Source: Chlorella sorokiniana (taxonomy: Eukaryota; Chlorophyta; Trebouxiophyceae; Chlorellales; Chlorellaceae). Taken from it: DNA of 64,000 bases. The stretch's first letter is position 1. Each line of letters starts with the position of its first letter. Below the pieces are notes generated by a model. The model was given only the letters and a program-made list of their open reading frames with translations, made no database searches and was not told the origin of the DNA. The DNA lies in the NCBI GenBank assembly GCA_025917655.1, contig CP084613.1, positions 930,001-994,000 on the forward strand. Direction: 5' to 3'. The translations under genes were made by a program, and so were the position numbers. Of this stretch, positions 1 through 64,000 are shown one piece after another.

Positions 1-3000
1 CGCGCGCCCGAGGGTGCCCACCCCTGCTGCCAGGAAGTCGGTGAAGGCGTGGTCCAGGCCGGCGGGGTGGGCTGCTGAGACCAGGAAGGGGTTGCCCCAC
101 AGGGGCAGGGAGAGGCACCAGGGGCCGGGCCGGAGCTGCTGGGGCGCCAGGTCGGCTGGGGGTGGCAAGGAGGCGAGGGGCTGCCCGCAGGCGGAGGAGG
201 GGCGGCGGCAGGTGGGCGAGCGACGCCAGCAGGGGCTGCTGGATGGGCCAGAACAGCAGGCCTGCTGGCGGCAGGCCGTCAAGCAGCTCGTACGCCAGCG
301 CCACCCAGGGCGGGAGCCGCTCCTCCGGAGGGGCCGGTGCGTCGGGAGGCGGGGCGGGGCGGCGGCCGGGAGCGGCGGAAGGGGAGGCAAGGGAGGTGGC
401 GGGTCGGGGGAGGGGCCGCCGCCCCTGCGAGGTGTGTGAGGGGAGGCGGAGGGGAGGTGAGGAGGCGGGCCGCCCAGCTGGCATGGCGGGCCGAGATATG
501 GAGGAGCCAGGGCAGCGCCCCAAAGCCGCCGTCAGCAGGCCGCCCAGGCAGGACGTCGCGGTGCAGGCCGGCAAAGCGCCGCTGCGTGGCGGAGGGGCCC
601 TGGCTGCGATCCACAAGGCGCGCCGTGATGCGTGCAAGGCGGTCAGCGATGGCGGCGGGGGTGGCCCAGGAACTCGGAGTGGTAGAGCAGCTTCGGCACG
701 CCATAGCCGGCGCTGGCAAAGGCCCGCCCGAAGACGGAGAGGCCAAGGCGGGCGATGCGGGCGTACACGGTCTCCACCCGGGCCAGCAGGGAGGCCCAGG
801 TGGCGGCGGTGGCGGCTGCGGGCGGTTCGCCGTTGGCAAAGGGGATGCCGAGGGCGGTGACGGAGGAGACGACGCGCAGGCCGCGGCGCGCCGCGGGAGG
901 TGGCAGCGCCGCTTCCACATCGGCGGGCACGGCGCCGAGGGGGAGCAGCTGCGTTTTGGAGGGTTGAGGCGCTGCCCGGTGGCGCCGCCAAAGGTGTCCA
1001 TGGCGCCCAGGAAGGCGGGCAGCTGGGCTGGAGAGTCCAGCAGGATGTGCGCGTCGTCAGCATAGCAGCCGGTGGTGGTGGTGAGGGGGAGCCGGGCAGG
1101 AGGTCGCGCAGGCCAACGCCACGCTGGCGCAGGAAGGCAAGCAGGGCCTGGGCGACAAACAGGTAGAGCAGCGGGGCTACCGGGCAGCCCTGGCGCACGC
1201 CTGCCAGGAAGTCGGCGGGGGAGGAGATGAAGCCGCTGACCAGGGCACGGGCGCGGGTGCCGTGGAGGAGGGGGCGGACCAGGGAGAGGAAGCCCTCGCC
1301 GACGCCCAGGTCCGCCATGATGCGGAAGAGGAAGGAGCGGTCGATGGTGTCGTAGGCCTTGCGGAAGTCGCAGAAGGCCGCCAGCGCCCAGCGGCCCGCA
1401 CGGCGGAGGAGGTGGGGGAGGAGCTGCAGGGCCATGATGCTGTCGCCGATGCGGCGGCCAGGCACAAAGGCAACCTGCTCTGGGTCGATGACGGAGGAGA
1501 GGCAGGGCCCAAGGCGGCGGGCCAGCACAAGCGCATAGAGGCGATAGTCGGCGCCGAGCAGGGTGATGGGGCGGTAGCAGGCGGGGTCAGCGCGGTCGCC
1601 AGCCTTGAAGAGGAAGGTGATGAGCCCCTCATGGAATGAGCGCGGCAGCTGGCCGGTGGAGGCAATGGCGGTGAAGAGGCGGGAGAAGAGGGGGCAAAGG
1701 CGGTGCGGAAGTGGCGGTACAGGTCGGGGGACGCCGTCCAGGCCAGGCGACTTGCCCGGCTTGACGCGCCGCATGGCGCGCAGCACCTCCTCGGCAGAGA
1801 AGGCAGCCTCGCCCAGGAAGCTGCCTGCAGCTCGGTGAGGCGGCGGCCACTGCGCACCGCTGCGCTGACCTCATCCTGGGCGGCGGCAGAGGTGGTGGGC
1901 GCTGCAGAAATGGCCGCGGCTGCCTGCACCGCCACCGCTGCGGCTGAGGGGCCGGAGTGCAAGGCGCCGCCGGAACCTCGCAGCGCAGGGATGGTGGTAA
2001 CATGCCGGGCAGGCTGCAGCTGCCGGGAGGTGGAGGGGTTGGGCCGCTCGCCGCAATGCAGCCAGGTGTAGCGGCGCAACTGGGTGGCCTCGGCGATGCC
2101 AGCCGAGTGGGCTGCCCGCCGCCACGCCTCGTGCGCTGCGGCAAGCTCTGGCAGGGCGCCGTCGTCCCCAGCCTCCCACCGCTGAGCAGCTGCCTCCAGG
2201 GCAGCAAGGGCGGTGGCGGCGCGGGGGCCCAGGTCATGGCTGGCGCGGTGCAGGCGGCGGCAGAAGATGTAGAGGGCGCGCTGGAACCTGGGCCACCACT
2301 GGATGAAGGCAGCAGGGTCCTCCGGGGGCGCCAAGGCTGCCAGCCAGTCCCGCAGCTGCGAGGACAGAGCGGGGCAGGAGAGGAAGCCGAGGCGGAGGCG
2401 GCGGCGCTGGCGGCCGACGCCAGGGGCCGGGGGCCCAGGATGGAGAGGGAGACGGGGTTGTGGTCGGCGACGGGGCGCGCGCTACGGTGGCGCTGGTGGC
2501 GTAGGGCGCAAGCGGGCGGGAGACGTAGATGCAGTCCAGGCGGCCAAACACGGCGCCGTTGGAGTAGGTGAAGGCGCGCCGGTGGGGGTGGCGCTCGCGC
2601 TAGACGTCCACCAGGCTGGGGAGGAAGAGGGAGAAGGCGGAGAGGGAGGATGTGTCGCCGCGGCAGGTGGACCGCCGCAGGGGAGTGCGGCTCAGGTAGC
2701 GGCGGTCGAGGTGGGGATCAGGTGTGAAATTGAAGTCGCCGCCCACACCAGCTGCCTGGAGGCAGCAGCGGCGGCCGCTGCCAGCGGTCCGAGGCTGGAC
2801 TGGATGTAGGTGCAGCGGGCGCTGGGCTCATTGGGCAGGTAGACGCTGCAGAGGTGGAGGCGGTGGCCTGACCAGGAGGCTGAGACGGCGGTGAACCGGC
2901 CGCGGGGGCAGAGCTGGGCCGCGGGCGCAGACAGCTCCCCGCTGGCAAGGAGGGCGCGGCGGATGAGCACTGCAGTCCCGCCCCGGGGGCGGCCGGAGGC

Positions 3001-3047
3001 CCTAGGCCTGGAGAAGGCTGCCGGCGCCAGGGAGCCCCAAAAAACAA
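1..3047 (-). mobile_element. 5'-truncated LINE (non-LTR retrotransposon), endonuclease and reverse transcriptase
   Basis: Read on the minus strand, the region encodes the C-terminal part of an apurinic endonuclease-like domain (about 3040-2450; a stretch reading LHLCSVYLPNEPSAR is typical) followed by a reverse transcriptase (about 2000-650). The RT catalytic box YADD is encoded at about 1050-1061, and the upstream RT blocks FCDFRKAYDTID-like and GVRQGCP-like can be read, though in different frames. The element runs off the left edge, so its 3' end and tail are not visible. The first part of the endonuclease is missing, so the copy is 5'-truncated near 3047. Several frame changes and an in-frame stop near 2600 indicate a dead copy. 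Endonuclease plus RT without integrase or LTRs places it among LINEs; the L1-like Zepp family of Chlorella is a possible relative, but that is inference. Confidence 0.85.
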
Positions 3048-3055
3048 CTTTCAAG

Positions 3056-3065
3056 TATAATAAAT
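3056..3065 (+). promoter_or_regulatory. TATA-like element upstream of the permuted tRNA
   Basis: The A/T-rich stretch tataataaat stands out in GC-rich surroundings and lies about 35 bases before the leader that folds with the tRNA halves. Upstream TATA-like boxes are common at plant and algal Pol III tRNA genes. The assignment rests on position and composition only. Confidence 0.5.
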
Positions 3066-3093
3066 GTTAATAATGGAATATGGCACACTCCAT

Positions 3094-3121
3094 GTTCTAC
3101 CCTGCGCAGCAGGGACTTGCC
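3094..3121 (+). other. Leader of the permuted tRNA with intron-like fold
   Basis: Bases 3094-3099 (gttcta) are complementary to tagaac, which is the anticodon loop end plus the first trailer base (3234-3239). They are followed by a perfect five-pair hairpin, CCCTG at 3100-3104 with CAGGG at 3110-3114. A normal tRNA intron often pairs with the anticodon in the same way, presenting the splice sites to the tRNA endonuclease. Here leader and trailer together would play the intron's part. The pairing was found by eye; no folding energy was computed. Confidence 0.5.
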
Positions 3122-3238
3122 ATCCACTGGGGAAACCCGCGCAGGTTCGAGTCCTGTCGGTGTCGACCGATTATGTGTTCCTTTGAGTGGATAAACCCAA
3201 CGACACTGTGTCCGAGCGGTTAAGGAGGTGGACTAGAA
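3122..3238 (+). tRNA. Circularly permuted tRNA-Ser(AGA), 3' half before 5' half
   Basis: The 3' half (3122-3165) comes first, then a 36-base spacer (3166-3201), then the 5' half (3202-3238). Put in normal order they make a complete type II tRNA. Acceptor GACACTG (3202-3208) pairs with CGGTGTC (3158-3164), discriminator G3165. The D stem TCC pairs with GGA, with A14, G15, GG18-19 and A21 present. Anticodon stem GTGGA (3228-3232) pairs fully with TCCAC (3123-3127). Loop CTAGAA plus A3122 gives anticodon AGA. The long variable arm has GGG-AAA-CCC. The T arm is GCAGG-TTCGAGT-CCTGT. The halves join between positions 37 and 38, the canonical tRNA intron site. The B box (3144-3154, GGTTCGAGTCC) lies upstream of the A box (3209-3219), the reverse of the usual order. 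CCA is not encoded. The spacer would be removed by RNase P and tRNase Z after the ends are joined by tRNA splicing enzymes. That processing is known for permuted tRNAs and inferred here. Confidence 0.9.
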
Positions 3239-3243
3239 CTTTC

Positions 3244-3247
3244 TTTT
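3244..3247 (+). terminator. Pol III T-run terminator
   Basis: Six bases after the 5' half ends, the sequence reads ctttcttttg. The TTTT run is the normal RNA polymerase III stop and supports transcription of the two halves as one unit. Confidence 0.6.
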
Positions 3248-3278
3248 GTTTATTGCAGATGGAACAGTAGTAGCCACG

Positions 3279-3345
3279 GCCAGGGCCCCCAGGGAACGGG
3301 CCTGGGGCACCCCTTGGCACCTCAGGCCCGTTCCCGGGCCTGGCC
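3279..3345. repeat. Inverted repeat around 3292-3335
   Basis: GGGAACGGGCCTG (3292-3304) is exactly complementary to CAGGCCCGTTCCC (3323-3335) across an 18-base spacer, and the match continues imperfectly outward (ggccagg on the left, cctggcc on the right). It could form a strong hairpin. It lies about 50 bases past the tRNA terminator. It may be a mobile-element remnant or a structured RNA; nothing seen decides. Confidence 0.6.
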
Positions 3346-4085
3346 TCGCCCACTCAGCATCTGGTTCAGGGTGTCCTCAACGACGAGAGACACCCAACGC
3401 CTCTCCTCCTGGCAATGTCCAGATGCCTCTGAAGTTTGCTGACCTGAGACAACCCTGGTGGCTGCCCCAGCGACACATGGCGGCGGCGGCGCCGGCGGGC
3501 GACCGCGACGGCAGCGGCCGCGGGCGGCCCTGACGTCCTGATTTATTGATAGCAACGCCATGATGATGTGACACGACCGGCAAGCCCTCCCAAGGAGGCC
3601 ACCCGCTCCTGGGCGAAAGCGCTGTCGAGCAACAGCGAGCTTTGGTGGGTCTCAACGCATGGGATGCGATCGTCAAAACTGATCGAAGCGTTTTGACGCC
3701 ATGCGCCGGGCCTCCGACGCTGGGGCTGCCTCCCCCAGCAGGCACCGCCAGCGAGGCCAGCGCAGCATCGATGGCATAGCCTGGCGAGCACACCACGTGA
3801 ACCACTGCGCTGCAGCGGCTGCCCTTCAACGGCTGGCGAGTGATTGGGCCTCTTGCGGCACAGGAGGCACACCGCACTGCCATGCCCTGCCTCGGTCCAG
3901 CCCTCGCCCTTTCCATCATGCGGGTGCGTGTTGCACGAGGGCTAAGGCGCGAGGCGCGGGCATTAACGAGACACTGGGGCTCGCAGGCGACGCCCGGTTC
4001 ATGCACACAGTCAGCACTTGTTGCTCTGCTACCTCTAGGCTAACGCTGGCCACTCATGATGCTGTTCACTTCCTCAGCGGCCCCG
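3346..4085. other. Unexplained stretch, possible minus-strand coding remnants
   Basis: No recognisable gene. On the minus strand two short stretches have protein-like composition: about 3330-3420 (reading EERRWVSLVVEDTLNQML) and about 3546-3710 (reading ISFDDRIPCVETHQSSLLLD). They are in different frames and I cannot join them with clear splice sites. They could be exons of a fast-evolving gene or debris of an old insertion. Confidence 0.3.
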
Positions 4086-4734
4086 CTACTTTGTCTTCTC
4101 CTTGGCCTGCTTCTTGCTGGTCTCGCCCTGCGGGGCACGCGTGGCCAGCGCTGCAACACAGGCGGTGGGGAGGGCGGGGGAGCAGGGTAAAGGGCGGGAG
4201 CCGAAAGGCGGTTGCTGACACTGAGCGCCCCAGACGCGCCCTCCCCCGCCTCCTCCCCCTCCACCCACCCCCCACCACACACACACTCGGGCCGCCGCTC
4301 TCTCTCAGGCAGGTTTTGGCCACGACAGGCCATATTCACGCTGGCCATCCCACTCGTGCCCCTCCAGGCGGGTGCACTTGTCGCCGAAGAACCCCCATAG
4401 GACGTCTCAGCAACTGCTTTAGGGAGGGCAGCTTTGTGCCGCCCTGGCCTCATACACGCCCATCAGCCGCGCCCCCATCGCGCTCATCTGGTGGTGGGGT
4501 GTTGGAAACAAGCGGGGCCTGCACTGCAAGTGTAATCGGCAACAGCCAGGAAACCAGGCACGACAGCAGCCCCATGGCCTCACCGCTTCGTCGGGCAACG
4601 GCGCTGTTCCCACCTCTTTGATGTGAGCTGGCTGGCCATAGCTGTCGGCTGACCCGATGCGCTCGGGCCTCACGACCGCGAAGTAGCGTTGCAGGCGGCC
4701 AGCACACGGCTCTGAAGGCGCCTCCGCCAAGCAC
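4086..4734 (-). CDS. Possible spliced gene of unknown function
   Basis: Several minus-strand stretches look like exons. About 4690-4614 reads RYFAVVRPERIGSADSYGQP and ends at a good donor (gag|gtgggaac). A piece ending in a Pro/Asp-rich segment follows about 60 bases later. A piece near 4340-4400 reads GFFGDKCTRLEGHEWDGQ. The last piece ends ETSKKQAKEKTK and stops at 4086. Between the third and last pieces lies an apparent intron rich in GT and Pro-coding repeats. The frame between the second and third pieces fits only if the G run near 4394-4398 is one base too long. I do not recognise the family, and the start is not placed; the span given is a minimum. Confidence 0.3.
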
Positions 4735-5112
4735 CCATAGGAATGCTCACGAGTGGCGCGCCTGACTTCTTGCGGGTCAGGGGCCGCCCCGCCTGCCTGG
4801 AGCGCTCCCTGGAGCTGGGCTGTCCGGGGACCGCCTGCTTCTTCCAGCACCAGCACAGGTCCAAGCAGCAGCCCACACCAACCTCACAATTGGCATCCAG
4901 CCAGTCGCATTTCCTTGAAAAGCTCGTTAGTTCAAGTCCAGGCATCAAAGACTAGGTCAAGACGATGCCAGGGGTGCGGCAGGCACGCTGCGCGGGCGGC
5001 AGGAACTTTGAGTGGGGAGCTGTGCCGACAAGGGGTGGTAGCGTCGATGCAATTTCGCGCCTGTTTGGACGGCTGGGCACGTTGCTGCATGCCGTAGCCT
5101 CTTGCTACAGCC
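4735..5112. other. Spacer before the ankyrin gene
   Basis: Nothing firm is seen here. It may hold the first exon of the minus-strand candidate to the left and the promoter of the plus-strand ankyrin gene to the right. A box resembling a tRNA T-loop near 4929 does not form a T stem. Confidence 0.3.
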
Positions 5113-7868
5113 ATGGGCGGCGCCACACTGATCTGCAGAGTTGATGCTGTCGGCGACCGCTTCAAGGTAGCTTGAATCCCTGTATTCTCTGCACCACCAC
5201 ATTTGCCATCCGGTGCGGGCTGCCCTCACGCGCGCCTGCAACCTCTACGCCCCCGACTCCTGAGACTGTCGCCCGTGCTTGCTAGGTTGCGGTAACTCTC
5301 AACGGGGAGGTGCACGAGGTTTATCCGCTGCGTACTGAGGAGGAGGCGGCGGTGGTGTGCGACGCCGTCACGCGTGAGTTCCGTCGGCAATCGCTCCGCT
5401 GGCCGTTCTAAGACAGCACCCATACCTTCTGTGGCCGTTGAATGCAGTGAAGTGGGCTCTGGATGCGGGGCGGTCTGTTACGGCAGCAGATCTCCGCTTC
5501 CAGGATGATACGCCTGAGCTGCAGAGTGCGCAACTGCAAAGGTGAGCGTGCGTTGCAATTTGCTGCCTGTCGGCAGGGTTTGCATGATGATCAGTGCGGA
5601 CTGCACACTGGGCTCACCATGCGCAAGCGTTCCTGCAGGCTTCGCTTGGAGGCGCTTGCTGGTGGCGGCAGCCTGCAAGAGCCCCTGCTGGCTTTGCTGC
5701 AGCAGCTTGCCGACTGCGCTGCTAACAGTCATTCCATTTCCGAAGGTGAGGCTAGGTGTTGTTACGCTTGGTTGTGCACTGACATAGGGCCAGTGCAACC
5801 CTCACTGCATGGTTTTATGCCTTTCTTGCAGTGGCCCCTCCTCATGTGGCGGCGGTGGGCCTGCTGGGTGCAGCAGTGACGCTGGGGCATGACGCTGCGC
5901 TGCAGCTGTTGCTCTTGGTCATCCCGTCGGCAGCGTTGGCGAAAGTATGCCTATCAAGGGGGCAGAGGAGCCACAAACCGGGATATCTCCTGCACCTGGC
6001 AGCAGAGCGTGGCAGCAGCACGGGCGTGAGGACACTGTTGGCTGCAGCCCCCAAAGCTGTGATGCAGCCAGATGAGGCCGGCTGGCTGCCGCTGCATTTT
6101 GCTGCGGAAAATGGCCACACGGCAGGGGGCAGCAGCTGCTGACGGCAGCTGCTGAGGCTGCGATGCAGGCAAACGAGCAGGGCCGGCTGCCGCTGCATTT
6201 GGCAGCGCAGAATGGCCACACAGCTGTGGTGCAGCAGCTGCTGGCAACAGCTGCTGAGGCTGCGACAAGACCGGACGAGGAAGGCTTGCTGCCGCTGCAT
6301 TTGGCAGCGCAGAATGGCCACACGGCAGTGGCGCAGCAGCTGCTTTCGGTAGCTGCTGAGGCTGCTACAAGACCGGGCGACGAAGGCTGGCTGCCGCTGC
6401 ATTTTGCGGCGCAGAATGGCCACACGGCAGTGGTGCAGCAGCTGCTTTCGGTAGCTGCTGAGGCTGCGACAAGACCGGACGAGAAAGGCTGGCTGCCGCT
6501 GCATCTTGCGGCGGCAATTGGCCACACGGCAGTGGTGCAGCAGCTGCTGGCGGCAGCTGCTGAGGCTGCGACACAGCCAGATGGGACAGGCTGGCTGCCG
6601 CTGCATTTTGCGGCACGGAATGGCCACACCGCAGTGGTGCAGCAGCTGCTTTTGGCAGCCGCTGGGGCCGCGATGCAGGCAACTGAGGAAGGCTGGCTGC
6701 CGCTGCATCTTGCGGTGGCAAAAGGGCACACGGCAGTGGTGCAGCAGCTACTTGATGCTGCCCTACAGGCGGCGCTGGTGCCAGAGCCTGACGGTTTTCT
6801 AGCGCTGCATGAGGCGGCGGGGTTAGGCCACACGGCAGTGGTGCAGCAGCTGCTTTTGGCAGCCGCTGGGGCCGCGATGCAGGCAACTGAGGAAGGCTGG
6901 CTGCCGCTGCATCTTGCGGTGGCAAATAGGCACACGGCAGTGGTGCAGCAGCTACTTGATGCTGCCCCGCAGGCGGCGCTGGTGCCAGAGCCTGACGGTT
7001 GTCTGGCGCTGCATGGGGCGACGCTGTATGGCCACACGGCATTGGTACAGCAGCTTCTTGATGCTGCCCGCACGCGGCCTTGGTGCCAGCGCCTGACGGT
7101 TTGCTTCCGCTGCATGATGCGGCAGAGTTAGGCCACACGGCAGTGGTGCAACAACTACTTGTTGCAGCCTCAGAGGCCGCGATGCAGGCAACTGAACAAG
7201 GCTGGCTGCCGCTGCATTTTGCGGCGCAGAACGGCCACACGGCAGTGGTGCAGCAGCTGCTGGTGGCGGCCGCTGCGGCCGCAATGCAGGCAACTAAGCA
7301 AGGCTGGCTGCCAGTGCATGTGGCGGCGCAGAATGGGCACACCGCAGTGGTGCAGCATCTGCTGGTGACAGCCGCTGAGGCCGCCATGCATGCAGCTGAG
7401 GATGGTTTGTTGCCGTTACATCTGGCGGTGGGGAATGGCCACACATCAGTGGTGCAGCAGCTGCTGGATGCTGCCCCTGAAGCTGCAACGCGGGCAACAC
7501 GGGCAGGGAAGCTGCCGCTGCAGCTGGCGCTCCACCATGGCATTGGCGTTCCGCATTCTGCGGCTGCCAGCCTCCTTCTCCGTGCAGCAGCAGCACCCAG
7601 GGAAGACGACCTGTCCATTCTACTTGCTGCTGGTCCTTGCGGGCTGCACCTACTGGCCGATTTTTTGATTGCCCGAGTTCCTCTATCCCCTTCAGAGTGG
7701 CGGCGCATCCCAGCCCCCTGCCCAGGCATCCTGAGCGCCCTGGCAGCCGCTCTCACCTGGTCAGCAGACCAGGCCCCTGAGATTGTGAAGCGGCTGTCCC
7801 CGTCGATGCAGCGCGCCTGCGCACAACGTTGCAGTGCCTGCACGTCTCCCATCGTCGGCGCAGGGTGA
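5113..7868 (+). CDS. Ankyrin-repeat protein with about 16 near-identical repeats
   Basis: Five exons: 5113-5166, 5286-5373, 5448-5541, 5639-5745 and 5832-7868. All junctions are GT-AG and phases agree. The N-terminal 115 residues (starting MGGATLICRVDAVGDRFK) match no family I know. The last exon carries about 16 ankyrin repeats of roughly 33 residues, consensus GWLPLHLAAQNGHTAVVQQL, with the TPLH-like turn and GH(T/S)AVVQ helix. Neighbouring repeats are close to identical in DNA, and a unit near 6631 recurs about 204 bases later near 6835, a sign of recent tandem duplication. Two single-base losses break the frame, near 6130 and near 7070. Both fall within repeat copies whose sisters have the base, so they are either sequence errors or marks of decay. 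Ankyrin stacks bind proteins; no partner can be inferred. No membrane segment is seen. Confidence 0.75.
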
Positions 7869-8951
7869 TCTTGCCCTCTGATATTTTTCTTGCATCTTGA
7901 TGAATGCCTTCGACTGTGATGCCTGATGTACCCCCTCCCAGCTTTGCTCGTTTGCTGCTGTCACTTGTGAGAACCCTTCATGGAGCATGCACACGCTTTC
8001 CGTATGTGACACAGCGTCGGTGGCCTTCCTTGCCAAGGAAGCTGTACGTCTTCCCTGCGCTTTGCAGCAACATGCGCAGTAAGTGCTCTGCTGCCTGCGC
8101 AGGTGGCATCTGCAGCGGACATACAGCCTGCGGGGCGCCCGGGCTTCGCCCTTGCAGTCTGCATGGCCTGAGCATGCTCAAGCGTATCGAAGCATATATG
8201 TTGCGACAGAGGATGTTGGCATGGTGAGGCCAGGTGCACTGATGTGGACCCCCATCTTCTCAAGCCTTCAACCATGACAGAACAGCATGGGAGGCTGAGG
8301 CAGCACGGAGCCCCACATCTGGCCAGGTTACAGCGCACACACCCACAAACAAAGCCCCTTAGAGGTTGAGGCTCCCACTCTCCAGAGCCCCTTGCAGTCA
8401 AATGGCATCCCCGCCGCCTCAGCTGCGCCGGGAGACCGACCCGCTCACGGGCCGGATAGGAGAGGCTGTCGCTCTGGTGCGCCGAGCATCTCTGCCGCCC
8501 AGCCGCTGCATTTCCAGCGTGGATGCCTAGCCCTGCGCAGGGCTTGCACTGGCCCTGGAGCAATGGCACTTTTGCGATGCACCTCAACAGTGTTAAGATG
8601 CCTTTTCCTTGTCTGGCAGAGGGAACCCTCTCTGGGCAGGCACCCCCTCAACACCCTTGGCTCACCCTGCCCCAACAACCGAGGGAACTGTATCGCAAGC
8701 TGAGTCCTTTGGTCCAAAGAAACATGTGTTCTCGACTCGTAAGAGTGACTTCTCGGTTGGGAGAAGACTCGTGCATCCTGCATGGCAGTGAGCTCCTGGC
8801 AGAGGCAAAAATTGCTGTGCTTCGCGGCGCCCTGCCCCGCTGGCGCTCCCCTGACCCTGTCCCAACCTGCACGCTCTGTGCGTCACTCACGACACTCGTT
8901 GACAGGGATCTCGTCTGTTTGGGCGTCAGAGCTCTCCGACGCAGCCCCGCC
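7869..8951. other. Intergenic, one small ORF
   Basis: Mostly 3' region of the ankyrin gene and promoter of the SERINC gene. One short plus-strand ORF, 8402-8530 (42 residues, starting MASPPPQLRRETDPLTGRIG), follows an acceptor-like ccttgcag and has protein-like composition. It could be an exon of an unidentified small gene or chance. Nothing else is supported. Confidence 0.3.
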
Positions 8952-11798
8952 ATGTTCACCTTGGGGAGCTGCCTGGCCTCTGCAGCCTCGGCTGCCGCCT
9001 GCTCCTGCTGCACCACCGTGACTTCGCAGGCCATGCGCAGCTCGGCAAGGGCCGCTTGGAGCCTGCTCTTCACGTTCTCTCTGGTCACTGCGTGGGTCGC
9101 CCGCGACTTCGGGAGCGCGCTGCTCAAGAAGCTGCCATGTGAGTCAAGAGTGAAGAAACAGGGGTTGGCAGGACTGCCGGCGCGCGTGACAGCGTTGCTG
9201 GGACAGCGCCGCACCCTCCGCTTGCCAAGGCGCCCCTGCCTCCCTTGGCCACTGCGCAGGGGTCGTGCGCCACTTCACGGGCGGTGACATGCCGCCCGAC
9301 TCCTGGTTCGGCCAGCAGGCGGTGTACCGCATTTCCATGGGCAACTTTGTGAGTGCTCTGCCTCCACGCCTCCCCGCCGACTGCGGCCGCCGCCCCGCCT
9401 GCGTGGCGCACCATGCCGCACCGCTGCGCGAGTCGGGCCTGCCCTTGGCTTGCCCCGCCTTCCTCCCTCACCCCTAGTGCACTGTGGCTGTCTGGGCGGT
9501 GCAGGTCCTGTTTGGGTCCCTGGCGGCGGTGATGGTGGGGGTGCAGCACAAGGGCGACCGCCGCGCGTCGCTGCTGCACCACGGCCACTGGCTGGTCAAG
9601 GCGGGGCTGTGGGCGCTGTGCAACGCGCTGCCCTTCCTGCTGCCCAACGGCGTGGTAGCCGCCTACTCCTGGCTCGCGCGCTTCGGCTCCCCGCTCTTCC
9701 TGCTCATCCAGATGATCATCCTGCTGGTGGGGGCCGCCCGCCCGCCGCTGCCGCGCTGCCCCGCTGCATGCAAGCCACGCATGGCTAGCTGGCCGCACGC
9801 GGGCTCGCCCCATTTACGTGCGCCGCGCTGAGAGCCCTGGCCGCCTGTGCCCGCTGCCGCCGTCCCCGCAGGACGTGACCCAGAGCTGGAACGACGCGTG
9901 GGTGGAGGCGGGGAGAGCGACCCGCGCTACTTCCAGGCCCTGCTGGCCGTCACGCTGGCCGCATACTCGGGTGCGCCGCCCCGCTCCGCTGCAGCTGCTC
10001 CGCATATTGCTCCGCCTCCTGCCTGCTGCCGCCCTTGCCACGTCAAATGGCCAACGTGACATGGCAGCGGTCGCCTTGCACCGCGTCGTGCTGTGCTCTG
10101 TGCGCGCTTGTGCCCGACCCCGCCACAGCGCTATTTCAAGCACCAAGCGCCCCGTGCCTAGCCGCGTGCCCTCACCCGCCCCCTCCATCCCTCGCATGCA
10201 GGCTGCATCGCCATCGGCGGCCTGCTGTACCACTTCTTCGCCCCCGCCGGCGCCGACTGCTCCCTCAACATCTCCCTCATCACCCTGGCCCTCCTCCTCT
10301 GCCTCGCCCTCTCCCTCATCACCCTGCACCCCGCGGTGAGCCGCCGGCTGGGGGCCCAACTAGCCGCGCGCGGCAGCGGCAGCAGAAGACAGCTGGACAG
10401 CTGCCTGGTTGTCGGGCCATGGCAGCAGCTGGGGGGTGGGGGGGGCTGCCCTGCAAGCATGACGGCCGGGTTTGGTAGCCTCTGGCCTTGCTGCCCCCGC
10501 TTCCCTCTCTTCACACCCACACACACGCATCTCTGCTTCCCTCACACACCCACATACCCTCACACTCACCCCTCCGACTCCCCCTCCGCAGGTGCAGCGC
10601 GGCTCCCTGTTCCCCGCCGCCTGCATCTCCCTGTACACCATGTACCTGCAGTACAGCGCGCTGCAGAGCGAGCCCCGCGACTACGCCTGCAACGCGCTGG
10701 GCGCGCGCCTGTCGGCCGCCTCTGCCACCAGCCTGGCCGCCGGCGTGCTGCTCACCCTGCTGTCGGTCGTGTACTCCGCCTTCCGCGCAGGCAGCAACAC
10801 GCAGACCTTCAGGTGTGGGTGGCGGCGGTGGGGGTGGGACGCGTGCGCTGGCCTGTGGGTCGGGGGAGGTGTGGGCGAGTGTGGGGGCCCGCTGGGGCAT
10901 GCAGTCAGGTTGGCACGCCCCTCCACTTGCGAGCTTCTGCTGAAAGCCTGCCTGCTGATGGTGGGGCCTCAGCTGCTGTGTGTTCGCCCCCACCCCGGTT
11001 GCTGCTCACAGCATGGGCGGCTACGAGGAGCCGCTGATGGCGGCGCACGCGCGCGAGGAGGAGGAGGGCGGCACGTCGGCGGGCCTGGACGGCGAGGCGC
11101 CCGGCGCCGCCACCATGACGCGCGGCGGCGGCTCCAGCGCCGCTGCCAGCCCCGAGCTGGAGCCAGTCAGCTACAACTACTGCCAGGTGTGTGTGTGTGT
11201 GTGGTGGAAGGGGGTGGAGCTGTATTTTGTTTGGCACCCAGTACCAGCATGTACTTTCTTTGCTTGCTGTGCCCGGACTGGCAGCAGAGCAGGCAGGCAG
11301 CTGGGATGTTTGCGGCTGCGTGCTGCCCCCGTGGCCGTGTGCCACCCAGCCGCCCCCTTCACACACCAGCACCACCTGTGACACTCGGCACCGACGCTGC
11401 TGTGACACCCGCCGCCGCCCCCGCAGTTCTACCTCGTGTTTGCGCTGGCCTCCATGTACATCGCCATGCTGATGACGGGGTGGGGCAGCCAGGCCGGGAG
11501 GCCAAGGTGAGGCGGGCCCGCCCCGCAGGGGGCGCGGTGGCCTGCCGACGCTTGGCGAGGCGAGGCCAGGCGCTTGATAGAGTTGGCAATCGGCAGAAAG
11601 AGTGCGGCGGGTGGGCCTCCCTGCTTCTGCATCTTGAGCTGCTGCCTGTGCCTGCTGCCTGCCCCCTGCCCGCAGTACCTGATCAACGTGGGCTGGACCA
11701 GCGTGTGGGTGAAGACAGCCAGCCAGTGGGTGACGGTGGCCCTCTACTGCTGGACGCTGCTGGCTCCCGCGCTGTTCCCCGACCGAGACTTCAACTGA
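8952..11798 (+). CDS. SERINC/TDE1-family multipass membrane protein
   Basis: Nine exons (8952-9138, 9260-9348, 9505-9726, 9872-9970, 10202-10335, 10592-10812, 11012-11186, 11427-11506, 11676-11798). The N-terminus has the family's small and cysteine-rich start (SAAACSCCTTV). Later segments include GDMPPDSWFGQQAVYRI, a run of hydrophobic helices, the ISLYTMYLQYSALQSEP segment and the C-terminal NVGWTSVWVKTASQW followed by a last helix ending FPDRDFN. About ten membrane spans are expected. SERINC proteins are lipid-scrambling or lipid-binding proteins of endomembranes and the plasma membrane; a role in serine incorporation into lipids was proposed. A polar, Gly/Ala-rich insert encoded by exon 7 lies in a loop. 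The frame needs one more G in the runs near 9910 and 11496, which I take as sequence errors. Confidence 0.9.
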
Positions 11799-12206
11799 TG
11801 CTGCAGGCCGGGACTGCATGGGCTAGGGGCCTTGCCTCAAGTGCTCTCTTGTGAAGCTTTGTACTCTGATTTTGTGAGCTGCATGTAGCGTAGGGCTGCG
11901 CACCAGACTGCAGGCCCCATTTCCTGATTCTCTTGACACCTTCCCTCGCATGTTGGAAGTTGTTACACACCACTCCACCAAAATCTTTCCGGCGTTACAT
12001 AAGCTAGTAGTGTACAGAGGGCAGCGGGAGTGACGGCAAGGAGGGGGAGTTCTTCTCAGCGTGGTCGCGTTAGCGGGAGGGGGTGCCTCGTACGTTTAGG
12101 CGTATGCAAGCTAGCACAGGCGGCAGGGGCGGTGGCGGTGGCCTAAACCAAGCTCCGAGAACGCGCAAAAAGTTCTGGCGAGGTGGGTGGCAGCGGCGCG
12201 GCGTGC
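11799..12206. other. Convergent 3' region between SERINC and LHCII genes
   Basis: No gene. It holds the two 3' UTRs. A minus-strand TGTAA (ttaca at 11995-11999), the usual green-algal poly(A) signal, lies about 210 bases past the LHCII stop. Confidence 0.5.
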
Positions 12207-13916
12207 TCACGCCAGGGTGGAGGCGGAGTTCACCCAGAAGTTGGTGGTGCCGGGGGAGGCCAGGTGGTCGTTCAGGTTCTTGATGGGGCCCTCGCCGGTG
12301 ACGATGGCCTGGATGAAGAAGCCGAGCATGGAGAGCATGGCGAGGCGGCCGTTCTTGATCTCCTTCACCTTCAGCTCAGCAAAGGTGTCGGGGTCGTCAG
12401 CAAGGCCCAAGGGGTCGAAGTTGCCGCCTGCACAGGGCGGAAAGAGGGTTACTGCTTGTTAGAGCGCCGCCCAACCCAGCATTGCCAAGAGGCCTCTTGA
12501 AAGTGTGCCGCGCAAGAAACAGACTGGGGCAGCGGGACAGCCCGCAGCGAGGAAGTGGTGCAGCAGCCAGCAGCAGCATGAGCCACCCACCGGGGTACAC
12601 GGCATCAAGGCCGACACCAGCGGGGCCGCCGTTGACGCGGTAGCCCTCAATGTAGCTCATGAGGATGACCTGCAGCCGCGCAGCAGGACAAGGGGTCAGG
12701 CGTGCAGCAGGATGGGGCGAACAGTCTGGGAAAGGTGATAGTCCAAAGGGCAGCAGAGCAGTGCTGCACACTGCACACCTTGCACACCCAGGGCGGTCCA
12801 CCCCACCCCGCTGCGGCCCACCTGGACGATGAGGGTGGCCACGATGGACTTAGCGTTGATCAGGCCGGGATGCCCAGGTACTGCAGGCCCTCGGGCTTGA
12901 AGATCTCGGCGCCGGCGTTGAACCAAGCAACGTTGCCGGTGCCCTCCAGCAGCTCGGGCACAACGCAGCCCAGCGCGCCAAGCATGGCCCAGCGGGCGTG
13001 GATGACCTCGATCTCGCGGTAGCGGGCAAAGGTCTGGGGATCGGCAGACAGGCCGGCCGTGTCCCAGCCGTAGTCACCGGGGAACTCGCCTGCAATCAGG
13101 GTGGCAAGCGCAACAAGGGTCAGTCGGCAGCACCGAGGTTCCGCTCTCGGCTGTGCGGATGCAGGGCAAATCAAAATCGCGCTGCCACAGCGCAATCCAT
13201 TCAGCATGTCGGGAAGCGCAGCCTGGCTGCTGATTCTTTGGGACTTCCATCGCCAAGCAGCAGCTCACCAGTCAGGTAGCTGGGGGTGGAGCGATCGCTG
13301 TAGGGGCCCAGGAACTTGGGGCGGTTGGGGCCATACTGCAGTCAGGAGCGCGGGAAAGAAGGAGCCGCAGTGTTGTCAGCACGAAGAAATAGGGAGCTGC
13401 ACCCAGCGCTCAACAGGCTGCTGATGTGTTGTGCCAGATTCAGCGCCTTCTGGATAAGGCGGGAAACACTTCCAGTGCTCTCTGAAAACAACTGCAGCAG
13501 CCTGGCGGCTACGCTCCATACAGACTGTCGCCCATACAGACTGCCTGGCTGGGTGCCTGGCAGCCCAGCTGTCGGCAGACCCAGCGGCCATCACCACAGC
13601 GCCACTCACCCAGCTGATCTTGCTCCCGCTGCTGGCCTTCTTGGTGGTCGTGGCCTTCTTGGTGGTCGTGCCCTTCTTGGTGGTGGCCTTGCCACCCTTG
13701 GTGTTACGAGCAACGATGCTCTGCGCAGGGCGGCCGAACAGAAGGATGAGCAAGGTGAGGTGCACATGGGAGCCGCGCAGCCCTCCTCGCACTGTCGGGG
13801 GCCGGACAAGCCCCACAATCGGGATTTAAAGATCATTTCTGGGTGTTGCAGGCGGCAGGGAGCCCATCGGGAGACTTGCAAAGACTCACCAGGCGAGAGG
13901 CAGCAAGGACCTGCAT
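12207..13916 (-). CDS. LHCBM: Major light-harvesting chlorophyll a/b protein of LHCII
   Basis: Six exons on the minus strand: 13890-13916, 13610-13720, 13269-13335, 12822-13090, 12591-12669 and 12207-12427. The protein binds chlorophylls and xanthophylls in the thylakoid antenna of photosystem II. It shows [14 protein letters not shown], the [19 protein letters not shown] segment, helix B ([17 protein letters not shown]), helix C (after [15 protein letters not shown]) and helix A ([18 protein letters not shown]), with Glu, Arg, Asn, Gln and His ligands in place. Trimer-type C-terminal residues NDHLASP are present. Unusual is the N-terminal stretch [16 protein letters not shown], a Thr/Lys repeat in the stromal tail where LHCII is phosphorylated. 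One C is missing at 12865-12870 (reads GIP then stop instead of GIPGLINAK); I treat this as a sequence error. The symbol follows Chlamydomonas usage; the exact paralogue is not known. Confidence 0.93.
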
Positions 13917-14513
13917 GGCTGTGTGTGACTACGGAACAAGGGGGAGACCTGCCACAGCGAGGGGACTGGCCTGACTGTGAGAGATAGAAGCGCTGGGCCC
14001 GTCGCCCGCGGCTAAGAAGGGCCGGCTGGAAGATGAGCCCAAGATACGCCAGCTGGGATAGCGGGCGATAGACAACCAGGATAGAGGGAGACCACCGATC
14101 CAAAGTTCCTGGAGGCAAGATAACAAGGAGATTGCAAATGGAAGCAGGGCAGGGGGGCAGGGGGCGCAAAGTGGGTTTCATTGTCAAACCCTCGCTTGAA
14201 CCCGCTCTCAAGCTTTCGAGATGCAGGAGCGCAATTCATGCTGCTTGTAGCGTTGTAGACCGCGTGTACTACGAGAGCGATCGATGCCGGGGTGCCGTGT
14301 GCAAGGCGTGCACTGGAGGGGATGCTCGCCAGCGGTTGGCACTACCGCACGGATGGGTGGCCAGGGTGCAAGAGTGTCTGGTTGCAAGAGGGAGCCTGAC
14401 ATGCAACAGGCGACAACACCAACATCATATCCACACTTGCAAGGCACAGTGCAAGCAGAATGTGACAAGCATGCGCGGAGCAGCGGGGGCGTTGCGGGTG
14501 CCTGCCCAGCCGC
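13917..14513. other. Spacer between LHCII gene and the gene upstream
   Basis: It holds the LHCII promoter and the 3' region of the next minus-strand gene. No ORF with protein-like composition and no clear TATA element were seen. Confidence 0.4.
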
Positions 14514-16563
14514 TCATGCCAGCAGATCATCCCCCGCCAGCACCACCTCTGTATCGTTCAGCCCAAACACCGCGCTCAGCGCGCCGCTGCCAAACTGAAC
14601 TGTGTCGTGGGAGGCACCCAAGCGCTGCAGCGCGAGCGGCTCGAAGCGCAGCGTGCCGCGCTGAGCGTCGCCGCGCAAGGCCACCGTCGCGCTCCACTCC
14701 TCGCGTGGGCCCAGCCGCCCGGCGCATCAGCCACCACCTGGAAAGCATCCCGCGGCTCGTCGTCTCCGCCCACTGGAGGCGCTCCTTGCCCTAGCTGCTG
14801 CTGCTGCTGCTGCCGCCCCGTAGTAACGCCCTGGCTTCCACCCGGCTTGCTGCCCCCTGTGGGTCGCCGCTCCAGCTCCAGCCGCAGCTGCAGCAGCGTG
14901 GTTGCCTGCGCCTCCGTCTCCAGCAGGCGCAGCTGCACGTCATGGGCAACACGGAACTGCTGCCGCGGGTCGCTGGGGGCGCGGAAGAGGCGGCTGGAGA
15001 TGACCTGGCGCAGCAGTCGCTCATACGCCTGCAGCTGCGAGTGGTGCACCGACACCAGGGGCCAGGCCCGGGGGGGACTGCCCCGCCCCAGGCAGCGCCA
15101 CAACGCCCGCCGCTACAGCCGCCCCGCCGTCGCCGCCGGGCGCGGCAGCCCGTCGCGCGGCAGCAGCTCAATCACGCCCTCCTTGACCCGCCGCACGCGC
15201 AGGCGCTGGCTGCCCCCGCCCGGGGCCGCAGCGGCCGCCAGCAGCGCGGCGCCATGGGGCGCCAGGTCAAGCTGCAGGGCCACCAGGCCCAGCGATTGGC
15301 CGGGGTGGCTGGCGTTCCAATGCGCCGCAGCCGCGCGCGCGCACCCCGGCCAGCAGACGCATCACGCCCAGCGGCTGCTGCTGCCCAGCATCGGACGTCA
15401 CAATGCCTGAGCCAGGGACACCGGGGCAGGGGTAATTACCAGGGTTTGAGCATCAGCAGCAACGCAGACCGTGCCAGCACGTCAGCACGAGAAGCAGCAG
15501 GCTGAGAGAGCGCAGGCCAGCCGCATGCTGAGGCTCTGCCCCCTGCGGCAGTGCACCAACTGCTGGTGCCGCGCGCAGCCGGCTGCAGCAGCGGAGGTGA
15601 GACGAGCAAAGGGCCGCAAGCAACACACAGACCACATCCCACCTGCAAACTCCGATAGGCTGATGGGCGGCAGGTCGAGGCCTTCGCGCAGGCGCACCAC
15701 TCGCGCCCCGCGCACCAGCACAGCCGCCCCTTCCCGCAGCAGCACGCGCCGCACAGTGCCAGCGTCGCTGGCGTGCGGCATGAAGAGCTGCAGCGCGGTG
15801 GGCTGGCTGAGAAAGAGATCCACGGGCCCTCCAAGGCAAAGTCAGGGAGCAGGCTGCCGTGGCTCACGGGCGCCAGCCAGTCGCTGCGCACGCGCTCCCA
15901 ATCAGTCGCCGGCAGCAGGCCGCCCTGCCGCGGGGAGGAGGACAGGGCCCAGCGCGTGGGCGCAAGGGGGGACGGCAGCCCCCAAGCAGCGTGCTGGGCA
16001 GTGCGCTGCCGCCCAGCGGGCAAGGGCATGCGGGAGGGAGGCGGGCGGGCAGACCTGCGACGCTGGCAGCACTTGCGCCAGGCTGCGCCAGTCCTGCTCC
16101 GAGCTGACGACGTAGCGGTAAGTTTGCCCGTCTGCCTGCAGGCCCAGGCTCACGGTTTGGCCGTGCCAGATGCGGAGCTCATCCAGGTCTGTGCCCCGCA
16201 GCTCCACAGTCCTGCTTGGGTACTGCACGGCGGCAACGCGGGCGGCCCAGCATTGGCCGGCCGAGCGCCCAAAGCCTGGGCTGGCAACGCGCAAGGCACG
16301 AATGCGCAGACTGGTCTTGGCACGTGAGTTGCGGCGCAGGCAGTGCTGCGCATGCGATACCTGCTTCCGGAGCGCTTCCACCACCGCTGCAGCGGCGCTG
16401 TTTGTCGCCACCTGCCAGAGCTGGACCGCGTCCCCCTGCTGGCCAGGGATGCGATTTCTGATGACAGTAGGGTCGCAGGAAGGGTTTCCTGCTCCTTGGC
16501 GACGCATAAGCGCACCCACAGCAGCAGCAGCAGGCACAACGCGCGCATGGGCGCAAGGGTCAT
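14514..16563 (-). CDS. Unrecognised secreted or ER-luminal protein with signal peptide
   Basis: The N-terminus (MTLAPMRALCLLLLLWVRLC) is a clear signal peptide. The first long exon then reads through segments such as RTVELRGTDLDELRIWHGQT and YRYVVSSEQDWRSLAQVLP. Further exons at about 15925-15655 (LLPATDWERVRSDWLAPVSH, later VLLREGAAVLVRGARVV) and 15400-14514 follow. The last part holds VSVHHSQLQAYERLLRQVIS, a helical region with many Leu and Gln, and ends with the segment LNDTEVVLAGDDLLA. No membrane anchor is evident after the signal. Frame changes near 16485, 15830 and 15100 fall at G/C runs and may be sequence errors or missed introns. I do not recognise the family. The beta-rich look suggests a luminal adhesion-like or scaffold protein, but that is a guess. 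Confidence 0.6.
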
Positions 16564-16894
16564 CATTGTAAATCTACCATGCTCGTGTATCATGTTGAAA
16601 GAACGAATGGGGCGGCCGACACCGCTGTATATAGGTTGGCGCGGAAGCAGTACAAAGGCAACTATGCATGCGTACAGCGCCTCGGTTTTCGTCTATGGGG
16701 TGGCTATCAGCCAGTGTCCTGAGCCAAATCGCAACCCTACAGCAATGCAGCTCACGGGGCCAGCATGAGGGTGATACATTGCATTTTGTGCCGGGGTGAG
16801 CGCAAAGCTGGCAGCGCATGAAGAGGGGCTTGTGTTGAAGTATAGCTGGGACCAATGGGGATAGAATAGCAGGAGGTTTTTTTTCCAACTCGAA
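16564..16894. other. Spacer
   Basis: Promoter region of the signal-peptide protein and 3' region of the small gene beyond it. It is noticeably less GC-rich than the genes. Nothing else is seen. Confidence 0.4.
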
Positions 16895-17276
16895 TCAGAA
16901 GAATAAAATACAATGTATACAGTCCATGGCAGTTTCGGAACCCTTCTGGTCGGAAGGCTCAGGGAGGCGGCGGATTACATCGCTGCTGGAGTTCGTGCCA
17001 ACCATGACGTCAATGTCCCCAGGTTTAGATGCCTTGCTGATGGCTTCATCAACACTCGAGCAATCCATTGCCAGTGGACGCCAGGAGGCTGGCAGGCTGA
17101 CCAACCCAGCGGCGGCAACATGTGAGATACCTGCCGGGCTTCGCAGGCCACGCCTTTTGACTGCTACGAGCAGCACCTACGACATCAATAGGCTTGATGA
17201 GCAAGCCTTGGAGACGCTGCAGCCCGGCAAAGAGCGCTGTTAACCTGTCAAGGTCCACGGGTACCCCGCCCGACAT
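16895..17276 (-). CDS. Small two-exon gene of unknown function
   Basis: Exon 1 (17177-17276) starts MSGGVPVDLDRLTALFAGLQ and ends with a donor at gtag|gtgctg. Exon 2 (16895-17088) follows a ctgccag acceptor, keeps phase and ends with DCIHCILFF. The product is 97 residues, acidic in the middle (KASKPGDIDVMVGTNSSSD) and ends with a short hydrophobic Cys-containing tail. Composition and codon use resemble the neighbours. No family is recognised. The gene is divergent from the deaminase gene, with about 530 bases between start codons. Confidence 0.4.
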
Positions 17277-17809
17277 CCCTCCCACGCTGCCAGCAGTGCT
17301 GGTAACATACAGAAAACATTTCTGCGCTTTCGGTCACCATGGGAAATCCGTTGCTTTTCACGTTTCACGTTTCACGCTCGAGACCTGCCAGGTGTCCTGA
17401 ACCGCGACTCGCGCCCATTTGGGCACGGTGAGCCTTCCGTCTCATCAATTCTTGCTTTCACTTGTCTTTCCTTCTACCCCTGCAACTCCCTTCTTCTCGA
17501 GAGACAGTTTGGTGCACCAGCCACGCCCTCTCCCACTCTCTCTCCCCCGCTGCCAAAGAACCGCCTGGTTGCTCACAGCGCCACTCGATCGCTCTCGGGA
17601 TCGGCAGCGTCTCGGCGGGACCTACCTAGCAGCGAGGGCAGCAGCGGCGGCAGCCACGGGCACGGAGTCCACCGCCAGGGCCCACCTTGCCGCAGGGCAG
17701 CCCTACCTTCTGCAGCAGCACTGCAGGCAGCGGCAGCGTACAACTTCACACATAACTGCAGCCACAGAGGCCTCCACGCACGCCGAGCACTTGGCAGCCG
17801 CAGCAAGCA
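17277..17809. other. Divergent promoter region
   Basis: It lies between the small minus-strand gene and the deaminase start. It contains a pyrimidine-rich stretch (about 17440-17560) typical of a 5' UTR. A short tandem repeat, cacgtttcacgtttcacg, occurs near 17360. Confidence 0.4.
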
Positions 17810-20800
17810 ATGACGGTGCCTCCGGTGCCGCGGTGCGTGGAGGTGCCTGCATCGAGCCACTATGTGCTGGCCAATGCTCGCGTGCCTGCTGGCTGCGTGG
17901 AAGGCGGCCTGCCTGCGGGCACCCACGTGTGCGTGGACCACCTGGCTGAGCTGGACATTGAGGTCAGGGACGGGCGGGTGGCCGCGCTGCACCCGGCCGG
18001 AGAGGCGGCGGCGCACACGCGCGCCCGGGCCCTCGACCTGCGCGGCAAGATGGTGCTGCCCACCTTTGCAGACCTGCACACGCACATAGGTGCGCTGTTG
18101 GGCAGGGCGGATGAGCGTGGAAGGCAGGGCGGGTGGTTGCTTGAGGCAGGGCGCCCCAAGGCAGCGTCGAGCGCGCAGCGCTGGCGGGGCTGCGCGCCTG
18201 CTTGCAGCGCGGGAGGAGGCTCAGGCCTGCTCCATGAATCTGGGCCCCTGCCTGTCCTGCCGCTCCTTTTGACCTGTGTCGCCGTGCATGCCAACGCTTC
18301 TCCTAGTCTTGGATGCCCTGGCCTCCTCCCACCCACCGCAACCCGCCTTGCCCCCCAAAAAAAAAAAACAAAACATCCTGGCCCTGCCGCAGACAAGGGT
18401 CACACCACGGAGCGCAGCCGCAACCCCGACGGCTCGCTGTCGGGCGCTGACCGCAGTACGGCGCGGGACGCCGCCTTCTGGGACGAGGCGGACGTGTACC
18501 GCCGCATGGACTTCAGCCTGCGCTGCGCCTACGCGCACGGCACCAGCGCGCTGCGCACCCACCTCATCAACATGAGCCCCAAGCAGACGGCGCTCACCTG
18601 GCCCGTCTTCTCCCGCCTCAAACGCGAGTGGGCCGGCAAGGTGGGTGACCGGGGCCGCACTGAGGGCGGCCTGCGCGCCTTGCGGCTCACATCAAGCCCC
18701 CCCCACCATCCTCTGCGGCTGAAAGCTGGCTGTCTCCCTGGCCTGATCGCGCCGCCCTCTACACCTTTCGTCCAAATTTTCCTGCCGTGGTGAACCCTTT
18801 CCCCCTGTGCGCGCAGGTGGAGCTCCAAGCCGTGTCGCTGGTGGTGCTGAGCTTCTTCCGGGACGCGGCCGCCGCCGCCGCCCTGGCCGACCTGGTGGCG
18901 GCGCACGGCGGCATCCTGGGCGCCGCTGTGTGCTGCGCAGAGAAGGGCGGCGACCCCTCGGACGAGTGGACCACGTGCGAGCAGGACCGAGACGAGCTCC
19001 TGGACCGGTGCGCTGCCTCTGTGCGGGGGATACAAAGAGGAGGGGGCCCACGGGGGCGGCACGCATGCGAGTGTGTTGTGGAGGAAGGGAATGGAGCGCT
19101 TCATGCACGGGGCGAGCTTGCTGCACCCCCCCGCCCCCTGTGGTTCCGCTCCCTGCCCGGCCCAGCGCGCTCAGCGTCGCTCGCGCGGCATGGCACCAGC
19201 GCGCCCCCACCTCCCCCCCCCTCCCCCTGCCTCCCTCCCCTCTGCCCACCTCACTCTCCCCCGCCCCGCCTCCCTCCCTCTGCCCACCTCCCTGCCCTCT
19301 GCCCCGCCTCCCTCCCCCTGCCCGCCCCGCCCTCACTCCCCCTTTCTGCCCCCACGCAGCATCTTCACGCTGGCCAAGGAGCGCGACCTGGACCTCGACT
19401 TCCACACCGACGAAAACGGCAACGAGCTGGCGCGGGGGGCTGCGCTACGTGGCGCAGAAGGCGGTGCAGCACGGCTACCAGGGCCGCGTCGTGTGCGGGC
19501 ACTGCTGGTGCGTGGGCCCGTGTGTGGGGTGGGGAAGGGGGAAGGGTGATTGGGGGCGGGGGTAAATGGTGGTTGTTATGTGAGCGACTCTGTGTTGAAG
19601 GGAGGTCCTATTCCGACCGCAACCGCTCATGCCCAGCGTTGTCTGGCGGCTGCATCTGGCCAGGACTGTGTGCAGCGCCGACCAGCCCTCCCCCTCGTGC
19701 AGCCCCCGTGCAGCCGGTTTGTCATCAGCCCCTCTGCCCCCCACCCCGCAGCTCCCTCGCCTTCCAGCCCCCAACGAGCTGGCCGAGACGCTGGCGGTTG
19801 CGCGGCAGGCGGGCGTCACCGTTGTGTCGCTGCCGCTGGTCAACCAGTGGACGCAGGACCGCTCCCACACCGGCGGCCGCACCCCGCTGGCGCGGCGTCA
19901 CGCTGCTGCACGAGCTGCGAGCGGTGAGCAGCTCTGCGCCTCCGCCCGGCCCCTCCCACAGCCCCCTGCGGCGGCCCTGCCCCCAGCCCCGCCCCCTCGC
20001 CCCTCCACACTCACACACTCAGGCCTGCAGCCGCCCTGCTCACGGTCCCGCGGACCCTGTCCTCGCCATTCCTGCCTCACCTGTATCAATGTGTCACCCT
20101 CTTCACTTACCTCCCCTCTCTCCAGGCCGGCATCCCCACCGCCATCTCCTCCGACAACGTGCGCGACCAGTTCTACGCCTACGGAGACCTGGACATGCTG
20201 GAAGTGTTCACTCAGGCGAGGGGGTGGGTTGGCAGTGGGGCAGAGGAGTGGAGCACATGGGAGGGTGGCGGGCCGAGCGGCTGAGCTGGCCTGCTGCAAC
20301 GCACACGCCAGCAGGCTGCGTGCCGCTTGTGCCGGGCCCGCCTGCCTTCTTCTCCCGCTGGGCTGGGCTGTGCAGGAACTCACTGCCAGCACGCTTCCCT
20401 CGTGGCCGCCCACCCTCCGCAGAGCTGCCGCATGGCCCACCTGGACCGCCCCTACGGCGACTGGCCCCAGGCGGTGACAAGTGTGCCCGCCGACGCCATG
20501 GGCCTGCGCCAGCACGGCCGCGTCGCCGCGGGGCTGCCCGCCAACCTGGTCATCTTCCGCGGCCGCCGCTACTCCGAGCTGCTGTCCCGCCCGCAGTACG
20601 ACCGGGTGAGGCGCCGCACCGCCGCCGCCGCGTGGTCCCCACGCCTTTTTCACTACACAGAGACCTGAAAGAGGCTGTGCCACGCCGCTCACCAACAGAG
20701 CTGGACCCCGGTGGTTGCCGCCCGGTTGGCCAACACCGGCGCCCCTCTTTGTGCTTGCCGCCCGCGCAGGTAGTGGTGCGTGACGGCCGGCCGCTGGACA

Positions 20801-21392
20801 TCAGCGTGCCCGCCTACGAGGAGCTCGACTATGTGCCGCAAGCCATCAGGAAGGGTGAGTTGCTTGAACTGTAAGGGATCAAAGGGCCGCACTCTGGAGG
20901 GGTGGGGCTGGCGGCCGCGCTGGTAGGTATTTTGCGGCTGGTGATCCTGCTCCTGCTTGCCTGCTGCCGCTGTTTTGAAGCTCATACCCTGCGGAGGAGG
21001 CATGCCTCGCTGCATCGTCTCCGCTGTGTGCTGGGCTGCTCCCGGCGCTGAGTGCTGCTGCGCGTGGCGCCCCCTCCAACAGGCGACGTGCCGCTGCTGG
21101 CTGTGGAGTATGCCGCCGACGGCGAGGCTGTGGTGAAGACATCCATCGGGGTGCCGGTGCACGCAACCTCGCTGAAGCACCTGAACGGCGGGCGGCCCGC
21201 CTCGACGGCGTGAGCGGCCACGCCGTGCAGCGCGGCAGCGGCGGGCCGGGCGTCGCCACCGGCCTGGCGCTGCCGGGCGGGCGCAACCTGCCGCTGCTGC
21301 TGCTGCTGTCGTGCTTCATGGCGGCGCTGGCGGCGGTGGCGGGCACGGGCGCCAGCTTGACGCGGGTGCTGGACCTGCCTTGGCTGTCGTAG
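17810..21392 (+). CDS. Cytosine deaminase-like amidohydrolase with C-terminal hydrophobic tail
   Basis: Nine exons: 17810-18089, 18393-18640, 18817-19007, 19360-19507, 19752-19923, 20126-20215, 20423-20605, 20770-20854 and from 21083. Metal-dependent amidohydrolases of the CodA type deaminate cytosine or related rings. Seen here are the metal-binding ADLHTHI, the CodA-like DFHTDENGNELARG, the GHCCSLAFQPPNELAET segment around a metal His, VNQWTQDRSHTGGR, and the substrate-binding ISSDNVRDQFYAYGDLDM. Substrate cannot be told from sequence. The intron after exon 6 starts with GC (20216). One G too many near 19432, one base too few near 19890 and one near 21200 break the frame. With the last restored the protein gains a C-terminal tail with a likely membrane helix (NLPLLLLLSCFMAALAAVAG) ending at 21392. 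As written it stops at 21213. Confidence 0.85.
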
Positions 21393-22298
21393 CGCAGCCG
21401 CCGCCCCGCCCGCTGCGCTCCAGACCACTGCATGCGTCCCAGCGCAAGCGAGGCACGTCAGTCCACAGCCGTCCCTTTTCCTCCGCGCCCTTTTGTCCCT
21501 TTCTCAGCCTCCCTGTTGCCCTAATTGCCCTCCCTTCCCTCGGGAGTCGCACTTGTATTCATGACCACTCTTTTCAGCGACCTCATTTCCTTGCGGGGGA
21601 GCCTTGCACCCATTGTCGTGCCGCTGTGCGCCCCGGTGTGTGTGTGCCAATTCAACCGCAGCTCCCATGTCGCTCTTGTTGTTGTTCCTTGCCAGAGCTG
21701 CGCCTCCTTGCCTGGAAGCCAGCTGGCCGCTTACCCGCCCCGCGCACTGCTTGCTGTCCACGCTGGCTGCGCCAGCCCTCTGCAGCCGTTTTGTGCACGC
21801 ACTGCCTGCATGCTGCATTGCTTAGCCTGCCTGAAACCTTGCTTCAGGCTATCCTGTAACACTAGTCAGCAAGGCTTGCTGCAACGGCGTCCCTGGCAGG
21901 CAGCACGCTTCAATGCTGGGGACCCCACCTGGCGTTTCAGCCGGCTCTGGAGCTGCTTCTAGCATAGCATCCGTTTCTGTCTTTGACTCGGACACCTGCT
22001 GGTTGATTACAGGAATCGTTGTATATTAGGTTTTGGAGGGCAGTGGTGTACAACAGGCCAATCCGGCACACAAAACAAAAGAGAGAGGGGGAAAGAGAAT
22101 ACAGGCGAGGCGAGGGCCATCATTGAAGTGGTTGGGAGGACACTTCATGGTGCTGCTCGCTTAATGCTGATATGAAACAATTGCGCTGGGAGCCGGCCCC
22201 ACGAAAGGTAACAATTCGCAGCACAGGCAGGTCACAGTGCAGTGGTTGTTGGGTTTTCGAAGGCGGAAGGGGTGGGGGCCGGGCGCACACAGCCAGCC
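21393..22298. other. Convergent 3' region
   Basis: The 3' UTR of the deaminase gene runs from the left, with TGTAA at 21855-21859, and that of the EF-hand gene comes from the right. ORFs here are low-complexity Cys/Pro/Arg reading and I give them no weight. Confidence 0.4.
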
Positions 22299-23756
22299 TC
22301 ACTGCTCCTCTTCCGCGTCCTCCACCCACCCCTCCAGGCAGAACAGGAACTCCAGGAAGGACACCCGCCCCGTGCCAAACTTGTCCAGCTCCTCAAAGCG
22401 CTTGGCCGCGATGGCGCGGATGGGGTCGCCGCCGCTGCCGCGCTCCGAGTGGCGCACAGCGTCGGTGGCGCCCTGCGTGGCGCGGAGGAGGTGCGGGGCT
22501 CACAAGTGAGGCTTGCTGTGTGTGTGTGTGTGTGGGCGGGGGCCAAAGGGTCCACCAGCAGAGTCCAGAATGCAGGGCCACACACCAGCCGTCCACGCTG
22601 GGGGACATCTGCCGTCCAGCAGCCTGGGGGACCGTAAAACATTCATCCACACCCCAAACAAGCCACCTCCGCAACACACACCCACACCCGCACCTCGTGC
22701 ATGAGCGCCATGAGCTCCTCCTTCTCAATGAACCCATTTTGGGCGGAGGCGAAGGACATGAAGGCGGCCTCAGCGGTGCGCCAGGTGGCCAGGATCTCGG
22801 GGTCCACCCGCTCCTCGTCCTCGGGGCCCTGCACAGGAAGGGGGCCAGCGGTTGAAACAAGTCAAACAAACTTCACAAACTATGGGAAGGGGGCAGCGCG
22901 GGGCGAGGCGGGCGGCGGTCCCAGGCCAGGGCGACGAAGCGGCGGCGACGGCGGCCGCTCCCGCTGCGCCCGCGCGCCTTGAGGCAGTGCAGGATGGCCA
23001 TGGTGGCCAGGAACTCGTGTGGGTTGAGGCTGCGGGTGCCGTCCAGGTCGGTGCCGTCGAAGATGCGGGCCAGGGAGTCGTCGTCGAGGTGGTAGCCCAG
23101 CTGGGTGCAGGCGCCGCGCAGCTGCTCCAGGCTCAGCTCGCCCTCACCCTCCTCCCCGGGCCCCACCAGCCCCGCAAACACGGCGCGGCAGGCGGCGAAG
23201 CCCACGTGCAGCGTGCCGGCGCAGCAGCAGGCGGTTGAAGGAGACGCGGGGGCCGCGGGGTCGGCGGCGGCAGCCTTGGCCTGCGCGGCAGGAACAAGGG
23301 GAGGGTTGTTGCCGCCACTCAAGTGAGCTGGGCAGCGGCGGCTCTCCGACGTGTCCGCAACTGCATGAGCATGATGATCCAGCTGGGCATGCGTGCCTTT
23401 TAGCTTTGCGCACCTTGATGACCTCCGCTAGCCGTGCCTCCAGCTTGTGCCGCGAGTTGGCCGCTGCCGCCTTGCCCGCAACGCTGCGCCGCTGCAACCC
23501 AACACGTGCGGACAGCCGCGACAGGCCGCCGGATATCCGGCTGAGCCCCGTGCGCTGCTGCTGCTCTGCGAAGGACGGCTCGTGCTGGTGTTCCTGCGGA
23601 ACGTGACGCAGGCAGGACAGAAGACCAGCTTGCAGAAACCGCAGGGAGGGGCGGGCGGCGGCAAGGCGATGGCTGTGGGGAGCCCAGCGGCCGGCCATCG
23701 TCTGTTGGTAATATGTACCTTTCCGGCAGAGCATGCTTCTGCTGCTTGTTGCCCAT
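22299..23756 (-). CDS. EF-hand calcium-binding protein with N-terminal MG
   Basis: Five exons: 23719-23756, 23414-23593, 22978-23280, 22694-22828 and 22299-22472. The start MGNKQQKHALPE begins with Met-Gly, compatible with N-myristoylation. A basic, Ser-rich segment follows (RISGGLSRLSARVGLQRRS). Three EF-hand-like loops can be read: DLDGTRSLNPHE (acidic at 1, 3 and 12), a degenerate ASAQNGFIEKEE, and DKFGTGRVSFLE, the last followed by FLFCLEGWVEDAEEEQ. The arrangement resembles plant calcium-binding EF-hand proteins outside calmodulin itself. The intron after exon 3 appears to start with GC. Frame changes near 23590 and 23230 at G/C runs are likely sequence errors. A role as a calcium sensor at a membrane is inference. 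Confidence 0.75.
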
Positions 23757-24080
23757 AAAGCTGCGCGCTCAGTGCAGGGCAAAAGCTGTTAGAACGGGCG
23801 GGCCCCAGACCTTGCGAAACTAGTGGAATGCGTGGTGAATTAAAATGATTCGAGGGTGTCGGAATGCAATGCGGTTTCGCTTGTTCCATGAAGCCTTGTT
23901 CCATGCTGGGCATGTCGGCCCTTCTCCTCACCCATCGCGAGCACCGGGAGGCTCGTTGTACCAGATCTACTGCAATATTGTTTGTTGCAGCAGTGCTCCT
24001 GTGCTGCTTGGCCCCGGTGTGAGCCCGACTTCCCTATCTCGGCTCGAAGCTCTTCCCAGCTTGAACCCGCCCCCACAGCA
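23757..24080. other. Divergent promoter between EF-hand and FTRV genes
   Basis: There are 324 bases between the two start codons. A short A/T-richer block near 23830-23850 is the only visible compositional feature. Confidence 0.4.
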
Positions 24081-24578
24081 ATGCAGCACGCTGCGTTGCA
24101 GCAGCAGCGGCCGTTCACAGCGGCCGTGCGGCCAGCACGGCGGCCGCAGCGGGCGCGGGCTGGCGGCAGCGGCGCCGCTCCGCTCGCGGTGGCGCAGCTG
24201 GCTGAAGGCTCACGTGTGAAGGTGACCGCGCCCGTGAAGATCTACCACGTGCCCAAGTACAAGGAGGGCCTGGATTTGCAGGGCATGGAGGGCACCGTGC
24301 TGCAGCCCAACGTGTGCGACTACAAGCACCACGACGGCAAGAAGCACGACCTGTCGGCCACCCTGCCCGTCAAGTGCCAGTTCCTGGTGCCGCCCCCGGC
24401 GGCGGCAAGGACCTCAAGGTCCTGGTCCACCTGGTGAGGCAGGGCTGGCCGTGGCGGGCACAGGCAACATGCGTGAGAGGGGCAGCGACAGCGTGGCGCT
24501 GCTGTCCCTGCAGGGCGGCTGCTCACTGCCGGCCTTGCACATGCTCTGCAGGCTGACAACGAGGTGGAAGCCGTGTGA
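24081..24578 (+). CDS. FTRV: Ferredoxin-thioredoxin reductase variable chain, plastid
   Basis: Two exons (24081-24433 and 24552-24578). The first 50 or so residues are Ala/Arg-rich, as in a chloroplast transit peptide. The mature part holds the SH3-like fold of the family: GSRVKVTAPVKIYHVPKYKE, then LQGMEGTVLQPNVCDYKHHD and LSATLPVKCQFLV, and finishes HLADNEVEAV. With the catalytic chain this subunit forms the heterodimer that passes electrons from ferredoxin to thioredoxins in the light. One C is missing in the run at 24393-24397; restoring the frame gives PPPGGGKDLKVLVHL, which the intron phase requires. Length is normal for algae. Confidence 0.92.
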
Positions 24579-24992
24579 GAAGCATGAAGCCTGCACCTCT
24601 ACAGCAGCCTGTCTAGAAACCCAGCCACAGCCGAGCGGCGCCGAATACGAACCGACACTGCATTGTATGCTCCTGCTTGCCCTGCTGCTCCGCATCGCCG
24701 CATGCATGCGCGGCATGCCCCCATTTTTCCTTGCTTGAGCGCGCATCGTGCAATGCGCTTGAATCTGTTGAATTCTTCCTGGCAGACACACTGGCCATGT
24801 AACGACTCCGACACCACGCTGGCTGGCTGGCTGCGGCCGGTCTGTTGCACTGGGCGAACAGCCTGCCACAGACCTTTACCTAAAGGAGGTAATGAGTCAG
24901 TAATCAGCTACATCAGTGTTGGGCATCAGATGACAAAATATGCCCAGCAATCATGTCAGCGTGAAGGGCGCATGCCAGCGGAGGGGCGTCAA
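24579..24992. other. Convergent 3' region
   Basis: 3' UTRs of the FTRV gene (TGTAA at 24798-24802) and of the methionine-salvage gene. No other feature is seen. Confidence 0.5.
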
Positions 24993-30166
<5,174 letters not shown>

Positions 30167-30416
30167 CGGACAAGAGCACGTATAGCGCTGATTCCGATAG
30201 CACATGGCCGGCCGTAGGTGCCGACGCCCAACTGGCAATACTGCGATGTACGCTGTCCGACAGTGCCACCATGGGCGGTTCCCACATGAGCCGCCCCCTG
30301 CCCTGATGCCCTGCCTTTTGACCTCGAACACTACTCTCATCTTGATATTGCACTCGCATTAGCCTGACCCAAACTCTACCCTTGTGAGTTTCTCCTGTTC
30401 TAGAGCCCACCGCTTG
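30167..30416. promoter_or_regulatory. Short divergent promoter
   Basis: Only 250 bases separate the start codons of the methionine-salvage fusion (minus) and the thioredoxin-like gene (plus), so both promoters must lie here. No TATA box is obvious. Confidence 0.4.
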
Positions 30417-31476
30417 ATGCCCTCCGCCGGCTCGCTCCTGTCCCCTGTTCGTCATGTCAGTGTGCGTGTGGCTCGCCCACCGGCGAGCGGAGCCAGGAGA
30501 ACGTTGGCAGCGGCTGCCCTGACTCGGCCAGAGGCCCCCAAGAGCCCCACGCTGGAGCACGCTGCGGAGGCCAGCAACATCGTGGCGGTGCCCGAGGGCA
30601 TGGACGCGGCACTCAGCGAGGGCCAGCGCAGGTGAATATGCTGGCCGCCCTAGAGGGGGCACAGTGTCGGGTGGGCCGACTGCTGAAAGATTGCGAGCAG
30701 CGTGCTGGCAGCGTTGCTTTCCCTTCCAAGGCTGCTTGCATCCGAGCATCCAAGCACTCTACAGGCCTGAAATGCGAGGCTGCCCCTTCCCCCGGCGACA
30801 GGAAGCTCGAGCTGCAGGCCCAGGCAGCCGCGGCTCTAGAAGCGGAGAACTCGTGGTGGTGTGACAGCGCAGACTCCCCAACCAACCTGGTCACCGCGGC
30901 CACCCCTGCCGAGTACAAGCGGCTCATTAAGGAGGCGCGGCCCACGCAGCTGGTGGTTGTGGACTACCTGAAGCCAAGCTGCGCCGCCTGCCGCCGCCTC
31001 TACCCCAAGCTGCTGCAAATCGCTGCCTCCAACCCCGACGCGCTCTTCATCAAGGTGAGCACCTGCGCCTCTGCACACGCCTGTCGTGATTGGCATGATG
31101 CCAGCGGCCGCGCAGCCGTGGAAGGGGTGTCAGCGTGTTGCGTTTCTGGCGCTGGCGGTCGGCGTCTGACGTGTGCTGGGCTGGACAGGCGCCAGCTGGC
31201 GTGCGTTCAGCTCTCTGCTGGGATGCAGCATGGTGAGCCCTCCCATCCTCATCAGCCTTGTCTCCCCCTCCTCCACTTCAACAGGTGAACGTAGAGACTG
31301 CAGAGATGCGAGAGCTGGGCCAGGGCATGAACGTCACGCACCTGCCGTGGTTCCATCTGTTCCGCGGCAGCAACCTGATTGCCTCCTTCTCCGCCAACCT
31401 TACCACCGTGTCCACGCTGCGCGCTGAGATTGCCGCCAACAAGGCCTGCGTCGATCCAGGCTGCTCGGTGTACTGA
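30417..31476 (+). CDS. ACHT-type plastid thioredoxin-like protein
   Basis: Three exons (30417-30631, 30802-31054, 31285-31476). The first about 40 residues are rich in Ser, Arg and Ala, as in a chloroplast transit peptide. The thioredoxin fold follows: NSWWCDSADSP, LVVVDYLKPSCAACRRLYPK with the redox motif CAAC, NVTHLPWFHLFRGSNLIASF with the cis-Pro, and a final CVDPGC. The atypical WW segment before the domain and the altered active site match ACHT (atypical Cys-His-rich thioredoxin) proteins, which in plants oxidise 2-Cys peroxiredoxin partners and switch off plastid enzymes. The CAAC motif differs from the usual WCGPC. Partner and exact subclass are inference. Confidence 0.88.
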
Positions 31477-33294
31477 CGCGCGGCGCAGGGCGGCCGCGTG
31501 CCTTGCTTCTGCTAGCGTCTGCTGGCAGCCGCGCGTCGGCTGCCCATAGCTGCCCGGCCTCCAGTGTTCACCAGCCGTGGCTGCCTGCTGCTCCACCCCA
31601 CTCGTCCAGCCACATGTGAGGCTGTTGCCGAACTTGTTGCCTCCCTGACATCCCTGTTTGTCACCTCTCGCGCCAGTTTTGTTTTGCTTTGCTGCTGGGC
31701 GGGCAAGGCTATGGCTGGATGCTCCCAAGCATACGCATCGCCGGCTGCAACGCTGGTGCTGCTGCGCTCGGTGCTCCTTCCGCTGTCCCCTGCCCGCCCT
31801 GCTGCACCCTTGGTGCCAGTCCCTCTGTACTGTGCAGCCCTGGCCAGCTTTGGAAATTTCATTCTGTGCCATCAGCGAGCGTGTGCCGCCGAGCTCTAGC
31901 GAGCGTGTAGCCCCTTTTCGCCCCAGTATCAGTTTTCCTTCCGTCACCCCTCCACAGTCGTGGTTTCTTCTTCTAAAGGAACCGCATCCCTAGCGTTTGA
32001 TTTGCCGCGTTTCGTTTGCCCTGGTCCGTCTCGTCACCAGTCCCCCTGCCGCCCGTCGCATCCACGCTTTTCACCCATGCCGTGGCATGCGGCGGCAGGT
32101 TTTGCGCCCAGCAGCGTTGCCCTTTGATATGCTGGTCCAGCCGCTCCGGCCTGGTCACTTTGCGTTTGCGCAGTTTTTTGCCTGGGCACCCATCGCGCTC
32201 AACCCCCACCCCACCCCACGGACAAACAGCCGCGGTCCTGAAATTCTGAACTTCTTTGCATGCTCACTTCCTGTACTGGTGTTAGATGATGGCGCACCTC
32301 CATGTGCAGCCCAAGCACCCAATGATAATCCTTGTCCTTTGAAGTGAGTGGATACTAGCGCACTGTAACTTAGCTTTACCACAAGACGAGAAGGGCGGGG
32401 CAGCTGGCAGGCTTTAATGACGCATAGATGGCATGCAAACTAATGGGAGTCATTCAAACAGCCGCTGTAAGTGTACAACATGCATTTTATGCCGCCGTGC
32501 ATCAAAACGCCGAGCAAGATGTCGCACGGCGTGTGCGGCGGCTGAGCTGAGGCGACGCCAGCCAGGCTGTGGCAAGGCATTAAGCGCTGGACACGGTTGC
32601 GGGACCCAATCCCTTGCTGTTGGAGAGTGTCTGGATATCATTACACGCACCCACAACCAGCCCTGCACAGCCTATTCATTCTGTGTGCTCAGAAGCACGC
32701 CGGGGTGCAGCACCCGGGCCCCGGTCACTCGCTGCTCTCCCGCTTCATTGGCCCGACCAAAAGCCTGAAAAGCGACGGGGGCGGCGCAGGCGGAGGTAGG
32801 CGCGCTCTGGGGCGCCTCATTGTGACGCTGTTCAAAGGCGGCCTCAGGGGCCTTGAAACGGCCGTCGCCCTATCGTCAAGCCTTCCCTCGCTGCTCATCT
32901 GCTTGCTGACCAGTGACCCAGCCCGCTGTTGGCTGGCTGGCGTCGCAGGGGCGCCTGAAGAGCGAAGGACAAGGAGGAGGCGCACCGCCAGAGGTGGGTG
33001 GGGCCTTGCACCTTCCCTGCCGGGACTTTGCGACAGCGATCAGCGCGTGCACCGGCCCATGGCGCAGCAGGGACAGCCGCCGACCCAGTAGGGTTGTGTC
33101 GGCTGCCGTTTGGTGGCCACCCGTCGCTGAGAAGCGAGGGAACTGCACTGTTTGTGGCCTGAGGCTAGGGGTATACCTGGTGTACAGCTTGTGCTACGTC
33201 TCAGTCAGTTGTTGATTGGTCTGCAGTGTTTATTCCTGTTCCTTCAAGTGCGAACTGTCGCTTGTTGCCCGTCCTGACTCGCAGAAGTAGCGAG
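31477..33294. other. Long intergenic stretch, no gene recognised
   Basis: The first part is probably the thioredoxin 3' UTR (a TGTAA lies near 32363, though it is far away). It contains pyrimidine-rich tracts and no reading frame with conserved-looking protein. The last part is the promoter and 5' UTR of the kinase gene. Confidence 0.4.
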
Positions 33295-36200
33295 ATGGGT
33301 GGAGAAACGAAAGAGGAGGAGTTGCAACACCCTGCAAAGGTAAGCAGTGGTCGGTGCAGCGGTGGACAGTGCACAGTGACGCAGTGAGGTCTACTGGCCA
33401 GCTTGGTTCGCATGACGGGGTTGTTACGACGTCTGCACTGCCCAGCCCCCCATCCACAGCTGGTTGACCCAAGACTGCCTGCCCCCACCCCCTGCCGCAG
33501 GTCCAGGTGTCAAACTCCCGGTTTACAACACCGGCCGGCGGCTGGGCAAGGGCGGCTTTGGCCAGGTGTTCCTCGGCACCCGCTCCCAGAAGTCTCGCTC
33601 GGCCAAGGACAACAAGCCTGTGGAGGTGACAAGGGTGCCGCCAGCGTGGCTGCCCGTCGCGCGCGGTCCCTTATGCGCAGGCCCATGCCCTTGCCCTGTG
33701 CCAGCGCTGTATGCCCGCCGCTTGAAGCCGGCCACCCGCCGCGGGTGAGGCCACCCCGCACCGTATCCTGACTTCCTGGCCCACCCACCCGCTGCCCTTG
33801 CCGCCCAAAGGTGGCCCTCAAGTTTGAGCACAACACCAGCAAGGGATGCACCCCCAACGGCCCGCCCTATGAGTGGACGGTGTACAAGTGAGCTGTGCAG
33901 CAGCAGCGCTGCCCGCTGCCCGCCAGCCTGTGCTCAGCCTGTGCTCGCGCACACTCCCCATCCTCAACCCCCACCCACCCACCCCCAACTCCCTTGGTAC
34001 CACGCAGCGGCATTGGCGAGGTGTATGGAGTGCCCAAGGTCCATTTCAAGGGCCAGCAGGTGAGGGTGGCTGCCGCACCAGCTGCGCGCTTGTGGCTTTG
34101 GCTTCGCCGGCTGCTGGCGCTGCATCCCTGACCGTCCCTCCATGCTCGGTCCCTGTGCAGGGCGAGTTTTACGTGATGATCATGGACCTGCTGGGCAGCA
34201 GCCTGTGGGACATCTGGAACCAGGAGGGGCAGCAGCTGACGGCGCAGTACGTGGCGTGCGTCGCAGTGGAGGCGCTGACGATCTTGGAGGCGCTGCACGC
34301 CAAGGGGTGCGCATACCCGTTGTGGCTTGCTGCTGCCTTAGTAATGTGCATGTGGATAGAGCGGCAGAGCCGGTGCCTTGCTGGCTGCACGCCGCGCTTT
34401 TGCTGCACTTTGGTTTCTCGCCTGCGTCTTGCCTTACCCCCACCCCCCACCACACACCACACACCACACGCACACACACATCTTCCCCCTCCCCACCCCT
34501 CCGTGCAGCTACGTGCACGGCGACGTGAAGCCAGAGAACTTTTTGCTGGGCCAGCCCGGCACCCCGCGCTCCAACAAGCTCTACCTGGTCGACTTTGGGC
34601 TGGCGCAGAAGTGGCGGGACTCGCGCGCCGCCCACGCCAAGTACGACCAGCGCCCGACGACTTCCGCGGCACCATCCGCTACGCCTCAGTGCACGCGCAC
34701 CTGGGGCGCACGCCCGCGCCGCGACGACCTCGAGTCCCTGGCCTACACCCTGCTCTTCCTGCTGAACGGGCGGCTGCCGTGGCAGGGCTTCCAGGGGGAC
34801 AACAAGGGCTACCTGGTGGCCAAGAAGAAGATGGCGACGTCGGCGGAAACGCTCTGCAGGCACGTGCCGGGCTGCGCGTGGACGGCGGGCAGCGCTGGGG
34901 ACGGCCTGCAGGGCTCACAGCAGCTCATGTGGCCGCAACAGAGGAAGAGCATGCTTGCCCTGGCTGGCCAGCCGCGCTGGCTGGAGGCCAGCAGCGTCGC
35001 TCCTTGTGTGCGGCTCATTGACGGGCGTGGTGTGTGCCTGCCGCAGGTACAAGCCGGACGCGTTCAAGACCTTCACAGAGGCGGTGATGAACCTGAAGTT
35101 TGAGGAGGAGCCCATGTGAGCCCCGCTCCCATCCAGCGAGATGCCGCACCGATGCATGGTGCTGGGCAAGGCGGCGCTGACCTTGCTGACCTTGCTGACC
35201 TCACTGACCCTGGCAACCTCCTTCCCTTGCAGGTACGCCGCCTACATCGCACTGTTTGAGCCGCTGCTGGGCGCCAGCGCGCCAGCCCGCCCGCTGCAAG
35301 TGGACAACGCAGTCAAGGTGCGCACTGCGTAGGTTGCTGAGTGGCTTGCGGGGCTGGATGGTTGGCAGGGCGCACATTCAGCCCGCACGTGCCGTGTGCT
35401 CTTGGGGTGTATGCAGCCTAGTTGTGCAGCCGAGTTGCACACCTCACCGGCGGCCCACGGGCTGCCTTGGCGGTAGCCCATACTGCGCGAACGAGCCCCG
35501 TTGAGCTGCGCCGCTGCAGGTGGGCCAGAAGCGCGGGCGCAGCCAGCTGGAGGAGCTGAATGCCGAGGTGCTGGACGGCGCCAAGCGCAAGAAGGTGCGG
35601 CTGGGCTTCCCCGCCAGCCAGTGGGTCACCGTCTACAACAAGCACGCGCCCATGAAGCAGCGGTGAGCGGGGCCGGAGTGGGCCAGGGGGCTGGCCAGAC
35701 TGTGAGCGAGGCCCTCCCTGGCGCGATATCACGTCCGCCTGTCCTCGCTTGGCAGGGTGTGCTCTGCTGGTCCCATCCACACACACACGCACGCTCTCAA
35801 ATGCTGCCTGCCGCCACCGCCCACCCGCCCATGCCAGGTACCACTACAACGTGTCCAACCACCGCCTGGATGTGCACGTGTCCAAGGGCTTCGACGACGG
35901 CCTGCACATCTCCTCGGTCTGCGCCTGCGGCGACCTCTGGGCCATCATCATGGATGCGGGCACCGGCTTCTCGCAGCAGGTGGGGGAGCTGGCAGGGCAC
36001 GGGCCAGGGCGTTTCTGCGCTGCCTGGCTGTTTGGTTCGGGCGCCCCCTGCCCTCGCCTGCCCATCAACAGCGCGGGAGGGCAACGGCTTGCATTGCACA
36101 GCCTTGAGACCCTGGTACACTCATATGGGCCCCCAACCCCACCCACACACCCCACCCTTGGCGGGCCGCGCTGCAGGTGTACCGCGTGGCCCAGCGCTCC

Positions 36201-37514
36201 TTCCTGCCCAAGGACTGGATCATGGAGCAGTGGGACAAGGGCTTCTACATCACAGGTGGGGGGCTGGCAGGGGCAGGCAAGGCTGCTCCGGTGGCAAGGT
36301 GCCAAGCGGGGGAGTGGGTGGCGAGGCGCTGGTGAGGCAAGGGCTGTCGGCGGGTGGCGGTACTCTGGAAACGTTGGGCTTGGGACTGGTACTAGGGAGC
36401 AGGGTGCGCAAGAGGACAGGGATGGTGGTGTACGCTTTTGCTGCTTCAAGCCTGCTCCTGGCTAAGGTGGTGTCCCCTCTCGGCCTCCTCCCTGGCTTGT
36501 TGCTCTCGCAGCCATCGCGGGCAGCACCAACATGAGCAGCCTGGTGGTGATGAGCAAGGGGACCAAGTTCACGCAGCAGTCGTACAAGGTCTCCGACTCC
36601 TTCCCCTTTGAGTGGATCAAGAAGAAGTGGCGCGAGGCCTTCCACGTCACCGCCATGGCCACCAGCGGCACCCAGGCGCGCGCGTGTGTGTGTGTGTGTG
36701 GGGTGTGGGGGTATCCAGATCACTCTGCGGTTTCCCTGAAAGCGTGGCAGGCGGCGCGGCCTGGTTGCTTCCGCCCCTATGATTGCCCCTCCCCTGTTCC
36801 ACCGGTGTTGCCTCCAACCTCACCTCCCTCATCCCACCCCCACCTTATCTCTTCTCACACACTGCACACACACCCACACACACTCGCGCTGCCCTGCCTG
36901 CAGTGGGCGGTGGTGATGAGCCGCGGCGCGGGCTACCTGGACCAGGTGGTGGAGCTGGACTTCCAGTACCCCTCAGAGGGCATCCACAAGCGCTGGGACG
37001 CCGGCTACCGCATCACAGCGCTGGCGGCCACACCCGACCAGGTGCGCTCGCGCCGCGCTGCTGGGGCGTCAGTGTTGCGGGGAGGGGCAGGCGTGGGATG
37101 AGCCGTGTGCAGGGTCCCGGACTGCGGTGAACAGCCGACCCAACCGACCATCCGGCCCTGACCGGTACATGGCGAACCCGCGCCTGTGCAGGCCGCGTTT
37201 GTGCTGTCCATCCCGCGGCGCGCCATGTCAGACGAGACGCAGGAGACGCTGCGCACGAGCACCTTCCCCTCTGGTGGGCTTAGCGTGGCGCTTGCTGCCA
37301 GGCATCCATGATTCCTGGCCCGCCCCAGCCCCCTCAGCCAGGGGAGCACACCGGGGTTTGTGCACAAGTGTGGGTACCTTGCAAGGCAGGCCTCTCCTCC
37401 TCAGCCGCACAGACCCCCTCCAACCGCTGCTCACCTGCCGCAGAGCACGTGAAGGAGAAGTGGGCCAAGGACCTCTACATTGCAGGCATTGCGTACGGCC
37501 GCACCGTAACATAA
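33295..37514 (+). CDS. MUT9-like (CK1-related) protein kinase
   Basis: Fifteen exons. The kinase domain shows [24 protein letters not shown] with the catalytic Lys, [14 protein letters not shown] in place of [13 protein letters not shown], and [21 protein letters not shown] long C-terminal region follows, typical of the plant MLK/PPK family: [70 protein letters not shown], and a C-terminal [19 protein letters not shown]. These kinases phosphorylate histones H3 and H2A; the founding member is Chlamydomonas MUT9, needed for transgene silencing, and plant members act with clock and light-signalling complexes. Introns at 34860 and 36676 start GC. One C is missing at 34653-34655 and a frame slip occurs near 34715; both interrupt a conserved block and are likely errors. 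Nuclear action is inferred from the family. Confidence 0.9.
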
Positions 37515-38472
37515 CTAGCGGACAAGCCCCAGCGCATCGCAGCGCCCCTTGGTGCAGCGCTGGAGGCGGCACAAGCCGCTACGTCCACGGCGCTGCCCAG
37601 GTCGCAGTTTTGTAGCAACCCCAGGTAGTAGCATTGTTTCTGGCTGGCGCCCTCTTGGGCAGGGCGCCGCTTCCTGCAGCCCTCCGCCGCAGCGCTCAGT
37701 GGGCGCGGCTGGCGCCACCGCAGCAGAGGTGCACCCAGCAGCCCTTTATGCAACCTTGACACCAGCAAATGACATCCACGGTGACTTTGCCGTTCTTTGC
37801 GCTGTATCTTACGCAACATCACTCTCTTTTCCTCAACACAAATACGACCCTGTCTTGCGAAAGCTTGCGTTTGCAGTCCGCCTTCGCTGACGTCATGAGC
37901 GCTTTCAGTGCAAGAAACACTGTTCTGCTGTCCCCCTGTCTCTCTCTTCTGTGTTTTCCTGTTTGTTGTTGCACTTTGGTAATGACTTCAGCGCCGCTGC
38001 ATTGATGAGTCGGCATTGACGAGTCGGTGAGCAAACGCTGCTGCGATGCGCTAGTGCTGCTCACGCAATGCCTGCTGTGTCACCCAGGCGATCAGATGAA
38101 AGGGCTTGCTAACGTGCGGTGATGCCCTTGCTGTGCTGGACAGATCCTTCGGGACAAGGAAAACAACAGGCGGCTTGCAGTGCGCCACTGTAGGCCGTCT
38201 CTGTTGTAAGCGCCTGCAGCAGTGCCGACAGAGAGAGAGACGCGCTGAGGTAAGAGACTGCATCATATTCCTGACAAAAGGAGCGGCACAGCGCTGCGTT
38301 GTACAGTTCTGCAACCCGTTGCGCGCGCAATAGCGGCACAGCTTTTGTGATCGAAGAGTCTCTGCCTCGCCAAGTAGCATTTTTGTGTACGTTCTGTGAT
38401 CTCGTCGGGCAGGGGCATCGCCCGACAGCACTTTGCAACTCCCGCCGCCTCCCTTGCAGAGCCGCAGGACCC
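37515..38472. other. Spacer before the GH36 gene
   Basis: 3' UTR of the kinase gene and promoter of the next gene. An acceptor-like ttgcag at 38454-38459, just before the start codon, suggests a 5' UTR intron. Nothing else is seen apart from a short tandem repeat. Confidence 0.4.
38000..38027 (+). repeat. Two-copy 14-base tandem repeat
   Basis: cattgatgagtcgg is followed directly by cattgacgagtcgg, one mismatch. It could be a duplicated regulatory site or chance. Confidence 0.5.
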
Positions 38473-41400
38473 ATGTCGCGGGTTCCCGGCTCAGTCTTTG
38501 AGGTGGAGCTCCATGGTGACCGCCTCGTCACGTCCACAGGCGCAGTGCTGCTGGAACAGGTGGCCAAGGAGGTGCGGGTGCGCCAGCAGGGGGCCGCCGC
38601 CGTCCTTGGTCTGGAAGCGTCCGGCGGCGAGCCAGTGGCGGCCGTGGAGTTCTGCTTGGCCAAGGTGGGTGCTGCCAGGCAGCAAGGTTCACGGCATGTG
38701 CAGAGCCATGCGGATAGTTTCTCGCTGGGGCCATCAGCTGGCAGCCTGGCTTCATGCAACAGAAACCGTGCTGCCTCGTTGGCGGGCTCCTTGGTGCGCT
38801 GCTCACTCCCGGCGCTCTGCCTTTCCCGGCTGCGCAGCTCAAGGCCAGCCGCTTCCTGGCGCTGGGGCGCACCAGCCTGTGGTGGATGACGCCCGCCTGG
38901 GGCTCCAGCACCCAGCAGGTGGGCTGCAACCCATGCACGGGGCGCGCCTGCCCAACTGAGCTGAGCAGCTTGGCAACCTGTGCAGAGCCAGTCCGTTCCA
39001 TGTCCACGGACACGTGCAAACCCCCAGCGTCCCTGCCCAGCAGATCCCTGAGGAGACCCAGTGCCTGCTGGTGGAATTGGAGGACGGCGCTGGCTACGCG
39101 CTGTTGCTGCCGCTCATTGACAACGGCGCCTTCCGCGCCACGCTGCGCCCGCCTCGTGAGCTCTCAGCAGCCGCCGTGCTGGGGGCCAGGCTGTCGTTGG
39201 CATGGGCCTGTGACGTCTGCCTGGAAAGGCTGCAAGGCTGCCTCTCATTCCCTGACCTAAATACTGAGAGGAGGCACAGCTGCCCAACAACCCCCTGCTG
39301 CTTTGCCGCCGCAGGACCGCCGATGGCAGCCTTGTGGCCCGTGTGGAGAGCGGCGCCAAAGCCGTCAAGTCCCCCTCCTTTGCCAATGTGCTGCTGGTGG
39401 CAGCAGGCAGCGACCCATACGAGCTGCTGGAGCAGGGGGTGACCACCGCCGCAGCGTTGTCGGGTGGGCTGCCAGGCCGCATCACCCACCCTGCCCCACG
39501 CTGCCCATGTTTGCTTCCCAGAGCGTGCCTGCACTGGTGTGCGTGTCTGTTTATAAGTAGCATGGGATGTGAGGGGAGCGGAGGGCAGCCTGTCCTTTCC
39601 CCACTGGTTTTCCACTCCTGCTTGGCTGCAGGCAATGCCAAGCACCGCTCCCGCAAGGAGGTGCCCGCCGCCGCCGACGTGTTTGGGTGGTGCACCTGGG
39701 ATGCCTTCTACTCCCGTGTCTCCGCCGCCGGCATCGAGGCTGGCTTGAGGAGCCTGGCCGACGGCGGCGTGCCCCCAAGCTCGTAATTATCGACGACGGC
39801 TGGCAGCGCACCGACGTGGACGAGCGGTACCGGGCGGAAGGTGCGAAGGAGCTGGCCGGCGGCTGCCTTGCGGCTGCATGCTGCAGCGGCGGAAGCCATT
39901 GCACGCAAGCACTGTCGGACTGCCCATCGGTCCCCCAGATCATCCCCCCACCCCCACACACCCACCCCTCTTCTTACCACTCACCCACCTATGTGCTCCC
40001 CCTGCTTGATGCTGAGCAGCTGCCACAGGCTGCGTGCACGGCAGCAGCGAGGCGCCCTGGGCATGGGCTCCGCTGTGCACGAGGTGGAGGAGGCGGCCGC
40101 CAGCCTGGCCAGCGGGCCCGACAACCAGGTGGGAGCCGTGGCTGCGGGCATGGCTGTTGGCTGGCCAAAGCCTGAAACCACGCTGCGGTGGGGTTATTGG
40201 GAGGCAATCCAACATGCACATAAGGATGCGCATAACCATGCGGGGTTCCCTGCAGATGGACGAAACTCTGCGCGCGATACACGAGATACAGAGCGAGGAT
40301 GCCGCCGCGCGGCCGGATGTCCATGCGCCAGGCGCCGCCAGCCAGGCGGGGGCCGGGCTCCTGGGCATCCTGGCGGCCTGGCTGCAGGCTACAGTGGCCC
40401 GACTGGCAGGCGTGGTGGCCAGCATCGAGGCCGCCATCTTCACTTTCGCCAAGAGCTGTGAGCACTGCCAGCCCAGCGCTGGCTGTGCATCCGCTTTTAA
40501 TGCAGCCCTTTGCACAAGCGCTGCACTCCCATCCACGGGCGGCGCGTGCACCGGCGCCGATCTTGGTTTGTCAACTCTGCTGTGCCTGCCCTTCTGCATC
40601 GCCTGCAGTGCTGGAAAGCACCCCGCGGCCTCCCGTCGCATGCGGGTGCTCCAGGCCCTGGCAGGCAGCCCGCTGCTGCGCGAGCGCCTGCTGCGCTTCT
40701 ACTCCACCATGTCTGGTGAGCTGCAGTGGAAGAGCCAGCTGAAACAGTCGCCTGGAGGGTCTGCGTGCCTCTCTGACTCTGCACAGGGGATCCAGGGGCA
40801 TCACCCAAGCAGCTGGGGCCACAGCTTGCATGAGCTTGCTGCGCACGCTCATCGGGCGCAATGCCTGCCGCAGACCACACACGCCGCCTGGTCTCCATCC
40901 AAGCCAACGCCAAGTTTGGCGGCCCTGAGGCGGGTCCGGAGCACTCCCTGAATGTGAGCGATCGGGTCATGATGGGTGGGCCTGGGTGTGGCGTTTCGGC
41001 ATGTGGACGGTGGAGCCAGCGCCAGCAGTGCCCCGAGCAACTGGCTCCCCTGGGCTGCCTCCCCTGCCGCAGAGCTCCGGGGCCGACCTCAAGGCAGTGG
41101 TGACCGCGTTGAAGCAGCGGTACGATGTGCAGTACGTGTACTGCTGGCACGCCATGCCTGGATTCTGGGGCGGCCTGGGCCTGCGTGATCCTGAGATGGC
41201 CAAGTACAAGGTGAGGCATGGGGGTGGGGGAGGGGTGAGGGGGCGGGCGTGCACGCAAGACCAGCGCATGCTCACGTTGTCAGGTAGTTGAGCTTTCTGC
41301 GCTGCATTGTGCTGCATTACGTTTGTGAGCAGGAGGTGTGCGCCGTGCCGTTACTTTTTGCCTCCCGCTCGCCCTCTGCTGTGCAGCCCCAGCTGGTGCT

Positions 41401-44185
41401 GCCCACCCCCACTCCCGGCATCCTCCTCAGCGACCCCTCTGTGGCCTGGATCCAGCCAACTGTCAGGTTTGTCTTGGTGGAGGGGCGGCGGCCGGTAGGG
41501 GGGGGGGGGGGCGCCCAGGGGTGGGGGCCGTGGGGCCCAGGCTTGGCCAAGGAGGCATGACGCATACTTTCCCTGCTCCTGCTTGGGATCGGGGCTTTAG
41601 CGTGGGCCCGCATGGCTGTAGAAGCTTTCTGACCTGGAGTCCGGCTGACCCGAAGCGGCGCACCTTTCCCTCCTCGGCTCTTTGCGCCGCCTGCAGCGGC
41701 GTGGGCCTCCCCACAGACCCTGCCCCGCTTCACGACGACATGCATGCCTACCTGGCGGCCTGCGGGGTGGATGGAGTCAAGGTGCCGCCGCGAGCTGCTC
41801 CCTCGTGCTGTGCTCAGCTGCAGCGTGCTCGTTCCGCAGTGGGCCGCCGGGCAGAGCCACGGAGAGCCCGCTCAACTTCCACCTCACCCGCCCGCCCGTC
41901 GCTGCCGCGCCTGCAGGTGGACGTGCAGAGCGTGATTGGCTACCTGGGAAGCGGGCTGGGCGGCGGTCCCGCCACCGCCGCCGCCTACCACGCCAGCCTG
42001 GAGGCCTCGACGCGCCGCCACTTCCCGGGCAACCACCTCATCAACTGCATGTGCCACTCCACGGAGGACCTGTACTGCATGGAGGACACCAACCTGGCGC
42101 GGTACGATCCTGGCCCCTGGAGCAAGCATGCCCTGGCAGCATGCATCGCCTCTTGCATCGCAGCCAAGCAGCGGCGCGGGAACCTTTGGCTGCCTGCGCC
42201 TCCCTGCTGCCTGACCGGGGCCACCAATGCCTGCTGACCCCCCGCAGCACCTCGGACGACTTCTATGTAAGAGCACAGGCCCTTTTGGTGTTCCTGCTTT
42301 GCTGCGCTGCGGCCTGACCAGCGCTGCGGCAATGGCTGGTGCCACGGGCCCCCGCCCCCCCCGCTCATCCTCCCCTTTGTCTTGTCTTTGCAGCCCACCA
42401 ACCCCGCCTCCCACACCACCCACATCACCAACTGCGCGTACAACACCCTGCTGATGGGGGAGCTGGTCATCCCGACTGGGGTGAGGGCTGCTGGGCCGCC
42501 GCCATTGTGTGCCGCGGCTGCGCGGGCTCTCTGCGGCTGGCATGCCCCCTGGGCGCCGCCACTAAGCGGCCCTTCCCGAGCGCTCACGGACGCGGCATGG
42601 CCTACGTGGCACCGCACAACGGCGGCGCTGCTGACAGCGTGTGCTGTGGCCGCGGGTCCTCTGCCAACCCACCGCAGACATGTTCCACTCAAAGCACGTC
42701 AAGGGCCTGCTGCATGCCACCGCCCGCGCCGTGAGCGGTGAGGAGGCACGCGCTCTGGCCCGCCAGCAACCGTCTTCAGTCACAATGCTGGCGCTGTTCT
42801 GACAGCAACAAAGTCATGCCACCCCATCCTCGTGCCACCAGGCTGCCGTTCACACCCGCCTCTGTGTTGGTATCCCGCAGGGGGCCCTGTGTATGTGTCG
42901 GACCGCCCGACCACCACGACTTCGACCTGCTGCGCCGCCTGGTGCTGCCAGACGGCTCGGTGCTGCGCTGCCGCCTGCCGGGCCGCCCCCCACCGCCGAC
43001 TGCCTGTTTGCCAACCCAGCCTGCGATGGCAAGGCGGCGCTCAAGGTCCGAAACGGGAGGCTGCGAGCCCTGGCGGCCATTTTTCCTGGCAGACAGACAC
43101 AGCGGCGTGTCGTTGAATGCACCATGTGGCCCCGCATGCCAACGATTGCATGCGTGCGGGTCCCACCATCTGCGCTGCCGCCACCCCCAAGCGCCTGGCG
43201 CGCACACATGCACGCATACGTTATGTGTGCACACACACTCACACAAAGGGACTTGTTTGCATCCCCCACAAACAACTGCAGGTGTGGAACGCCAACGCCT
43301 ACTGCGGCGTGGTGGCCGTGTTCAACGTCCAGGGATCCTCCTTCTCCCGGGCCCTGCGCCGCTTCCACACCCACGACGACGCCCCCCGCCCTCGCCGCCC
43401 ACGTGCGCGCCGCCGATGTGCCGACGCTGGCGGCGCTGGCGGCCCAGGGGGCGGCCTGGTGGCTGCCTACACCGACAGCTCGCAGGTGCACCTCTGGGCG
43501 GAGAAGGCGGGCATCTCCCCCTGCTTGTGCTGCTTGTTCGGAATGGTGGGTTGTTTGAAGTGCTGGAGCACATAGAGGGTGGGCTGTGCCTTCAACCTCC
43601 TGGCCGGATGGCTCCCCTTTTGGCAGGAGCTGACGCTGCTGGGCCCCGGCGACAGCCTGCGGGTCAGCGTGGATGGCAACGGCGGCAGCGACGTGGTCAC
43701 GCTCAGCCCAGTGGCGGAGGCGGGCGGCGTGATGCTGGCCCCCATCGGGCTGGTCGGCATGATCAACGCAGGCGGCGCTGTGCTGAGGTGGGGCTTGGGG
43801 CTGGGAAAGCAATTGACCAAGGCGGTCTGGCGTCCATCCCTGCAAGCCAAAGGGCTTGCTTCAGCAGGCACCGCTGCCGGCAAGAGGGCTGGCTCTCGCA
43901 ACCGCATGGCAGCTTCAAGTGCCGCCGCCGCCTGCCTTGCGCTGCAGCTGCGAGATGTCGGGCGGCCACTCCGACGATGGCTTCGAGGTGCAGCCGGCGC
44001 GGGCGGCGCTGCAGCTGCGGGCGCGGGCGCTGTTCTGTGCTACGCGTCGCACCGCCCCCGTCAGCGTGACGGTGCTGGGCCAGGAGGCGGCCTTTGCCTA
44101 CGATGAGGACAAGGCAGCGCTGCGCTTCGACCTGCCTGAAGGCGCCTCGGCGGGAGCCGCCAAAGCTGTTGCGATCCAGTTCTAG
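38473..44185 (+). CDS. Raffinose synthase-family protein (GH36-type alpha-galactosidase or galactosyltransferase)
   Basis: Roughly twenty exons, starting MSRVPGSVFEVELHGDRLVT. Diagnostic blocks in order: FGWCTWDAFYSRVSAAGIE, KLVIIDDGWQRTD, VQYVYCWHAMPGFWGGLG, DGVKVDVQSVIGYLG with the nucleophile Asp, NHLINCMCHSTEDLYCMEDT, PASHTTHITNCAYNTLLMGE, DMFHSKHVKGLLHATARA, YVSDRP, LLRRLVLPDGSVLRC, and YCGVVAVFNVQG. The family comprises raffinose or stachyose synthases and alkaline alpha-galactosidases; sequence alone does not tell which. A helical segment after the second block (about 40250-40458) is longer than I expect from plant members. No signal or transit peptide is clear. A missing C at 39772-39776 creates a stop just before the IIDDGW block, and further one-base slips occur near 39314 and 43385. 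The gene is otherwise complete to a normal C-terminus. Confidence 0.88.
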
Positions 44186-44670
44186 CCGGCTTCAGGCTGC
44201 AGCCGCAGCTGTGCTAGATGTTCAATGCTGAAAGTCGGCATGGCCCTCCACCCACGCCTCCCGTCAGCCCTGGAAGCTCGGTATCTGTCACCGCAACTCG
44301 CCGACCTCCAACGCCTCAAATATTTCAAAAACAGCTTATGCCAAGTGAATGTTTTTACTCCTGCTAATGTAGCGAGTCTTGCAATTAATAGGACAGTTTG
44401 TCGTGCTTATTTTTATGTCCTGCATTCTGCTTGATTTCTGAATTTGTTCCCCAAACACCCGTTTTGCATGTGTCTGAGTCGTAGAGTAAGTTTGCAAATG
44501 ATTCATGTGTCGGAAACCTCAGAGCCTGGAAACCAAGCATTGCTGGGCGTTGCCGCCGCTGATGTCGTGCCACGCAGGCTGCCAGACTGGAGGCGCAAGT
44601 GTCCGGTCCGGGAGGGTGCTGTCCCTCATATGACTTAAATTGCCACTAACATAACATCTGTAAGCATATA
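44186..44670. other. Spacer
   Basis: 3' UTR of the GH36 gene and promoter of the secreted-protein gene. It is A/T-richer than the surroundings, especially 44320-44440. A TGTAA occurs near 44658. No gene is seen. Confidence 0.4.
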
Positions 44671-46492
44671 ATGCGTTTGGCAAGTATCCTGCTCCTTGCA
44701 GCGCTAGCGGACGGAGCGCTTTGTCGGACCCGGCCGCCGGAACGTCCCCGTCGCGGTAATCACGTATCTGCGCACCTCCGGCCGTGCATGCGATGCGCGC
44801 CATCACCGCCGCCTGCCCTCTCCTTGCCGGCCTGGGGCCGCCGCTCACAGCGTAGCCGAGCGCCAGTGCACTTTGGCCAGTCATGCTTCTGCTTCTGTAG
44901 GTTTCCACTGGCTCAATTCTGGAATGGCAGCATTACAAGGGCGTCGCAACAACCTCCAGCATCAAGACAGCTCCTCTGATGCAGCGCCATTGCCGGATGC
45001 CTGCTTTGCCCCCGTCTCTCGGGAGGGGCTGCACTTTTTGGTGGGCGAGCCCGGCGAGAGCTGCATAGAAACGTGCGAGCGTGCAGGCTACGGCACCATG
45101 GACAGCGGCTACGGCGCGTTCAGCGGCGGGGACGGCATGGATGGTTTGGTGCTGTGCCGGGTGGAGGTGGATGGAGCAACCCGCTTCTTCGGTGAGCGGC
45201 GCGACGAGGCCTGGCCGAGGCCAGTGGGCAGTCGTGCTGAAGAACAGCTGCTGCCGTGCAGGCTGGCAGAACGCAACAGGCGGGCCCTGCGCATACGTGG
45301 ATGCCTCTGGCGCAGTCACTCGCGCCCATACGCCCGCCTTCCCTGCCTCCCCCGGCGGCGGGGCCGTCCTGCGCCTGCCTGGCGCTGCCTCTGGAGGAGC
45401 TCAGCTGGGAGCGGGGCTGGCCTGCCCCAACGGATCCGTGCCCGTCGCTGAGCACCCTCGCATCTGTCGTACCGCCATGCTGGACGCCCAAGGCGCGGCG
45501 GCGGAGCTCAGACTGGGCTGGCTCAAGTCGGACACCTGCCTCTCAGCCCCTGCAGCAACAGGCGGCGCCAGCGAGGGCAGCAGCAGTGGCGCTGCGACGG
45601 CGGTGGCCGCTGGCGGCGGCGCCGGCCTGGGCATGGAGGTTCTGTGCCAGCCGCAGCTGGAGATGGACCCAGACCTGCTGCCGGCCAGCCCCGGCGCACC
45701 CAACTGCACGACGCTGCAGCCCGTGTGGCCCCTTCCTCCCGGCAGCAGCGCGGTGGCGTGGCTGGAGGCGGAGGGTGGCGACTGTCCAGCCACCTGCCTG
45801 CGGCACGGCTTCAGCCAGGGGGAGGGGGACCTCGGTGCGGTGGGCGTGAGCGGGCTGTCCTTGTGCCGGCTGGACAATCCTGTGCCTGGCGGCGTGGGTG
45901 CACAGGCCGGGGTTGCGTACGGTGAGCTTAGGAAGGCAGGGGCGGTGCTTTGGAGGGTGCGCACTTTGCCAAGCGCTTCCTCCTCCATGCCTCACCGCCA
46001 CCCGCCATCCCGCGATGCAGGGCTGTCCCGGACAGAGCGGCCACAGTGCGACACACTGGAAGCACATTGGGGAGATGACCCGGAGCAGCCAGCCAGCTTC
46101 CAGTGTGCCTGCCTGAGGATACCCCGGCAGCGCCTCTTCTGGAGCCCTGCAGGCAATGGCTGCCCTCGGGCGCTACGCCGGCTGTGCCTGAAGCCCAGGT
46201 TTGCAGAGTGGAAGCAACCGCGCAGATGGCCAGCGACTCCATCTGGCCAGAGATTACCCTGGGTGAGATGGAAGCGTGCACTGCCGCTGCCAGCATGTCA
46301 GCAGTTGCTGAAAACGATGCGGTCGGTTCAGCACCTGCTGAGCACCCGCTTGCACCCGCAGGCTTGCTGCAACCCAACGGCTGCCAACCTGTGGGCAGCA
46401 GCTCAGCCCAAGGCCTTGACAGCAGCATGCCGGAGCTGGTGCAATTCAGTGGCGGTGGCGGCGTGTCTGTTCTATGCTACAGCCTGGCATGA
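44671..46492 (+). CDS. Secreted cysteine-rich protein with duplicated domain
   Basis: Four exons (44671-44755, 44901-45191, 45262-45921, 46021-46492). The start MRLASILLLAALADGALC is a signal peptide. A unit occurs twice: FLVGEPGESCIETCERAGYG leading to LVLCRVEVDG, and WLEAEGGDCPATCLRHGFSQ leading to LSLCRLDNPV. Both have the pattern W/F-x-x-x-x-G-(E/D)-(S/D)-C-x-x-x-C-x-x-x-G and a later LC-R. Each is followed by an intron at the same point (after F/Y-G), so the duplication probably copied an exon. Between them are Cys-containing segments (LGWLKSDTCLSAPA) and a Gly/Ser/Ala linker. The C-terminal frame changes near 46105 at a Cys-rich spot. No membrane anchor is seen. Function is unknown; a wall or extracellular role is inferred from the signal and cysteines. 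Confidence 0.65.
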
Positions 46493-46547
46493 AGGCAAGG
46501 AGGTTGTTGTGAAAGCGCTGTGTTCAACTGCGTCGTGCATTGTGACA

Positions 46548-47282
46548 TCATCCTTGTGATTGATCATACCAGCGTTTGCCGGCCGCTACTCTGCGCGCTA
46601 TCGGCTGCATCACCAGGCTGCCGTGCTGCTCCACCCCCAAGTGCCCAAACTCCTGCTGCCAGCTCTCCTGCGCCTCCTTGTGTGTGCGGAGCTCCCACAG
46701 CGGGTGCTTTCTTTCCTGCTCGGCTTTCAACACCTGCATGAGGGGAGGCCAGCCGAGGGCTGTCGCAGCCAGCTGCAGCTGCATGACGCCGCGCTGCTGC
46801 ATTCAGCAGACATCCCACCATTCAAGGAGGCAGCCACGGGGTGCGAGGAAGGCGCGCGCAGCCAACAGCCCCCGCACCTCATCCTTGAACTTTGTCTTCT
46901 TCTTCAGGCAGTCCATGAACTCTGTCCACTTGAAAGAGCAGTCGTCCACTCTTCCATGTATGTAGTACTGTTGTAGTTGGTAGCCAGGAGCTGCGATAAA
47001 GAGGCAGGGACAGCCGATCGGCGGAGGAGCTAGGAGGCGGCTAGGAGCGGCAGTCACAGGGGTGGGTGGGCGATGCCACCCGAGCCATGGTGGGATCAAC
47101 TCACAATAGCAGAACCAGAGCGCGTCAAATTTGGGCGTGCAGCTGTCTTTGCGCTCTTCTCCGACTCGCACTTCCTCGGGTTTGCCGCTGGAGCTGGCGA
47201 TGCCGCTGCTACTTGGTCCTGGGTCATTTGCAGGATTGCTGGAAAGTTTTGTTGAAGTGTTACTCTCTGCTGCCTCCGCCAT
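46548..47282 (-). CDS. DUF3128/Emi1-like small Cys protein
   Basis: Three exons (47105-47282, 46878-46990, 46548-46733), all phases consistent, 158 residues. After a Ser/Pro-rich N-terminus (MAEAAESNTSTKLSSNPAND) comes the domain signature: KFDALWFCY, then a short gap, YYIHGRVDDCSFKWTEFMDC, and KKKTKFKDE, followed by ERKHPLWELRTHKE. Paired cysteines in helices and a W/Y-rich core define DUF3128, which includes yeast Emi1; the molecular role is poorly known. I chose the start at 47282 because it opens a normal N-terminus; an in-frame ATG 24 codons upstream is possible. The stop lies only 55 bases from the stop of the convergent secreted-protein gene, so the 3' UTRs must overlap. Confidence 0.8.
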
Positions 47283-47741
47283 ACTGAAGCCCGCCTCTCG
47301 ACGTCGCCTGTGAACGACAGGAGACTCCCAAACGGAAGAAATACGCTTGTTCACAATGCTTGATTATTCCGATCTTGTGATGGAGCAAGGATGGACATCT
47401 TCAGCGCGCCACCAGCCCAGCACGCACTTCGGCACAGGGCACCAATCCTTCTGGAAGGCATTGGACATCCTGCTGCTGCCCTCATTGCTATTATGCCCGT
47501 CCCACCATATTGAAGGAGGTCTAGAGAGCGGGAAAGAAGCCGTCCGTGTCAGATACAAAACTGCTTACTTCGAGCCCCGCTTTCATTCAATCAAGGCAAG
47601 TTACTGCCTGGGCGTCCATGGTGAAAGCTGACACAAATCACAGAATCAGCCGGCGCGAACGCAGTTTTTGGCGCCTCGCCGATGCGCTGCCGGCCCCATG
47701 TATGCGTTCTGCGCTGGCGCAACTGCTGCAGGAGCTCCATC
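47283..47741. other. Divergent promoter region
   Basis: It separates the DUF3128 gene (minus) from the GT8 gene (plus). It has lower GC than the genes. No clear elements are seen. Confidence 0.4.
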
Positions 47742-49888
47742 ATGACCCCCAGCACTTCCGCGGCTGCTGAACCTCCTCACGTGGCAATAGATCGACGGAG
47801 CTGCGCCGAGGAGTCTCCCCCAATCTGGAGGGTGCAGCTGAGCTTGCCGCGCTGCTTGGCTCCCTCAGCCTTGCAGCCCCAGCACCTTCTAGAGCCAAGG
47901 CAGACAGCTCCGCCAGTGCACAGCATTCCACAGAGCTGCTGGGCGCATTCCCTGCTATTGAACCGAAAGGCATCCTGGTCCCTGTGCTGCCTGGGAAGGG
48001 CGCCAGCGGCCTGCCAGCCAGCAGCAGCAGCGACTCTCTGGCCCCAGCCACGCCAGCCGCAGAGGATGAGGCCGCCGATCGCTCCTCCTCCCCAGCCGAG
48101 CTGGCCACCGAGGCAGCCTGCAGCGCCGGCAGGTTTGCCTACATCACCCTCCTCACCCGGGACAGCTACCTGATGGGGGTGCAGGCGCTGTCCCGCAGCC
48201 TGGCCGCGGTGAAGGCGCGCCACCCCCTCCTGGTCATGTACACCCCCGCCACGCTCGCAGTCCGCGGTGGACGCCCTGCGTGCAGAGCCCTGCCAGCTGC
48301 TGCCTGTGGATCGGTACGTGCCTGCAGGTGCGCTGGCTGCGCCTGGTATGCAGGTGCTGTGTGCGGCCTGGCAGGCATGTTGCTGCTTCTGTGCTGCCTC
48401 CCTCTGAGGGTGACAACCACGCCTCCCAGTGCCAGCTTCGCTTGCCGTGTGCCAGGCACCCTCGCTCGCTAGGCTGCTAGCTGTTTCAGCCAGAAGGTGG
48501 CAGGCTGCGGTGCCGGGTAGACCATGCTGCCAAGAGTCTGCTGGGCCGCCAAGTGCAGTGCGCAGCATCAGCAGACGATGCGGCCCAGCTGGACCCACAT
48601 CGTTGCAGTGCCGCCTGAGATGGCATGGGCTGGCAGTTCAAACTGTCGAGTGACTCGGTCACCTCATGCAGTGCCGTGTCCCCGTGCCCTTGTGCAGGCA
48701 GTCACGATTTCGGGCGGTACAAGCTGCAGCTGTACGGCGAGTGCTGGACCAAGCTGCGCATGTGGGAGCTGGAGGCGTGGGACAGGTGTGAGCCTGGGCA
48801 ACGGGGTCAGAGCGGACGTGTGCTTTGGGGGCGGCCTGCCAGGACGGGGTGTCGTGCGGGGCTGTCGTGATGCACAGCCTCTCGACACTCATCTATGAGA
48901 GGATTACGTGGTCTTCAATTCCTCCCAAACATCTCTGTGCGGATGACCTGGCGCTGCAGGCTGATTTACTTGGATGCCGACATGCTTGTGCTGCGTAACA
49001 TCGACCACCTTTTCGACCTGTCGCCCGGCTTCTATGCCGGTGAGGCTTGCAGCACGCTGAAAGCTGCTGCCCAGCTGGGCATGCATTGCATGAGAACTGA
49101 GGATGGTGAAGTTGCGGAGCCTGTGCTGCCTGCTGCGCTGCAGCCCCGACTGCATGGCTGGTAGGGAGTCGAGGAGGAGCGCGAGGCCTGCCCGCTGTTC
49201 TGCCCTGACCGCCCCCACTACTTCAACGCTGGTGGGTTGCCTGAGCCTTGCATGCGCCTCCCTCAGAGGCAGCTCTGCGCCAGGGCCTGACCTCGCTGCG
49301 CTCACTGCCAAGGAGAGGGCCGACTGGGTGCACCCTGCGCAGCCTGCAGGCTTGTACATCATGTCCCCTTCCCGCGCTGAGCTGGCGCGCTTCAATGCGC
49401 TGCTGGCAGCTGGGGAGGTGGTCGTGGGGGTACGCAGAGCAGGACCTGCTCAATGAGGTTTACAAGGTGGGTTGGTTGGTTGTGGTGGTTCTGCTCGCGT
49501 GAGGGTGTTGTTGTTTGGGGGGGGTACGGAGCAAATCTGCCAGGCCCTGTTTTGAAATCGCAGAGAGGCCCGGCCGCCACCTAATCACTTGATTCATTTG
49601 GCGAGGCAGAACCCCGCCAAAGCTGTATGCAGGCCTAACCTGCATATCCACAGCCTGTGTGCGCAGGGCACGTGGAAAGCGCTGCCGCACACTTACAACG
49701 CGCAGAAGGGCATCAAGCGGCACCACCCGCAGCTGTGGGCTGCCAGCTGGGACCAGGTGGCAGTGGTGCACTACACAGATGCTAAACCTTGGCACCCCGA
49801 ACACCCCGAGCATGAGCACTATCGAGAGCTTGTGGAGCTCTGGTGGCGGGCCTACAAGGGGCAGGGGCTGGGCCTCAGCAGCCTCTGA
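47742..49888 (+). CDS. GT8-family glycosyltransferase (glycogenin/galactinol synthase-like)
   Basis: Six exons (47742-48313, 48712-48785, 48960-49039, 49165-49231, 49350-49466, 49667-49888). After a Ser/Ala/Pro-rich N-terminal region of about 130 residues the catalytic domain begins with FAYITLLTRDSYLMGVQALS. It carries YGECWTKLRMWELEAWDR, the metal-binding DxD in LIYLDADMLVLRNIDHLF, and the GT8 end motif HYTDAKPW. The segment ACPLFCPDRPHYFNAGLYIM fits the family's substrate loop. GT8 members move sugars from UDP-sugars to proteins, inositol or cell-wall polymers; glycogenin, galactinol synthase and PGSIP-type enzymes all look like this. The acceptor cannot be told. No signal peptide is clear. 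The frame breaks at the C run near 47819 and the G run at 49426-49430 (EVVVG then YAEQDLLNEVYK), likely errors. Confidence 0.87.
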
Positions 49889-50370
49889 GCGCTTGGACAG
49901 TGTGGTGCCCCCGGAGATCAAGGAGCCCGCCGTGCTTCGTCCACAGGCCTCTGCTGATGCAGGAGCAGAGACCGCCAGTGGGGTCGTGTGACAGCACTGC
50001 CTTTCGACCGATCCTCCCGCGCCACGCAGCCACCTCTGTGACCACCACTTGATTGATTCCACCCTTCATTGGCCCTGCAGTGTTCTTGCAACAGCCACCT
50101 TGTTGTTTGAGCACTGCGTTCAGCTGGCGGGCGTTGGTGCAGAACTTTACCAATCAAAAGATCAAGTGTGGACACTCCCTCGCACAACTCAAAGTAGGTG
50201 GCGTTGCAGCATCACTCGAGGAACACAGTAAGGCTCAACGTGTGGCGACTGCTGGTTCCCGGGTGAGGCGGGCCCCGCGCCTGCACGAGCACTTGGTACC
50301 AACAAGCTGCGCTTGTGGTGTCAAAACAGGCTGAAGGCGCAGGTGCAGCGGCAGGGGTCCAGAAATCAAA
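49889..50370. other. Convergent 3' region
   Basis: 3' regions of the GT8 gene and the Raf-like kinase gene. Nothing further is recognised. Confidence 0.4.
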
Positions 50371-53300
50371 CTAACAGCAAGTGTGGGGAGAAACATGATA
50401 GGCTAGGAGGGGAGCAACGCCTTCACAACAAAACAGGAAGAGAGGAGCACAGGAGGTGCGGTCGAGGAGCAAGTTAGAAGGATGCGCATGGCAGGGTAGC
50501 AGCGGTGCGCAAGTGGCTTGCCGCTGGAGCTCGGCAGCCGCTGCCAAGAATCGGGAGGCCGGACACGGCCACTCAGACGGAGCCTCCACTTCCATCAAAC
50601 ACTGCGTCTCAGAGACGCCCGTCGGCGGGGACGTCACATGACGGTGCAGCTGCACCCGCCCCCGCCCCCTGCCTTGGCGGGTGTCGCGGCTATCTCGCCT
50701 GCACACCAGTGGCAAGCAGCATTCAGATTGCTCGGCACAGATATTTTGCTGCCCTAGTGTGGGATGACCGGATGCGCGCAACAAAGGGCGGCAGCTGGGC
50801 TGCCTGGTAAGCGTAGCGTGAGGCCAGTGGCGGGCGCCTTGTGCTCCATAGGCGTGGCAGGCCTCACCAGACTCCTGCAGCTTCGTCAGCCGCTCCACCA
50901 CCTCTGCTGCATTGGGGCGCAGGTCAGCATCGCCCTTCCAGCACACCTCGATCGCCTCCCGCACACCAACAGGCACTGTGGCCAGCATGGGCGGCCGGTA
51001 GCCATCTGCCACCTGCAGCGGGCAGGCGGGGACAGCGAGCGAGGTGGCACTGGAGGCACGTTGCAGCGCATGACGGGACAGGCATGCTGGAGAGGGCTGC
51101 AACACCCTGCTTGGCCCATGCAGCGACGAGCGGCAGGGCGATGCGGGACTTAGCAGTGTCCCTGGACGTCCTTGATCCCCCTGCCGGCACCTTGGCGGCG
51201 TACAGCTCCAGGTGCGATGGGTCGCCGTTCAGCAGGATCTGGACGGTGGGGATGGTTCGGTTGAACAAGTTGTACCTGCAGAGTGTCGCTCAAGCAGACT
51301 GTTGAGGCTTTGCACGGCGGCACAGAAACAAGGATGGACGGCCACAACCAGGCGAGAACGGCACGGCACGGCGGGCGGGCCAGGCCTGCACCCACATGCA
51401 CATGCCCAGGCTGAAGATGTCGGCCTTGGCGTCGTACTGCTGGTTGCGGGACACCTGCGGTACAGAAGCGCAGGCAGCGCACAGACGATGATGCAGCGAG
51501 GACAAGGCGAGGCAAGTGACTGGCAGGATGGCAGGCCTGGCTACCCATCCACATCTCTTGCGCACGCGCCCCCCGCATCTGTCCATCGCCCTCTCTGACC
51601 CCCCAGCAAGAACACAAAGAAAAAAAAAAACATCCCAGCCCCCAAGACCCGCGCGCCATCTTCCCAGCTTGCCTCGGGCGCCATGTAGCCAAAGCTGCCT
51701 GTCTTGCCGGTCATGGCGCGGTGCGACACCTCCGCCCAGGTGGTGGTGGAGGAGAGGACTGAGCCCGGGGTGGACAGGGCGCTGGTGCGGTGGGAGCGCT
51801 CTGAACGGGCTGGGTGCAGGAGGGGGTTGGAGGAGGGGGAGGGCGACCTGAGGGGGCCGCTTGTGACCAACAGCCTCCCCCGCATTAAAGCAGCTGCGTG
51901 CGACTGTGCAAACACACGCGCGCAGTCCTGGGCGCACTCGCCGCCTACGCCACCAGCACACTGGGCAGGCACCCGCGCCCACGCTACAGCCCTCAGCGTT
52001 TATGCGCACAAATGCATGGGTCCCCCATCGCACCCGTGGTGCTCGTCAGCATTCTGTCAAGCATCTTGTCCAGCCCCCTGCTGCTCAGCTGCCGCGCCGA
52101 GCTGCTCAGCGTCGACCAATCCTTGCGGGGCTGGGACAGCATGCGCGTCCTGCGTGGGGTGCAGGGACGGCGCATCCCTTGCTGTCAGAAGGCGGCAGCA
52201 AGCCATGCATGTGCACGGACGGTGGATCGGAGGCGGCTGCACAGGAAAGTGGCCACTTCCAGCGCCGGGGTGCAGCTCTGGTCAGGACACGGGCAGGGTC
52301 CGCCGCTCACACTCGCTCCAGCTTTTCCTTTTCCGAAGGGGGCGTCAGCCGCGCCAGGCCAAAGTCTCCTGCAGCAAGGTGAAAGGAGGGGTGGCACTTG
52401 AGCGTGGCCGGCCGCCGGCACAGCCAGGCCACCGACTGGGCGGCATGCCGGCACGCTGCCGAGCGCTCACCCAGTTTGGCCTGGCTGGTGGCGATGGCGT
52501 CGCTGGTCAGCATCACATTCTCCAGCTTGAGGTCCCTGTGGATGACCACGGGCAGAGACTCGTGGAGGTACTGCAGGGCCTTGGCCACGTCCAGGCTCCA
52601 GCGCAGCGCATCAGCGTCGCTGCAGGTGGGGAGAAGAGGGCCAGAGCAGGCGAGGGATCGCGGCAGAGGCGCAGCGGCAGCTTGAAGGGGGCAGAGCGAG
52701 GGCCGGCAGCCACCCGCACAGACTTTTCCAGACTGTCTCGTCCGTTGCATGCCATGGCAACACATTGGGCCACTGCCAAGCAGGGCCCCCACCTGTAAAG
52801 CTTCTTGAAGGGCTGCACCATCTGCTTGCGCACAAGGTCTCCAAGGCTGCCGCCGGCGCCTGCACTCCAGGGGCGGCCCCCAGGAAGCGGGAGGAACGAG
52901 GGCCGACAGGTCAGGCTGCGGGCCGCGCTTCTTCCGGCACACCCGGGAGAAGCAGCAAGCATCTGCTGTGAGCATGCGGCAGCGCTCGCAGCGCGCGGGA
53001 GGCCGCAGCGGGCGGGCGGCGCCTCACAGTACTCTTGCACGTAGTACATGTCGTGGAGGGGCGCGCCGCCGCTGTGGGCGGAGCCGTCCTCGGTGCTGCC
53101 GCGCTGCCAGCTGCAGCCCACGAAGCGCACGATGCAGGGGTGGCGCAGCTTGCGCAGCAGCGTCACCTCCTTCACAAACAGCTGCACCTGGTCGGGGTCG
53201 AGAAGCAGCTCCTCCCGCAGCAGCTTCACAGCCACCATGCGCGGCCGTCCATCCATGGACGGCCGGTGCAGCGAGCCGCCGGGCGTGGTGGGGCTGCTGG

Positions 53301-53857
53301 GCTCAGTTTCGGGCAGCAGCTCCGCCTGCTGAACCTTGGCAAAGGCGCCCTCCCTGCACAGCGCACAGCGGCAGAGGTCGGGCAGCAGCTGGGTCGAGCA
53401 GCGGCCGTCGGCGGACCAGGCGCAGCCAGATGCGTGGTTTGTAAGCAATGTAACCGAAGCAAGCTGGCAATGCTGCACATGCAAAAGACTACTTCCTGCC
53501 TCTTAGTAGGGCCTAGAATGGTACAAAGCGCCCGACCAACGCACGGCCCACCCACCCAAGGCCTTCAGCATCCTTAGTCGCTTCTCGTCGATGTAAGCGT
53601 CTGTGCCGATCAAATCCCTTAGCGTTTGAAACTTGGTGGACGCCTTGACGCCGTGCAGCACAACCTTGGCACCCCCCAGCCGCTCTTGCGTGGCTGGAGC
53701 CCACCGCTACCGCCACCGCCGCTCAGGCTGGCGCCTGAGGGCACAAGGTCTGGGCTCGGGTCTGGCTTGTTCGACGCTTCTTGAAACGCCGAGACGGCTG
53801 GGGAGGCCACAGCGCCCCCTGCGCGCTGTCGTCCAGCGCTGAGTTCGGGGTTGCCAT
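50371..53857 (-). CDS. Raf/TKL-like protein kinase
   Basis: About nine exons. Exon 1 (53857 to about 53553) encodes a basic N-terminus and a helical lead-in (DLIGTDAYIDEKRLRMLKAL) that runs into the glycine loop EGAFAKVQQAEL of exon 2. Then come MVAVKLLREELLLD with the catalytic Lys, EVTLLRKLRHPCIVRFVGCS, QEYC joined across an intron to GGSLGDLVRKQ, the catalytic loop VIHRDLKLENVML, GDFGLARLTPP, and the activation segment end GKTGSFGYMAPE. Exons near 51455-51395 (NQQYDAKADIFSLGMCMW) and 51108-50880 (WKGDADLRPNAAEVVERLTK) complete the lobe. Sequence style is that of plant TKL kinases. The reading frame continues beyond the kinase domain to 50371 in low-complexity reading, so the true end may be nearer 50860. 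Substrate and pathway are unknown. Confidence 0.85.
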
Positions 53858-55335
53858 GGTTCACTCGTTGTGGGAGGCTTTTGGCGCTTCTCACTGCCTG
53901 ATGCAAGCTCACAGTATGCACAAGTGAGGTTCTCTGGGATGCGAGGCCGGCAGCTCGGCGGGGGTACTGAGGGCGTGGGTGGCCCTTGCCAAGGGGCAGC
54001 TTGCTGTCAACGGCAGGACCTCAACAGCCGACAAATCTGCGTTGCAGGATTCAAAGGACGCGACCACGTACAGGAAAGGGGGAGTTGAGCTGGCCCAATC
54101 AGGTACGCCGCTGGTGCCGCCAGAGATTGGTGGCTTGCCCAGCAACCTGCAATCTCGTACAGGACCTGCCCCTCATGCGCATTCTGTAATTACACTTTGG
54201 CAACTCACAATCAATTTCAAAGTGTCAGCGACTCGAGACGCACTTCTTGGTGGGTTCGGCTCACGGGCGCACCCCAACGGGGCTAAGCACGGCAAGGCTC
54301 TCGGGCGGTATTGGCCGGGCGCAGCGCAGCAGGAGGGTGCAAAGTAGGGAAAATGGGCTGAGACAGTGCAGCAGAGAGCTAAAGAACGCTAAAGGATCGA
54401 AGAATGGGCCAGTGCAGGGGTGTGCCAGGACTCGCGCCATCCCACATACATGGTACAGAGCAGCGGTAATGGCGGTTGTTGGTGGTACAGAGGCGGGGGC
54501 GGCGTGGCGTGGCATAGCTCAGCAAGTTACGGGGGCGCTGTAAGCATGTGACCCGCAGCGACGCACTCCGCCGCACGCGGCCGCCATGCGTCGAAGTGTT
54601 GTATCAGCAGAAGTTGGGGTGGGGTGGGTAGGTGGGCGGCGCGTGTGTGTGGGAAGGGGGCGCGACATCTCACAAGGGGGAGTGCAGCCAACCTGCTGCG
54701 CCCATGGCTAGGCAGGCGGGCGAAGCACAGACAGGGCGGCAAGCACTGTGTTCGCGAACGGAGAAGATCGGGCTCTGCACCCGCTCAGATGGCAAAACCA
54801 CGGCGGGCACGCAACGAGCATCCACGCGAAAGTGCAGTTGAGGTGAAGAGCGCTCCGCACCAGGCAGATGTGGGTGAATCTCTCACTAAATGCTAGCAAT
54901 ATCGCAGGCGCGGTCAGGAAGTTGCTTGGAAGCTCGTGGAGTGGCGGGGACGGGCGGGACAGCGGATGCTGTTGGGTTGCGAGGTGGCGTTGATGGAGGC
55001 AAAGAGGGGCGCGTAGATAGCGGGGGATGGGCCAGGCAGTGCGTGGTTGAGGATCTAGCGTCGACAAACCAGAAGAAACAAATGTGAGCGTCGTGGAGGC
55101 TGCCGCGCCGCTTGAGGGGTCTGGATGACTAGCGATCGCGGGGGAGGCAGCAGGTGGCTGCTGCCAGCGCAGCCGCAGGGAACACCGGCTGCTTGGCTGC
55201 TGGCCACAAGGCAGCACGAGTGGCCAGTGTGGGAGCGATGACCGGCGAGGCCAGAGCGCCAGCATGTGCTGCTGCTGGGCTCTCGTGATGCATGCCGCGA
55301 GGGGCACGCACGCTCGCAGCAGCCAGCCGCCCCCC
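53858..55335. other. Long intergenic stretch, no gene recognised
   Basis: It lies between the kinase promoter on the left and the 3' end of the RNA-binding protein gene on the right. Reading frames are short and Arg/Pro/Ser-rich without conserved motifs. A long 3' UTR of the RNA-binding protein gene would explain part of it. Confidence 0.4.
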
Positions 55336-58300
55336 TCAGCTCAGGAACGACTGGGACATGCTGCCGACTGAGGTGGAGAGGGGGCGCAGCAGCGCGCGCC
55401 CGCGCCCGCTGCCCTCCAGCGACAGCACCTCCATGGCATGGATGGCGTCGGTGGCGTCACGCTCCGCCCCAGACAGCCCCGCTCCAGAGGCCAGGCCCGT
55501 GTGGCCGTCAATCGCCAGCACCACCTCCTCCTGCGCCACTCAGGGTGGGGGTGGGGAAGGGGGGTGTTTCGAGGGGATGCAGCTATGCGCGGGGGCGGGA
55601 TGCAGAAGCACATCCTGCAAGGCACCCTGCCTCACCACGGCCACCGGCCTGCACACCCTCAACCCAGCGGTGGCTGCCCCCCCGCGGGCCCCAGCCGCAG
55701 ATGAGATACCCACGTGCACGTGCACACACACCAACACACTGACACCCTGTGCACACACCAACACGTGTGTCAGCCCAGCGCGCACCTGGCGCGGCACCGC
55801 CGAGTCGATGGCCACGATGGAGCCGCGGATGGTGTGGGGGCCGTGCGCCACCACCCGCTGGATGGCGGCCTCCGTCTCAAACGTGACAAAGCCAAAGCCG
55901 CGGTGCTCGCGCTTGTTGTTCTTGTCTGCAAGCAAGTGCGGGAGGGGGGTGTTCAGGGTGGGATTGGGGGCTGTCAGCCACTGCTTCTGTTGATCTTTGC
56001 ACACCAAGTCGAGGTCAACACGCTGGCATCTCCCCCATCCCCCTTGCGCCCCCCCCAACCCCCCACCCACCCACACATACTCACACCCACCACCACGACA
56101 CACACACACACCGCGTGGCAGGTACACGTCCAGGACAAAGCCGAAGCGCATGAAGTGGTCCTTCACGTCCTGCTCGCTCGTCTCCTTGCTCAGCTTGCCG
56201 ATGAAGATGCGGGGCCCTGGAGGGAGGGGGGCCAGGGAAGCCGCAAGGGCGGGGAGCAGGAGGGCGGTGGATGGCTGTTGAAGGGGGGCAGCTGGGTGGC
56301 AGCGACCCCCAGCAAGGTGGGCAGCATGCAGCAGCGGTGTGCGGGGTGCGGAGCGGGCGGCGGCGCACCGGCTCGGGCCGAGGCGGGGCCCAGGGAGCCG
56401 CTGCTGCTGCTGGCCAGTTGGGTGGGTGGGGGCGCGGGGGGCGCGCGCCGCGCAGCCAGCCGCCGTGCACGCCGTGCTCCGGCTGGGAGGCCAGCAGGGA
56501 GGCGAGGTCGGGCTGGGAGGGCGCGGAGCCGCCGCCGCCAGAGGAGCCGTAGCGGGCCAGGCCGCCGCCGCCGCCGCCCGAGGAGGCGGAGAGGAGGGAG
56601 AGGAGCTGGGAGGGGCTGCTGCTGTCCAGCAGGCCCTGCCCCGCGGAGCTGCCCAGCTGCTGCTGCAGCGCCTGCGCCTGCGCCTGCGCCAGCAGGTTCA
56701 TCGACATGCCGGCTGAGCCAAAGGTGCCGGAGCCCATGGAGCCCAAGGACGCGGGGAAGGAGCCGCCGCTGGCGCCGCCGCCGTGGTACGAGCCATCGCC
56801 GCCGCCGCCAAACGCGTGCCCGCCGTGGAAGGAGCCGCCGGAGGAGGCGCCGCCGTGGAAGGAGCCGCCGCCCAGGTGCTGGCCGCCGCCGTGGAAGGAG
56901 CCGCCGCCTTGGTGCTGGCCGCCGCCGTGGAGGGAGGCGCTGCCGTGGAAGGCGGCGTCGCCGTGGGAGGAGCCGCCGCCGCCGCCCAGCAGGTGCACCT
57001 GCTGCCCGGGGGAGGAGGTCAGCAGGCCGCCGCCCCCGTGTGCTGCAGCCCTGCGTGGCTTGCCTGACGCCCGCTGCCTCCAAGCAGCAGGCCGTTGCCG
57101 AGGCCGGGGGAGGCCCCCGCGGGCAGGCCCCGCAGCATGCCGTAGTGGGAGCTGCCGTGCGCGCTGCCCCCGCCAGCTGCAGGTTGGGCTGGCTCATGCT
57201 GCAGCCATGCAGGCGAGGGGGCAGCGGCAGCGGTGAGGACGTGCCAACCATCGTGGCACAGGCGCGCCAGGCTGCGGCCTCTGCGGCCATGCACCCCTGG
57301 CCGCTGCCGGTTGTTGTGTCCGCCTGCCCCCCGCGGGGTGGCCCCACCTGAGCCTGCCCGGCAGCAGCGACGTCCTCTCCTTGGGCGTGGCGCGGTCGAT
57401 GGCGATCTCGTTGCCGTTCAGCACGTGCGTCTGGCTCATCACCAGCTCCACTGCGAACGAGAAAAGGGACGCGGCGGCTGGCAGGCTTGAGCTGGGACAG
57501 CGCATCGGCGGGCGGCTCGGCATGAGGGGGGAAGACGGAATGCACCAGTGCTCCCGGGGGAGGGGGCGGCGAGAACAGCAACGGGTGCAGCCCGCGGTAG
57601 GTCCTCCCGCAGGGCTGCTGACTGCCTCTAAGCATCCACCCGCTGGACCCGTCCTGTCAGTAGCAGCCCGGCCCTGCTCCCGGCAGCCCCGCGGCCAGAG
57701 TCAGCAGTCGAGCCCCTGCGCGCGCCACCCACCCGACTCGGGGAGGAGTAGGTGACGAAGCCGATGCCGCGGTGGCCCTGCTTGGAGGGGTCCTTGGGCA
57801 TGTAGCAGTCCTGGCAGATGCCAAACTGCGCTCAGGAGGGGCGGTGGGGCAGCCGGTTGGAAGGGGCGCCGATGAGGGTGCTGCGCCTCAAGCAAAACCG
57901 GGTGAGCCACGGCGGCCGCTCTCTGCCTTGCTGGACCCCCACCCCCCTTTCCAGCCCGCCCTGCCGGCGCTTGCCTGCTCAAAGTAGGAGCGGAACTGGG
58001 CGTCCGAGACCGAGGACGGGATGCGGGCCACAAAGATGCGGGTGGTGCGCGCCGACCCGACCTTGCCCTCGGGCAGCGCAAACTTGGCCTCGCACTTGCG
58101 CCCGTCGATGCAATGCTCCGAGTTGACGGCCTTGAGCGCGTCGTCTGCGGCAAGGGAGGGTAGTGGGGCGCAGCAGGGCCAATCAGGGACCACCCCAAGT
58201 GCGATGACTGAGCCGAGAGACGCACGCGCCGGGATGCTGGGCAGCCGACGGCCCCTCACTCGTGCTACGGAAGGTGACGAAGCCAAAGCCTCGGCTCTTG

Positions 58301-58712
58301 CCCGTGTACTTCTCCCGCATGATCTGGGCCTCGTCCACCCCCAAACTGGCTGAAGTGCTGCTGCAGCGTGGAGTCGTCAGTCTGCCACGGCACCCTGCAC
58401 ACGGAGGGCGGCCAGCGCGGCCACGCGGCTGCGGTCAGCGGCGGCAGCCCCATGCCCCAGCCGCGGCGACCCAACACTGAGATATGCATGGGCAACAGAC
58501 CAGAAGCGTGGCAGGGCTCGGGAATGCGCGGCTGCTGCTGATGGACAAGCTGGCCGAGGCATGGGGTGGTGTGGCCGGCGCCGGTCGGGGGCCGCTTACC
58601 CTAGCACCACCACTTTGCGCTGCTCCAGCTCCGACAGCTCCGCCTCGGGCGGCGTGGCCAGCTCCCCCATGCTGCCATGGCTGCTGGAGGTGGCTGAGCC
58701 CTGCTGGCTCAT
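55336..58712 (-). CDS. RNA-binding protein with three RRMs and a Gly/His-rich low-complexity region
   Basis: About nine exons. RRM1 (58680-58150): RKVVVLGVPWQTDDSTLQQH (RNP2) and GKSRGFGFVTF (RNP1). RRM2 (about 58070-57360): TTRIFVARIPSSVSDAQFRS and GHRGIGFVTYSS. RRM3 (56216-55786): GPRIFIGKLSKETSEQDVKD and EHRGFGFVTFETE. Between RRM2 and RRM3 is a long exon (57198 to about 56450) with many GGGSFHGG-type repeats, then a Gln/Ala block (AQAQAQALQQQLG) and a Ser/Gly-rich part. Such regions often drive condensation of RNA-protein particles. The C-terminus is EEVVLAIDGHTGLASG onward. The set-up is like hnRNP/Musashi-type regulators of mRNA. The intron after exon 3 starts GC (57974). Frame slips at 58338-58342 (one base too many), near 57735 and near 57040 are at C/G runs and agree with intron phases. 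Confidence 0.88.
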
Positions 58713-59430
58713 GCGCGGGGCCGGTTCCTGCTCCGGATGGTGGCTGGGAGGGTGGAGCGCGGCGAGGCGGGGTTGCGGCGGGGGACTGGGTGGAAGGCCG
58801 ACAGCTGGTGCTCCTGCGCTGTTGCCTCATGCCAGCCCCCGCTGCTGTTCAGAGCCGCAGTTGCCAGGATGCCTCGCTGCTGCCTGGGCCTGCAGGCGAG
58901 CACGCGAGGGCCCAGAGGTGGGGAGGGCTTAGAGGCCACCCTGTTATTTTGTGCCGCTCGCCCGCCTTAAGCCCTCCGGATGCCCACATAAGCAGGCAGG
59001 GCAATTAGGAGGCCGGACCCCGTTGGGCAGGGTGTGGGGCACCCGTGAGGAAGGCAGCGCGCTATGTAAAGCCCCGGAGACGGTGCAAACCGTGTCAAGC
59101 CGTAAGTATAAGCGGGCCCCAAGCATCCAGGGCCCAGCACTGCGGCAGTGTTGCTGCAGCCCTGCGGCAGCGCACCTGGAGCGGTCTGGCGTTGCAAACA
59201 CCCACTAATAAAAATAAGGAATTGCGTGCCGAATGTGAAGGACGCTGATGTCCGCATTTGGGATCTTGTGGCCGGGTTTCTTCGCGCGCTGTTCACATGC
59301 GCCCATGTGCAGCGGTTCGAGTTGCATGCTACCTGGTTTCGCGTGAGATCAAAGTTTCACCCCAGTGATCGCGTCTCCGGTGCACTTTCAGCGATCCATA
59401 CGGCCTCCAGCCACCTTGAGCCCTACCCGA
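58713..59430. other. Divergent promoter region
   Basis: Promoters of the RNA-binding protein gene and the small plus-strand gene. A B-box-like ggttcgagttg near 59313 has no matching stem. Nothing else is seen. Confidence 0.4.
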
Positions 59431-60078
59431 ATGGCGGGAGACTGGCTGAGCGACTTGGCGCGCAGCAGACAGGCCCCCAGCCATGGGGCTCAACCACGCA
59501 CGGTGCTTGAGCGCGACGAGGACCCGCAAGGCCGCGCCCGGTGGACGCTGACGATGCCGGCGCCGGAGGAGAGCAGCAGCGTAGTAGCGGAGGTGCTGCT
59601 GGCTGCTTTCGTGGAGTCCACGACACCTGGGGCACGGGCTGCAGAGCAGCAGGGGCTGTTGCCGCGAGGCATAGAGATCACAACACCCGGCATTCCGCCG
59701 CCGGCGGGGGCGCCAGTCGAGGGCGGGCAGCTGGCCACAGCTGCTGCGCACACCATGCAAGTTCGATTCACAGCGACGGATCCGGCGGCAGAGGGGCTTG
59801 TGGAAGAGGCAGCCAGGCTGTTTGAGGTAAGGCGTGCAAATGCGCGAGTTGCAGAGTGTGGTGGTGCAGGCAAACCTCAGCCAGCTGCGCGTGTATTGTG
59901 AAGCTGCTGCGAGCTGTTGCCTCCCACACAACTGCACCCCTGACTTTTGACTCTTGCTGTGCAGGCTTACTGGCAGTACCACATCAAAGCCGCCAAATCC
60001 GACCTGCACTGCCGCATGCGCTCGCGCCTGTCGGCACTACAGCAGCAGCTGATGCTCACCAAGTTTGACGGCTTGTGA
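59431..60078 (+). CDS. Small two-exon protein of unknown function
   Basis: Exon 1 (59431-59826) and exon 2 (59965-60078) with clean GT-AG limits and phase. The product is 170 residues. It starts MAGDWLSDLARSRQAP, has an acidic/Ala-rich middle (EESSSVVAEVLLAAFVEST), and ends in a helical segment (EGLVEEAARLFEAYWQYHIK) with later KSDLHCRMRSRLSALQQQLM, which looks like a coiled coil or a helix that packs in a complex. No signal or membrane segment. The family is not recognised. Confidence 0.6.
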
Positions 60079-60228
60079 CACCGTGGCATTGACCAGGGAG
60101 TGACAAGTGCCAAGTGAAAAGGGCCAGGGAAGGCAAAGCTCACGGATGAGTCAGAAGCGCAACAGAACCGACAAAACGAAACAAAGGCCAACTTGGCAGG
60201 CTGGGCAGGCCACCAGGGGTGCGGGGGC

Positions 60229-63200
60229 TCAGCCCAGCGGCGGCAGCACCCATGCCGCGACATCCTGCAGCGCAGCCGCCAGCCACGCCGCCAAGCGCAG
60301 TAGGCCAACCCGGAAGGAGAGGCGCCAGCGCCTGCAAGAGCGCAGGCAGGGCGGGTCGGCACGCGCCACCGCGCAGGCGTTGCCAGCCAGCCGAGCGCCC
60401 ACCGGCGGCCATGGCATGCATGCACCGCGGCACAGCTCGGCGCTGGCTGGCTGCCACTCACGCCACGCGCGACTGCAGGCCGCCCACAAAGTCTGGGCGG
60501 GCGCAGGAGGAGGCATGCATGCCGCGCAGCGCCCAGGTGGCATTGATCCTCAGGCGGTCGCTCAGCGTCGCCCCAAGCAGCGTGGCTGCACAGCAGGGCC
60601 CAGGGAGCAGGCGCGGCGGTGGGGCAGCCGGGGTGGGGGTGCGCAGGGAATTCCATGCAACCGCCCGGGGCTAGGATGTTAGCTGGTTCATGCGCCCAGC
60701 CCAGCCCAGCCCTGCCTGACGATTGCCTGGCGAGGCATCCCGCGCCCCCTCCTCCCCCGGGGCCTGCCTGAGTGTCGCACCACCGCCGATTGGCGCAGGC
60801 TGTCCAGCAGCGGGCGCGGCGCCTCGGTCAGCACCGCCGCCAGGTCGGCGAACGACGAGATGCCCGCCTCCTGACGCACCTGCATGCGCAGGACAGGCGC
60901 CATGGGCGGTTGCGGCGAGGGTGTGTTCTGCTCTGCACGTTCCCCCAGCCCCCAGCGCTGGCTCCCCATCGGATGAACGGCCCCAGGCAATCAACCCATG
61001 TCGGGCTGCCATCCGCAGCGGCTCCCCTGCCCCACCCCCTCGGCCCCCGCCCCACCCGCCGCCGCTCGTCCGGCGGCACCGCCCTCCAGTCTCGCGGGCG
61101 CAGCAGTTCCGGCAGGATGCGCCCCGCCCGCTCGCCGCCCAGCGCAGCTGCCGCCAGCCGCGCCGTGGGCCAGTCGCCCAGCACGATGGCGCCCCACAGC
61201 TGGCAGTACAGGCGGCGTAGTGCCTCCGGCAGCTCCACGTACACGCCGTGGTCCAGCAGCACCAGCTGCGGCCGCGGGCGCCGCCGCCCAGCAGCCGCTC
61301 CGTCAGGGAAGGGGGCTCCGGGCGGGGGCGCACCAGCAGGTTGCCTGGGTGCGGGTCGCCGTGCGTGAAGCCGACGGCGCACGTCTGCTGCGCAAACACG
61401 TCCAGCAGCAGCAGCGCGACGTCGCGGGGCGGAAGCCAGCCGCCACCAGGCACTCCACGTCGCTGCGGGGGCATGGTGAAGAAAAGCACCGGGGGGTGTT
61501 GGTGGGGGGGAGGGTCTGTATAGTTTCTGAGGAGGGTGTGAGGTGCAGCCCAGCAACAGCTGCGCCAGTGGGCAGGCGCGGCAGGGGGCGAGCTGGCGGG
61601 ACGGCGTGGAGGGCTCCTCCTGCTGCGGCGCCTGGGCTGTGCTCCACAAGCCTCAGCCTCCAGCCTCATCTATGAGCCTTGACACAGCCGGCACGAGAAG
61701 CAGCACAGGGGCAGCCCGGCCTAGCAGCCCCGGCCTCCCCCTAAAAATGCACACGCGCCCCCGCACAGCCTCACGTGAGCTTGCAGCCCTCCACCCACTC
61801 CATGGTGACCACGCGAGCTGTGGAGAGGGCGGGCAGCACGCGCGGCACCGCCACGTCGCGCCGCCCCTCCAGCGCCGCCGCCAGCCGTTCCGCGTTGGCC
61901 GCTTCGTTACGGAAGTCCAGCTCGTACCGCAGCTGCCTGCACAAGCACAAGCGCAGCCGTCAGGGGAGGGGACACAGCGGTAGGGAAGGGCTGCGGCCAG
62001 CAGAAGCGGAGGAACACCAAGAGGGGGCACGCAGAGCTGAGGGAGCATTCCACGCAGCTGCTCTGGGCAAGTCTTCTATGAACAAGTTCCATCTTGCATC
62101 GAGCTCGGCGGTGGTGACTGCGTGCATGCCACCCCAACACCCAACACACACACACTCACGCACGGCTGGCCCCCTCCCCCCCAAAAAAAAAAAATCGCGC
62201 CGCCCCACCGCTGCAGCTCCTCAAACAGCCAGCGCCAGGAGGTGGCCGGGAAGAGCCAGTGCGCGGCATCCGCCAGCGCCAGCATCGTGGCCAGGTCAGC
62301 CGACACGGCAGACTGCAGGCCCGGGTACTGCGCACACAGGCAGCAGCACGCAGGGCAGCGGAGCAGGGTCGCGCGCTGGCTCTCCGGCGATCGTGGCGCC
62401 GCTGCTCAAGCAAGCAGCGGCACGCCACACAAGGCCCTGGGCACCCAGCATTGCAACCCCTGTCCCCCCCCCCAAGAAACAAACCAAAACCCACATTCTT
62501 GCAGTGCCCCCTTCCTCTCCCCCAGGCCCCCCAGCACGCACCTGCACCTTCACCGCCACCTGGGTGCCGTCGTGCAGCCGAGCCCTGTGCACCTGCGCCA
62601 GCGAGGCCGCCGCCGTCGCCAGCGGCTCAAACTCGGCAAACAGCTCGGCGGCGGGGCGCCCAGCTCCGCCAGCAGCACGCGCTCCGCGTCGGCGGCGGGG
62701 CGGGGCGGCACCCGGTCCTGCAGAGACTCCAGCGTGCTGCGCAGGCAGCAGCGCGGGCACAGGGCGGGCGGGGGAGGGGGAGGTTGGGCCAGGCCAGCAG
62801 GGGCTTTGGCAGCGGCAGCACATGGTGAGGGGCTGCATGTTCACGGCATGGACGTGCTCCAAGAGCCACGCAGCAGCTGCGGGGCCTGCGCGACATGCCA
62901 GCCTGGCAGCTCACGTGCGGTACTGCGGCGGTACGGCGTTCAGCGACACCGCCAGCTGGCCCGCCTTGATGTACACGCCGCCGTTGCCCTGCACCATCAG
63001 CAGCAGGCGGGCGGCGGCGTGCTCGTGCAGCTCGGCCAGGGCCCGCTGGTAGGCGTCGGCGTCGCCGCTGTACTGCGCCGCCAGGGCCTTGTACTGCACC
63101 AGGGGGAGGGCAGACTGCCGGGCAGCTTTGCAGCATGCCGCCAGCCGCGACTCGCCAGCCCTCGGCTGTTCATGTGGACAGGCCCGGCGGCGGTCCTGGA

Positions 63201-63627
63201 GCGCCGCCAGTATCAAGGGGGGCCCTGGACCCTGAGGGCGCACCTTGTAGGAGGCCCAGGCGCCCCACCACACCACCCGCGCGGTCCTGGGCAGGCTCCT
63301 GATGATTTCCGCCGCATCCGCGTCGTCCCGCCCTGCCACCACCAGCGCAGCGATGCCCGCCAGCGGCACTCCCACTGCAGCCAGCCCCGCTGCAGCGCCG
63401 GCGGCGGTCGCCGCGCGGCGCACCGCACTGCGCGGGGCCGCTGCTTCGGGGGGCTTGGGCGCGTGCCGGGTGCGGATGCTGGCTTGCTGCATGAGGCTGG
63501 ATGCGGAGACGCGCCAGCTCGCCGCCTGAGGCTGCGCCGCAGGCTCCCACAGCGGTGAGGAGCGCGCCGACGAGCGGGCAGCGCAGTCGAGAGCCTGGCC
63601 CAGCAGCCGCCACACACCCCGCCGCAT
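60229..63627 (-). CDS. ABC1/ADCK (UbiB) family atypical kinase
   Basis: About eight exons. The N-terminus (MRRGVWRLLGQALDCAARSS) is Arg-rich and could be an organelle-targeting sequence; a hydrophobic Ala/Gly stretch follows (AAGAAAGLAAVGVPLAGIAA). The family marks are the KxGQ motif in GNGGVYIKAGQLAVSL, ATAAASLAQVHRARLHDGTQ in place of the glycine loop, VAVKVQYPGLQ, LRYELDFRNEAANAERLAAA, CAVGFTHGDPHPGNLLVRP, and LVLLDHGVYVELPEALRRLY with Asp of the metal-binding motif. ABC1 kinases support ubiquinone or plastoquinone metabolism in mitochondria and plastids. The DHG and order of blocks resemble the ADCK1/ADCK5 subgroup. Frame slips near 61270 and 62660 at C/G runs are likely errors. The C-terminal exon is the least certain part; the stop chosen ends QDVAAWVLPPLG. 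Confidence 0.87.
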
Positions 63628-63679
63628 CCTGCAACTCCTTTCGCGTTCAGCCTGCCGCTGCCGCTGCTTGGCTCACACC

Positions 63680-63948
63680 TCACGGCTGAGGCAGCTCCTC
63701 AACCGGGTCAAACAGGTAGGGGTCTGCAGCAGGTGCCGCCTGCGCATCCGGCTGTGGCTGCAGCGGGGATGGCGCCCGAGCTGGCTCAGCCCCAGGCCCA
63801 GCACTGCCAGCCGGCTGATCTGAAGGAAGCTGATGGGCAGCTAGCTCCTGCAGGAGCGACGCAGCGAGGCAGGAAAAGGTGCAAACCTTGCTAGCAGAAG
63901 AGAAGCTAGTCAAGGTTGTTGGCGCCGCTGAGCTGGCAGCCCCACCCC
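63680..63948 (-). CDS. Last exon of a gene continuing past the right edge
   Basis: A gtttgcag acceptor at 63949-63956 opens a frame that ends DPYLFDPVEELPQP. The piece is Ala/Pro/Gln-rich (AGPGAEPARAPSPLQPQPD) after a Ser/Cys-containing start (FSSASKVCTFSCLAASLLQE). No domain is recognised. It lies 52 bases upstream of the ABC1 kinase start on the same strand. Confidence 0.5.
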
Positions 63949-64000
63949 CTGCAAACAGAGCTCAGGTTACGTTGCTGACCCACCTGTCGCAATTGATAAT

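Follow-up and report, generated by a model that had tools for sequence, protein, structure and literature searches.

A probable circularly permuted nuclear tRNA-Ser(AGA) gene in the green alga Chlorella sorokiniana

Circularly permuted tRNA genes are uncommon; examples have been described in several algae, and a review that lists 34 of them also describes their maturation through a circular intermediate (PMC3978253). According to Table 1 of that review, a permuted tRNA-Ser(AGA) gene with its junction at 37/38 occurs in Micromonas pusilla and in the nucleomorph of Bigelowiella natans, and PMC4033280 names the same organisms. These two genes share with the locus described here the isoacceptor, the type II junction at 37/38 and the lack of an intron, while the spacer is 64 bp in M. 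pusilla, 5 bp in the B. natans nucleomorph and 36 bp here. Neither comes from a trebouxiophyte, since M. pusilla is a prasinophyte and the other genome is that of a chlorarachniophyte nucleomorph. In Cyanidioschyzon merolae, the layout, the junction motif, the T-run and the absence of an encoded CCA are the same as in our locus (PMC3978253). However, its TATA-like stretch lies within 50 bp upstream, compared with 58-66 nt here, and C. merolae also has junctions in the D-loop and in the T-stem/loop. The review credits the C. merolae pathway with biochemical evidence.

Permuted tRNA genes were also reported in 2025 for Auxenochlorella UTEX 250-A (PMC12636532; preprint PMC12633428), which a taxonomy look-up placed among the chlorellacean trebouxiophytes. 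The same reports describe its tRNAscan-SE tRNA set as incomplete. The first-pass annotation of the DNA studied here had known of no permuted tRNA gene at such a locus in a Chlorella-like alga, a remark that does not hold in view of the Auxenochlorella reports and of the Ser(AGA) genes listed in the review. No further report for Chlorella-like algae was found among the titles and abstract openings of the mainly open literature. Both genomes contain tRNA genes with the halves in reverse order and an incomplete ordinary tRNA set, but the Auxenochlorella genome has 12 chromosomes and about 22.0 Mb per haplotype, compared with 38.8 Mb in 15 contigs for the present assembly. Permuted tRNA genes, permuted Ser(AGA) included, were already known from other algae, and this locus adds one more.

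The window, which is the whole stretch of 64,000 nt that was analyzed, corresponds to C3:930001-994000. The tRNA-Ser(AGA) locus occupies window positions 3122-3238 on the forward strand and consists of a 44-nt 3' half (3122-3165; positions 38-73 and the variable arm), a 36-nt spacer that leads from the acceptor 3' end to the 5' end (3166-3201), and a 37-nt 5' half (3202-3238; positions 1-37). The spacer length is inside the range of 1-74 bp reported for permuted tRNA genes (PMC3978253). Because ACC follows the discriminator G, CCA is not encoded in the gene. Joining the two halves at 37/38 gave an 81-nt tRNA with the anticodon AGA, and its unconstrained minimum-energy fold was a cloverleaf with a 3-bp variable arm (-28.7 kcal/mol). 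All 20 tested stem pairs were formed (acceptor 7, D 3, anticodon 5, T 5). When the identical geometry was scanned at 127,766 window positions on both strands, the runner-up reached 18/20 pairs. These results agreed with the first-pass annotation, which had placed the 3' half before the 5' half at exactly these coordinates, set the join between 37 and 38, and described arms that pair throughout after rejoining. No tRNA was reported in the window by ARAGORN or, at the gathering cut-off, by Rfam, which is the expected outcome because the gene is permuted.

To search for this layout, a covariance model was built from colinear tRNAs of the same genome, located on nuclear contigs, which were cut at 37/38 and swapped. 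Sixteen of the 21 listed colinear tRNAs were used, the five others being second copies of an isoacceptor already included, and Ser(AGA) was excluded. At E up to 10, the sole match in the window was 3122-3238, at full length, with 44.3 bits and an E value of 5.7e-12. Applied to 46 other loci, the model produced 50 matches with an E value of at most 0.01, and the Ser gene and its copy described below accounted for two of them. The best of the remaining matches, with up to 46.2 bits, were closely spaced colinear organellar tRNAs, and the score of the permuted model alone is therefore not diagnostic. The case is thus based on how exactly the halves fit, on the junction motif and on the absence of any complete tRNA nearby.

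The bulge-helix-bulge is the target of the tRNA splicing endonuclease. When the cuts were placed at 3121/3122 and 3238/3239, nucleotides 32-37 of the tRNA and the flanks formed a central helix bordered by a 3-nt bulge on either side, and each cut fell between the second and third nucleotides of a bulge. The 5' flank strand, GGGACTTGCC (3112-3121, forward strand), pairs with nucleotides 32-35 (3/4) and with the 3' flank strand of the outer helix, TTTC at 3240-3243 (4/4), and is predicted to be removed on splicing. The central helix comprises C-G, a U-U mismatch, A-U and G-C, so that the junction is an hBHBh'-like, near-strict bulge-helix-bulge with 7/8 pairs. At least seven of eight pairs arose by chance with P = 0.0058 (200,000 draws, random flanks from the window). 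In the same fixed register, the permuted tRNA-Arg(TCT) gene described below reached 6/8 pairs and both permuted initiator tRNA-Met (iMet) copies fitted poorly (3/8), while the intron-containing tRNA genes reached 3 (Tyr), 5 (Arg(TCG)) and 5 (Leu(CAA), counted by hand). A C32:G-3 pair was present in five of the six tRNA species with a 37/38 join that were checked, namely the permuted Ser(AGA) and Arg(TCT) and the intron-containing Tyr(GTA), Arg(TCG) and Leu(CAA), with iMet as the exception. The unconstrained fold of the whole Ser precursor counts against a functional permuted gene, since its minimum is not the cloverleaf. In a longer precursor stretch, a competing CCCTGC/GCAGGG hairpin occupied part of the 5' flank.

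The upstream region contains a TATA-like stretch, TATAATAAA (3056-3064, forward strand), 58-66 nt before the 3' half, which may serve as an upstream Pol III promoter element. It lies in an AT-rich stretch: the GC content of the 80 nt from -90 to -10 was 0.39, compared with 0.66 for the window, and only 0.23% of the window 80-mers were equally AT-rich. A count of TATAWA motifs was set aside as evidence for the Ser gene, the stretch there being TATAAT. Downstream, a likely Pol III terminator, TTTT at 3244-3247 (forward strand), starts 6 nt beyond the 5' half; 12-nt stretches drawn at random from both strands of the window contained such a run with P = 0.009. No TTTT termination signal was found in the spacer (3166-3201).

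An identical copy of the permuted gene was located at C3:925248-925408 on the reverse strand, inverted and 7.7 kb away. The two copies lie in the near-identical arms of an inverted duplication of about 3 kb. One arm covers window positions 3091-6100 on the forward strand and starts 31 nt upstream of the Ser 3' half, and the other ends at C3:925417. The identity of the arms was 99-100% in each 100-nt bin from C3:933100 to 936099. Since near identity extends over the full 3-kb arm, the identity of the two Ser copies was rejected as a sign of selection; the duplication is recent, and the two copies therefore provide no evidence of constraint. The AT-rich upstream stretch with TATAATAAA is confined to the window copy, and the GC content of the last 100 nt was 0.47 in this copy versus 0.64 in the other.

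The duplicated arm also bears other sequences. An ankyrin-repeat coding stretch lies at its outer end (window 6076-7868), and the tandem repeats of about 100 nt in this stretch differ between the two arms. Window positions 4771-6000 are part of a dispersed repeat family, and related sequences occur on C2, C3, C5 and C6. Weaker matches to the arm were also found about 1.1 kb from tRNA-Glu (C3:4221948) and tRNA-Asn (C4:680373).

Searching the whole genome with the rejoined sequence (best candidates scored, E up to 10) matched the halves at two places only and gave no colinear tRNA-Ser(AGA). The identical ordinary copy that the first-pass annotation, in combination with missing junction reads, had regarded as a mark of a pseudogene was thus not found within the sensitivity of this search. 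Many colinear tRNAs lie on C1-C13, and the genes for Tyr(GTA), Arg(TCG) and Leu(CAA) are interrupted by an intron at 37/38. By eye, the intron is 34 nt in Leu(CAA) (39 nt by ARAGORN) and 31 nt in Arg(TCG), a locus that ARAGORN calls SeC with an intron. Two genes matched the splicing-endonuclease family PF01974 above the cut-off in a search of the assembly. Contig C15 is a plastid genome, with rbcL, minD, carboxyl-transferase (accD-type) and ABC-transporter genes. At least 120 relatives of the minD gene were listed, and the few that carried a species name came from Marvania (86% identity across 54% of the query), Picochlorum (85%), Edaphochlorella (81%), Microthamnion (82%), two Nephroselmis species (78% and 86%) and Chloropicon (80%). 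Because Marvania, Picochlorum and Microthamnion belong to the Trebouxiophyceae, the plastid sequence makes a trebouxiophyte likely.

Two further tRNA species were found in the permuted layout. A permuted tRNA-Arg(TCT) gene with a 12-nt spacer is located at C4:985653-985737 on the reverse strand (72.4 bits, E 5.5e-21 with the permuted model), with TATATA upstream and TTTTT downstream. Two permuted iMet genes with 58-nt spacers are located at C2:623010-623137 and C2:642157-642284 (reverse strand). They were recognized by hand, as the model gave about 23 bits and misaligned their 3' half. Their spacer contains a second T-arm-like stretch, GGTTCGA. The two iMet copies have just 11 nt in common upstream of the 3' half, are 94% identical from there over 823 aligned positions, and differ in the GC content of the last 100 nt upstream (0.49 versus 0.72). 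No colinear copies of iMet or Arg(TCT) were found in the assembly.

The survey behind these results combined several searches. RF00005 gave 64 matches over the genome, 20 of them on C1-C13 (19 above the cut-off and one below), and absence from this list means little because Pro, Glu, Leu and Val genes found later had been missed. D-arm patterns matched at 15 Ser-type, 8 Leu-type, 33 iMet-type, 10 Lys/Tyr-type and 5 Thr/Ile-type places. The permuted model was applied to 26 loci of the Ser-, Leu- and iMet-type sets (including 10 of the 33 iMet-type loci), to three of the 10 Lys/Tyr-type places and to all five Thr/Ile-type loci. Among these, Arg(TCT) was identified by the model and the two iMet genes by hand, and the remainder were colinear, intron-containing or without a tRNA. 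Ten land-plant-type tRNA queries matched Pro (4) and Glu (2) only, all colinear. The survey found no gene for Ser(GCT), Ser(TGA), Thr, Gly, His or elongator Met, so the permuted genes listed here are a minimum set. Among the iMet-type pattern matches on C1-C13, 18 of 33 were GTGGCGCAGCGGCAGCATG (e.g., C2:3069281), and the two such loci inspected resembled a shared repeat and not a tRNA. In addition, a truncated tRNA-Asn that lacks the 3' acceptor side lies at C4:677407-677468, about 2.9 kb from the intact tRNA-Asn (C4:680373), and the leaders of the two match.

Other explanations of the locus were considered. A rearranged pseudogene, in which pieces of a once normal tRNA-Ser gene now make no tRNA, would be consistent with the lack of the AT-rich upstream region in the second Ser copy, which suggests that one copy or both may be silent. 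However, this explanation is very unlikely for a locus with no mismatch in 20 tested stem pairs and with both the junction motif and a terminator. Furthermore, no other Ser(AGA) gene was found, yet UCU and UCC must be read, and Arg(TCT) and iMet have the same layout. It is less probable still that closely spaced colinear tRNAs have been taken for one permuted gene. Organellar tRNAs of this kind reach 46.2 bits with the permuted model, and permuted genes have been proposed to arise, among other routes, by tandem duplication (PMC3978253), but ARAGORN found no complete tRNA in the window and the acceptor strands pair 7/7. By eye, moreover, a D arm is absent just upstream and a T arm just downstream. 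We give no more weight to separate transcription of the halves followed by trans-splicing, as in split tRNA genes, without a circle. The pairing of the flanks would support trans-splicing equally, but the halves lie 36 nt apart on one strand, TTTT is absent between them and present after them, and the spacer has no promoter-like stretch by eye.

We therefore consider it very probable, as judged from the sequence, that 3122-3238 is a functional type II (37/38) circularly permuted nuclear tRNA-Ser(AGA) gene that matures via a circular intermediate. The observed sequence, the rejoined fold with its exact fit, the bulge-helix-bulge, the lack of a colinear copy in the search and the endonuclease-family genes make a permuted gene with a 37/38 join, as the first-pass annotation had proposed, the best reading. 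Transcription, circularization and translational use of this tRNA would follow the pathway described for Cyanidioschyzon, from which we infer the maturation steps. Pol III would produce a single transcript of flank, 3' half, spacer, 5' half and flank, stopping at TTTT. On paper, both flanks pair with each other and with the anticodon loop to form the bulge-helix-bulge. The tRNA splicing endonuclease would then remove both flanks, and a ligase would join 37 to 38 to close the circle. RNase P and tRNase Z would excise the 36-nt spacer, and after the addition of CCA the tRNA would read UCU and UCC.

As for the origin of the gene, the spacer and the trailer of the colinear tRNA-Ser(CGA) both start with ACCGA (P = 0.0006 for the anchored match, against random window stretches). 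The score of a 14-nt alignment of the spacer with this trailer had P = 0.0029. The origin model of the review involves a tandem duplication followed by loss of the outer halves (PMC3978253), and the ACCGA match is a hint that may fit such an origin. The stretch GGACTTGCC before the Ser 3' half was rejected as a relic of GGACTAGAA, as only 6/9 positions match. The Ser(CGA) leader also matches the Ser(AGA) 3' end over 9 nt, but this match was likewise rejected as an argument, since it may stem from the pairing of the flanks.

It is possible, although we hold this only tentatively, that permuted genes are the sole source of Ser(AGA), initiator Met and Arg(UCU) in this alga, and that the Ser and iMet genes were copied with a break 31 and 11 nt, respectively, before the 3' half, leaving one copy of each pair without the AT-rich promoter-like side. 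The tRNA sets of algae may therefore lack genes, as ARAGORN missed the Ser gene and the tRNAscan-SE set of Auxenochlorella is described as incomplete. Another Chlorella-like genome joins the short list of those with permuted tRNA genes. Our results suggest that essential tRNAs, initiator Met included, depend on circularizing precursors in this alga. The need for the permuted layout could be tested in Auxenochlorella, which is reported as genetically tractable.
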